From Fennellomyces sp. T-0311 (taxonomy: Eukaryota > Mucoromycota > Mucoromycetes > Mucorales > Lichtheimiaceae), in NCBI GenBank assembly GCA_025266875.1, contig JALLLT010000009.1, positions 744,001-808,000 of the forward strand: a DNA stretch of 64,000 bases. Reading direction: 5' to 3'. The position numbers were made by a program, and so were the translations under genes. Below are positions 1-64,000 of this stretch, piece after piece. Numbering within the stretch: position 1 is the first letter of the stretch; each line of letters starts with the position of its first letter. The notes under the pieces were generated by a model. It made no database searches. It was not told where the DNA came from and saw only the letters and a program-made list of their open reading frames with translations.

Positions 1-2337
1 GTTTTTTTCTTCTTCTATATTACCTTACATTTATTAAGACTTCTACTGCGTGCGTATCGTTAAATCAGATGGATATTGCAGCTCCTGAAGTAGTCAAGAC
101 CAAAGCGCAGACTTTCTAATACTCCAGTATCTGCTTTTATTACAGATACACAGAGTTTCGCGGTCTGCCGAAATTATTTTTTTGCGGAAGAAAAAAAAAT
201 GACAAGCTCTTGTTAGCATTTGGAATCGAGCGATGAAAAGAAAAAGTTTTAGAGTTATGGGTTGAGTAGGAAAGGCGTATGTGGTCGGTTATATATGCGA
301 GTTCGTGCAGTGGTTTCTGTGAGGCAAAGGTTTTTGGTGAGCCGGGGAAAAAAGGCTGTGTAATACGATGGAAGAAAGGCAGTGTAGCGGGATCTGTCAA
401 AGGTGGACGAAGTTCAAACTGTTGTTTTAGAATCAACTACATTCGCCCTTACCATACACTGCATCCATCCAGCACACATCGAGCATATCATCTGAACACT
501 GTTATCTATTCTCCCTGTTACGAGGTCTTTTTACCATCAATTCTTATTTAGGAAATAACAATAGCATGGCAATACTATGCGGCGCGTGCCGAACAGATCC
601 AACAGTTACATTATCTTCTCCAGCAGGGAGTCAGATGGTGATAGCGATTATTATCAGATACTGCGCAACATTGTTCTAAAGGATTCTTTTCACAAAAGTC
701 ATGCGAATTGATAACCGAGTACGTACGCTGTCGTCAAAATTGAGATAAGCTGAATAACGCACGCGATAGCTCATTGGATATACAATCGCCCATTTCAGTT
801 TAAACTCGGACACACCATGATTCCACGTGACGCATCTGCACGGCCAAACAACCATACGCCTTTCACCAAGACGGATGAAAAGGAGTGACAAGTACGAGGG
901 TTACGACTTGGGAGCGATTCTCAAGGATATCCTATATTAAATTATTTTTGGTATACATCTATATCGTGCCGACCAGTAGTAATATGCGCTCTAAAAATGA
1001 CAGCTCAGGAACTCAAAAACTGCGTGGTGGAATCTTAAAGGAGACACTGTTTGTGTAAAATGAATTTGCGAAGCCAAATATAAACAACGCAAATTTTTGA
1101 TACGGCATTTATTTGTTTTCTAGAAGAAGAAAGTAGCACACTTTCTGAGAAAATGAAAATAGTCGTAGATACGCACATGCAAAGAAAGCGGGAGGAAAAT
1201 ACATGTAGGGCTTTGCAAAGAAGCATGCAGGTGCACACAAATACAGAAAACATTTTACCATTCAAAGTGTAGCAGCCACATCACGGGACCTTGAAAACAG
1301 TGGCATCGTAATTTTAGAAAAATACCTCAGCCAGCCTTATTAGTCGAAGGGGCATCTCATGCAAACGAACGTCAGATTCATTACAGTGCAGCACATTTTT
1401 TTTTGTTAAACTTGATTACTGAGCTTGAAGATAGAATGAAAGAGAAATCCGAGATACACTCCATTTTTAGGAGATAATGAAAAAACGTGACCAACTTCAA
1501 GGGTAATACGGGATATAGAGACAGGTAGAAAAAATATAACGAATGACACCATAGTTTTGTCTCTGTGTCGAATGACCAAGCAAGCCGACGAGATAAAGAA
1601 GATCGGTAGTTTCGCATTGATCTAACCGATGGCCCCGCTTATAGATCACAAGTTTCTGCCAAATGCTCTGCACAGATGAGCTGGCGGTCGTCAGAAAAAG
1701 GTAAAAGTCCAGACTTGAAAATTTTACACGCTAATAAACGGAAGGACATCCAGATAAACTAAATTGTCAAGCAATAAGGTACTGGGCATAAACTCTATTT
1801 CATAGCTTTAATTCATCCTGTCAACGATTTCCCTCGAGAGCAAATACAGGCGAGTTGACAATCCATATCATCGTAGCGATATGTCAATTTTGATGCATGA
1901 ACGAACCGAAATCGGATTCAGCGAGCACTGCTGCGCTTTCCCTTCTTTTGCTGTGCTCATCGTTCATCGATTCTGGTTATCAATACCTTTCATGCAAGCA
2001 GCTTTCCAAAGGCCCTCAACTGATCCTACGCTTCCGGGAAAATAAAAACGCAAATGCAGAGGGGGAGGATCTACATCGGTGTTGCGTACGGGAGATCACT
2101 TTTCTTACAGGTTTTCCTATCGCCACAATTTTGAGCGTACCAAAACGAGGGTTCTTGTGCAACGTCACGAAGCTCCGATACTATGGCAACGCAAAAAGAG
2201 AGTAACCGTTTATAGAACAGAGCCAGCTCCATGGACACGAAAGTCATTTTTTCTTTTTTTTCTTTTTCTCGTCCTCTTTTTTTCTCTTCCTCACTTTACA
2301 TTTTCTTTCTTCCTTTCTCCTTGTCCGACCGCTTCGA
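1..2337. other. Intergenic/left-edge region, no supported gene
   Basis: AT-rich sequence in which all reading frames are broken into pieces of about 100 codons or less. None shows a recognisable family motif or consistent exon structure. The last 120 bases (about 2215-2337) are strongly pyrimidine-rich (TTTTCTTTTT and CTTTCTTCC runs), as is common just upstream of fungal start codons, and probably form the promoter and 5' leader of the next gene. Nothing else is supported. Confidence 0.5.
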
Positions 2338-3195
2338 ATGTACGAGTTCCAACCTCCACGAAACCTCAACGCCATTAAAAGTACCATTGCCCGGCGGATC
2401 AAAGAACAACGAGCAAAGCACAAGGAGGAAGAGAAACTGAAGACGCGTCTCGCCATTGCCCCACCTGACAGCGGTCTTCCTTCACCACCCGTCGAAGCAT
2501 GCCACTACGAACCGTTCAAGGGCCCTGAAGAGCAGCCCAACAATGAGCTTGCTGTGAATGCATTGCTCGAGCTTTCCGGTGGAGCTGGGACTCCATCGTC
2601 ATCTGCCAGCGAGGACACCCTGGACATAAAGGCCATTCAGCAGAAAATACAAGATTTGCAACAAGAGAAACATGAGCTTTTCCAAATCATGAAAAACTTG
2701 TTGACCAAGCCGCCGCCACCATCGCCTGAAGCGCAACCCAAGGAACAAGAAGTTCCTCAGCAACCGTCGAAATCTCGGGAGCGACTTCGATCATGTAGTA
2801 ATGGACGAGCGCGGACACCGCCGCCGCCATCGTGTACTCCATCCAGAGTACCGTCATCTTCTCGACTGCCGGACCACCATCGATTGCCACCGCCGCCAAG
2901 ATACACACCCTACCGACGGATATCACCGCCTCCGTCGTCTCGTTACTACGGGCGAGGCTACAGTCGAATGTACAATACCCCGCCGCTCTCTGCACCGCCG
3001 TTTCCTTCGCCTCCGTCTTCCATGCCTTATGCGGTAATGTTCTTATGCCTTCGCCCTTCCCACCCCAAAGCTGACCGTCTCTTTCTTTTATAGCACCGGC
3101 GCATCCCACCACCATACGCACAGCCCCCACCGTTACGGTCGACATCGTTCCGCCCGTCACGGCCGCTGCCAGATAGACACATCCCAAGATACTGA
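2338..3195 (+). CDS. Proline-rich hypothetical protein with a short coiled coil
   Basis: Family not recognised. Two exons: 2338-3033 and 3094-3195. The 60-bp intron starts GTAATG and ends TTATAG, and splicing extends the frame to a TGA at 3193. The protein is about 265 residues. The N-terminus is basic and helical (RRIKEQRAKHKEEEK, residues about 20-35). A second predicted helix lies at about 103-125 (IQQKIQDLQQEKHELFQIMK), probably a coiled coil. From about residue 125 the protein is rich in Pro, Arg, Ser and Tyr with many PPPP tracts, including YYGRGYSRMY, which suggests a disordered SH3- or RNA-binding tail. Interestingly its convergent neighbour, 110 bp away, is an SH3 protein, but a functional link is only a guess. 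The first in-frame ATG after the pyrimidine tract was taken as start. Confidence 0.7.
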
Positions 3196-3304
3196 GTTTC
3201 TAAAAAAACACCACCATTTGTTGGTGTAGCCTGTACCATATTGTATATTTTTTTATTTAATGTTCGTCCTTTTCTTATAACAAAAAACATGCTTCGTTTT
3301 GTCT

Positions 3305-5328
3305 CTATTGATGCTTGTGGAAGCACGTCTTGCAGTGGCCCTTTTTAAAGACATTGGCGCTAAAGTCCGTACACCCGCACTCCTGGCACGGCGGCTCGGC
3401 ACTGTTGTCCTGCACGGGATCTGCAACGCTGGCTATGGCACGTGCATGCGCCTGGGGAGGTGGAGGCGGTGTTCGGGTGGTCGACGACGACACACTGGGC
3501 GACATGCGCGACGCCGGCGGCGGTGGAGGGGTTCTTGTCGACGTGGGCTTGGTATCGAGTGGGATATACGTTGTGCTCCGAGACGCCGGTGGGGTGACGG
3601 AGTTTGAACGAGACGCAAACGGTTTCGGTGGTTCGTATGCATGCTGCTGTTGCTGCTGCTGGGCTGCTACTGCAGAGCTGTCACTGAATGGAGAGTCGTT
3701 CTCTACCCGCCCATACATGACTTGCTCCTCATCAGGCTGCTCTTGTATCGCAGCTGCCATAGATGGTCGAGCTGGCATGGGCGGTGACCGTCCGCCCACG
3801 AGCTCCTCCGTGTAATTCACAGGAAAAATACCGCGTCGCTTAGGACCCACGTGCTCCACCTCGCCCAGCCACCATCCTTCATCCACTTCTTCAACCACAG
3901 TGATTACATCGCCCGCTCGGAAAGATAATTCTTCTAGACTTTCACCTTCGAAATCGAATAACGCCTTGCGGCGCTTGGGGCCAGCTAAATCATTCGACAG
4001 TGATATTTAGCCTCCCCTATTTATCCAGCACGCAAATCGAATCACTTACACTGCTGGGCGCGTCGAGGCATAGGTGGTGGCTGACGTACAGAAGCTGATC
4101 GATCACTGGTAATGCTACGGATCGACGTTGCACTAGGAACTCTCCGTGGTCCCGCGGGATGAACGTTCAAACTATCTGCGCTGCCCTGTCGGGTGCTGAG
4201 TCTGCGTTGCATGGATGCGAGCGCGTTGCCGGGTGATCGTGCAGGCGTCTGGGTATCAGAAGGCTCCGAAGAATACCCAAAGTAATCGTCGTTTCCGTTT
4301 ATGGCATTGGCGTACGGTCTTGGGGTGCTTGTAGCGCTACTAAATGTGGCACTACGTCCAACAGATACAGATTTTGCTCCCATGGGGTTGCCACCCTGCC
4401 CCCAATTTGCCCGCATACCGTCCAGCAGTTCTGCAGTGCGGCTATAATACAGATACTGTGCTTCCAACAGCCGTCGCAGCGTTTCAAAGTGCGTATCCTA
4501 TAAATAACCCTGGCTGTCAGCCCAACACGCCCCTTTATATCGCGGCACCCTCTTGTTTCTTGCCTCGAATTCCTGAAGATACACCATTTTCTGGATCAAA
4601 TCGTACTCGGTTTCCTCGTACTTGAGCTTCGATGCCTGCATTTCTTGCTCAAGTTCGGGTTTCTCCTTTTTGGCCTTTTGCAGCCGGCCGAGTTTCGCAT
4701 CGTAATCGAGGCGACGTGACTCGAGCTTCTTCTTCAAAGACTGATACTCCTTGTATTCCTGCAAGCCCGACCCCAACACAGCCATATAGTCATCCTTGAG
4801 ACTGCATGCAAAATCTTCCTGCAACATGGCTATCCTGGACTGGATCTGGCCGAAATTGACCAATGCACCCCCTAAACGCACGCATTTAATTCTTTTTCTT
4901 TCGCACCGAAAAAGTGTTCCTGATTTTTTTTTACCTAGAGCAGAGTCCTCCTGAAAGGTGCTGCCATGATTCAGCCAGCAAACGCCCAAGGCTTCGTAAG
5001 GGTACACTTTGGATTTGCCGTCTTCGGGCGATGGCTTCTTTTTCGACAGCTGTGCGTGTGTCAACTCGGACGCGCCATATACTTTTTCGAACCCGGTGCG
5101 TTTTCGTTCCGTGTCAATGTCGAGCCGTTGGAAATCTTCGGTTTGCAGTGTCGACTTGGCTGCACCCAGTCGTTCACCGGTCCACTAAAATTCGAGATGG
5201 ATGTTTGTGTAAGTCGCCATGCATAAACAATGAGCAGGCGGCCGCTCCATCATCCCCTCCATGGCCTACTCAAGCATTGGGCAGGGCGTCAATGTTACCT
5301 GTTTCAGTTTTCCCAAGTTCTTGATCAT
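3305..5328 (-). CDS. BAR domain-SH3 adaptor with C-terminal Cys/His cluster
   Basis: Predicted membrane-curvature adaptor for endocytosis or Golgi traffic. Five exons (minus strand): 5299-5328, 4935-5184, 4549-4871, 4050-4497 and 3305-3984, about 576 residues. The 10-residue first exon (MIKNLGKLKQ) joins WTGERLGAAKSTLQ, the expected N-terminus of an endophilin/GVP36-like BAR domain. The helical BAR part runs to about residue 225 (QIQSRIAMLQEDF, RRLDYDAKLGRLQKAKKEK). A Ser/Pro-rich linker follows, then an SH3 domain at about 355-410 (KALFDFEGE, WWLGEV, GIFPVNY). After a second Pro-rich linker the last 30 residues hold CQECGC, then CKTCFHKH, which looks like a zinc-binding module. All four introns are GT-AG (51-114 bp). 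One donor (GTGCCG) is weak. BAR and SH3 are clear. The cargo or partner is unknown. Confidence 0.85.
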
Positions 5329-5770
5329 ACTTGCGGTTTACTGCGACGATAACAAAGGGCTGTGTGCGTGTGTGTGTGTGTGTGAGGGGAAGGGAAGGAG
5401 CGGAAAGGGTCTGGATCAAAAGAGGAAGAGTTCAGCGCAACTTGAATTTTATCGGCCGCAACGAGCTAGTATTCTTTGCTAATCACTGCAGAGAACGCTA
5501 GGGCAACACAAGACATACCAATCGGTAATGATTGTGTCTGGTGTTGCAATCCATCTTATTGCTTTTATATTCAGTGCTCGCAACCGCTCCCAGAATTCTA
5601 AATTTTCCGTCAATGCGTACGCTTTTCGCTATATTTAGCGTCCGGGCCATCATACACCTTATCCTTTTTTGGTTATCTCCAGAGGTAAACAGGTGGAACT
5701 AGTCTGTATTTTTAGTTGCATTGATATATAGGCTCTAAGGATGCTGATAACAGTTCAGATGTACAGATTA
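5329..5770. other. Spacer between VPS51 3' end and BAR-SH3 start
   Basis: 442 bp holding the promoter of the BAR-SH3 gene and the 3' flank of VPS51, both on the minus strand. It contains a GT microsatellite near 5361-5384. No reading frame with coding character was seen. Confidence 0.5.
5361..5384. repeat. (TG)n microsatellite
   Basis: TG dinucleotide run with one C interruption, directly upstream of the BAR-SH3 start codon. Confidence 0.8.
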
Positions 5771-8672
5771 TTAAGTAGGGACGTACTTGGCAAGGATGCC
5801 TTCTAGTTGCTATTGAAATGCAGGTCAGTGCCACCGCTAATGCTGGGCCGGGGGGGGGGCTTGCCTACCTCAGAGTCCAGTGGTGTCGGCGATTCGCACC
5901 GCATGTAGGCACTTGAAACGATCTCTTGGAGCATATTGCTCATCCATTTGCTACCGCAAAAACAAACAGATTATCATCCAATCCCCCGCACTGTCCCCTC
6001 ACAGCCCACGTACTTGTCCTTTTGGGTATACGGCCACAGCATGAGACGGAGATACTCAGAGTCCACCTGCAGTTGCTGATAATCACACTGCTTCAACCGC
6101 ATTTGCCGGACAGTCTCATGGAACGTCTTGAGCAATATTCGCAGTACCCCGGTACATACACCAAGCGGAGTCGGCTCCACGTGTCGGTAAATGTCGATGC
6201 GATCGGCAAAAAGCTTATCGATGTTGCTCATCATGTTGACTGTCATGTCATAGCCAAACTTGGGCATGATGCCTAGTCCAGTGGGTTCACCAGGCGTTTC
6301 GGAGGAGGCAGTGGTTAGGCTGTGCGAGGATTGCGTTGGACGGGTATATAATCCATCACCAGGTCCACCAAATCGATATTCGTACTCAGTGTCAGATGTT
6401 TCAGCAGCTCCGTCTGGAGATGTTGGCTGTGGGTACACTGCTTCCATTAATTGCTCAATATACCGTATCCGGTCAAACATTGTCTGCCACACTGCTGATA
6501 CTCTTTCGGGGTCTTCCATAGATCGGTGTGTCCCAAGATATTCCTTCTGGACCGCTGCACTCAGTGCGTATCCCTCTTGCATTGCCTCTTCATCGAGCAA
6601 ACTTTGTCCCTTGCGCGTAAACTGGTCGATTATTTCTTGCGCATCAGTGCTGATTACCCGATCCATATCGTCTTCGTTATTGTTCAGCACTTTGGAAAAG
6701 CTCGAATAGATTTGTGGGACACCTTGTTCCGCAAGATCGTAGCACAGTCGTGATCCAATTACCAATCCTGAACTTGATCTCTGACTTCCCTTAGTGTCCT
6801 ACATAATTAGCATCAGTTAGCAACCCCTTGCAACTTTCTGTTTCAGGTCTACATACTGCAATTATATCAAGTAGACTGGTCCACATCTTCTGAAGACTTT
6901 CTCGGGCGCGCAGGCTAAACTGAGGTTGGTTATCGCCTGCAACTGCCGTAGCAGCGGTTATCAAATCCTGTAGTGGTTCGATACAGCTACTCTGGATGTG
7001 CTGTACCAGCCAAGCGTCTGTGTCGACGATATATTCACCCAACGCGTCCCTGTGATCAGTAATTCCTTGCAGTGAGTCGAGATCAAAGTCGTCTAAACGG
7101 CTCAACCGCTCTTTTAAAAAAAACCCAATTAGCATGCGGATCAAAGCAGCAAAAAGGAAATCTGTACCCTTCATTTTTTCAACTGTAGTACCCATCAGAC
7201 CATCAATTAACGTGCCCTCCCAACGTGCGGTCAGTTGCCCCATGCGCTCGGCTATACCCATCACTCTTGCCAATGCCTTGGCATGTGACGATAAAGACTC
7301 GCCCAAGTCACTCAGAATTCGGATTTGGGCTAACAATTGGGTTCGATCCATGGTATCCTTTTGTTTCCACTCATTAGATATCCTTTGCGATACACACACA
7401 CACTCTCTCTCTCTAGGTGACCTACTGGAAGCGTAATAAACCCTGACACCTTGTCGAAAAATCGATCAATATGCGGCGTTATGGCCCGTACAAGATCGTT
7501 TTTGGCGTCCCGTATGTCCTCCTCATCCAGACTGTTCACTTTATCAAGATCGTCCTCGTTCGGTGATGCTACCAAAAACAGCGATTCAAAATATTCGACC
7601 GTACTGTCGAGAGGCACGAGACATTTCGTATCGAGATCACCAATTGTGTCGAATTGCTGGGTTGATATCTTGTCGAGACGCGCGACTTGACTATGAAGCA
7701 TGAGTCAGCGCCTTCATTTCCATTTCCTGTTCCAACACATTACACTTCAAGGTACTCCTTCCACAAGTTCCTGGGATCCTCCTGCAACACGCGCAACAAC
7801 TTCATGCTGACAGCCACCTTGTCCAACGAAGTCTCGGGGTTTCTTGCCTCTTCCCAGATCTTTGCCTTTATTTTCCCCATGATGATATCGCAATCGCGCT
7901 CAATGCCTTTGAATGCGGATAAATGCTGGTAGTGATTGAGCAGGCGGGTTGCTCTCGAGTAATATTTGACGGCCTGGGCATATTGGCCGGCGGACAAGCA
8001 GCGATTCAATCGGGTGGGCAAATCGAAAATAAATTGCAGCCGTTTCAGTAAATTATGCACGTTCGTCAGTCGTCGTATTTTGTCACGGTTGGGTCCCAAC
8101 GCTTCCGTAATCTCGGTGCATTGCTGTGAGATGCCGCTCATGTTGTCGTTTAGATTCGCCATTTCCGATTCCATGCTTTCCACGTTGGATTTCATCTATT
8201 GTCGCATATAAATGTTGGTTCAATCGTGTATCGCTTCTCAAAGTTACCTTGCGAATCGTATCCGTCGCACTAATGAACTTGCTGTAATTCTCGTATACAA
8301 GTGTCTTCATATCGCCATCGATTTCGCGTATTTCTTTTACGTTAAAGCATCAGTTGCCACGGTTTCATAAAGTCAATGATGACTACTCACCAGTGACCAG
8401 TTCATTGTCTCTTTTCACAAGTCCATTCAGTGGTTTTTCTTTAACCAGACGGGCGAAATATTTGTTCGGCTCAAAGGTGTCGCTGTCTAGGTATAGCACC
8501 AGCTTTAATGACAAGGTGTACGCCGTCATCGGCTTTTTGTTTCACGGTTACCAATGTCAAGTGGTCGACGTGCCTCGGCTTTGGCAGCGCCAATGCCATA
8601 GTACTTTAGTAGATTTATGTTGCGGTCGCGCGATCGCCCATTCTTCTGACGGTCTGGAGGGCTGGCGTTCAT
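5771..8672 (-). CDS. VPS51: VPS51, GARP tethering complex subunit
   Basis: Subunit of the GARP complex, which tethers endosome-derived vesicles at the trans-Golgi. Nine exons (minus): 8552-8672, 8391-8486, 8248-8333, 7744-8195, 7426-7690, 6857-7357, 6014-6798, 5869-5950 and 5771-5809, giving about 808 residues. The family signature is near the N-terminus: [14 protein letters not shown], then [17 protein letters not shown], then [20 protein letters not shown] (residues about 45-125). A helical body follows, as in Vps51/COG-type tethers. The C-terminus [13 protein letters not shown], then PTPLDSE, matches the family end. All introns are GT-AG, 52-68 bp. The acceptor of exon 6 could instead be 12 bases upstream (TGG AAA CAA AAG kept). 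The start ATG lies ahead of [12 protein letters not shown]. The first exon has a basic Arg-rich tail, with LLKYYGI before the conserved region. Confidence 0.93.
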
Positions 8673-9802
8673 GGACCCGGATTTTCGAAAAGAGTTGTCT
8701 TCAAAAAAAGAAAGCTACCACCACATTACATTCGCTGACCCTGAAATCAAACTTGTGTGGAACTATAATGCAGTACGACAGCAACTTGATAAGGTGATAA
8801 CCGCAGGTCAGAACTTGCCATTCATATGCAATAGCCTATCAGCTGCTGTATTTCTCTTATCAAGGAGACAGCGATTATATACGCTCATAATACGGATTTT
8901 TATTGCTAACGTTCAGCTTGGTAACATCGATATTCAGAGTTAATGATGGACATCACGTTGAGAGAGAATTGATAATACACTGATATTGTGCGCTGACAGG
9001 ATTGACGCAATGAGAAACTGGTTCTGTGCCGAAATGACAGTATCTGTGTTGCAGATTGGTCCAGTAGAAGGATCTTTGTTGTCTGGTCAACTGACTGGCT
9101 TGCAACAAGAAATTCTTGCTTGGCCATAATGCATCGAATAACCTTGATGCATATCTTAAACGTTGCTTTCACATATTTTGGAACCCTTACCATACCACCC
9201 ATGAGCCCACATACGATTCCTTATTTATCCAGTTTATATGTGGTGAAGATATCTTCCTGCTATGTTAATAAGTTCCTTCGATGTACACTAAAAAATTGCT
9301 GGATGTTCGCCAAGAACGGTGATTCGCAGCCCACGTAGCCTGTAAAAAAAGATATCTATGGCTGATCACGAGTGCAGAAGCTGACTGAATGTTGCACGAT
9401 GTCAAGCATATACGCTATGGTTTAAGTGTAGCGCCTTTTAACTTAAACTTTCTAGCTTACATTTATTATTTATGGCGTTTCGAATGATGTACGCTTTTAG
9501 ATCTGCTTTCCGTGCACAGTTCTGCTACATCAGAGCAAGTCGACTTGCAGCGAAGCATCATGTGTGTATATAGAATGGTTACAGGAGGGCGGATGACGTG
9601 GCATCACACGATTATTCCCTTTCTATTATCTAAAAATCCTTAGAAAATTACAAAGCAACGATAAGTGTTCGGATTTGCTACGTATATATTTTATTTGGTA
9701 CTGTTAAAGTTATATGGAATGCTACATTCAAAGTAATTAAGCTCAGTGTTGAGTGGAACATAAGAACCAAGGTTGCATAGAGAAGTTTGATAAAGAAGCT
9801 AG
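8673..9802. other. Upstream flank of VPS51, no supported gene
   Basis: Contains the VPS51 promoter. A 98-codon minus-strand open frame at 8906-9202 lacks any recognisable motif and is judged chance. A CCAAT or TATA element could not be assigned with confidence. Confidence 0.4.
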
Positions 9803-11120
9803 TCATCTTTGCAAGTCATACCTCGGATGCGGTTGTTCTTCCAGAGCATCGACATATTCATCTGAACTGGTACCCAAAGACCGTGCTCGCTTGATAGACA
9901 TAGGGTCCTGCTCATTATTCTGCATATGTTGGTATCTTGCCGGGAAAGGACTCGTCATATCATTGCTCAGGCTGGTTTGAAGGTTTCTCAGAAAGTGACT
10001 CCCGTGTTGACCCATGCATCGCTGAAGATCCAGCTAGCTGTGATTCTGGCAAAATCTTTTGCGATTCGCCTTGAATACATTGGGAATGTAAACCTACCGC
10101 ATGTGCTGCACGAGATCCTCTTTGGAGGATGGTATGACGTCTCGGAGATTGTGCTAAATAAGCTTCTTGAGTGTCATGCTGTCTTTTGACTTTCTGAGCT
10201 TCGCGTCGCTGAGACCGGCGTTGGAGTCGAGCGGCTCGTCGTATTGATACATGCATCACAGCTTCTGCTAAAGGAAATGGCGCTGATACTGGCACATGTG
10301 GTGTGGCGGGTAGAACCGCTTCTTCTTGTCTACAGAATCATTAGGATAAATTGGTAGTGGGGGATCAAGAGCAGTACAAGTGTTTTTGCCAAGAAGGCTG
10401 CCATGGCCAGATTTCTGAGGGCTTTCATCTTTGGGCCGGACACCAAGCTGTATTCTCTATAGCACTTTTTCCAACACATTGTTAGTACTATAGCTACCTC
10501 ATTTCTCGCACATTTACCGCACGTACGCTCCCGAGTCTAGCTCTAATCATTCCCTGCACCTCAACTTGCATGATAAACTCGGCTGGCTGGCATCCTTGTG
10601 GTGATCTACGTTCGCTGAGAACTTGCGCAAATGCTACTTGTCAACAAAGCAAATTGTAGCTGTCCAAAGAAAGCATACGTACCCCTTTGAAGAATATGAT
10701 TGTTACCTACAATGTCGACGGGTCGTTCGTATGAACACCTACTCAGTATAGTTTTGACTCCCTACAACATCGTGTCGGGTATAGTTTTGTTGTTGATGAC
10801 GATCTTACCAATAAGTGTGGGTATCGATGTTGACTCAAGAAGCTAATGAACGTTTCGACTGTAAGCTCCATCTCTGAGTTTATCCACCCAAGGTCATATG
10901 CACCAACTCATATGAGTCTGCTGTTTATGCACTTGCGGTGACAGCGTAACACGACATTCAGAACACCATTATCAGAGTAACGCGTCTGGAAAAAAAAAGC
11001 AATTCCGAATTAACCCATGGTGTCAATGACAAAGGAGTGGAATGTTTACCTCCATAAATCTCTCTCTCTTCCTGCCATTCTTTCATCTATGGATTGTGCT
11101 GATGACGATCCGAGTAGTGT
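9803..11120 (-). pseudogene. Decayed or unresolved multi-exon coding region
   Basis: Protein-like stretches on the minus strand do not join in one frame. From right to left: about 11043-11110 reads LLGSSSAQSIDERMAGRERD and ends at a good GTAAAC donor. A stretch near 10320-10450 reads VRPKDESPQKSGHGSLL. About 9960-10330 reads RRAARLQRRSQRREAQKVKR and further basic/Gln-rich sequence. 9830-10000 reads SIKRARSLGTSSDEYVDALE and ends at a GTATGA donor. The last two differ by a single-base frame change near 9965, and another two-base change lies near 10330. Composition is Ser/Arg/Gln-rich and typical of a disordered fungal protein. Family unknown. It could be a pseudogene, a gene with unrecognised small introns, or one damaged by sequence indels. 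Confidence 0.35.
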
Positions 11121-11734
11121 CGAAAGCATTATGCATATAAAGTGGACAAATGAAGCAAAAGAGTGCCTAGATCTGTGGACTCCATGGTGATCAGGTTAAA
11201 GAAGCCAAAGGCAGAACAATTATATATAAGGTCTTGCATTCTTTTATATGGGTGAATCCGCCCTCATCTTAATCAAAATGCATCATCCTGCTATATCAGA
11301 ACGAATAGGCTTGCTTCGAAACATCATGTGTATCTATTTCACGAAAAAGCTACTTGCTCCACACCTCGGTCAGATAAGGAGCATGCAGGACATCTGTTGC
11401 TCGCAGCCACACATGCCAGAGTCTCTCAGACATGGGCTGCGCGGATGGCGCTGCTTGTCGGCGACATCAATCAGAAGAGTGCGTACACTCGAAATACAAT
11501 GCCAATGAAGCGTGGGATGAGTTGATGCTTATATAAAAAGAAGTCTTGATAATCGTCAATCCGCTATAACCTTGGAGCACATACTCTTATCCCAGTACTT
11601 TCGCCAAAAGCCTTTGAATCGCATAATAAAATGGCTGATCATTTCATTATTCTCTACACATAAACCGGGTGTGGCACCTTTAATCCGGAAGCAAGCTATG
11701 CGAGAGAAACAAAACAATGAATTTATTGCAAGTT

Positions 11735-12044
11735 CTAACGGAAAGCTGTAAGATGCGAAAGGTCGATGGGTATAGCTTACAATTATATAATAAGAACCAA
11801 CGGTGATACTTATATTATGTAACGACTTACAGCAACCACTCTCAGCGCCAGTAGGATATCTGCGCAGACGTTTTTCAAAAGGAGGGGGTGGTGGAAACTC
11901 TTTTTGGGAATGGAAGGTCCATTTGCCTGCTTCAGTTTGTGGAGGTTCCGGGATGTTAACATCAATCGAATGATAAGAAGGTTGGACCGGGATGGTTGAC
12001 ATGCGCAGGTGAGGCGATTGCATGTTGGGCGAAGGTTGTTGCAT
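11735..12044 (-). CDS. Tiny WIP/verprolin C-terminal-like protein
   Basis: Predicted 74-residue protein from two exons (minus): 11831-12044 and 11735-11745. An in-frame TAA two codons upstream fixes the start unless there is an unseen upstream exon. The core GKWTFHSQKEFPPPPPF followed by a YPTGAESG segment resembles the C-terminal WASP-binding tail of fungal verprolin/WIP proteins (family pattern: WTFHS, Pro-rich, then Y..G..SS.PLDL). The WH2 domains and long Pro-rich body of a true verprolin are absent. After the intron the frame ends quickly (CSFR, stop). One additional T in the exon start would instead give SFPLEL, matching the family's PLDL end, so the 3' end may be a frameshift. It starts 111 bp from the divergent STE50 gene. 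Real gene or fragment is uncertain. Confidence 0.4.
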
Positions 12045-12154
12045 TGGTTAAAGAATAAAGGCCGCTTGCTTTTTTTTAGGTTGCACCGGAATACGAGTGC
12101 CCACTTTGAAGCACTCCGACCACCACCAACACACACAACGCAAACGTTACAACC
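12045..12154. promoter_or_regulatory. Compact divergent promoter region
   Basis: Only 110 bp separate the start codons of the small WIP-tail-like protein (-) and STE50 (+). The region contains a T-run and a CACACAACGC-type leader before the STE50 ATG (CAACC-ATG). Any shared regulation is inferred only from position. Confidence 0.35.
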
Positions 12155-14037
12155 ATGGAAAATGTGCTACTGTGGGATGAGAACAAAGTGAACAAATGGT
12201 TAGCCTCTATAGGCTATTCAGCATACGAGAAGCAGTTTAAAGGTATACTGTTTCCATGGCAACAGACAACACTTTAACTGATTTCTTGTCAGAGCACGGC
12301 ATCACTGGAGATGTCTTGGTCAATCTTGATCACGAAACGCTCAAGGATTTATCCATGCACTCAGTAGGACAGAGAATGGACATTCTCAAACACATTTATA
12401 CCCTGAAAGCCTTATGGCGCATACCGCTAAATGAATGGGATTACGTTCCTCCGAGTAAGTTATTGAAACAAGCTGTAATAAACTTTTTCCGCTAACCAAA
12501 CGAGTAGCCGTTTTATACGAAAATGTAACTGTCTTCTCTTCAATTATTTATCTCGATGATCGTTGACAGATTGTGTAGGACTGGCTTGGACAGAATGGCA
12601 TGGCAGACTATCGAAAAATCGAAGCTGCATTTCAAGAGCGAGGTACGTAAACTGAATTTTGTATATATTTGGATAAAAAAAACTTAAATCATATTCACCT
12701 AGATGGTCATCTAAAGCAATTGACCGAGGACCTTGGTCGAGTTAGCAACGAATTGTATCGATTGAGAGAAGAAATGAGCCACGTATGGAAAATGTTTAAA
12801 GATAAAAAGGTAAAAAATTATATACAAAGGGCCCCATGATCCATGTCACTGAATATAGCATATATTAGCCTCTTCCGGTATTTGAGATCGACAAACCGCC
12901 TTCCACACCACCTATCATGCAGAAAAGCCACTCTCATTTTGCCTTGCAGCACAAGTCTGGACAGCTGCTGACGCCACCTACCACTACGTTACACGCCGCT
13001 ACCGATTATTTCAACAATGGTGCCACATCTTCGTCACACCATGACAAGTCATCTGGGTTAAGATCGCCCAATGAAGAGGTAACCACCCATTTGTTGACAG
13101 AGGTGTTACCTCCTTCTTTCTGACGCATGATATGTATAGGGTCATTCCCTCAAACCATCACCGAGTGTTACCATCAATGATGGCGGAGCTATCAAAGTTT
13201 ATGGTGAAAAGCTATCCAATAGCTCCAAAGTTGAACTTGAGTCATCCAAAAATGTTCGCCTGTTGCTCGATGATCCATGCTCCAAAGTGATCACATCTGC
13301 TTTGAAAAAGTATCATGTTATGGACGATTGGCAGCAATACTCGCTTTGGATTCAATATGGTAGCCATGATAATATGCAAGGTATTCAAGCAGCACATACC
13401 CACATATATATAACTTTCACTAATCTGGCAATTAGAGCGGGCGCTGGGTTACGATGAAAAACCGCTGAGGATATCGCAGAAATTAAAGGAAGCAAAACAA
13501 AATCCGGTATTTGTATTAAAGCATGTGAAGGACAACAAGCCGTTTATTCCACAGCAAGCGCAATCCGCGTTCACATCGCCACGACCTGCACCACGACCTA
13601 CACCATCTTCTTACGATGACGATACACATCATAACAACAAACACTGGAAGCCATCATCATCATCCAGTGAAAGCAAAAAAATTGAACATCCTAAAACTGC
13701 TATCACATATGGTCGTGTTGAATATGAAGTTGTCGTTCCAGTCATGTCATCATCCATATCGACACCTACCCCTTCGACCTCATCCGCAATCAGCTCTTCG
13801 GCTACAAATACGCCACCGTCTATTACTGCTAATACTAATACTCCTTCTGAGCCATCTCAACAACCTTCGTCGACTAATACTCCACCCCCAACAGTGACTC
13901 CCCCAGCTGTCAAAAGGGCTGGCACTATAAATAGAAAACCTTCCGATAATTTCTTGTCAGAGCTAGGCCTCGAAAGTGGTATAGCTAATGCAATTTACAC
14001 TATCATGATGGATCAAAATAATCAAAACGATAAGTGA
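12155..14037 (+). CDS. STE50: STE50-like SAM/RA adaptor of MAPK cascades
   Basis: Adaptor that links Ras/Cdc42-type GTPases and the Ste11 MAPKKK in osmo-, mating and filamentation signalling. Seven exons: 12155-12242, 12293-12474, 12579-12642, 12703-12809, 12869-13078, 13140-13380 and 13436-14037, about 497 residues. A SAM domain spans residues about 1-75 (KVNKWLASIGYSAYEKQFK; NLDHETLKDLSMHSVGQRMD). A coiled coil follows at about 100-145 (LTEDLGRVSNELYRLREEM). The Ras-association domain is at about 225-335 (IKVYGEKL, VRLLLDD, GYDEKPLRISQKLKEAKQNP), very like Ste50. A long Ser/Thr/Pro-rich tail has likely MAPK sites (STPTPST). For exon 2 the downstream GTAATA donor was chosen, because the nearer GTAAGT breaks the frame. 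The final helix LSELGLESGIANAIY resembles the conserved C-terminus of Ste50 proteins. Confidence 0.9.
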
Positions 14038-17012
14038 ATCCATACAAATCACTCATTTTCCTATCTTGACCTGTACTTTTTTATATTATTCGTGAGTACT
14101 TTTGGGAATTGATTCCAGCAAGTGCATCGGCGAGATGCTATTTGACAAAGAGTTACGTTCCAATACATAGTAACAGGGAGGAGTTCAGTGAACCTCCGTA
14201 ATAATAGAAGCATAAAAAAGGTTGAGTTGGCTACGCATGTATATATATTCAATTATTTTTTGCTCAGTAGACTTTTATGCCTTCCAAAAGGTACTTCACA
14301 TTTATGACATGAATTTTTTTTAACAAAGCTGTCAAAGAGAAATGCATTTACGTTCATATGGAAAAATATTCTTCTTATATGTACAATGTATAGAATGTCC
14401 ACTGAAATCCCATATTATACTTTCCATGTCGAATACTTTTTCACTTTTGACTTTACCATTTTCTAGGTATAGTTTTCGGATTGCCCGTTCCAAGTCCTGC
14501 TTTCCGTTCAATTCCTTCAAAGTCGACCTATCTTCTGTCATATTTCGGTCGTACTTTGCAGTAGCAACACATAATAAACTGTCCCTATTGCTCCTTCCTG
14601 GGACTAATCAATAGAAAAGCCAAGTAAGCCCTAACATAGGCCTTTTTTTGTGTCTTGGAAAAAGGTGAAAATCACACTTCTCGAAATAAACTTTTCCTGC
14701 ATCGTTGGTTCGATTAGTTGACAACACTACAGCGATCCCCCGATTTTTTTCTGAGCGGATGGAACGTCAAAAGCCGAATAAAAAGCCGGGGAGGAAGGCG
14801 AGGTAAAGTAGACATTAAAGTCGAGTGGACAGCATACTCAAACTTAGGAAAACACGAGGGTGAGGGAAAACGGGGGAGGAAAAAGCGAGGGTTCACTGTA
14901 TAATTTGACCCTTTAAACGGAACAAACGAGAGCGGAAAGCTGAGATCAGCGAGCGTTCACTAAAAAACCTCATTCAATAAAACCCAACTTTATCCTGTGC
15001 AATTTGAATATTTCATGTCCTGTTGAGTTTAACCCATTCGTTTATAGGATGTAATTCCCAACCGATGTAGACAAGTTACTATATAAGAACTCTTCGTGGT
15101 GTTGTTGAGCTGATAATGTGTTATCCGATAGGAAATATCTTTATTATCATCTGTGGTTGCTTCACTCCGGTCTCTATCGGACGTTTAGATTTTTCAGGTA
15201 AAAGGTGCCTTGTCTCTCCAAACCCGTTTCCTGGTAGATTATTATTAAGATTGCAACGCCATTCAATGTAAATATTCATTGTCCACTGGGTGCAGTAAAT
15301 ACTTTAGTACAGGTTAGACTATAATATACCGTTAAGAAGCTGAGATATTTGACCTTGTATGAGGTGTGGAGGGCATTATATGCACATTAAAGTGAGCTAG
15401 TATGCCGTCTTTAATCTACTGTTCTTGCTCTATTGGTTATTCTGGTTCTAAGCATCTCGCTGCAAGGTGAGTAGCGAAACCTTTTACATAACAGGAGTGC
15501 GTGCACGTTTTGCTCACTCATTATCCGACATTCGTTACATTTGTGCTTTGCAAAGGGCATTACGTACTTTGTTGTATTGACTTGGATTTAGCTCCTTATA
15601 CTCTTTATGGTGGAATCATATATAATGAAATGAAGGCATCTCTGTAGCAAAAGCCACTTAAGCCCTAACCATAGCTTACACCTGCGACCTAACCTCTGTA
15701 CAAACCCTCTCAAATGCCTGTAAACGCGACTGGAGCCAATCGCAGATCCAACATGTTATAAAAAAGTCCGTTATACGTACGAACCTTTTGTATATTGCTG
15801 GATTAGTAACTTAGCGCATGTAATGCTAATTAAGTATATCGGTGGTCATGGCCTAACCTCTCCGTATTAGGCCTCTCCCGACCCTTTGATGTTGCCTAAG
15901 AAACAGCAGTAATTGCTTTAACATGACGCACTCCATGAGGAGTACAGTTGTCGTCATAGTTACCAAAAAACTCTTGGAATGATCAGTCCTTTGATTTGCA
16001 ATCCAACAATTATACATGATACTAGCCTGAGGTATTCAGGTGCCAGACGATCTGGTGAATTACAGATAATAATTTAGGTTGCGATTGTGCAGCTTTGCGA
16101 CATAAGGAAGGTTTGAATTTTTTCATAGTCAACCCGGTGATAACCTGGTTTCTCACTCCAAAAGCAGTACTTAGGCAAGTGAATCAAGTAGCCAACATAT
16201 TGCGTATATGCTCATTGACAGATATAGGGGCTTCATGTTCGGAAGGTTCAAACGAGGAAGCCTTATCAGAAGTTGTAACGTCGAGCACGGCATACACGGT
16301 AAAGAAAAAGAGAAGACGAAAAATTTTCATGGGTAAGAAAAAATTGTCTATTCTTCTTAGAAAAACACATTAAAAAGATATCAGTCTCGCCTGGGAAAAA
16401 ATGTAGAGGATGGACATGCTTTTTCAGAAACAAGCAAAAATAGGCGTATTTTAGACTTTTTTTCAGTCTTCTCGTTACCATTATAATTTCGACAATAAAA
16501 CTTTGCCAGCTCTTCTTTATACTCTTTTGTACTTTCTTTATCTCTTTGTTACTTTTTTTTTAGCATTTTCCTTACTTTGAATCACGAGTATGAAAGGAGC
16601 TTTTAGGATAGATAATAGGAATTGAAGAGGCAGGCAAAAAGTTATAGAAAGTTCTAATAAGGATTACGGGTTTTTAATGTGCCCTTCGAGAACTACAAGC
16701 ACTTTTCAAGTCATATAGTAAGAAAAATGATCATGCTTGAACTATGAATTAACCGATACTGACATGTTACGGCACGATACAACCAATGTCAAATTTTTAT
16801 GAAGCTATGATACTTACAAGATCAGATACGTTGTTGTGAAAGGAAATTGTGTGTGTAAAGTAAGTCTGTGTGAAACAGGGTCCACAAATAGGTTGAAATA
16901 AGAGGAATAGAAAGGATGAGTTAACCAAATACAGATGTAAGCTCCTGTTTTGGGCTTCTGAAAGATACGATCAAGATAATTGAGGTCAAGTTAACTGGTT
17001 TATTTCGTTTGA
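14038..17012. other. Long AT-rich gene-poor region
   Basis: No supportable gene. Open frames at 14332-14541 (-, KLYLENGKVKSEKVFDMESI) and 16095-16373 (+) are short and unrecognised. Related short strings recur (AAGCCCTAAC at about 14628 and 15661; CCTAACCTCT at about 15695 and 15852), which hints at old repeat material. One arm of a 30-bp inverted repeat lies at 16325-16354. Homopolymer tracts and TATA-like strings are frequent but not informative. Confidence 0.5.
16325..16354 (+). repeat. 30-bp inverted repeat, left copy
   Basis: TTTCATGGGTAAGAAAAAAT and the ten bases after it recur on the opposite strand at 18816-18845 with one mismatch. Both copies centre on a splice-donor-like GGGTAAGAAAAA. 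Confidence 0.8.
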
Positions 17013-20000
17013 TCATTCAGGGGTATTTATAGACTTCTTTCCTCTGGGTTCTGAAAATACGACTGCAATAATAACAAGTCCTGCTGGAGGCACATTGCTA
17101 TGTAATGTGAAAGGGTGTTTCGAAAAGATCCGAGTGTAAGATGTGGACGTGGAAAACGCACAAGTATAATAGATTATGAAGTGTTGTCCGTGGCGATCCG
17201 AGTAGAAGGAAAGATTTCGATGTGCAAAATGGACCAAACAATAGAGTAGACAGCAGACACAACGAGCACATGCATGCTGTATATGGAATATGGTGATGCC
17301 AACAGGGAGACCAAACGGCAAAGGAAATCCGTTACAATGTGTCTGAGTGGATCGTTGTCAAGAACATTATTTGCTTCGCTGTTTTAGCGAAAATAAAAGG
17401 AATTGTGGATAGCTATCTCTTATAGATCTACGAACGCTCGGCTCGGCCCGTGATTGTAGTCTTTAATATCCATGCTAAAAGTGAATGAAGAATATATATA
17501 TATATCCAGTCGACAATGAAAGTCTTCTACCAGGACATTTAGCTTTGTCTGTCATCTTTAACCTTGTTTGGCTTGTCGGATACGTGCCCTTTACCGTCTA
17601 GTTTATAAACAGACAGACAGCCATTAACAAGCCAGCATAGGATATTGTCTTTCACTTTCGGCGATACGTAGCCACAATAATTTTCACAGCTGGCTAGTCA
17701 AAGTGTTATTCTTCTTGAACTGGTGGTGTACTTTACCTTGCTTTCCTTGACCTTGCTCATTTATCGAAGAGGCTGCTGCTGTAGACCAGAATATTATCAA
17801 TATTGCCCGGTATAATATGAGTTTAAGTAAAAGAAAAGTTGAAGTTGGCGAGAAGACTGAAAAAAAAAGATGTCTAAAGTCCGTCTATTTTTGTCAAATC
17901 TAAGCTCTTTTCTGAAAAACATGTTTATTCTCTAATTAAAGGCATTTTTCCCAGGCAAGGCTGATGTGGTTTGTCTACACAACCAGAGGTGAGAAATTGT
18001 AAAATGAGCAATTCGATTAAATTCATTGGCTGAAAGCTGAAGATGTTGGGGGAAGAGCTAGGGGGGATGCAGATGAAGAGGGGCAAATGACCACAAACAG
18101 GAAACTGTGGGAGTACATAAAATTCCGCGAAGTCGCATTAGTTTATTCTCTCTTTCACTCTATTTCTCATTTTCACTCTTACCAGTAAGTCCAAGCACTT
18201 GAATGTGTCAAAATAATAATTTTTTCTGTTAGTTTGCATATTACTCTTTATCAAAGTCGTGATAGCGTATAAGTTCGTCAATTAATCTTAAGCACTGAAG
18301 AAAACTCATTATTTTTTTAGGTCTCTTATCGATCTGAATGCCATCAATGTACGAACTGTAAGGTAAATAAGATTTTGAATCGTCTATCAACAATACTTTT
18401 CTAATATTTTGATTCAGATACTTCCTTTTCTATTGGGATATCATGGTAAGCACTGACAGGATATCTTCAACCTCTATATAACATATCTACTTGCCGTAGG
18501 ACTTGGTCGCTTTCGTCCATCGGTTGACATTGTCAGTCAGAGAGATGACGCGGCACTTCTTTGGTTGACAACACCAATACAATTCTGTAATGACTGGAAT
18601 GGTGAGTCAGATAGTATCAACTGATCAAACGTACCACAAACACAGAGCCATGGTCGTTAGTGGCTGGTTCAATGATCTCTCTTTTGTTACGTACCTTCCT
18701 ATACTGAGTAATCTCACATGACTTCTGCTCCTTCCCAGAAAGGTGATTTATTTTTACTTTTGAATGATAAAAGGTAATTCTTTATTGGGGTGCCGGGACC
18801 TCCGGATGTGTATGGAGAATAGACAAGTTTTTCTTACCCATGAAAAAAAATTGTCAATCCATTTTTTTTCGTTGTCGTGATAGATACGAGCGAGTAACAT
18901 ACCACAAATGGGATACAAAAAAAGTAGAGACCCACATGCAGAAAACGGGGCAAGCAATCTTCTAAGAGGAGAGGGAGTCCCCAAGGTTAAGCGATAAACT
19001 ATTCGGCTATCATCAAGAAATGGGATGCCAGTCATAGTACGCTCCAGAATGATCACTCCAGCTATATACACGAGGATGCAAGCTTGGGTGGTCTCGAAAC
19101 TAACAATAGCACTGCTTGATGGATGGATGCGTTCGATTGCTGCCTGGTACGTTTGCTTCAGTAGTTTGAAGAAGATGGGAGAGGACATACCGGTAGTGCG
19201 AAGATCGAAAACTGCATTCGATCGCGCACACACACATACACACGCTCATCAAAGCGTGTGTGCTTTGGCATCCACTTTCGCCTGAGTGAAGTTGAAAAAT
19301 GGGGTAGGTTTCACACTAACAGAATACGAGTAAGTTCGAACGGATTCCATACTATCAAAGGCGCCAATATCGACAGAGCAGTTGCGATTGCGTTGGAGAT
19401 GGTGACGACGATGACTTTTTTATGCAGAATACTTATTTCAACCGAACCAATTTGATTTAGGTGCTGACGGTCCTTGCCAATAACGAATTATCTTTTTCTT
19501 TGTCAAAAATGAGCACACAAGGTATCCGACAATTACGTTCAAAAACCAGACAAGGTACAAAGAGTAAGCACATTACAAATAGATGATAGCTCATGAGCAA
19601 GCGAATTGCAAAGAACAAAGGCAATTAGAAGGCGCAGACGCCAACACGGACAAGATTCGAGTAAAAAGGACCAAGCGTTAAATGTCAACGAATACTGGCT
19701 GCCGATACCCATTGCTGTATTAATAATGCAAAGGAACTCTCTGTCAAGCTTTTGCCAAGCAGTCTGGATATACAGATCGCCAGTATACGCATTCGCGTTA
19801 CAAAGCGATCCTTGAGAATTTACCGGAAGGACCACAACGTAAGCTTCTGAAAGAATCCGAAAATTGGAAGCATACCCTCGATTGCACAGAGTTGTGAAGA
19901 GCGAAAGGGAGCACGCACTTTGGCACAAGCTGAGGACAATTGCTCTGACGCCACCAACGAGCTGCTGATAAGCCGTACGGAAATGCTTTCACAACCGACA

Positions 20001-20130
20001 CCAACGCAAGCCGCCACAAGAAATATGATGAATGTTCCGGGATGATTACACAGACGACACACATTGTCACTGGCTGATCGACAACCTTGATGTCACATCC
20101 TTATTTCGAAGATACCAAGCCAAGGCAGAT
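17013..20130 (-). pseudogene. Probable broken multi-membrane-span protein gene
   Basis: Minus-strand hydrophobic exons lie in several frames. From 5' to 3': about 19856-20062 (GTFIIFLVAACVGVGCESIS); about 19455-19545 (SLYLVWFLNVIVGYLVCSFL then KKKIIRYWQG); 19315-19431 (KVIVVTISNAIATALSILAP); 19191-19281; 18754-19143 (TTQACILVYIAGVIILER and FSACGSLLFLYPICGMLL); about 17210-17320 (HVLVVSAVYSIVWSILHIEI); 17013-17120 (GLVIIAVVFSEPRGKKS). Exons 19431-19315, 19281-19191 and 19143-18754 join through good GT-AG introns in phase. The 5' half cannot be joined: a TAA just before SLYLVW has no acceptor after it, so frameshifts are likely. It resembles a seven-helix receptor-type protein, but T-rich DNA easily gives hydrophobic frames, so confidence is limited. 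Family unknown. Confidence 0.35.
18816..18845 (-). repeat. 30-bp inverted repeat, right copy
   Basis: Reverse-complement partner (29/30) of 16325-16354. Here the sequence lies inside the putative last membrane exon, at a possible TGG/GTAAGAAAAA donor. Confidence 0.8.
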
Positions 20131-20164
20131 CAAATGGTCAAGCCTGCTGCTCTTGAAACGCATA

Positions 20165-20322
20165 CAGTAGAACCCCGCTTTTTGCACACCCTCGGTTTTT
20201 GCACAGATTTCTCGTCAAAACCGCTCAGGATTCCAGTCAAATCGACCCCGCTATTTGCACACCCCCGCTTTTTGCACAAGATTTTGAAAAAAACCGCCGG
20301 TGCAAAAAACGGGGTTCAACTT
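20165..20322. mobile_element. 158-bp pogo/mariner-like MITE
   Basis: Non-autonomous DNA transposon relic. The left end CAGTAGAACCCCGCTTTTTG matches the reverse complement of the right end (AAGTTGAACCCCGTTTTTTG), with the shared GCAC continuing the inverted repeat inward. TA dinucleotides flank both ends (20163-20164 and 20323-20324), as expected for Tc1/mariner/pogo target-site duplication. Internally the CCCCGCTTTTTGCAC unit recurs twice more, in variant form (CCCCGCTATTTGCAC and CCCCGCTTTTTGCAC). It has no coding capacity. It sits just upstream of the broken membrane-protein region. CAGT-type ends with GAACCCCG are reminiscent of Tigger/pogo families. The autonomous partner is not in this window. 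Confidence 0.75.
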
Positions 20323-20530
20323 TATTCATGAAGTACTGGCGTTAGCCGATGTGCTTTTTTGGCAAAGGATCAGCACAGCGAAATGATGATCCACGTGTTC
20401 GGGGAGGAGCTTCTTCTAGCCTGTTGGACAAGGAAGAAAAATTGCTACTGAGTAGCATCTTGAGCGACTGCCCAGATTTCACAAGGACGATTGCGTGGTT
20501 ATTTCGGACATCCGTGAACGATCGTTCACA

Positions 20531-21010
20531 ATGATTTGCGCGTGTTTCCCGCGATATCACCTGGAATCCAAGGTCATTCTGTGCACTGCACACGGAATCC
20601 TGACGTCGGTTGACACAAGTGTTATATCACCCAAGCAAGCCAAGCTCCAATTGTTGAGCTTGGCGAGCCACATGGATCCATATAAAGCAAATGTAATCGA
20701 AGGTGTCGCTGATTCGTACGTATGGATCATAACAGTGATGTTTGAACGGGGACTCACGCGTATCCTTCATTCTATCACCCTCACCAAATTACCACCGAAG
20801 CTTCTTGCAGACAGGAGGAACCTTGGCGAAGTTGGCATTCAAACCCGACACTATGCATCTCTGTTGTCATCCACCATACCAGATACCACCAAGAAGGTTG
20901 TACTGAAGTGGTCAAACAAGATGGATGAGTCAGCAGCGGGGATATGGTGCAATCGTCTCGACATTGGTTCAGTTAAAACTCGGTCGGTCATTCGGATACG
21001 CCGAAGTTAA
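20531..21010 (+). CDS. Hypothetical open reading frame, doubtful
   Basis: A 159-codon ATG-initiated frame, MICACFPRYHLESKVILC onward, ending at TAA near 21010. The frame stays open 12 codons upstream. A second plus-strand frame (20349-20534) overlaps it and reads LLDKEEKLLLSSILSDCPDF, so the two may be one coding region with a frameshift. No family recognised. The opposite strand is also open in places, so this may be chance or relic sequence. No introns or TATA element could be assigned. Confidence 0.25.
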   Translation: MICACFPRYHLESKVILCTAHGILTSVDTSVISPKQAKLQLLSLASHMDPYKANVIEGVADSYVWIITVMFERGLTRILHSITLTKLPPKLLADRRNLGEVGIQTRHYASLLSSTIPDTTKKVVLKWSNKMDESAAGIWCNRLDIGSVKTRSVIRIRRS

Positions 21011-22572
21011 ACCAGGTGATGGTACCACTAATACGATGTCGCTATGTTTGGATACTGTCAAGCTCGCAGTGTGATAAAAAAAGGGTAAAAACTTATAACA
21101 ATCGAAAGTTGCTGAGACCGGAATAGAGCTCTGTTATAAGATTCGTTGTCTTGATATTCTATGATAGTACTCTATTTATACTGGTCTGTTCAGATCATCG
21201 TTTACTACGATACTCTAGCCCTTCTTTCATCGGATATTTCTTTAGTGTCTTTTCACTTTTTAGTGTGTCCGTCTTCTCTTTAGACTCGCACTAAGGGACA
21301 TATGCCCTGATTGCTTTTATCCGATTTCTCGTTTTTCTGAATTATCATGTCAGCCACGACACGCAGTATTTCCAAGAAATGCCTGCCTAAAAAATTGCCA
21401 CCCTGTCATTACATTCCAACGAATGGTATGAAAATGTATACAGTAAGACCGCACACAGTAACTCTTTTTAATATTTGCGTGATAGGCTTTACCCTTATTT
21501 CTTATATGGCAAGAAAGTTTCATAATCGATTCTATGTTATGCTCGGGATCGGTCGTCTCAGTGTTTCCCAATCCATTTCCACGTTCCATTCAACTATAAC
21601 ACAAGAACCTTCGAATACTGCTGTGTGTCACACAGTGTTTTGGTGTAACTATTACTGCTTCGCGCCGTCCCACAAATTCAGCAAGCGCGAAAGCTACGAA
21701 CCTATTCAAAATTGTTGAAACCACGTCTTCACGAAATCGAGAATGCATCATTTATTATTAGTAGCTGGCTTATTGAATAAAGCAATTTGCAAAATGAGAA
21801 CTAGGCTTTACAGTTTGGGGTTTAAAATTAGTAATGCATGTTCATCAGAAAGTAGGCGTATTATGTAGCTAGGTATTCGACGAGCAAAGAAACATGCATA
21901 CTGTTTCTTTACCCATAGTTGCAAGTTTAACCCGTTTACCTCATCTCTTGAATCACGACATGCTGTCAAGATCTATCACCTTCTTTTTCTAGTTTTCAAC
22001 ATTTCTATGGATAAATTATATATAGAGAGCCATAATTTATATCCTCATTATTATATGCAGCTTGGAAGAATATAGCATGTGTGGAACAGTAGGCTAATGA
22101 TCACCCGTTTGAGGACTATACCTAATAACAACCGCACGAGTATCACTTTATCATCACCCTCAACAGTTTTTCACCTGTCCTTGCTCCATAACATGGATGA
22201 GGAGATTGGAGGGACCAACGCGAAAATTGATGCCTTGTGGTGAATCACGGCAAGAGCTACGTTGATGAGATATGATTATGCAATGTTTAAATAGCTATAC
22301 AATAAATATCTCCATCCATACTTAGAGCCGCATAGACGACTTAAAGGAGACAGTTTGTGCATGTATTGCACCTTTCAGTATAATGTGATGATATATATTC
22401 GAATTCATGATGTATCGAATCGTTTTGTACGACTATCCCAATCGAGTTTTGTTCGCGTTTTCAGATATCGAAAAAAAGGCTGGCGGACAATGGACGCGTG
22501 TTCGCTTTGACAACACCATAGCAACAATCGAACCACGTGCTGAAAACAACAATGAATATATTTCCATAGAAA
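21011..22572. other. Gene-poor AT-rich stretch
   Basis: A 123-codon frame at 21347-21718 (MSATTRSISKKCLPKKL) follows a pyrimidine-rich leader and could be a first exon, but it has no motif and no clear downstream exon, so it is not called. The rest is AT-rich, including TAAATTATATATAGAG at about 22013. Confidence 0.4.
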
Positions 22573-22816
22573 CTACCATTTTTTCTTGACCTGTGTGTTG
22601 TCGAATATTAGAAAACCTTTGCGGAAAGGAAAATAAAAGGCGTATGTTACTCACAACTTTTTGAACACATTGCTTGAATGCTTCGAATTCCTTTGCGCAC
22701 ATGTCCTTGTGGACATCTTGATACTTGGCAGCAACGCATTGGCCGTAAGCTGTTGCTTGCGTCGAACATGAAGCAACACCTTGGGCCAGTAGACCGACAC
22801 CCTTCGATCTGTTCAT
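22573..22816 (-). CDS. Twin CX9C protein, NDUFAF8-like complex I assembly factor
   Basis: About 59-residue CHCH-type protein of the mitochondrial intermembrane space or matrix side. Two exons (minus): 22655-22816 and 22573-22590, joined by a 64-bp intron (donor GTGAGT, acceptor CACACAG) to give a QKVVKKKW end. The sequence shows two exact C-x9-C motifs: CSTQATAYGQC and CAKEFEAFKQC. The helix-spacing and KEFEAF..C pattern match human NDUFAF8 (C17orf89), which assists complex I assembly, although other small CX9C families cannot be excluded. No presequence is visible, as usual for Mia40/Erv1-imported substrates. It is divergent from CUL3, with about 126 bp between the two start codons. Confidence 0.75.
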
Positions 22817-22942
22817 TTGGTTCTTGAGAAAATTAAAATAAAAAAAGAAATGGATCCATGCCCACAGTCACATGAAGCGAATGTCGTGCGCTCGCTTTTT
22901 GTGTGTGTGACACATGCCTTTGCAAACGTTTCTTTTACCGTA

Positions 22943-25900
22943 ATGTCCTTCCGACGACTTAAAATTCGACCAGCCAAGAAGCCAGTAAGTTTGTAATGCA
23001 AGCTTATATAAGCAAGTAGAAAAAGAACTCAAATTGCTGTTTTGTTTTACTTAGGCCACGATCGATCGTGCTCATGAATTCGACGAAGGATTCCAGCTCC
23101 TGAGCCAAGCGATTACGGAGATCTTTCGCAAGAACGCAAAAAGCCTTTCTTATGAAGTCCTTTACCGTACCACATATAATTTGACGCTGCGGCAGTTTGG
23201 CGAACGTCTTTATCACGGTGTGCGAGAGGTTGTCGGTACCTATTTGGAGAATACAGCCGAAGAAGCAATCGTGCCTGCTTTTGTCAACACGTCAGGTGAA
23301 TCAACAGGAAGCGGTGCCGACGCAGGTGCCAACTTCTTAAAAACGGTGAAACGAGTGTGGGACGATTACACCACGGCGATGGATATGATCCAGAAATTCT
23401 TGCGTTATCTGGTTCGTCTTTTTTTTATTATTCAGGGGTCGGAAGAAGGAAAGTAAGGCTAATTGTATGCTGTCGACCAGGACGACAAGCTACCAAAGTA
23501 CAATTTGCCGCACATCTTTGACATGGGCCTTGCTCTATTTCGCGACAAGGTTATCCGGTCCGAAAAGTACGCTATTCAATCACAGCTTATATCGGCGATG
23601 CTGACCCAAATCCAGCTCGAGCGTCATGGAGAAGTGATCGATCGAACAGCCGTCAATTCAGCAGTGAACATGCTATCAGAATTAATAGATTCAGATACAA
23701 GAGACACCGTGTATGTCATCGACTTTGAGACAAAGTATCTGGAAACCAGCACGGCGTTTTATCAGGTCGAAAGTCAAACGCTAGCTTCGTCGTACGACGC
23801 GCCTGAGTTCATGCGAAAGGTAGCTATATGCCGCTTACCCATTGCGCTGTTTCTAATGGTCTGTTAGGTCGAACGACGGTTAGAAGAGGAATACGAGCGG
23901 ACAACTCGCTGTTTAAGTCTGACAACGGAAGCCAAGATCAGATATATTGTCGAAACTCAACTTATAGCCAATAATTTAAAAACGGTGATGGAGGTATGCC
24001 AAATAAGCAGATCGATAGAACAGGTAGTTGACTTTGCGAATATAGATGAAGCATTCGGGTTTGGATAGTATGTTGAGTGCGGACAAATACGGAGGTAACA
24101 CGAAGAGAAAGAGTTGCAGCTATATCGCACTTCTGCTAACGTAGTGCATATACAGATCTGTCGCGCATGTACAAGTTATTCTCACGCGTGCCAGCGGGTC
24201 TGAACGAGATGAGAACGGCGATCAAAAATTACATAATGCAGCTAGGTGCAGAAATCAACAAAACCATCAGCGCCGATCTTGCAGCTAGCGGCTCCAAAGC
24301 GTCACGGACGCTGGCGGAGAAAGGAAGCGTAGGCGGTGGCGCACAGACAGCAATTCGTTGGGTGGAGCAAGTGCTGGCACTGCAAGGAAAATTTGATCGG
24401 ATATTAGAGCTGGCAGCTAATAAGGACAAGTCGTTTCAAACTGCATTTAATGAGGTAATATGAACTAAAGGGAGAGAGAACGAAATGGTAATCGATTCTG
24501 TTTAGGCTTTCGAAAACTTTATCAACGAAAACCCTAAATCAGCAGAATTCATTTCCCTGTTTATCGACGAAAATCTCAAGAAGGGTCTTAAAGGCGTAAG
24601 TATCGGATTACTAAAAGTACAGTCATTCGCAATGACTAAAACAATGACTAAATAGAAATCAGAGGACGAAGTGGATAACGTGCTCGATAAGACAATTACC
24701 TTGTTCCGTTTCTTGTGTGACAAGGACGTATTCGAACGTTACTACAAACAGCATTTAGCCAAACGACTCTTGTTCAACCGTAGTGTCTCAGATGACGCAG
24801 AACGTGGTATGCTTGGCAAGCTCAAGGTAATTATATTCACGTGGAACTATTCACATGCCTAACGAATGCCTTTTTTCATATGCCAAAGCGAGAATGTGGC
24901 TATCAATTCACGAACAAGTTGGAAGGTATGTTCAATGACATGAAGTTGTCCGCGGAAATGAGCGGGCAGTTTAAGGAGTTTGCGGATCAGGCTGTAACGA
25001 ACGTAAGGGTTTGATTTTGTGGAGAACAGGCACCAGCCGAGTGTATTAACATGTGTATACATTAGAAATTAACCATGGATGTTTCTGTCACCGTATTGAC
25101 ATCCACTTTCTGGCCGATGAACCTTTCTTCCTCGCCTAAATGCACGCTCTCCCAAGAGGCTATCCAGGCGTGCAAATCGTTTGAACAATTTTACTTTGGA
25201 CGCCACAGCGGCCGACGGCTGACCTGGCAACCCCAGATGGTATACCTGATTTGGCAATTGCACACATAAAACCGCTACTAAAGTAACTTTTTAATTTTTC
25301 AGGGTACTGCTGATATCCGTGGAAACTTCAAGAAGAGTAAGCATATGCTTAATGTATCCACTTACGCAATGCTGGTACTCCTCCTTTTCAATGACGTCAA
25401 TGAAGGTGATTGCTTGACAATCGAGGTAAAAGTGACCCCACATTCATGTGATAACTTTTCGTTTTTGACGAAAATGGATACTGCAGGATATACAAGCACA
25501 AACGCAGATCCCTGATAACGACTTGAGGCGTACGCTGCAATCGTTAGCTTGCGCCAAATACAAGATCTTGAACAAGGAGAATAAAGGCCGGGATATTATT
25601 CCTGGCGATAAGTTCTTCTTTAACAACGACTTTACAGCGAATCTAGCAAGGATTAAGATACAAACAGTCGCTAACCGGGTCGAATCGGAAGGAGAACGGC
25701 GGCAGACACAAGATAAGGTCGATGAAGAACGGAAGCACCAGATTGAAGCCGCGATCGTGCGCATCATGAAAGATCGGAAGACTATGGAACACAATTTGTT
25801 GATTGCCGAGGTCTCCAAACAACTCAGTGCTCGGTTTATGCCAAATCCAGTCATGATCAAAAAACGTGTAGAGGCCTTAATAGACCGTGAATACCTTGAG

Positions 25901-26214
25901 CGAAGCTCAGAAGACAGGTAATGAATGAAGCGTGGTATTTGCTTGAGCGTGCTCTAACCCAATCCGCTGTAGACGCGCGTATCGTTACTTGGCTTAAAAT
26001 ACCCTTCCCCTTTCCCCACCCCTCCCTACAATCCATGTTCATTCCCATGTCATCGTTCACTACACTGGAAGAAATATATATAAACATTGTGGATGAAGCC
26101 GTTACGTGTCCGTTTTGCCTGGATTGTGAGGTGGCATATGTGTTGAGCTGAGACTGTGCTTATAGGAATCGATACGTTTGTTCCATCCAAATGAGAATAG
26201 ATGTAAATAAATGA
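22943..26214 (+). CDS. CUL3: Cullin-3, scaffold of CRL3 ubiquitin ligases
   Basis: Binds BTB substrate adaptors through its N-terminal repeats and Rbx1 through its C-terminus. Exons: 22943-22984, 23055-23411, 23481-23819, 23868-23993, 24046-24094, 24156-24454, 24506-24595, 24656-24826, 24889-25002, 25066-25239, 25303-25425, 25487-25917 and 26166-26214, about 787 residues. [13 protein letters not shown] joins [37 protein letters not shown] and WQPQM follow. The C-terminal winged helix has the neddylation region ([20 protein letters not shown]; acceptor Lys in IVRIMK). The family motif DRVY expected after FLRYL is missing at the exon 2/3 junction, where YAVDQ sits just before the only GT-AG acceptor (see findings). 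The last-exon acceptor is uncertain: 26165, or 26071 giving a KYIYKHCG end. Confidence 0.92.
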
Positions 26215-26448
26215 TTGCAATGGTTCTTTATTTGTTTATTTGTACTTATGTAAAGTGTTTAGCAATACAATATATATACAGATGGAGACAATTGTCATAT
26301 TACCGCTGCCCTCCTTGTACTCGACTCGTTTCCTCGTTTACCGTATGAGTTTCGGTGTCGGAAAACTCCAGAATATATGAAGAGCAAATGCGAGGAATTT
26401 TAATGAGTGAAAAGAGAGAGACAGCGAGGAATCATGGATATGCTAGAG

Positions 26449-28420
26449 TTATGGTGCTAGACAAGTTGCCTTGTTTCGTTGATTACTCTTGTGCCGTTTC
26501 AGAGCATCCAATCTGTGTCACCAGTTAGTACACACGAAAACGATCAATATGTCGCATTTACCTGGAGAATGTTTTGTTGCAACCCAAGCACTTATGCGGC
26601 TTGTCACCACCATGAATCTTGGCGTGTCGTTTCAGATCGTGATTCCGACTGAAAGCCGTCTGACATACCGAGCATATGAACGGACGGTCGTCAGTGTGTG
26701 TTCGAGAATGACTCTTGAGGTTATACAGACGAGCGAAAGTCTTGCCGCAGTTTGGGAATAAGCAAGGATACACGGTTTGGGTCTGGTTATTGATGGTGGT
26801 GGTGATCGGGGCAGCAGAAGCGTATATAGACATGGCAGCCGACTGTGTATCGGCAAGAGCAGGGTCTGACCGCCGACGCTTGTTGCCAGGAGTGGCACGC
26901 GGTGCAGGTTTAGGTGGAGGACGTGAGTTTGTTGAGCTGGTTATTGAGGTACTGGCTGGACTACTGGTTGGTATCTGGAAATGCTGGCCTGCTGCCATGG
27001 CAGCCACGGCTGCAGCCACTGCAGCTGCATTGTCGTTGCCAGCTTGTACGAATGGATTGGAGATGAAGTATGGATGGTTGGCAAGAATGGAGAGCGATGA
27101 ATTGCTTGTGGATGCTGCGGTGCCGTCTTCACGACGTGTACTACTGCTACTGCTGTTGCTATTGTACTGTTGCTGTGCGTACAATGCCAATGCAGCTGCG
27201 TCTGCAAAATTGATGGCTGGCTGTGTTGATTCTACATTGTCTGTCGCTGAAGAGGATGATGAGGAAGCAATGGTATCGGAGGATGCTGTGTGGATTGAAC
27301 CAAGCAAGGCTTGGGACAGTAAGGCTTCTATTGCTTCGTGATTGCCTTCTTTGGCCTTCTCGGTGATTTTTGCCACGATCTCGATTGGGTTCTGCTGACG
27401 GCTGGGCGACGGCGGCGCTGATCCCTCGACATCAATGTCCTGTTGCCGCTCTTCCTCTTGCTCCTGTATTTTGCTCTGCAGCCATTCTGTATCCACGTAT
27501 TTTGAAGCCAAGCTATTGTCCCATCGCTGCTTCAATTGCTTGCCTTTGCGACCTGGTATCATGCCTGCAATCTCCTTCCAACGACCATAGCCGAATCGCT
27601 TGATGCCTGTGATAAGTAAATCGTCTTCCTCAGGTGTCCAGCTGCCGCGCTTGTAGTCCTGATCGTCGCTCTGGTGCTGGAGCTCGAGTGCGTCCACTGC
27701 AGCCTGGGTCAGGCCCGGGTAATTGGCGATGAGCATGACGTTGCTGTCACTCATTTCTTTGTCCTTTCCATCATCTGCAGGCTGTCCATCGTTCGAGGAT
27801 GACTCTTCCTGTTTCACTTGATCATCTTGATGTGATAGGCCGAGCATTTGAAGCGCTGTCGCTGCTGTGGCTTGATCTATCCAATCCGTCGACTTTTTCC
27901 GCACTTGTTGCTGTTCATCTACACTCGACGACGCTGACGATGACGACGATGTGGTAGCTGTGGACGAGAATAGAGCCTGCAACAGCTGTTGCTGCTGCTC
28001 AAACGACTTGTCTTTCAGTTCTTCGAGTGAGTCTACAAAAAAAAAGTCAGTGTATTCTTCTTTTTTTAAAGATTTCAAAAACAAACCTGGTTTGGACGTC
28101 AAGTGAGCCGCAACAACGTTGACAACATCGTTAAGGTCCCCGTTGTTCTGAGTTGCTTCGGCGGCAGCCTGTTGCGCATTTTGTAAAATCGCCGTCAATG
28201 TCGCTAGAGTGTCTGCCGCAGTCGTCGCATTATGAGTACATGCTGGTTCGTCCTCTTTTTCCCTCTGAGGGCTCTGGACGGGCGAGGCGGTTACGTCCAG
28301 GTCTTCGGCTGGGACGATAGTAGGTGCTGGTGGGCTTGATTGTTTGGCGAGTCGTGTTAATTCTGGATCCTGCGATCGGCGTCGATTGCTGCTTTCGGCA
28401 AAGAGATGCACTCTGGCCAT
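26449..28420 (-). CDS. Transcription factor with one Myb repeat and C2H2 zinc fingers
   Basis: Three exons (minus): 28087-28420, 26562-28032 and 26449-26512, about 622 residues. One Myb/SANT repeat lies at about 240-290 (GSWTPEEDDLLITGIKRFG; GRWKEIAGMIPGRKGKQL). Three C2H2 fingers fill the C-terminus (about 540-615): CLFPNCGKTFARLYNLKSH, CSVCQTAFSRNHDLKRHAKI, and CLGCNKTFSRLDALKRH. The third has lost the usual second His (ends KRHKSNQ) after splicing. The rest is Ser/Gln/Ala/Asn-rich and probably disordered, with acidic patches. Introns: 54 bp (T-rich, ..TTTTGTAG) and 48 bp. Likely nuclear and DNA-binding. The target is unknown. Combined Myb plus C2H2 in one fungal factor is uncommon. An acidic DNVMLIANYPGL segment lies just before the Myb repeat. 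Confidence 0.88.
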
Positions 28421-31400
28421 TTTTTCTTTTGTTCTATGCTACGCATGGCTTATGTGAGCTTGCTTGTCTCCCTAACCCCTTCTCACTTTTTGCCCAGTTC
28501 ATATAACTCACCCGCGGTGGCTTAAGAGAAGAGGCTTATTTTAGAGGCTTGGACGTACTTGATCGAAATGGTTACAGATCGATCAAAGAGAACCGACAAA
28601 AAATTATTTGGATGATACGTCACAGTGCTTAAAATGTTTAACCGATCAGAAGGCTCCTATTCGCAAACAACCAAGTGTACCTGGATGATATCTCTCGCAA
28701 CTTACCGCTGCAGTTCAAGCAGCACTCTAGCAGGAAAGCATTGCCATATAGCTGCAATCCTGTACAAAAGAATGCTTGCTTTATTCATATAATAAAACAG
28801 ATTTCTCATGTTTTTAAAAGTACTTGACACTTTTGCGCATAACAACAGAGCATATACAGCTCGAAGTAGGTCGAGAGAACAATTTTTGAACGAATTTGAT
28901 ACTCTCGTTTAAGTAGATAGCGATTTGGTGCAGTCACCATCATCGTCCGATGGTTCGGTTTTGTAAATTTGAGTGAGAATGCTATCAAGTCAGCTCATGA
29001 TAAAAAAAAAGGGTAATTACAAACTTTTCTATCTGTTCCATAACGCGTTTTTCTTGATATCCAAAACGACTTTACAGACTACATTATCATATGGCCGGAT
29101 ACACTTCTCCAACAACAGGGAACTGAACTGCTCAAAATCACTTCACTTTCTACATGCATACAAAGTTTAATAAAGCATAACACTAGATAACTTGGTTTTG
29201 AATTACCGGTAAAAATGCTTCTAAGATGTTCGCCATGCCATTTATAGCGAATCTTTTTAGTGGCATGTAACCACGAAGAAAAGTCATAGCATCAGACTCT
29301 GGAGCGAGAGACCTCAATCATTGATACTCTTGGCCAGTAATACAGATACGTTGATCACTATTGTCTCATTCTCTTGTCTATACGTACTAACATCTTTAAA
29401 TAAGAACATGTATATCACTTGCCAACCATTGTTGGTCAATGACAATATCAGAGAATCAGATGTCGTCACCATTGAGCCTCTTTATGTCGATCAAAGCTTT
29501 CCTGTATACTATATGTAAGACGCAGTGGTGACAACAACAGAGATCACTTTATGTAAAACATGGTACGTAGCAATGCCATCAATATCACACTTTGAGCAGA
29601 TTATCTCGATAACAACAGCATTATTACATTGTCCGTACGTATTAAACCTGGCAAAATCAAAATGGCTACGTATGCACGCACTATCTATATCATCCGTGTC
29701 GTATTGTATTGTCAGTCGTATTTAGACGGCTTATACTGAGCTGATCAATCAGCCTGAGAATGCTAAACATAAAGGTTGTCATTTTCCATCGATAGAAACC
29801 GCTAAAAGCCATGGAAGCTACCAACGCCATAGCAATAATACTGTACAGTATCCAGGATTTCCATTGCAATAAAAGGTGTTACTTTCACTGCACTTAGTAA
29901 CCTACGTTGATTCTCATTAGTAAGTACACCTAGTGCAATTCAGGAATTTATTAAATTACGTACGTACGTAGTCTTTTTTTATTCTATTTTTTTAACCCCC
30001 CCCCCAGTGCTTAGCAGTTACTCCATATGTACGAAGCATAAAAGGATGTTTATATTCCAGAATATAAACTATCTAAAGCTCTTGCTTGGTCCGAATTTCT
30101 CTTCGTATACAATTCGGAATAAAAGTACACAAATTGAGGTTCCTTTGGGTCCTGTCGTGTTACGTTTCTGTCCCCAGAAAAATTTATCTATCGTGTGACC
30201 TTGCCATCCACTACCTCTATTTGCTTTATATCAGAGAGTTTTCGCACTTTATCCGGTAAACCTGGCCATTGGCTCTTCATTCTTTAGTCCTGTACTTCAA
30301 TGGATACCATGCTGGTAATCTAAATATCACGTACCTTTCCCAGCACGAAAGCAATTATCGGCTTTTGTTGCACATGTGTGCATATGGTAAAGAGTCGTGA
30401 TATGGTCGAACCATTGCGTAACAGCCCAAATAGGTTCAATTTTCAATGTTTTTATACACAAGATCATTCGTTGTTTAACGATGCGCGGCACACATGCTGT
30501 TGAAATACCAGCGCCACATGATAATGATGTGACCGAACTGAATAGAGCGTGGAAACTGCTCGTAGCGTGGGGTCACCGGGTGGACAACAGTAGTTTGCGA
30601 GTCATGTGGGAGCCCTTTTAATGCGTACGGTAAATGATAAGCTCATTTCCCCTCTTTTCGTCCGTGCTATCGGGACCCTTATCCTGCATTCAGATGGGAA
30701 ACAGTGGAAGCACCTTCCCTTCGTAATTTTTCCAGAATGGCATTTTCTTGTATTTAATGTATTGCTATGCCATTTCTGTTTTGAATGATTATATGTAAAA
30801 AAAAAGTCAATAGGTAACGATCATCTAATGACGAGATTTGTACGTGCTAAATGTATCTCAATTTACCGGCTACGAACGCGTAATGTAAAACTAAGGCATC
30901 TTTTTTACGATATTAAGTGTATATAAGCATGTGCGAAGTGTTCCCTCTGTCCTGGGCTTTCTAATTCTTGTGCATAGATTCCCACGGTCACTTACAGTGC
31001 CCGGCCGCCAAATGGTGGATCGACCCTTCATATTGCTTGATTTGGATTTAATGTCAAGCCCATTGGTTCCGTAGATAATAATGTTGATCGTAACCATGTT
31101 AATAATTCGTCGACCTTTGCCACCAAAATAGAATGTAACAGCTCTACAGAATGTAGCCAGGCTCTCGGAATCCACGGTTATACGTACGAATATAGAAATC
31201 AATGGAAAGATACACAAATGTAAATGAGAAAAAAAATTAAGAAACTGGACTATCAAAAAAAAAAACAGTATCTAATGTCACATACACATTCGTATTTGGC
31301 CCCAGAATTTGATTGTGTTTTGTAAATACTACGCCCCCGCGCGTCATACGACAACTACATTCGATCGTTGTTTTCGAACACGATGCAGGAGGGCTGAGTA

Positions 31401-32569
31401 TGTATAGATTCAACTCAACTTTTGTTAAAACGAGCGGTGTAGTTTGATTTTTTTTTCCACGCCACCGAAAGGTCGTTTCGCTCTACTCCTTTTCGAGTAG
31501 GGTTTCTTTTTTATTATCAGGCAAAAGTCGTCAGTTTTTCAACTTACTGGTAGAGAATTAAATTATTTTATAACGTGTCTTGAGATGTGTCCAATGAAAG
31601 TACCCATAGTTCATTGAATTGGGCGCTGCCGTTAAACAATAAAGCCCGGGATAGGTGTATTAGCAACTGTTGTGACAGATTGACGGCATAAATTGACGAA
31701 TCTTATTATAAATCTACTTCCGACTTCACTATGACATCCAAATCGTGATGACAAAGTCTTTGACTCAGTTTAAAATGACACTATCCGAACCATGCCGGCT
31801 GATCAGGTACCCGCGCTTCATTGTTAGTTCTCTGTGGTACGACATTTGTTCCTTCTGGACCTGGACCGAATTAAAAAAGGTACAGGGGCAAAAAAAAAGT
31901 GTAAAGTCCCCCGTTTGTATGTGTATACAAATAAAGTCTAGAACTTAAAGCCCATTGAGCATGTTTTTTATATTTATTTTGAGAATGATAGATAGTACTT
32001 TATGACTATATCTAGCAATGTAACAAGCATTTTCTTCTCTGTGATCGATTTCCTACCGGCCCCTGGGGTCCTGTACCCAAAAAGTGGAGCCCAACTCCGC
32101 CCACTATGTTCCGCTTCAAGTTTTTTCCATCCAATGCTTCTAGTAACTAAGAAAGTTGGCCTCTCAAGACCTGTCAAAAAACAATCGAAAGGGAATAATT
32201 TCATATACGCGTGGGACTTTTGGAAAAAGACAACGAGAAAAAAGGAAATCGCCCGGCGATGAGCTTGTTACAAAAGTGAAAAAAATGTTTGACATTTGTC
32301 ATGCATTGATTTAATTGGCCCAAGATCTTCCTCGGAACGCAAGAGGTTTACGGGTATCGAACGATCCATGATGACTCAATTTTTAAATTTTTTAGTAACC
32401 ATCATAAAGTACATAAAAAACACATTACGAACAGAGATAAGAGAAGATAGTGTGATAGATAGAGCGATGCAGATGACATACGGAGAGGAGGATAGTGGGA
32501 CGAGTTAGAAGAGATAGAGGGTGGTAGAAAGTAAAAAAGAAAAAGAAACGAAAAATTTTTCAAGAGAGC
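28421..32569. other. Long AT-rich intergenic region
   Basis: About 4.1 kb with no supported gene. It contains the promoter of the Myb/C2H2 gene, a (TACG)n stretch near 29958-29969, a C9 run near 29997-30005 and many A/T homopolymers. A short frame near 30480-30620 (MRGTHAVEIPAPHDND) looks protein-like but is isolated. No tRNA or other RNA gene was recognised by eye. Confidence 0.5.
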
Positions 32570-33805
32570 TTAATGGTGTCGGTATGCAGATGAGGAAGTA
32601 GATGCAGAAGACTGTTTACGATGATAGAGAGGATGAAGCTTCAACAGTTGTTCGCGCTGAGCAGTTTCATTGCCATACTCTTCATCGGCAGGGATGTTGA
32701 GGCTAGGGGCATCGAGAGCTCCATGATGACGGACGTCATTGGGAACAACCAAGGCGCCGGGTGTGGTAGGGTATTTGATGTTGTGTTTGGCAAGCAATTC
32801 CTGCTGCAGACGAAGCTGTTGCTGCAGCAATTCCAACTGCTTCTGTTGGTTCTTGTGAGCCATCAAGGCGGCCAAGGTCTCAGGCGCCATCTGGCTGCTC
32901 CTGCTGCTTGCACTGCTCGAGTTGCTATGACGATAGAACGAAGCACGGTTCATCACCATGCGACCTTCGACTTCGAGACGCAGTTGAAGTGAAGCAAGCT
33001 TTTCTCTCAAGCCTCGATTTCGCTTCTCGAGATGCCGGACATACTCGACGGCCTTGAATAAAATTGTGCTCTTTGAGTTATTGATATTCTTCAGCGTGGG
33101 GATAATGTCAGTTAATTCCTTGAAACCGCTCCGGATTGTGTTGCGCCGCTTTTGCTCAGACGCAATGTGGTTGGCACGCCGTTCTTCGTCCGTGAGAAGC
33201 TCACGCGCTCTTTGTTGTTGTGCTTGTGCTTGTGTTGGAGTGGGAGGTGATTGGTGTGGTTCTGTTAGGCGTCGATTGTGATGGTATTCAGGCAGCGATG
33301 CGTCAGAAGGTCTCCGTTTCCGTGACATCGTCGTCTGTTGCAGATAGATAGGTTCAGGTGGGGTCACGATCGTAGGACCAACGTGATTTTCCTGTAATTT
33401 TTTTTATCTATCAGTTTTGTGCAAAAATGGAACTCTCACAAAGATTTCGATTTACCAAAGACCCCATGTCAAAAAACGTCTCAAGCAAATCATGGTACTC
33501 GGGAGGAGGCTCTTGCTTTGCCATAGGATAAAAGTCATCGTCTGCTGGAATCGATAGACTGGCCGTCGGATCAAAGCCTGCGTGTGTGAAAAAAATCAGG
33601 CCATTTAGTAAAAACCAACACTTGGCATTGAGTAAATCCTTTTTGTTCGCTTACCTTCGAATGGACCATTGTCCTCAGGGTCGTAGACACTTTCCGTCGA
33701 GTCGTGTCCAGAATAAAAAGAAGGAGCGCTGCAGTTGGTCGAAGTACTCGTAATACTCGTTATACTCGACGCTTTATGCTTTGGGTCGTAATTTTCATCC
33801 ATCAT
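32570..33805 (-). CDS. bHLH transcription factor (Max/Mlx-like, E-box)
   Basis: Three exons (minus): 33655-33805, 33456-33577 and 32570-33391, about 364 residues. The N-terminus is acidic and Ser-rich (MMDENYDPKHKASS). The basic helix-loop-helix is at about 163-222: NHIASEQKRRNTIRSGF, LTDIIPTLKN, SKSTILFKAVEYVRHLEKR. His-Glu-Arg at the E-box-reading positions predicts CANNTG binding. The helix runs on into a Leu-rich zipper (LREKLASLQLRLEVEG), and a second Gln/Leu-rich coiled coil follows (QKQLELLQQQLRLQQELL). It lies 0.5 kb downstream of, and in the same orientation as, the GATA factor. Introns are GT-AG, 64 and 77 bp. The exact ortholog is not assigned: Mlx/Max-type and yeast Ino4-type factors share this pattern. 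Confidence 0.88.
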
Positions 33806-34317
33806 TGTTGCTGAGGGGTGTGGCCATACGTGGGGGAGAGAGAAAGAGGAAGAAGAAAAGGAAGAAGAGAGTCCGCAAAAAAAAGATGGTTTTAACGATT
33901 TGCATTACAGGTCGGCAATGATGTGGAGTCAGCACAAAAAGCGTAATTCTCCGCTTCTAACATCTATTTTCAACCGTGCTTATGTGATACTATTCGACTT
34001 TCATCTCATGATAATTATTCTTTGTCACAGCCTTCATTGATCAGTATGCCTTGTTACTCCTCCCCCCATGCTCACCCTGGCCCCCACCCCAAGGTCCCCC
34101 ACAACCAATACTTTTGCCTGAGCCATTTTCCGACCCCGAACCCGACAACCTCCGTGAGAGTTGCCTGCACACCACATGGTTTCACATGCGTTTCCCCACA
34201 CTGCTAACACAATTACTAGCGTGCTCACGCAATCCATAAAGAAGTTGATAGACGCATTTATTTCAGCTTGAAAAGGAAATTTAATATTCTCTTAGATGCG
34301 GGATGAAAAAAGTTTGC
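33806..34317. other. bHLH promoter and GATA-factor 3' flank
   Basis: Contains AG-rich sequence just upstream of the bHLH start (about 33838-33875) and a C-rich stretch at 34060-34120. No coding signal. Confidence 0.4.
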
Positions 34318-35820
34318 TTAAACACGAGCATCCATCGACCGACGACGCTCATAAGGAGGGGAGGGGGGCATACTGTCTTCCTTGGAAGCCAAAGCAAAGA
34401 GCGACATAAGCGCATTGGCCACGCCGGTGTTCTTTTGTTGATCGACTGAGCCCGTGACCGCCATGACCTGATCAAGGTTTTGCAACATGGCCGTTGTGCG
34501 AGACAACAGTGACGTCAAGTTGGACACTTCGCGCTGCAATTCGTGACGATGAGCCTCGAGCATCTGTTGGGTTTGCTTGGGATTGACAGTCGGGTTCAAA
34601 AGCGCCGAAACAGTTGCCAAGGCCGCAGCTGCAGCCACTGCAGATGAGTTTTGATTATTCTGTTGTTGTTGTTGTTGTTGCTTTTGTTGACTGGCGTTGT
34701 TGTTGTTGTTGTTGTTGCTTGGTTCCTTGAACATCTCATGAGCCGTCAACGGGGGCGAAGGAAGGCTTGGCAACGAAATCGATGGCAACGAACGCTGTTC
34801 TTTTTCTGGGTTCAAAAGACGCGCAATGTTCGAAACCGGCTTCATAGGTGGCGAAGGCAAATGCATAACAGGCCGCTTTTGGAAAGCATCGGGTTCAACA
34901 GGGTCCAGACGTTGCTCAACGACGACAGGTTTTGGCTGTTGCGGCAACAATGGACGCATGGGATACTTGGCAGCCAACGTGGGCAATTCGACGCGTTTAG
35001 CCGGACGTTGAAAGTCGTCGGAAGCCTTGCGCTTGCGACCATCATCACTCTCATCGGACGAAGAATGATGATAACCGTTCTGCTGAGCAGCCAAACTGGA
35101 CACGGTCACGCGCTTGCGGCGCTTGATGATGGAACGTTTCATTGTCATAGGACGATGGACATTGTGCAGCTTGTAATAAAGACCACATGCGTTGCAAATG
35201 GTGTTGCCCTGTTCGTCGCGACGCCACAAAGGGGTTGTTGTCGTGTTGCAGTTGGCGCAAGAAAGAGAAGGACGCTGACAACCCTCTTCGCAATCGTCGG
35301 TGCATTTGTCGCATGGCTTCTCGATGGGTTGCTGAATAGGCTGGGGAGAGATGCGCGACACGATAGGGGCAGATGTGGGTGGGGCCGGGGCCAAAGCGAC
35401 GGGCGCAGATGGTGTGGGCCGTTTGGTGGAGTTGCGTTTCAACCATGGTGGGCGAGTAGTGTTGCGTGCCTTGAGATAGAGGCCACATGCATTGCAGATG
35501 GTTTCACCCTGGGGGGAACGTCTCCAGAGAGGTGTGGTGGTAGTGCCACAGTTCGAGCACGACGTCACGGATTGGCTTCCAATATCCGATTTCGCAGCAC
35601 TGGAGCTGCACGGTTCAGCAACGGCGGGGTTGCTGCTGGAAGGGTCTGTGACTGGCTGCTCGATGCCAGAAGCAGGAGTCTGGGCTTGGTTCACTGAAGT
35701 AGATACCGGTACTACGCTTGAGTCCTTGGGTTGTTGGGTAAAATCTAAAGGGCATTTGTGGCACGAATCCACACTGGTTGCGGTCGAGGGCTTGTTGTAG
35801 AAAGGTGACTTGACCGTCAT
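34318..35820 (-). CDS. Two-finger GATA factor, iron/siderophore regulator type
   Basis: A single-exon gene of 500 residues. Two fungal GATA zinc fingers: C88-C91...C109-C112 (CSNCGTTTTPLWRR; CNACGLYLK) and C188-C191...C209-C212 (CANCNTTTTPLWRR; CNACGLYYK). Both have 17-residue loops. Between them lies a Cys-rich cluster, CDKCTDDCEEGC (Cys 170, 173, 177, 181), as found in Fep1/SreA/Urbs1 repressors, where it binds iron. Its spacing here differs from the classical C-x5-C-x8-C-x2-C. A basic stretch (KRSIIKRRKRV) follows finger 2. The tail has Asn/Gln repeats and a Leu-rich helix (QREVSNLTSLLSRTTAML), as in this family. Role by family: repression of iron uptake genes when iron is abundant. A second CxxC near the N-terminus (CHKC, 20-23) is extra. 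Confidence 0.9.
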   Translation of the reverse strand: MTVKSPFYNKPSTATSVDSCHKCPLDFTQQPKDSSVVPVSTSVNQAQTPASGIEQPVTDPSSSNPAVAEPCSSSAAKSDIGSQSVTSCSNCGTTTTPLWRRSPQGETICNACGLYLKARNTTRPPWLKRNSTKRPTPSAPVALAPAPPTSAPIVSRISPQPIQQPIEKPCDKCTDDCEEGCQRPSLSCANCNTTTTPLWRRDEQGNTICNACGLYYKLHNVHRPMTMKRSIIKRRKRVTVSSLAAQQNGYHHSSSDESDDGRKRKASDDFQRPAKRVELPTLAAKYPMRPLLPQQPKPVVVEQRLDPVEPDAFQKRPVMHLPSPPMKPVSNIARLLNPEKEQRSLPSISLPSLPSPPLTAHEMFKEPSNNNNNNNASQQKQQQQQQQNNQNSSAVAAAAALATVSALLNPTVNPKQTQQMLEAHRHELQREVSNLTSLLSRTTAMLQNLDQVMAVTGSVDQQKNTGVANALMSLFALASKEDSMPPSPPYERRRSMDARV

Positions 35821-36078
35821 GGTGGATGGATGGTTTTGGTTGTTGTTGTTGTTTTTTCCTTTCCGTTTATTCGTTCAACTCGCTTGGTTTTTCTAAATGA
35901 TAATTTCAATTAACCGATGTCTGGAGCCGGGAGATTAGGCTGGCGTCATACCAAAGAAGTGCAGTAACTTTTCGACAATACAGAAAAAAAGGACGAAAGT
36001 TAAAGGAAAAAGAGGGATAAAATGGGTGTCGGAACAAAAAAAAACTTCCTTTTATCTTTTCGTGGCCCTTGAGTGCTG
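35821..36078. other. 5' leader region of the GATA gene
   Basis: T/G-rich leader (GTTGTTGTTGTT) right upstream of the ATG, then A-rich tracts. No reading frame of interest. Confidence 0.4.
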
Positions 36079-36130
36079 ATTGGCTTGATTACGAACTGAT
36101 AAAGGCCATTTTGAACTCAACACTAGATAA
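36079..36130. promoter_or_regulatory. Inverted CCAAT box plus two GATA sites upstream of GATA gene
   Basis: About 260-310 bp upstream of the start codon lie ATTGG (inverted CCAAT, about 36079), TGATAA (about 36098) and AGATAA (about 36125). GATA factors of the SreA class bind (A/T)GATAA, and CCAAT-complex sites are common in fungal iron genes, so auto- or cross-regulation is possible. The short motifs can occur by chance. Confidence 0.35.
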
Positions 36131-39103
36131 GATTGAGTACGCATCCGCGGAATCCTGCGCGAACTCCCAAATCGATAGATATCGTGACTCGTGATCCAAT
36201 CGCGCTATCCCTTTTTAAAATGAATCAGAACGCAATCGCCACCCTGCTCTCCAGGAGCCAAAAAAAAAATGTTGGCGCGATCCAGACACAATCGCCGACC
36301 GTTGTTTTAATGTTTCGCATTATTTTTATTTTTTTGCCCTTGGTTACCCGCATGTAAGCATGGGTAGCATTTATGATGGCGAAAAGATGGGGGACGAACT
36401 CCGCAGTGAGATCTGTGTGAACCTTCTTTTCGCAAGATCAATGATTACAAGATTTGCTTCTCTATTTTCTTATCCAATAACTTTCTACCGACAATGAGAC
36501 GCGCGTGATAGAAGGGTGATTGAAAAAAATGCCTCATGCAATCCTTCCATATGGCAAAACCCAAGTGGCTAAAGATATACATTTTTTTTTGGTTACTGTA
36601 AGCCGGGTCCAATGCGTGGCTGATGATCGTTTAATTGTGATTGGATACAACATGATAAATGACGCATATAGCACTCAAAATAACTGTTGCATCTTTTTGA
36701 TACCCCTTCTCTTTGCTTAAAGGAGTTATCTTTTCCTTTTTCTTTCTCACAGCAAAAATAAGGCTTGTCCAATATTTTGGTTTCTACATTTCGAAAAAAA
36801 ATTAAACTTATATATCACTTTGCATCATCAAACGAAAGTGATCATTATCATCTGTTTGTCGTGACACCAAGTTCGGGGGATCCCGTCAGCGATGCTGGTA
36901 ACCATCATTGGTGGGCGCAAAAGGAAGCCTTACAAATACGTCCCGATATCAATATCTTATCTATATGCCCGCTAGCGGATCTTTTTGAGTGTATGTGGAG
37001 GTCAAAGAGTCGAGAATACGAGATGGAGAGGGGCGTTTGTTATGAGTTTACAATGACAAAAAAAGAATACTATAAATTTTTTATGCAATGGCCTTTTTCC
37101 TTTTTGTTAGCAGCAACAATTGCTTGCTGGAATGTCTCGGAATTATACCGTATTAGGGTACTTCTTCTTCAATTAGCGCAACTTCCGCTCCTTGTTATAC
37201 GTTTTGAATGGCGGAGGAAGCGGGACGCTTTTTCTTAAACACTTTACCCGAGCGCTCATACCGCATTATCTTGATGGAAAGTGTTACTGTAAAAAAAAAT
37301 TCTTCCAAACGTTGTGCTACCATACCCAATACTTTTTTTCTGTTTCAAGCTTTAGTGAAAAAAAAATCAAAAATACCACATCTGACACTGACTAATATCA
37401 AATCCAATGCATCAACATCTCTCTGTTATCAACGTCGTTATCTTTTATCCTTTGTGGGGGGGGGGTCCAAGGGAACTTTTTTAAAATAGATAATTTCTCA
37501 GTGATTATAATCTTTTGTTATTGATTTTCGAAAAAAAAATAAACATAAAGACATTCAGAAAGGTAAACAATCGTTTCCGTCTCTTTCCGTATAATCAAAT
37601 GCGGGGTGAAAATCTAAAAGGAAATGACAGTATCATCACCTTATTTGACACTGAGAAACGCTGGGTTGCCGTGTGACACATTCGAGTTTCCCTATCAGGC
37701 CAATTGCTAGAATGCAAGGATCTTGTGCTCTCTCCTTCAGCGGATAATCCTCAATTTTTTTCTTGGGTACCCTCTCCACATCTGGATCATAGATAATGCT
37801 TATCCTTAATACATGGAAATGGCAGTATTAAAAAATGATATCGAAACAAGGAAAGTTTTCTTTCCAGCGTGACACACACGATAAGAAAAATGTCCTAATA
37901 TAAATATCATGCAATGAAACCCTTCAATGATAAGAAAAAACCTGTATATAAGCATAAAGGAGACCGCATGACCCATTTGCAAAAAGACCAATTGCATAAG
38001 CAATAAACCATCTATTTCAGGTAACTGCAAGCGTTGTTCAGAAAAGAAGATAGATATAAGGACCCATGAAAAGTTGTTTTTCATTTAAAAAAAAACAAGA
38101 TCAAGTTCGTTGTTGACAATTAAGCCCCTTTCTTGAAAGCACAAAAGAAAACCATTTGATTCTCCTGTGGCAAAAAAAATAAAGAATTAGACGCCACATC
38201 ATGCGTTATTATGATTTTCTGTGAAGCTCTAAAAAAAAACTTTATTTCGGACGAATATGGTGTGCATTTACTATCAGCTTGTGTGATAGAACTGTGGCTT
38301 TCTTCCCCTTTCCCCCTGAAAAAAGTGGTATATGCAAAAAGGTGCTACAATTATCCAAGATTGGTAATTGATAGCTGTTATCAGTGATTTTGTAATGTAT
38401 CACCCACGATATAAAAATTGCTCATCAGATTATTATTCTTTGCAATTATGTGATTTTCACAGCACCGCATGTGTGGAGAAGTGCGCGGATCAACGCCTCA
38501 ACATTTTTATTAAAAGAATCACTAATCTAATTATGGTGATGTTTTTATCTTTCGAATTCACTTATCGTCTACTTAATCCCTAAAATGCATGATGCGGATA
38601 TGATAAAATCGACAAGTATTTTTTTTATCCTTGTTTTCGACAACTCGCATTAAAAAAAACGTGTTGCAGCACACCGGTGTAACCTGCTGTCAAATCACTA
38701 TACAGCCAGTGAAGGGATACTCATGGCATAGTTGAAACACTGAATGTCGGAAAAGATTACTGCTTTTTTTTGTAAAACATGCAAACTCGTCGAGTTCAAA
38801 TCAACCATATGGTAACCAAATATTGTCACAGTGCATTGGGGATTATCTGTTGCCATTGGTTACCAAAAAGACACCATTCTTCAGATAACAAAGAACGACA
38901 CAAGGATCGACGAACTGAACGAATTACCTTTGAAGAGCAAGAGCAATCACTGGTGCCAAAGGGGGGGTTTTTTTTTGCCACAGCCCCGCAAAAATAAAGA
39001 GGTTGTGATTGGCCCAAGCATACGGATTATCCTCCTCAACGTCACAACAGCGAAAACTTCGAACTTCCCTTTTCTTACTTTTTTGGCCTGATCAAAAAGT
39101 TAC
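36131..39103. other. Long AT-rich spacer before eIF1
   Basis: About 3 kb without a supported gene. A 157-codon frame at 36765-37238 is open without an ATG start (first codon TTG) and reads RPDINILSICPLADLFEC. It is not assigned. There are many A/T homopolymers and a G9-10 run near 37456. An inverted CCAAT (ATTGG) near 39008 is about 95 bp before the eIF1 ATG and probably belongs to its promoter. Confidence 0.45.
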
Positions 39104-39555
39104 ATGTCTCACCTCGACGAAGAATTGAACACCCCTTTCGGTAAATTGTCTCCACAATGTTTTGACGAACGTCTCGACTTAGAAATTGTTGTTAGATCCT
39201 TTTGCTGACGTCGAAGAGGAAAAGGCTCCCAAGGCTGCCAATCACATCCGTAAGATTTTTTTTTTGATTTGTTTTTTTTTTTTTTGGGAGATTGAACCCA
39301 ATTATAGATTTGCGTATCCAACAGCGTAATGGCCGAAAGACGTTGACCACTCTCCAAGGTCTCCCAAAGCAGTATGATAACAAAAAGATTCTAAAGGTGT
39401 TCAAGAAAGAGTTTGCTTGCAACGGCACGATTGTTGACGACGAAGAACTTGGTGAAGTCTTGCAACTCACGGGCGATCAACGTCAAAAGATCGCAGAGTT
39501 TCTCATTAAAGAGGGAATCGCAAAGAAGTCAGAGATCAAGGTGCACGGTTTCTAA
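39104..39555 (+). CDS. SUI1: Translation initiation factor eIF1 (SUI1)
   Basis: Small ribosomal 40S-bound factor that enforces AUG selection during scanning. Three exons: 39104-39140, 39196-39249 and 39308-39555, 112 residues, the usual family length. The N-terminal tail MSHLDEELNTPFDPFADVEE joins HIHLRIQQRNGRKTLTTLQG. NGRKTLTTLQGL and KEFACNGTIVDDEELGEVLQ, then LTGDQRQKIAEFL, are the hallmark eIF1 segments. The C-terminus IKVHGF is also conserved. Both introns are GT-AG (55 and 58 bp). The second contains long T runs. Both small 5' introns lie in the first third of the gene, as in many highly expressed fungal genes. Confidence 0.97.
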
Positions 39556-41315
39556 AAATGCTTCAAGCTTCTCCATCCATTCCCCTTTGTTTCCTTACCA
39601 TCCGACATAAAAACAACTATTTTTTTTCGCTTTGTAACAGAAAAATATAAAGTTTTTTTTTTAGGCTTTCTCTTGTAAAAAAAAAAGCATATGCATGAAT
39701 TACCAATGATGGTGCTACGATCGTTGAATGAATAACTAATGCCGGTGACATGGAAATACGTCAGCCGCATACCGTGGAACGATGTCATCCCAGAAGCTCA
39801 ATGATGGATTGACTCTTGCTTTTTTGTGTCGCTGTTACATTTTGGACATGTATGTTGGCCAGTCAAGTATACAAGCCATTGTTGATCACAAGGATAATGA
39901 TGTAAGCTCGGGCGTTCATTTGCTTTTCTTTCGTGAAATGTTATCAGTAAACGACACTTCTTCCTATACTATGATGTAGTGATGCAAGCCTTTTTAAAAT
40001 CGTTGGACGCATGAATTGTTCAATCTGCCTTACGTATCCAATCTACATTTGCAAAGAGTGCGTTTCTGATCTAGTCCATACAGTCATATACAATTTGTTA
40101 CTAACCAACATACACATCCAAGGGCGTTGTCACGATATCAACGGATGCAATAACTAAACCTTGCATTGAGATATCCAAGATTTTTGACTATGTAAAACCT
40201 ATCGTCATTCTCATTATTAATTCTGTATGATACTTATTAGCATCTTAACCAAAGGACTGTCTGGCGATAACAAGATATCTACACTGTGATTGCAACTCCT
40301 GCATTGATTGGACTATCTTTTTCACTGTAACTTTATAAATTGCTGAGTAAATGTGCATACTTTAGACGCTGCACTAGTGATTTCGTTTACGTAGTCTTGG
40401 TGAACTCGATAGAAGCCTTTTTTCATGTCAAACAAACAACGGATTCCTTTTGTTTGCTTATAGATCATCTAGAATCACGGAGAATCTGTATTTGAGGGAA
40501 TTATTGCCTTTTCCAGACTAAAATCCTTGCTGCATAAAAGATAAATATAATTGCTGTCAGACTGCCGGTAAAAAAGGACAGCATGGTCATGCATTACAGC
40601 CCATTTGACCCTTTGACACACACATTGAATTCTTTTTTTAAGCTTCGCTTCGCATCAGGATCTATGGAAATTATTTTTGACCGTTGAACTCCCGAGAGGA
40701 GCTATTCTGTCCAAGGATTAGCGAAACATGTGGCAGTGAAGGAATATGCGTCATTCATTTTCGATCGAGATGTACAAAACGTATGATATGATCAGAAAGA
40801 AATAGATAGTTATCCCTTTTTTCCTGCATTTTTCTTTCTTCGTTTCATCCATGCATATAACTGCCAACAAAGTGTGAGCTGTCAATGTTGTGTAGAAAGA
40901 GAGGGACTCGTTAGTCATACCAGTTCAAGAGAGCAGTAAAAAAAAAAAAAAAACTCTCATGTAAATGGTTTACCCGTGATTGCATCTGCAGATAATAGCA
41001 AGTACGTATATAACTATTACGCATGATCCGTTTCTTTATGGAACTTCTTCATTTTTTATGGTTAAAAACGAATTTTGTAAGAGGCTTACTTTCAGCTATA
41101 AGATTCTGTTTCAAACCGATTCGTATTGTTACGAGCTTTTTAGATAGAATACATTGTGCATGAAACTTTTCTTGCTTTAACTACCCGTTAAAATAAAGCA
41201 AGGGGTCTCGATTCATGTGGCATTGAGTAATTTACTTTTTTTTTTGTTTTTGAGAGAAAGTAACCACGTAATCGGTTATGCAAGACAAGTAATATGATCT
41301 GACGAATTCTGCGTT
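39556..41315. other. AT-rich spacer
   Basis: 1.7 kb with no supported gene. It holds an A16-17 run near 40938 and scattered stop codons in every frame. Confidence 0.5.
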
Positions 41316-41324
41316 TATATATAA
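41316..41324 (+). promoter_or_regulatory. TATA box of Zn2Cys6 gene
   Basis: TATATATAA, about 73 bp upstream of the start codon, followed by a CT-rich initiator-like stretch (TCTCTTGTCTCTTG). Position and sequence fit a fungal TATA element. Confidence 0.55.
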
Positions 41325-41379
41325 GCAGTATCTCTTGTCTCTTGTCATCAACTTTCCAACTTGCCTTTTCTTTTTTTAC

Positions 41380-41400
41380 ATGACAATTTTCTTACTATGA
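41380..41400 (+). promoter_or_regulatory. Six-codon upstream ORF overlapping the start codon
   Basis: ATGACAATTTTCTTACTATGA encodes MTIFLL. Its TGA overlaps the main ATG in an ATGA arrangement. This could lower translation of the downstream factor or allow reinitiation. The effect depends on where transcription starts. Confidence 0.45.
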
Positions 41401-42299
41401 TCAGTCAACATCATCATCATCATAAAGCTGCTCACAAAATGGATTCTACCAAAAGACCGCGTACATCCACTGCTTGTGTTCGATGTCATTTGAAAAAGGT
41501 GAAAAAGAAAAGGTCAAGTTATCCAAAAGGACATTTTGCTAAATGAGAAACGATCTAGGTGCGATGTGATGGCAGACGACCCAATTGCGATCGTTGCGCA
41601 GCGAACGATAAAATGTGTGCTTACCCAACCCGACGTCGATCACGTAATACACAACCAGCCGATGTTGACCCGTTCATCGATGATTTGTCGCAGTTGGAAC
41701 AACGAATCCGGGGCATCGAAACGGAACAAGAGGCGCTTTGGCATGTGCTTCAACAAGCCGATTTGGATAACAACAGCGCTGACCTGGTTTCTCGATTGAC
41801 AACGATCGATCAACATGTCCAGACCTCGCGGGCGAGTTTGGCAAGACAACGATTGCTGCGGGAACAACATATCGCACGTAACAAACAAAATCGTGAAAAA
41901 CAGCAGCAGCCGGTAAAGAAAACAAAGCAAGATCAACCACCGCAAGCTCCCTGGGTCGTGAACGAGTCTTGGCTCCCCGTCAATAGCGACGATTACAATT
42001 TTCATGCAAAGAATGGCATCCTGTCGCCCACGACAGATCTCAACTTTGCCACCACTCCGCCGCAGCAACCTTTGCTGTATCCTTCCTCAAGTACTTCTAC
42101 CGTCCATTCCTCGTCATCCGCTTCCCCGTCTTCTTCAACCACGCCGTTACCATCGTTCCATCCAGTCCCCCAAAATAATAACGAGATGATGGTTGATCCG
42201 TCTTCTTATGGGCTCATGAACTTTGTCATGGACGAAGACCCGCTGATGCTTAACTATCATCAGGAAGGCGACCCTTGGCTTGGCCATCCCCGCCTGTAA
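41397..42299 (+). CDS. Zn2Cys6 binuclear-cluster transcription factor
   Basis: Two exons: 41397-41498 and 41559-42299, about 280 residues. Splicing restores the Gal4-type cluster at about 23-51: CVRCHLKKVRC then DGRRPNCDRC and C, i.e. C-x2-C-x6-C-x6-C-x2-C-x6-C. The basic region (KRPRTSTACVRC) precedes it. A helical linker (DDLSQLEQRIRGIETEQEA) probably dimerises. The tail is Ser/Pro/Gln-rich and ends in an acidic hydrophobic segment (MNFVMDEDPLMLNYHQEG), a likely activation domain. The protein is short and lacks the fungal-specific middle homology region. The start is the second ATG of the leader. An internal ATG at 41439 (MDSTKRPRT) is an alternative. Target genes are unknown. Confidence 0.85.
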
Positions 42300-42384
42300 T
42301 TACATCTAGGTTGCTGGCTCTACCTCTATCGTTTCTTTTGATAGTCCATCTTTATTACGATGAAAAAATGAATCAGTAAATACA

Positions 42385-42408
42385 GTGTGTGTGTGTGTGT
42401 GTGTGTGC
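42385..42408. repeat. (GT)n microsatellite
   Basis: Uninterrupted GT dinucleotide run in the short spacer between the convergent Zn2Cys6 and phospholipase genes. Confidence 0.85.
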
Positions 42409-42515
42409 ATCTGTTTGCTTCCTTGTAACTTGTGGGGAATGTGTATATGTATATAAATGCGGGAATGCGACTGTCTTCTCTCTCTTTTGTTAGAGATGAA
42501 GGTATATATCCTGTT

Positions 42516-44612
42516 CTATTTTGGCTGTTCCTGGGGGTCCTTGCGCTGAACCTCTTCCAGGTCCTCCAGACGACAAACGATATGCCAGAGCAAATCCTTG
42601 TTTGTCCAATAGGAGAAATGGGCACGGAGACCGACCAGATACTCGTTGGCAATCATACTCATGAAGCTTTCTGGTTGCAGCACATGATCAATGCGTCGAC
42701 CACCAGGTAGCTTAGTCTGCTGCTTGGCATCTTCTGCTTGCTTAGCCATGCTTTCGCCGGCATTTGAGCCGCTACCACTTGGCTGGGTAGCATCCTTTGT
42801 CACGTCTTCTTTGGACTGCCCGGGACTAGTGATGGCAGGGCCTGGTTCGTTCAGTTCTTGGTTCAAATCCGACCACAGACTCTTATCCTCATTCTGGCGA
42901 GGAAAGTTCTGCTGGGCACGCTCTTCGAAGGATTCCATTCGGACGCCATCGATACCCAAGACCTCGACCAGATGATGACGCTGGGGCTTGACGATGGTTT
43001 GACGAAGCTCTTTGGGTGATCCGAAAGTTTTAGATCTGGACCGCATGACGGGCCTCTTTAGTTCACTTGGGTTGGTCGGCTCCGGTTGCTTGTTATCCCA
43101 TGATTCTTCTTGCTGGATTTTCCGCTGTGCCGATGATGACGGCGATGAGAAATATTGCAGGAACGAATTGAACGATGAAATGAACTTTTTGCCATCGCGC
43201 TCTTCTTGGTTGGCGACCATCGATTCGGTGGTTCTCCTTCCCTGCGCGACAATCGATTCGGCGGATCGAGACATCATTCCCTGCTGCGACGACGCTTTCC
43301 ATGAAAAGAACGAGAGGATGCCGGCTCCGGGGAACGAGGGGATGGACGGAAACGAGAATGACGGACCCAGCGGTATCGATCGTTCCACGAGGACGGCGGG
43401 TTGCTCGGTGTAATAGTCGTTCAATAGTGGTTCGAAACGGTAGGCCTAGGTGGGGGGTTTGCGTCAATGCAACCAACAAAAAAGCAGAAAACAAACACTG
43501 ACCAAGGGATCAAAGGGATGGAACACATTCTCAAAGATAATGTCCTCGTGGGGGTGATACAGCAGCGGCGTTTGGTTTCGTATGGTCAGCATGGCAGCCA
43601 GGGGAGAGCCAAAGCCAAAAAAGTAATCGGGTGTGAAGTCCAGTTTGGAATACTTGACATCGACCTTTTGGTATTCGTTTTCCTCTTGGACGGTGGAGGG
43701 CTGACGCTGATGTGACAGGATATCATACGTGATGATGCCACCCAGTCTACGTTGTTTCACGGTTTAAAAGACAATTGAAATCGAAACCGGCGCAAGAAAG
43801 AGAAAAAAAAACCTACGAATAGCCGATGATAGCGATCTTGCCTGCAAAGTCGGGATGCTTTTCCAGAAAGTTGTGGTACGACGTATTGAACAGATGCGTG
43901 ACGTTGTCGACAATGGCCTGGCCGCGCTCTTTGGAAAAGTAAAACAGGATGTCGGCCAGGTACTCGTTCTCGATCAGGCGGATGGTGGGGATGGACTTCA
44001 GCGTGATGCGGTTCATGGTGGGGTCGGTCTGTTCATGGATATGTCTGTGCCATTCAATCGGAACAAGCTCGATACGGACGGCATGATCAGGGACCTTGGC
44101 CTGAAGCACTTGGCGTGTCGTTTCCCTTAAATTTTCAACTGTTTGTTTTCTTTGGATGAGTCAATGTTTTATCTCTAGGACGCTGCCAGCACGGCTTACT
44201 ATGCTCATAAAAGTGGCCGTACTGCTCCGTTTGCTACAGATGAACCCATTTTCACATGAATATGATAAACACCGCACACCCTTTTTTTTTTTTGGCAAGC
44301 TTACTTGGCCAATCCCCTACAAACAGCACATGTTAGAACCAGTGTTGGTGCCCAAGCCAGCATTGACAACTTGCATGAATAACGAAGATGAGATGATCCA
44401 CCGGGCCCTCGGATAAGCTTTCATCGCACGACGAATCGCCTGGAAGTGGCCCAAGCGACGGCGACAAAGGAGGTGGACTTAGGTCATCTTCTAAATGACG
44501 ATCCACGTTGCGATCAGCGCTTGCGTGTCGGGAGCGGCGGGACGTTACCTTCTTCCAGGGTGCTTGTGGCGGAAAGCTGCGGCGAGGGCACATAGGTGGT
44601 TTCAAAGAACAT
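42516..44612 (-). CDS. DDHD-domain phospholipase (PA-PLA1 family)
   Basis: Predicted intracellular phospholipase A1 acting on phosphatidic acid or other phospholipids at the ER/Golgi. Seven exons (minus): 44549-44612, 44375-44490, 44305-44316 (12-nt microexon), 44200-44233, 43817-44138, 43503-43746 and 42516-43445, about 573 residues. DHLIFVIHGIGQQTEQYG and IPTIRLIENEYLADILFYF are family blocks. The nucleophile motif GYSLGG (Ser about 183) is created by splicing. It is followed by FFGFGSPLA, ENVFHPFDPLAYRFEPLL and the DDHD region. The last block is RRIDHVLQPES, EYLVGLRAHFSYWTNKDLLW. No WWE or SAM domain is present, so it is shorter than animal DDHD1/2. Intron 2 uses a GC donor. The acceptor calls in the first half follow the protein family and are well supported. 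Confidence 0.9.
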
Positions 44613-45068
44613 GGTGACAGGAAGGAAAAAGAGAAGGCTGTCAGTGAAAACCCGTAGGTGAAATGTACCCGAAAGAGAAAGAGAGGAAAAAAAAGTGCCC
44701 CTATGCGCGCAAACCCTAGAAAGAAATTCAGATGTCGACAGCCTGTCTGTTCTTTTGTCATACCGGCGTACCCATCACCATGATGACAGCGTTTCATTAC
44801 GGTGCAGTAATGTTTTTTCCCCTGTCCGGCGGCTTCTCTCTGCTTCCATCGACTGCATGTCCACGGCATCACGAGGATACGTTTCACAAGGCGCTCTTTC
44901 ACCGCCGGCATAGCGTCATTGCAGGGATGGATAGGGTCTGGTCTGTTATGGAAGCATCCGGGAATGGAACGCCATATTCGGTATCGAACACCTTTGGCCC
45001 GTCATGCCGCTGGATAAATTTTGAGTGTGTGGCGCCGCAACCTCTTTTTTTTTTTACCCTTCTGCACC
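44613..45068. other. Divergent promoter region
   Basis: 456 bp between the starts of the phospholipase (-) and the HMG protein (+). No coding signal. Confidence 0.4.
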
Positions 45069-46524
45069 ATGCACCATACTCCATCAACTCAGCAATCGTC
45101 AGACGGCATTATATGGGATTGTCCTGTCTGCGATAGTGACGAAGGACAATTCCATCGCACTGGCAAACTGGCCGGCACAGCGTAACCGTTTTTATATACA
45201 ATCCATGAATCACACCACACCGTTCCTGATCGGTTTTCTCTTTTAGCATTTGCAGAGAGTGCGGACACAAATGGCATTGGAAGCAAACAAGAAACATGGA
45301 CACGGAAAATTCCTTGACCAAAGACACAGTGAGGAATCGAATCACAGCGCGGACCACTCAAGATCAAACGGCTTTGAAAGACATTGGTGGTGCGAATTCA
45401 AGAGTGAACGAATCGCGAACGGCAGCCATTGATTCCCTCTCGCAAACACGTCAAAAGGTGGAACGGTTTCGACTGCAAGCGCTTAGCAAGGCCACCAGCT
45501 TGCCAAAGCCAGAGACGAACCCGGATGAATTGTATGGCGCGTGGCCCAAACCTGCGTTGAAAAAGACAGCAACCAAAACAAAATCAAAGGCATCGCGTCC
45601 AGCGGATTCGGGATCGTCCGAGAGCGAATTCGCGGAGAGCGACTATGAAAGCAATGCATCGGACGACGACTTTGCAGATCTACAGAAGCGAAAGAAGAAC
45701 AAGGGCAAGCAATCGACTGGATCAAAGCCATCGTCCGCACCCAAACGCGCCCAACGTCCCACAGTGCAAGACGATGACGACGATGACGACAACGACTCGA
45801 TCTTTTCTGACACTGGCAACGACGTTTACATGACCGAAGAAAACGAGCTGGATGACGAGCTGGTTGACGAGCTGGACGACGAGGAACTTTACATTCCAGC
45901 CAAAAAAATCACGAGTCTCAAACAGACATCAAAGAACAACAACAGCTACTCGAAACCCAACACCAAGAACAGGTACAGCATGTGGATCATGTTCAACAAG
46001 GCCAACCGGAAACGCATTGCCGAAGAAAACCCAGGCTGCACCAACGTCGAGCTCAGTCGACTGGTGTCGGAAGCGTATCGACAAATGCCGCTGGTATGAG
46101 CAAGCCATGGACATAAATGGACCCAACATATGCTCATGTTACATATTAGGAAGACCGCGAGGCACTTCGAAAGGACGCGTCGGAACACAGAAAGGTATTG
46201 GATGCGCAGAAGCAGCCCAAAACAACAGCACCGCGGAACGGCTATATTCTGCTCAGCATGGAGATGAGCGCAAAGTTTCAAAAGGAGAATCCCGATTACA
46301 GCATCCAGGACAGGAATTCAGTGGCGTCGCGCATGTGGAGAGAGTTGCCCGACGAAGAGAAAAAGGCCTACAGTGCGAGGGCAAAGCAGATGAGGGAAGA
46401 ATTTGCCAAACGGCATCCTGAGCAGTTCATGGCAATGAAGCAAAGGGCAGCCGCAAGGCGATCCGAAAGCATGATGAGGCGATACGCGGCAAAGAAGCGC
46501 AAGATGGACTTGGAAGACGAATAA
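45069..46524 (+). CDS. HMG-box protein with N-terminal zinc ribbon
   Basis: Three exons: 45069-45181, 45247-46093 and 46150-46524, about 444 residues. Residues 18-45 contain CPVC and, after the first intron, CREC (CPVCDSDEGQFHRTGK; ICRECGHKWHW), a zinc-ribbon pair like those in transcription factors. A basic/acidic Ser-rich middle follows, with DDDDDDDNDSIFSD and an acidic EENELDDELVDELDDEE run. Two HMG boxes end the protein: one at about 262-325 (YSMWIMFNKANRKRIAEENP; LSRLVSEAYRQM) and one at about 345-415 (PRNGYILLSMEMSAKFQKEN; SVASRMWRELPDEEKKAYSA). The C-terminal RRYAAKKRKMDLEDE is a likely nuclear localisation signal. Chromatin or transcription role inferred. The specific family is not identified. 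Confidence 0.82.
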
Positions 46525-47252
46525 AGAGTGTATGTGCATTTGCTACGTTTGCTGGTTCGAGCCCTAAAGGAAAGGAAAAGGAGGACAAAGGGAGGGGATG
46601 GCTCAGGGATGGCCGGACAAGCTGTCAAGCCTAAAAATAAGACGGCAAAGAAGCCATGGAAAGAATGAATGTGGATCCTTTTTTCTATATAAATGGGTCA
46701 TGGGTGGGGCTGGACGTACACAAACAAATGCGCACGGTGTCATTTGTTGCATGATGGCTTTACCGAGGCGCCGCCACTGATGATTATTCACCCGCTATCG
46801 GCCATTAGACAACGGCGACGCCAAGCTGCCGTGGACGTTTGAGAAGTAAACAATTAAATAATGGTATGACAAAAAAAAAACGCAAGTCCTTGCAAGCTTC
46901 CAATATACGCCGCAAAGGGGAATAATTGCCTGCTCGTCATGCAAAGTGCACGACCAATACCAATTAGATTCCGTACTTGGGCTGTTGCGCGTGTGTGAGG
47001 GAGAGCGTTGTTCATAATCGCCCAAAAGCTGTTCATGGTTTTGGGTCGCACCACGTTCCCTTGGTACCACTAAGACCACTATTCTTGCCAATCGTTTTTG
47101 CTATGGTATCACCATGGCACCCAACTCCGCCCCGTTTTCTTTACAGGAAGCTTCTGCCCCTGCGAACAATCCATTGTTCTCTCTTTCTCTTTGGCTTTCC
47201 TCCTCCTCTTTTTCTTTTCTTTTCTATTTATTCAGCATATAATAAAAACTAT
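46525..47252. other. Spacer and promoter of the receptor-like kinase
   Basis: 728 bp without a supported gene. A TATATAAATG string near 46686 is too far upstream to be assigned. A pyrimidine-rich stretch (TTTTTCTTTTCTTTTC, about 47205-47228) precedes the start codon. Confidence 0.45.
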
Positions 47253-50200
47253 ATGTTTCGTCAACACCCGGGCGTACTGCGGTGGACGTTTCTAGCTCTC
47301 CTGATAGCAGCTGTTCACGCGCAACTGGGTGATGTTAAGACCGACGTAAAATGGAGAGCAGGCCACGCGGCTGGTAAATGCCTTAGGAGAGGCGGGGAGG
47401 GAATGGAGGGCGGGAATGTGTTTGGGAATTCACTGGTTTTTTAATCGTAACGACCGAAATGGCAAATAGCTTTTCTAGAGCCGTACGTTGTTCTTTATGG
47501 TGGTAACGAGGATGCTGGTCAAAGTTACGATGATGCCTTACGCGGGTCAAACAATGTCTGGGTATGGAATCGTGACAATGGGTCCTGGTACAATCCGCCT
47601 GCTCCTCAAGATGCCAGACCCCAAGTTTATATTGCAGCCACCGAGTTACCCAGTTCAGGACAAATGATCGTCGTGGCAAGTAATACCACGGGAGGTGGAT
47701 CCGCGGGTTTGCTGCAGCAATTCGATACCAATACCTGGAGTTGGAGTTATCCATCTTCAAGTAAGGCGTGCCTTTTATATATATATATATATATCTATAT
47801 AAACTCCTTTCGAGATTGCTTATCCCCTTTTGATAGACACGGAAGCACCACCTCGCACTGCTCAGTTTTCCATCACCAGAGTGAATAATACCGTATATAC
47901 CTATGGCGGCACCACCGTCGATGCCAACGGGAATCTGCAAACAAGCGCTGTCGTCAACAACCTCTACACGCTCGACGCCAATTCATTTGCGTGGGGCCAA
48001 GGGTCCAACGGTATTGGTCTGACAGGCCATTCATCGTGCTATGTGCAGTCGTGCAACTGCATTATCGTTTTTGGCGGCACGACGACAGGCAGCGCAGGCA
48101 ATATTCGAGCAGTAGGTGTGATGCACGCTCATATTGAAAACAAATATTGACACACATTCGTGACCCATAGACGGTGGATATATACGACTTGTCCACGCGA
48201 GCATGGAGCATGCAAGTGGCCGTCGGGGGCAGTGCACCGGCAGCTCGTCGATTGCATACCGCCACATGCATGCAGGACAAGATGATCGTTTACGGCGGTG
48301 GCATTACCCAACCTTCAGATTCTAATGTATGGATCCTTGATGTGTCAAACTATCCCACACTTACCTGGGGGCAACAAGATATGCAGAACAAGGATCAAGG
48401 TCCCAACACCAGAATGGGTAAAAGCAGCCATTCGAACATGCGCCTCCCTCATTGACTGACTTGCAAAATTAGGTCACACTGCAGTCTACGATCGCGCAAA
48501 GCAAACGATCTACATCTTTGGTGGGTGGGGCAGCAGCGCCACCGACGATACCAACATGTATGCCATGGACGTTCAGAATTGGAGCTGGAAGCGCATTGCC
48601 GTGACTGGATTCGGCGACCAACGCGGTGGCGGTGGTTCTTCGTCCGACACCGGGACCATTGTCGGTGCAGTCGTTGGCGCCGTCGGAGGTCTTGCACTCA
48701 TCGCGCTTGCCCTGTTCTGTCTGTGGCGAAGACGACGCAGACAGCGAAAAGACGACGACGGTCAATCGGAAAAAACCGACGAAAACTACTACGATCGACA
48801 TCCGCATTACTGGACACACGACGGTGACAGCTTCAACAACCGATCCTCGTACGATATGGCTGATGTTCCTTATCACAATCGAAAACGTGCCAGCAAAGCC
48901 TTGACCGGTTCGCTCACTTACCGCGACTCGGTCAACGCCGTCCGATCAGAAATCGGTGACACAGATCGGGTCATGACAGGCGTTCTGGAAGAAATGGCTT
49001 CACCTAGCGACAGCGCAAGTGACAACAATTATTCCAACGGCACAAGAAGTTTCCGCGACTCTACCCACGCCAGCAAGGCACTGCTCATCCCAGACACCGA
49101 TCTGCGCAATGCCCAAGCTCCCAACGAAATCTTGTCCCAGAAGCCAAACGAGTTTTCCGTTCCAGCCTCCCGTTTGGCTGCGAATGGCAACGCCGTACCT
49201 ATCGAGCACTACAACCCGCAAAGTCCGACGTCCATTACCGCTACAGTGGGTGGTGGTGCGCCGTTGAGCAGCAGCATGGAGGTTTTGCGTAGTATCCAGA
49301 CAAACAACACCAGCAGTATGATGAATGCCGATGACAACGGCCGCGTGGTCGTTACGCACGCCACGCATGGTGGAGAAGAGGAGCCCCGAAAGAGCCAGGA
49401 CGAGGATAACGGCGAATCCGTATCGTTTCAAGCGCATGGTCCAACGGGTCCCATTCGATACATTCCTCCATCAAGTCAGCAGTACAGTCTGGCCACCACC
49501 ACCACAGCCAGTGCGGCAACGCATAATGCACGCAACGTGCCTCTGACGCATCATCAATACCCTTCGTCCAACATGAGCAGCGTACCTGTCGCCCGACCCA
49601 TTACGCCGGATCCGGAAGACCAAAACAACCGATCGTCCGTGCAACGCTACCAACCCATGGGCGGTGAAGGACAAGAGAACATTTACGAATCCGTGAGTCC
49701 GTTGGAAATGCTTGCTGCTCTCGGCCGCATCAACAACAATGCAAACACCGAAGCAGCAACAGCAGCAACAGCAACAACAGCAACAACACAAAACAGCAGC
49801 AATGCCACCGAGAGCACCAGTCAAGAATCTGCAAAGACTCGACCGCAATCGTCCTCGTCGCCGCACGATAGTTTGACAGTGGATCAACAAAGTCGTTTCA
49901 CGGCATTGGATCCGTTGATCAGTATGCTTCCTCGACGATACCAAATTGATAGATCCCAACCACCCATCATTGGACCCATGAACAGTGTCTTGTTTGTCAA
50001 CAAGACTGACAAGGATGACTCGACCAGTTCGGTTGTCATTAAATCGTTTGGTCGTCGCGAAGCTTGGGAACGCGAGTGTCGCACCTTGATCAAGTTGAAA
50101 TCACCCCATGTGGCCGAGTTATTGGAAGTACTGACCATCCAGGATGAGTCTCGAACGCCGTTGCCAAGACGATCCAATGCCGATCACGATAATTCCAACG

Positions 50201-50973
50201 ATGATGATTATGATTTGAGCACGATCCCCGATGAACCGCGAAACGACGATGACGACAAGATTAAGTACGCGACGGTGCTGGAACGGTTGGATGAAACACT
50301 CGGTTCGGCCATTCGTCGTGCTCGCTCCGACAAGTACAGCTGGACACGCGAACAGACGCGCGATATCGCAAGCAACGTGGTGGATTGTCTTGCTTGGTGC
50401 CATTCGCGTGGTATCGCCTTTTGCGACCTCAAACCAAGCAATATCATGCATCATACTGGTGGTCCTTGGAAATTGATCGATTTCGAAGCAAGTCGCACCA
50501 TTGGCGAAGAATGCGTGGGTGTGATTACTCCACGCTATTGTCCTCCCGAAGTCGCCCGTGCAACCACGTATGGTCTGGAAGGTGCCAATGGCGTGGTGGC
50601 TACGCCCAGTGTTGATTTGTGGGCCCTTGGTTGCGTGATTTACGTAAGTTGTTGCGATAGTCTATCTTTCTTTTGCCAGAGATATTAACAATATTTTTTT
50701 TGGCAGGAATTGGAAACGAAACATGCGCTTTTCGCAAGCAGCATCAAGGATGAAACGATTTTGCATTTCGTATCGCACCCTTCGCCTTCTACGCCCATCT
50801 TGAACAACGGTCTTCGTTGGAACGAACACAAGGAGCTGTATATCCCCAACCTCGATCGCAAGATACCGGATTCTCGAACACGACAGTTGATCAAGACGTT
50901 GCTCTCTAGAGATCCAACCAAGCGTGGCAATGCCTCCAAATTACTGGACCATCCATATTTCCAGAAGCAATAG
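47253..50973 (+). CDS. Kelch-repeat single-pass receptor-like protein kinase
   Basis: Six exons: 47253-47373, 47470-47760, 47837-48111, 48171-48417, 48473-50643 and 50707-50973, about 1123 residues. A signal peptide (WTFLALLIAAVHA) leads a secreted part with five kelch-like GG units (VLYGGNEDA, VYTYGGTTV, IIVFGGTTTG, MIVYGGGIT, IYIFGGWGSS). One transmembrane helix is at about 372-396 (VGAVVGAVGGLALIALALFC), with RRRRRQRK after it. A long Ser/Asn/Gln-rich region precedes a C-terminal kinase (about 800-1120): VVIKSF (Lys), EAWERE (alpha-C Glu), CDLKPSNIM, LIDFEAS, RYCPPE, VDLWALGCVIYELE and HPYF. The catalytic Asp, Lys, Asn and metal Asp are present. The HRD Arg is Cys and DFG is DFE. No GxGxxG loop is visible. 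It probably senses wall or environment signals. Confidence 0.9.
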
Positions 50974-51119
50974 GGTTCCCCCAACTCCTCCTTTCTCCTC
51001 CTCTTCCTCCTCGCATTATTCTTTTTTTTTTTTGTATAGTAACTGTTATAATCTCATATTTAATTTGCCAATCCATTCATTTTTGGTAAAAAAGAAACAC
51101 TTTTTTTTTAATCACGCAA

Positions 51120-51992
51120 TTATTCCTGGAATTTGACTTGACTAAACTGCTTGAACGAGTGAATTAGAGGCGGGAATCGGAAGGATGCGAGAACTTACGT
51201 CCATTTCGGGATGTTGCTTTTTAAACGAATCGAATACTTGCTGCTTTCGGAGCGTATCGCTGTCTGGCTTGCCCATTGCCTTTTGACGTTGATCAAACTA
51301 TAGATTATCGTTAGTGCTTATCAATTGCCACATATATATATATATATGCACACGGACCATCATTTTTTCAACCATGGCACGTGTTTCACCATCCAATTCA
51401 TCCAGTTTCGAGTTTTCAGGCTGGATCTTTTTGGTATCGATTTTAGGTGCATGGGTCACGACGTTCTCCCACCATGCCATTTGGTTCGACTTTTCCAAAT
51501 GCACAAGCACTTCTTGCTGATCCTCTGCAACGATGCAACTGCGTGAGCTTAACCTATTGCGGCCAAATGGGTCGATTTCTTTTCGCTTTTACCAATAGTC
51601 CAAGTACTATCGTCCACCTTGATCTCTTTACATAATTCACCCTGACACATCCCTATCAGCATATCGTGTACACCTACGTATATGCCAAAAGACATACTTC
51701 AATAATGGCTGGTTGGCCCTTGAGCGATACTTTGATATGCTTCTTTTTTAATTCCACGACTAAATCTCGTCCGCGCGTTCCCTTGGGAACAGGAATGGTG
51801 ACATCGACATCTTGCAATGTTTGTCGCCACCTTTTTTTTTTGAAGGGTGAGTTATGCTTGCATTACAAAACAGTGAAACGCATACTTGTAAGGTAATTTA
51901 GCTTGCTCTTCATCCTCGAGTGCTTTTTGTGCCTTGTCATGCACCTCACGCTCCTCAGGCGTCATTGCATCATAACTTTTTTCAGAAGCCAT
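51120..51992 (-). CDS. nudC: NudC nuclear-movement/dynein chaperone protein
   Basis: p23/CS-domain chaperone needed for dynein/LIS1-dependent nuclear migration in hyphae. Six exons (minus): 51886-51992, 51698-51830, 51593-51641, 51358-51524, 51199-51297 and 51120-51146, 193 residues, the usual fungal length. The N-terminal ERE..DKAQKAL segment leads into a CS domain ([46 protein letters not shown]). [20 protein letters not shown] follows, then [17 protein letters not shown], the classic NudC signature. The C-terminus HPEMDFSQVKF matches family members, which end PEMDFS. Splice sites are all GT-AG. Confidence 0.97.
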
Positions 51993-52118
51993 TTTTTTAT
52001 GTAGAATCGTAAGCTTTGGATAATTTGGGTTTAAAAAAAAGGAAATTTATACAGGGTCTTTTTTGAAGAAAAAGGTCGTGTCGTGGATATGAAAGTGCGT
52101 GTGTATATAGTGGGAGAT

Positions 52119-52142
52119 AGAGAGAGAGAGAGAGAGAGAGAG
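52119..52142. repeat. (AG)n microsatellite
   Basis: Uninterrupted AG run in the 210-bp spacer between NudC and UFD4. Confidence 0.85.
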
Positions 52143-52202
52143 CGAGACTGAACAAAAGAAGTGGGGGGCTGTGTGTATTGTGTAGGGAATATTGCAGAGA
52201 AA

Positions 52203-55200
52203 TTACGAAAGCAAAAAGCTATTCTTGCCTTCCTTCATGGACATCAATAGTCTAAGGCGCATCTTCTCCTTGCTCGAGTAGTCCGGCATCTTGAGGTAGT
52301 TTGCGCACGTCATCACTGACGGTAGATAATCGTCGGGCCTCAGCGGTGACTCGGACGTCTTGCATACTACCGTGAATACCGGGCGCATGGCCTTCCATCC
52401 GCCAATAGGTAGTCTTGGGCTGCCCGTCGTGAATTGCAAAAACTCGCGTCGTTCTTGCTCACTCATTTCTGACAAGATGCTCAGCAGGTTCTTGAACGAA
52501 GCACTTTCCATGGTAAACCCGTGGTCAGCCTTGATTGCATCCGCAAGTGCTATATTCCTTTGTTAGTTCCGCACAGATCACAGTCGACGACGGCTAACTT
52601 ACTGGCATAGGACCAGTCTTCGGTGGATACGCCAAACAGCGATACCAATTCAGAGTAGGTCAGCACCTTCAGATCATCGATGGCAAACAGTTGATCGAAT
52701 CCTTGTCGGAAGGCTTCGAATTGCTTGGCAACACCTGCTCCAGCAACCATGTCTTGCAACGCCTCGATGAATTCTTCCACGTTATGAATGGTCACCGGAA
52801 TCTGCGCACCGCCGGTCTACAGTCACATTTAGCAATCAACGAGCGCGCTTCGTCACACTACTTTATACCTTGAGTTCGATATCTGGACTTCCTGGAAGCG
52901 TGAAATCAAGGCACAAATCTTCTATTCGGCTCGACTGTACTTGAATGTCATTCACGGCTTGCTTCTTTTGGTCCAACGTCTAAAACTTGTGTTGTTAGCA
53001 CGATGTTTCTGTCGTTAGTATTCGGACAGTGTTACCAATGAGGTATCTGCATAAATCGACCGTTTTCGATCAACAAAGGCTTCCAGCATTTCAATCGACT
53101 TGCCCAGCATGGGATCAATTTCCTATGCAGCAACGTGTGAGCTTGACCCTTCCTCCTTGCATATAAAACAAAGCTACTTACACTGATCAATTCCTTGCTC
53201 GGCTGCTCATGACCAAGTGCGACCTTGAAGAACGCTTCACTGAAGGGGAAATCGATGATGCGGAAATCCAGCATGGCCTTTGCGACAAACTGACCCAAGG
53301 TCTTGAACAAATTGATAATCTTTGCGCTGTTGGAAGACTCCAGCGATTTGCCACTTCGAGTCTTTTTACTCTTCTGAACCAGCGGTTTGGGGAACAGTCC
53401 CTGTTTTGTCACCACATATTCGCCCTCTTGGTCATCATCGTCGCGCCACATATTCAGAGTCTTTTTGCAGAATTCGCGCGACGTGGCTGCATAAAACTCG
53501 AGTGTGGGTCCCAACCCAGTCCCTTCTTCGCCCGTGTATTCAATTTCCAGCACCGACTGCGCCGATCCAAACAAATCCAGAATTTTGATGGCAGATTCAA
53601 GCATTTGCGCCCGCATGATCCGCACTTTCTGTCGTTCCATGCGTCCTAATACCGGCTGCTGGTGCTGTTGTTCGTCACGTTGGTTGCCGTTGCGCATTTG
53701 AAGACTTTGCCATCGTGCAATCAGTCGCGAATACCCAAACGACGTGCATTGGATGAACAGGTAGCGCGTTTCGAAGGGGAACAGGTACGGCGCTTCTTGC
53801 ATTAACCAGTATGTCCATCCAGGAAGACACGAACTGGCAACAATCAATGGCTCTTCAAGCTGTCGGTTCATCTTGGCAGTCAGCTTGCGGTTGATAAAGT
53901 CCTGCGCCGGGATCGCACTTTCTGACGCATGGAGCGGTTCTGCCAGCGATGCAATCGCTTTCAATAGTTCAAGTGCATGAGTGCATACCGTATCATCAGT
54001 CAATACCGATGGTCGTTCGATGTTTTCCAGTTGACGCGAAGCCTTGTTGCTGGTGTCTTCTTGTTGCTTGTCGTTGCTGGGCACCCACACGCGTTCAAAC
54101 GTAACAGGGTACGACATGATCCAAATGTTGCGAATGGACGAGGATCGACTGCCACTGCTGCCGCTGCTGTTGCTGCTCTCGTATTGATGTACGGCACCAT
54201 ACACAGTCGTGTCATTCGAAACCAATGTGTCCTTCAAGTAGAACTGGATGACCCATTTGCCCTCCGCTTTGGGTGGTTCCTTGTCACCTGTTGTATCCAT
54301 GGGATCACTGGCGGCTTCCTCCTCAGCCTAAAAAAGAATGAGTCAGGAATTGCACTTTTCTTTTTGCAAGTAAAACATACCTCTGCATTGTCATCTTCTT
54401 CCTGGACCTTGACTTCTTCGGGTGGCGGCGAATCTTTATCTCCGGACTGCTCACTTGCACTGGAGGATTCACCAGTGGAGGATGCTGCTGTCTTTTTGGA
54501 CTTGGAGGGTCGCCGTTTGGCAGACAGCGTATCGGCCGCAATTCGTGTCAACAAGTACTCCTCGAGAACCTTAAACGTGGCGACGGCATGAGTGGAAACC
54601 ATCAAAGCCTGATAATCCGAAGGAATATTATCACCGCGACCGGTCAAACGCAAACGCAGCTGTTTGGCAAGCATGCTGGTTGGATTGCGGAAATTATCAC
54701 CGTGAGAAGACGATTCTAGCGGCGTGACAACTTCAAAGGGTTCGAATCGACTGACAATTTCCTGCAAACGCATAACAAGCACTCGAATCGGATTGACGCC
54801 ATCGTCGGTGTTGGCACGCAACAGCAAATCACTGAAGGTCTTTGGGTCATCCTTCAAATACGTCAAGAGTGAATCCAACAGACCGGAATTCATCAGTTCG
54901 AAACTGCTGACACCCATTGTGGAGCTCTGCAAATAATCGATCAGGTGTGTCAAGCCAGCTGCGGCTTCCTTTGGACCTTTCTTCAAATCCTGGGCGATCT
55001 TTTGGATGTCTTCCAACGCGCGACCTGGCTTTTGAACTTGATCGAAATCTTGCCAATCGCGCATCAAATGTTGCGCGAATCGAATCACGTATCGACGCGT
55101 AGATCCGCGACCGATGCCTTTTTCTTCCGTAACTGCGGTGCTTCCCGTCACGAATCGACTACGCAACAGAGCTTGCAGTTCGCTGCGGTCCAACAATCGT

Positions 55201-57962
55201 TTTCGGTCAAGACCGGTCCGCTTGGCTTCTTCGGAAGATCCAGACGCCTTCTGTTGTTGCTCGCTTTCGTCTTCATCGCTTGTTTCGCGGTTTCGCATGG
55301 CTTCTTGCATGCTTCGCAGCATTTCCAACGGCGTAGCTGGTGCTTCCGTGGGGTCTTTGGATGGCTCGCCTTCGGTATCCTTGGCAGCGTCTTCCGTTTG
55401 CGATTCATCCGAATAGGATGTGGTCGACAAGGTCTCGACTTCATGTTGCACGCCTTCTCGTTCAAACAAGAATCGATACACATCTGGCAATTTCTTGAGC
55501 AACAGCTCGACTTCGAACAAGGCATCGATCACTAGACTGGGATGCTCTTGTTGCGCCAGAATGCCAGCGAGGAAGCTGGATAGCGGGATTTCGCGCAGGA
55601 CAATCTGGAGTGATTCGGCGTTGGAGAAATGCGTCAATTTGACAAAGAGGTGCGAGACCGTTTGACGAACACGCACATTGACTGTGGACGTGTAGATCTC
55701 CAAAAGTAACGGGAACAGCAGCGTATCGATGCGCTTGAGCAAGTCTTGCTTCTTCTCCAGATACTCGACACGCGGGTCCGTTTGCGCAGATTTGCTCGTC
55801 TTTTCCTTCAAGATGTCAACTTCTTCCGAGTTGGCATTTGCCGATGACCGCGTGCGCGTAGCCACAGGATCATTGTTCTTGAACCGTCTGGAACTAAACA
55901 TGCCATCTGCCAGTCTTTGATTAACGACCTGCCGCTTGACTTTCTATAAAAAAAAGACACACACCTCTTGGTAGCGAAGGAAGTATATCCATAAAGATTC
56001 TCAGGATGGCATAGATTGAATCTCGCCACTTGTTGTCGATGGACACGTGGGTCAAGACGGTGAGCTCCTTGTCGGGTTTTGGAGCACCGGTCAAGACCTG
56101 ATAAAGGCTATCGACGACATTGAGATTGAGGAGCTCCATGCCCAACTTGGGGATCCTTTGGAGACAATACGGAATGTGCGGAGGATATCGGTAAAGGTAG
56201 AGGGTCGCACAACATTGGTGTGTCCAGGAACGGGTATGAGTTCCATCATCTTTTCAAACAGATTGACGGAAAAGGCTTGTTCCAGGTTCTCGGCGCTTTG
56301 GCGATAGCTTTCGGCCAAGCGGACCCAGCACAAGCATGATAATTCAACAACAGTTCGGTCGGGGTACGACACTGTGTTGAGGAGTGTAGGGATGACCTCC
56401 ATCACCTGCGAGAATGATTCATTGTCCACGCCACGCATACAATTGGCTGCCGTTCGCAAAGCCGTGCGCTGCGAATGGATGCTGAAAAAGTCAAAGTACA
56501 TCAGCGCGGCCCCGAGTCCACCCTCATGTACAACTGCACGAGGGAGATGGCTTGCTACTTTCTCCAGTGCCTAAAAGAGAGGGCAATTAATGGTCTCTTT
56601 GAAGAAAATATAGTACAGAATAGACATACGGAGAGAGCTTGCTCTGCCAGGTCAATGTATTCGATCGACTTTAACTTTTGGCACAGCACGCCAATGGCTC
56701 CGTGATACACCACGCTAGTGACGACAGTAGGCATGGCATCAAGGAAATTGGAAATGCAGCGACATGCAAGTAGCGTTAGTTCAGGATTGCCACCTCCGAG
56801 ACCTTCACTCATGGCTAGAGCAACCATCATATCGTCATCCATGTTCATTAAAAGGTCGCCAGGTCCCTTCATAATGCGCACCAACTCCTTGATGTAACTG
56901 TCGCTCGCAAGGTACCCTGCCAAGTTTTCCTCACTACTCACAGACAGAATCTCTGCAAGTTCCTGAAGAGCTACAAGTTGCATGGTCGGATCGTCATTCT
57001 TTAGACTGGTCAGAATCGATCGCAATCGACTGCTCATGTCAGACATCATGCCACCAAAAGTGCTTTGCATATGAAGTCCCAAATTGCGTCGTACTCTGTC
57101 AAGTTCTTCTTCTTCTTCTTCTTCTTCCTCATCGTCATCGTCTTCCATGTCTTGGAGTATTTCACCTTGTCTTTCCTCCTCATCTTCGTCTTCGTCGTCT
57201 TCTTCGTCTTCTTCGCGATCCCACTCGTCATTGTGTTCAATCTCCTCAGGTGGATCGTTGTCAAACGTGACATGACCTGTTTCATGGCTGTCGTCGCCTT
57301 CGAAATACCCAAAGTACGAAACGGGAGTGCTCTCCATATCGGATTCTGTTTCATGTGCTTCTAGTTCTTCAGGATCGGCCTGCTTCTTGGCTCGCCTGGC
57401 AGGCTGACGCTTTGTTGATGTTTCTCTGTTTACGCATCCAGTCAACATTTGTTTACATGACATACACACACACAGGCGGATTGCATTCTCTACCTGGCAG
57501 CAGGCTTCACGGCTTTGGCCTTGCCCTTTGATTTGTCATCAGGTGTTGTTTTCTTGGATGGTTTGGTTCTATCGGCGGGCTTGGTATCTACAGGGTCTGC
57601 ATTCTCCATTTTTCTATAGTTGTGGCGTCGACGGGGCCGCTTGGATGAAGAGGATCCGGGCTCTGGCTGCTTTCGTTTTTGCGGGAGTCTTTTGCTAAAA
57701 AGGAAATCAGCAAAACAATCCAACGGGGCGAAGGGGTGTGTGTGTTGTGTTGCCCCGCTCACCTTTTGGACGGTGTGTCTATGGGTTGCTGCGGTTCAGA
57801 GGCCGCTAATGTCGCTGCTGGTTTATGTCTCAACGAGTACCGCTGGGCGGAGGAAGACGATTCCGTAGGTTGATGCAAGCTAGATCTGTGGCGCTGTTGT
57901 AAAGTAGAAGAGCGTCGTCCGGTGCTATCTGATCTCTTTAATTTCTTGGATGGATGGTCCAT
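52203..57962 (-). CDS. UFD4: UFD4/TRIP12-type HECT ubiquitin ligase
   Basis: E3 ligase for the ubiquitin-fusion-degradation pathway. Ten exons (minus): 57763-57962, 57494-57694, 56630-57425, 55965-56570, 54381-55906, 53182-54327, 53036-53122, 52869-52979, 52603-52816 and 52203-52549, about 1744 residues once one missing base is allowed. The N-terminus is basic. An Asp/Glu-rich stretch precedes ARM repeats (LQELAEILSVSSEENLAGYL; CISNFLDAMPTVV). DHGFTMESASF and LQFTTGSPRLPIGGW lead to the HECT catalytic Cys in MTCANYLKMPDYS (Cys about 1711). VLEIEYTGEEGTGLGPTLEF is the HECT start. Exon 4 changes frame near 56150: a fifth C in GGATCCCC would restore IVSKGSPKLGMELL (see findings). The phase arithmetic of all other exons closes only with that one added base. 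Confidence 0.9.
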
Positions 57963-58266
57963 AAAAAACAATAATGAGCGGGTTTGTTGCAGAGATACTT
58001 GGCAAACGGGTTGTGTCGGTTAATAAAGCCGCCTGTTTCCAAGAACCAGAAAAAAAAAGCTGAGGGGAGGGGGGTTTATGTAGGATGGAGCGGAAAGAGT
58101 CGTGCGTCGCCTCTGGAAAAAAAAAGTCCCCGCTCTTGCCTTTTGTGATACGGCCCGCTCTTTCTCTCTTGCTCTTGCGTGTGTTGTTCTTGGAATCCAA
58201 CCGCAATCACAAGTCAGCCCTCTTTCTCTTTCTCTTTCCAAAAATCTCCATTTCTCTTGGCAGCTC
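57963..58266. promoter_or_regulatory. Bidirectional promoter of UFD4 and USP
   Basis: 304 bp separate the two divergent start codons. The USP side is CT-rich (TCTTTCTCTTTCTCTTTCC) directly before the ATG. Co-regulation of a ligase and a deubiquitinase is only inferred from position. Confidence 0.4.
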
Positions 58267-62472
<4,206 letters not shown>

Positions 62473-62627
62473 TAGAGCTATACCCTTACTAGTTGTTTAG
62501 ATATGCTTTGAACCCATTTGTAACTTTGAGTAAAAAAACGAATGATTTCATTCAGAAATGTAAAAAAAAATATACTCTCTCTCCGCTGGAGAAACAGAAA
62601 AGGATAGACTGGAACAACAAAAGAACT

Positions 62628-63967
62628 TTATGCTTCTTCTTCTTCGCTACGCTTCTTGAGCACCAATGGTTCACCAGTGATACGTTTCCAAAGATCATGG
62701 ACATCATCGCACACAGTTTCAAAGTGCGACGTGGCATCGTATGATTTTGAGATAAATACTTGATCATTGGTACCATCCTCAACAGGCTCTTCCAATGGGC
62801 TGACCGAAACAAACTTTTCTTCGATGGGACCGAGAAGATTGAGACCGCTTTGGATTTCTTGCTCTGGGTTGTCAGTCTCGACAATGGTGGAGACGATGGC
62901 CAAGTAGTAATCCTTTGCACAGACCATGTGGGCGTTGCTGACACAGGCAACGTAAACATCGTGCTTGCGACCCACTTGGTTCTGAGGAATGACGATTTGG
63001 ACCGAATCAATGTCGTTGGTGTTGGGAATAGGATGGGTCAAGAAGCAGATGGCACGAACAACACTGCCAGTCTTGCGAACCTTGCTTCCGGCATACGAAG
63101 GATCACAAATGACTTGTTTGGCACGAGCAATTTCACCGCCAGACTTGACACCAGTGATCTTGCCATTGTCGTCATAGATAAACTCCTCTACTGGCTTGTC
63201 AAGCATGTAGGTGCCGCCGTACACAGCACTCAATCTATAGATCCAGTTAGTTGTGTCCAATTAAGGGTCTTTTTTAAGGGTTACCTGGCGAATGCTTGAG
63301 GGAGGTCGCCTAGACCATACATGGGGTAGATGTAAGGAGACTTGCCGTAGCGGAGAACAGATCCGGCGTACAGACGAATCTTTTCAACACTGTCACGAGC
63401 AGGCTGGGTAAGGTAGTTGTCATCCAAGTGAAGCGCCATGGCGTGTCCTTGATCGATCGTCAATCCACGCATCCCTTGACTCGAACAGCAAAACAGAAAG
63501 AAACTTACCAATAAAGTCCTGAGTGCCTGTATCCAATCCAAAATACTTGTATGCATCGGCCATGGTGTTGGTGTCCAGGTTCAAGGCTAAACGTCCATTT
63601 AGTAATGTTCTTGATCCGACGGTACAACTGCAATTTACTTACTGGCATGTGTCTTTGGATCGTTATCATTATAAGCCTGTACCCATTCAAGGAACTTCTT
63701 CATGCGGCGCTTTTCGAAGATACCCATCAAGGGAGATTCCAAAGCTTCCTTGGCAGTCGTGGGGACCTTGGCAATCTTGCCACCGCGGTACACATATGAA
63801 CCGGAAATCTGCTTGAATTCCAGGTACTTTGTGACATCAGTGTGCGTCAAGAAGCGCACAATTTCACCATTTGCCATCATGAACTTGGGAATCAAGTCGA
63901 TGTTCCAGTCGCGATCACGACCCAACTTTTCTGGAATGGCGACTCCAGGACGGAACTTGCCATAAAG
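62628..63967 (-). CDS. GDI1: Rab GDP-dissociation inhibitor, C-terminal part (5' end beyond window)
   Basis: Extracts GDP-bound Rab GTPases from membranes for recycling. Visible exons (minus): 63643-63967, 63509-63586, 63285-63447 and 62628-63234. The gene continues to the right of the window, and the N-terminal exons with the nucleotide-fold motif are missing. Family blocks: [108 protein letters not shown]. The C-terminus is Glu-rich (KKRSEEEEA), typical of GDI rather than of the related Rab escort proteins (REP). All four visible acceptors are YAG or AAG. Confidence 0.97.
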
Positions 63968-64000
63968 CTAAAAAAACCCATTGAGTTGTTAATCACTTCA

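Follow-up and report, generated by a model that had tools for sequence, protein, structure and literature searches.

The locus described here raised the question of whether a fungus of the Mucorales encodes a receptor kinase. According to one paper, receptor kinases are absent from fungi, and a second paper detected no architecture of this kind. The window (the whole stretch of DNA analysed, 64,000 nucleotides of Fennellomyces sp. T-0311, contig JALLLT010000009.1, positions 744,001 to 808,000) had received an initial annotation, in which one gene was read as a signal peptide, five kelch-like units, one transmembrane helix and a C-terminal Ser/Thr-type kinase, an order rarely described in fungi. 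The features of this gene are given below in window coordinates. A family set of 139 proteins, fragments included, was collected for comparison; 56 near-full-length members were aligned (alignment A1) and 39 were scanned singly.

47253..50973, + strand: whole gene, start to stop codon (splice reconstruction; near-identity with the deposited protein P0001)
47253-47373, 47470-47760, 47837-48111, 48171-48417, 48473-50643, 50707-50973, + strand: exons
47253..47321, + strand: signal peptide, residues 1-23 (hydropathy; modelled helix 6-25; cleavage guessed after VHA)
47334..48603, + strand: kelch ectodomain, residues about 28-355, six blades, with conserved sequon N112, Cys205 and Cys262
48649..48726, + strand: transmembrane helix, residues 371-396 (hydropathy 2.59; modelled helix 371-404)
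48727..48750, + strand: basic stop-transfer RRRRRQRK, residues 397-404, marking the cytosolic side (Lys/Arg asymmetry)
48751..49875, + strand: disordered juxtamembrane linker, residues 405-779 (about 375), pLDDT below 50 over most of it
49876..50970, + strand: protein kinase domain, residues 780-1123, split by the intron 50644-50706 (Pfam, 108.2 bits)
50041..50043, + strand: beta3 Lys K835 (Lys in 56/56)
50419..50427, + strand: FCD at the HRD position, residues 961-963, with catalytic Asp D963 (Cys in 130/130 and Asp in 128/130 loops)
50479..50487, + strand: DFE at the DFG position, with D981 and E983 (both invariant in 56/56)

Gene structure and membrane topology

The gene boundaries proposed initially proved exact: an ATG lies at 47253, the stop codon ends at 50973, and splice reconstruction placed between them a single gene of six exons, with five GT..AG introns of 55-105 bases and a product of 1123 aa. 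By protein search, BJV82DRAFT_601235 of Fennellomyces sp. T-0311 (P0001, a hypothetical protein) was identified as the deposited version of the gene. It differed from the first splice reconstruction, which began exon 2 at 47479, only in the residues AFL, intron 1 ending 9 nt earlier (acceptor after 47469). The 1123-aa model, with exon 2 from 47470, was preferred because close relatives have matching residues at AFL (e.g. AAFLDPYV).

One uninterrupted exon of 2171 bases was found to run from blade 6 of the propeller through the transmembrane helix and the linker into most of the kinase, hence the fusion of kelch and kinase parts in one gene, as initially claimed, was considered real. The opposite explanation is that annotation joined a kelch membrane protein to a separate kinase gene, and annotation fusions do exist in the family: P0051, the model from Rhizopus stolonifer, includes HMG boxes that probably come from a neighbouring gene. 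Such an artefact was regarded as extremely improbable in the face of the unbroken exon and of the same domain order in many other genomes and in a paralogue in the own genome; two genes joined by mistake were rejected on the single exon.

The gene next upstream (window 45230-46524), in the same orientation, encodes an HMG-box sequence, to which the HMG boxes fused to the orthologue in P0051 show weak similarity (32%, E 0.002); an HMG-box gene beside the orthologue may represent an old gene order. The downstream neighbour, on the minus strand at 52203-52816, encodes a HECT ubiquitin-ligase domain.

Pfam matches of the window protein were beyond chance for both kelch (144.9 bits, cut-off 50) and Pkinase (PF00069, 108.2 bits, cut-off 31.7). 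A propeller fold was additionally recovered in the structure model and in a comparison with solved structures, which covered the propeller. The kelch identity of the ectodomain thus stood, but the count of five units did not: six blades were resolved, the second lacking the GG pair, yet with its strands modelled. The kelch proteins KLHDC2, KLHDC3, LZTR1 and FBXO42 differ from the window protein in being intracellular adaptors of ubiquitin ligases, with neither signal peptide nor kinase.

The signal peptide and the single transmembrane helix were both located by hydropathy and in the structure model. Across A1 a membrane segment was present in all 56 members (lowest hydropathy value 2.08), and Lys and Arg were richer after the helix, on the kinase side, than before it, again in 56/56. 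A hydrophobic segment preceded blade 1 in 36 of the 47 judgeable members (9 of the 56 could not be judged) and in 7 of 615 control segments; at 34 residues the controls were shorter than the member segments, which reached up to 60. Signal peptides were judged here by hydropathy rather than by a trained predictor. The 11 members that failed comprised three from Umbelopsis, whose models start near the expected cleavage site, three from Phycomyces, which fell close to the threshold, and five whose models were fused, extended or very short, that of Jimgerdemannia among them. A cruder earlier count had given a single membrane peak in 53/56 and a signal-like start in 24/36. The architecture of a type-I receptor kinase, i.e. 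signal peptide (by hydropathy), ectodomain, single transmembrane helix and cytosolic kinase, was therefore found in one polypeptide. Plant receptor-like kinases, non-RD pattern-recognition receptors among them, share the same order with a Ser/Thr-type kinase, and animal receptor Ser/Thr and Tyr kinases share the type-I single-pass topology.

At E 0.001 the ErbB1 transmembrane-juxtamembrane profile matched 16 of the 39 members scanned, and it fell below its cut-off in the window protein (48658-48750); this match was probably a composition effect of a transmembrane helix followed by basic residues.

Among the sequons of the ectodomain, N112 was conserved in 55/56, N154 in 36/56 and N77 in 35/56 members of A1. 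The sequon density was 1.35 per 100 residues in the ectodomain and 1.58 in the linker and did not separate the two, therefore only the conserved positions were counted. Cys205 was conserved in 56/56 and Cys262 in 54/56. Such sequons and cysteines fit an extracellular or lumenal propeller, a surface and an ER location being matched alike.

We proposed that the protein is probably a receptor-like Ser/Thr kinase of type I that crosses the membrane once, belongs to the secretory pathway and most likely resides at the plasma membrane, its surface location, ligand binding and catalysis being predicted. It might instead be a sensor of the ER lumen or Golgi, whose propeller would read the lumenal state in the manner of Ire1 or PERK while the kinase would pass a stress signal on to the cytosol. 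The signal peptide, the helix, the sequons and the cysteines suit the ER lumen equally well, and PMC10512342 describes transmembrane kinases with PERK-like catalytic domains in anaerobic fungi. The window protein, however, ends at its kinase, with no RNase domain matched after it by Pfam; its ectodomain is kelch and not of the Ire1 type; and the last residues, FQKQ, do not form a dilysine retrieval signal. All three points are still compatible with ER residence. The ER or Golgi sensor was held unlikely, and the plasma-membrane receptor kinase was retained.

The whole-protein structure model had a pTM of 0.46 and did not give the relative placement of the domains. Within the linker, the motifs QKPNEFS (residues 534-540, window 49138-49158) and SVSPL(D/E)xLAxLG (residues 718-729, window 49690-49725, overlapping a short modelled helix) were conserved among relatives; both are candidate docking or phosphorylation sites.

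The kinase domain and its unusual core

The kinase was modelled with pLDDT mostly above 90, except for an insert at 877-901, and the catalytic K, E, D, N and D of a eukaryotic protein kinase were kept. All 56 members of A1 shared an invariant beta3 Lys, alphaC Glu, catalytic Asp, catalytic-loop Lys and Asn, metal Asp, APE Glu, F-helix Asp and alphaI Arg. The motifs VVIKSF (with K835), CDLKPSN and LIDFEAS were all present, as initially reported. None of the canonical GxGxxG, HRD Arg and DFG Gly was found. The absence of GxGxxG was borne out, its place being taken by a shorter loop in which G812 and N815 are invariant. The replacement of the HRD Arg by Cys also held, although the motif has lost its His as well (FCD, 961-963), which had been missed. 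Both this Cys and the Glu for the DFG Gly occurred in 56/56, the D-x-E forms being DFE in 44, DLE in 10 and DME in 2.

These features extended to the wider set. A catalytic loop was detected in 130 of the 139 collected proteins (FCD 76, YCD 52, YCA 1, YCG 1), the pattern finding no loop in the other nine. The change from DFG to DFE was likewise confirmed, Glu being the third residue of D-x-E in 130/130 (129 by a pattern that itself requires the Asp, P0122 by eye). The beta3 residue was Lys in 134 of 134 detected, with a pattern that admitted only Lys or Arg.

The catalytic loop had the form [FY]-C-D-L-K-P-x-N in 56/56 of A1 and not that of a tyrosine kinase, and a tyrosine kinase was rejected on this loop. 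DLKPSN together with Thr997 points to Ser/Thr specificity. The loop also separates the window kinase from animal receptor tyrosine kinases, and the ectodomain is unlike those of animal receptor Ser/Thr and Tyr kinases. The UniProt name receptor protein-tyrosine kinase on P0019 of Absidia glauca is not supported.

The initial annotation had drawn a parallel with plant immune kinases. Plant non-RD immune receptors have HCD, with Cys for the HRD Arg as in the window kinase; this Cys was the sole basis of the parallel, and no test made here supported it. On the profile PF07714 the window kinase scored 20.6 bits, under the cut-off of 23.1 and against 108.2 bits on PF00069; P0044 exceeded the PF07714 cut-off (31.5 bits), 26/39 members matched the profile at E 0.001, and it is not specific for receptor-like kinases. 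In contrast to the plant kinases, the window protein has Glu for the DFG Gly and a kelch ectodomain, and its listed relatives are fungal.

The Glu at the DFG Gly position (56/56) is a feature of choline-kinase-like (ELK) enzymes. According to PMC4702295, Glu replaces this Gly in choline kinase and methylthioribose kinase as well: changing the DFE Glu of choline kinase to Ala drops kcat tenfold, and the DPE Glu of methylthioribose kinase coordinates with MgATP. Unlike in those enzymes, the Glu of the window protein is embedded in a protein-kinase domain that bears the APE, F-helix and alphaI signatures. When five members were compared with Pfam at E 0.001, no ELK family was matched; the APE Glu and alphaI Arg are invariant. 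NCBIfam matches were all far below cut-off. By analogy, the Glu would join the metal site.

It was also considered whether the kinase fold could be a ligand-gated scaffold that performs no phosphotransfer. The lack of GxGxxG, HRD Arg and DFG Gly comprises alterations common in pseudokinases, and the catalytic Asp was lost in two Mortierellales members, P0132 of Dissophora ornata and P0134 of Gamsiella multidivaricata, whose loops YCALKPTN and YCGLKPTN carry Ala or Gly instead; these two are probable pseudokinase paralogues. A scaffold would not be expected to keep the residues of the chemistry invariant at such depth in 56/56, and the catalytic Asp in 128/130, so a receptor pseudokinase was thought distinctly unlikely for the family. 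The kinase is a distinct family with an unusual core that is probably active.

Family distribution and descent

A full-length search gave 109 matches, 106 of which had E values of about 1e-94 or better and were taken as the family, the remaining three lying far below. For the kinase region, the best 120 of 151 matches were listed with the window protein as query and the best 120 of 133 with a Mortierella alpina member. The named organisms among these listed matches belonged only to Mucorales, Umbelopsis, Jimgerdemannia and Mortierellales, plus one plant protein at the very end of the M. alpina listing. There the E value jumped from 7e-46 to 2e-8 at the plant kinase, a sharp edge to the family; named plant matches among those listed were P0108 (E 1.2e-5, full-length search) and P0143 (E 2.3e-8) only. 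No protein named as coming from Glomeromycotina, Dikarya, Zoopagomycota or chytrids was among the matches listed, the search being word- and length-based, by which absence is not proven.

Both kelch and Pkinase were matched in 39/39 near-full-length members scanned at E 0.001, and kelch, helix and kinase occurred together in relatives from Mucorales, Umbelopsis, Jimgerdemannia and Mortierellales. The same domain order was thus kept, and no orthologues reduced to a cytosolic kelch protein emerged among these members. The initial view of a receptor-like architecture that is rare in fungi was supported by the one-gene domain order and by these relatives.

The kinase tree comprised 61 rows, i.e. 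60 selected from 130 proteins plus the own-genome paralogue, and was unrooted, its drawn root being arbitrary. Of its 58 inner branches 31 were well supported and 15 were open; P0044 and P0041 were long. Mortierellales formed one group on a long branch, Jimgerdemannia stood between them and the rest, and Umbelopsis was apart. Within the Mucorales lay a second clade, of five rows with the paralogue from the own genome; the remaining second copies were unplaced. Grouping by fungal lineage is what vertical descent predicts. A plant or animal origin of the window gene by transfer was rejected, as the tree follows fungal lineages and no close outside relative was among the matches listed.

Mortierellales members P0079, P0081, P0083, P0092 and P0103 were deposited as F-box only protein 42, Cyclin-dependent kinase 12 or 13, or Negative regulator of mitotic exit. 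Names such as F-box only protein 42, which many Mortierellales members bear, are misleading and hide the receptor-like architecture.

In the own genome assembly (45.6 Mb, 182 contigs) a second family gene was found at C95:202817-205453, with 49-80% identity depending on the matched piece. It encodes, in order, a signal peptide, kelch, a membrane helix, RRRRR and a kinase with VAFCDLKPSN and LIDFEASR. Introns 1, 3 and 5 of the window gene are common to both genes, whereas its introns 2 and 4 are missing from the second gene, which has one private intron. The common introns lie in kelch-coding and kinase-coding parts alike, which suggests that the entire fused gene was duplicated. A DNA pattern for IDFEA had 12 matches in the genome, and nine of these were inspected (eight fetched loci and the window site); in this sample the motif lay in a kinase in the two family genes only.

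Four further kelch loci were also read by eye. L045 (C134) and L046 (C68) have a signal-like start and a membrane helix, L047 (C102) has a signal-like start only, and no kinase was seen in the stretch read of these three; L048 has neither start nor helix. L045, L046 and L047 are possible kinase-less companions, the first two recalling the receptor-like proteins of plants.

Predicted function and significance

It was proposed that the signal peptide would deliver the six-bladed propeller to the outside, where it would probably be glycosylated, with its cysteines possibly paired. Binding of a ligand, perhaps a polymer of the wall, a secreted protein or another kelch protein acting as partner, would cluster or reorient the receptor, and the cytosolic kinase would then phosphorylate itself, its linker or partners docked on the linker motifs. 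Since the kinase is non-RD, phosphorylation of the activation loop is probably not the switch. We infer that the receptor may serve in sensing hyphal surroundings, as had been suggested initially.

Fungal membrane kinases as such have precedents: besides Ire1, PERK-like transmembrane kinases of the anaerobic Neocallimastigomycetes are described in PMC10512342, and these differ in having PERK-like catalytic domains and other sensor domains. In the main text of the fungal kinome comparison PMC2838846 the words kelch and transmembrane are absent. Judged from titles and the beginnings of abstracts, with subscription papers and preprints outside the scope, no paper on a kelch receptor-like kinase family was found among those listed. 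The sequences are already public as hypothetical or misnamed proteins, and the family itself is not described in the literature searched.

In its architecture the family is a conserved class of fungal receptor-like kinase, with a predicted receptor function, and at this level, as read from sequence, it contradicts both the statement that fungi lack receptor kinases and the second paper's failure to detect such an architecture. A broader reading, put forward tentatively and with more doubt than conviction, is that fungi have had a receptor-kinase class of their own, independently built, since the Mucoromycota-Mortierellomycota ancestor, with a D-x-E that supplies an added, functional carboxylate and with kinase-less kelch membrane proteins as partners, comparable to the receptor-like proteins that accompany plant receptor kinases.

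The family stands as a conserved sequence-level counterexample in a large branch of early-diverging fungi, among which are inhabitants of soil, associates of plants and agents of mucormycosis. Some of these fungi are described as poor in NLR-like proteins in PMC9119436. The family is a concrete candidate for the means by which fungi of this branch perceive their surroundings, and with it one can test whether protein kinase activity is compatible with a Glu in the DFG loop.
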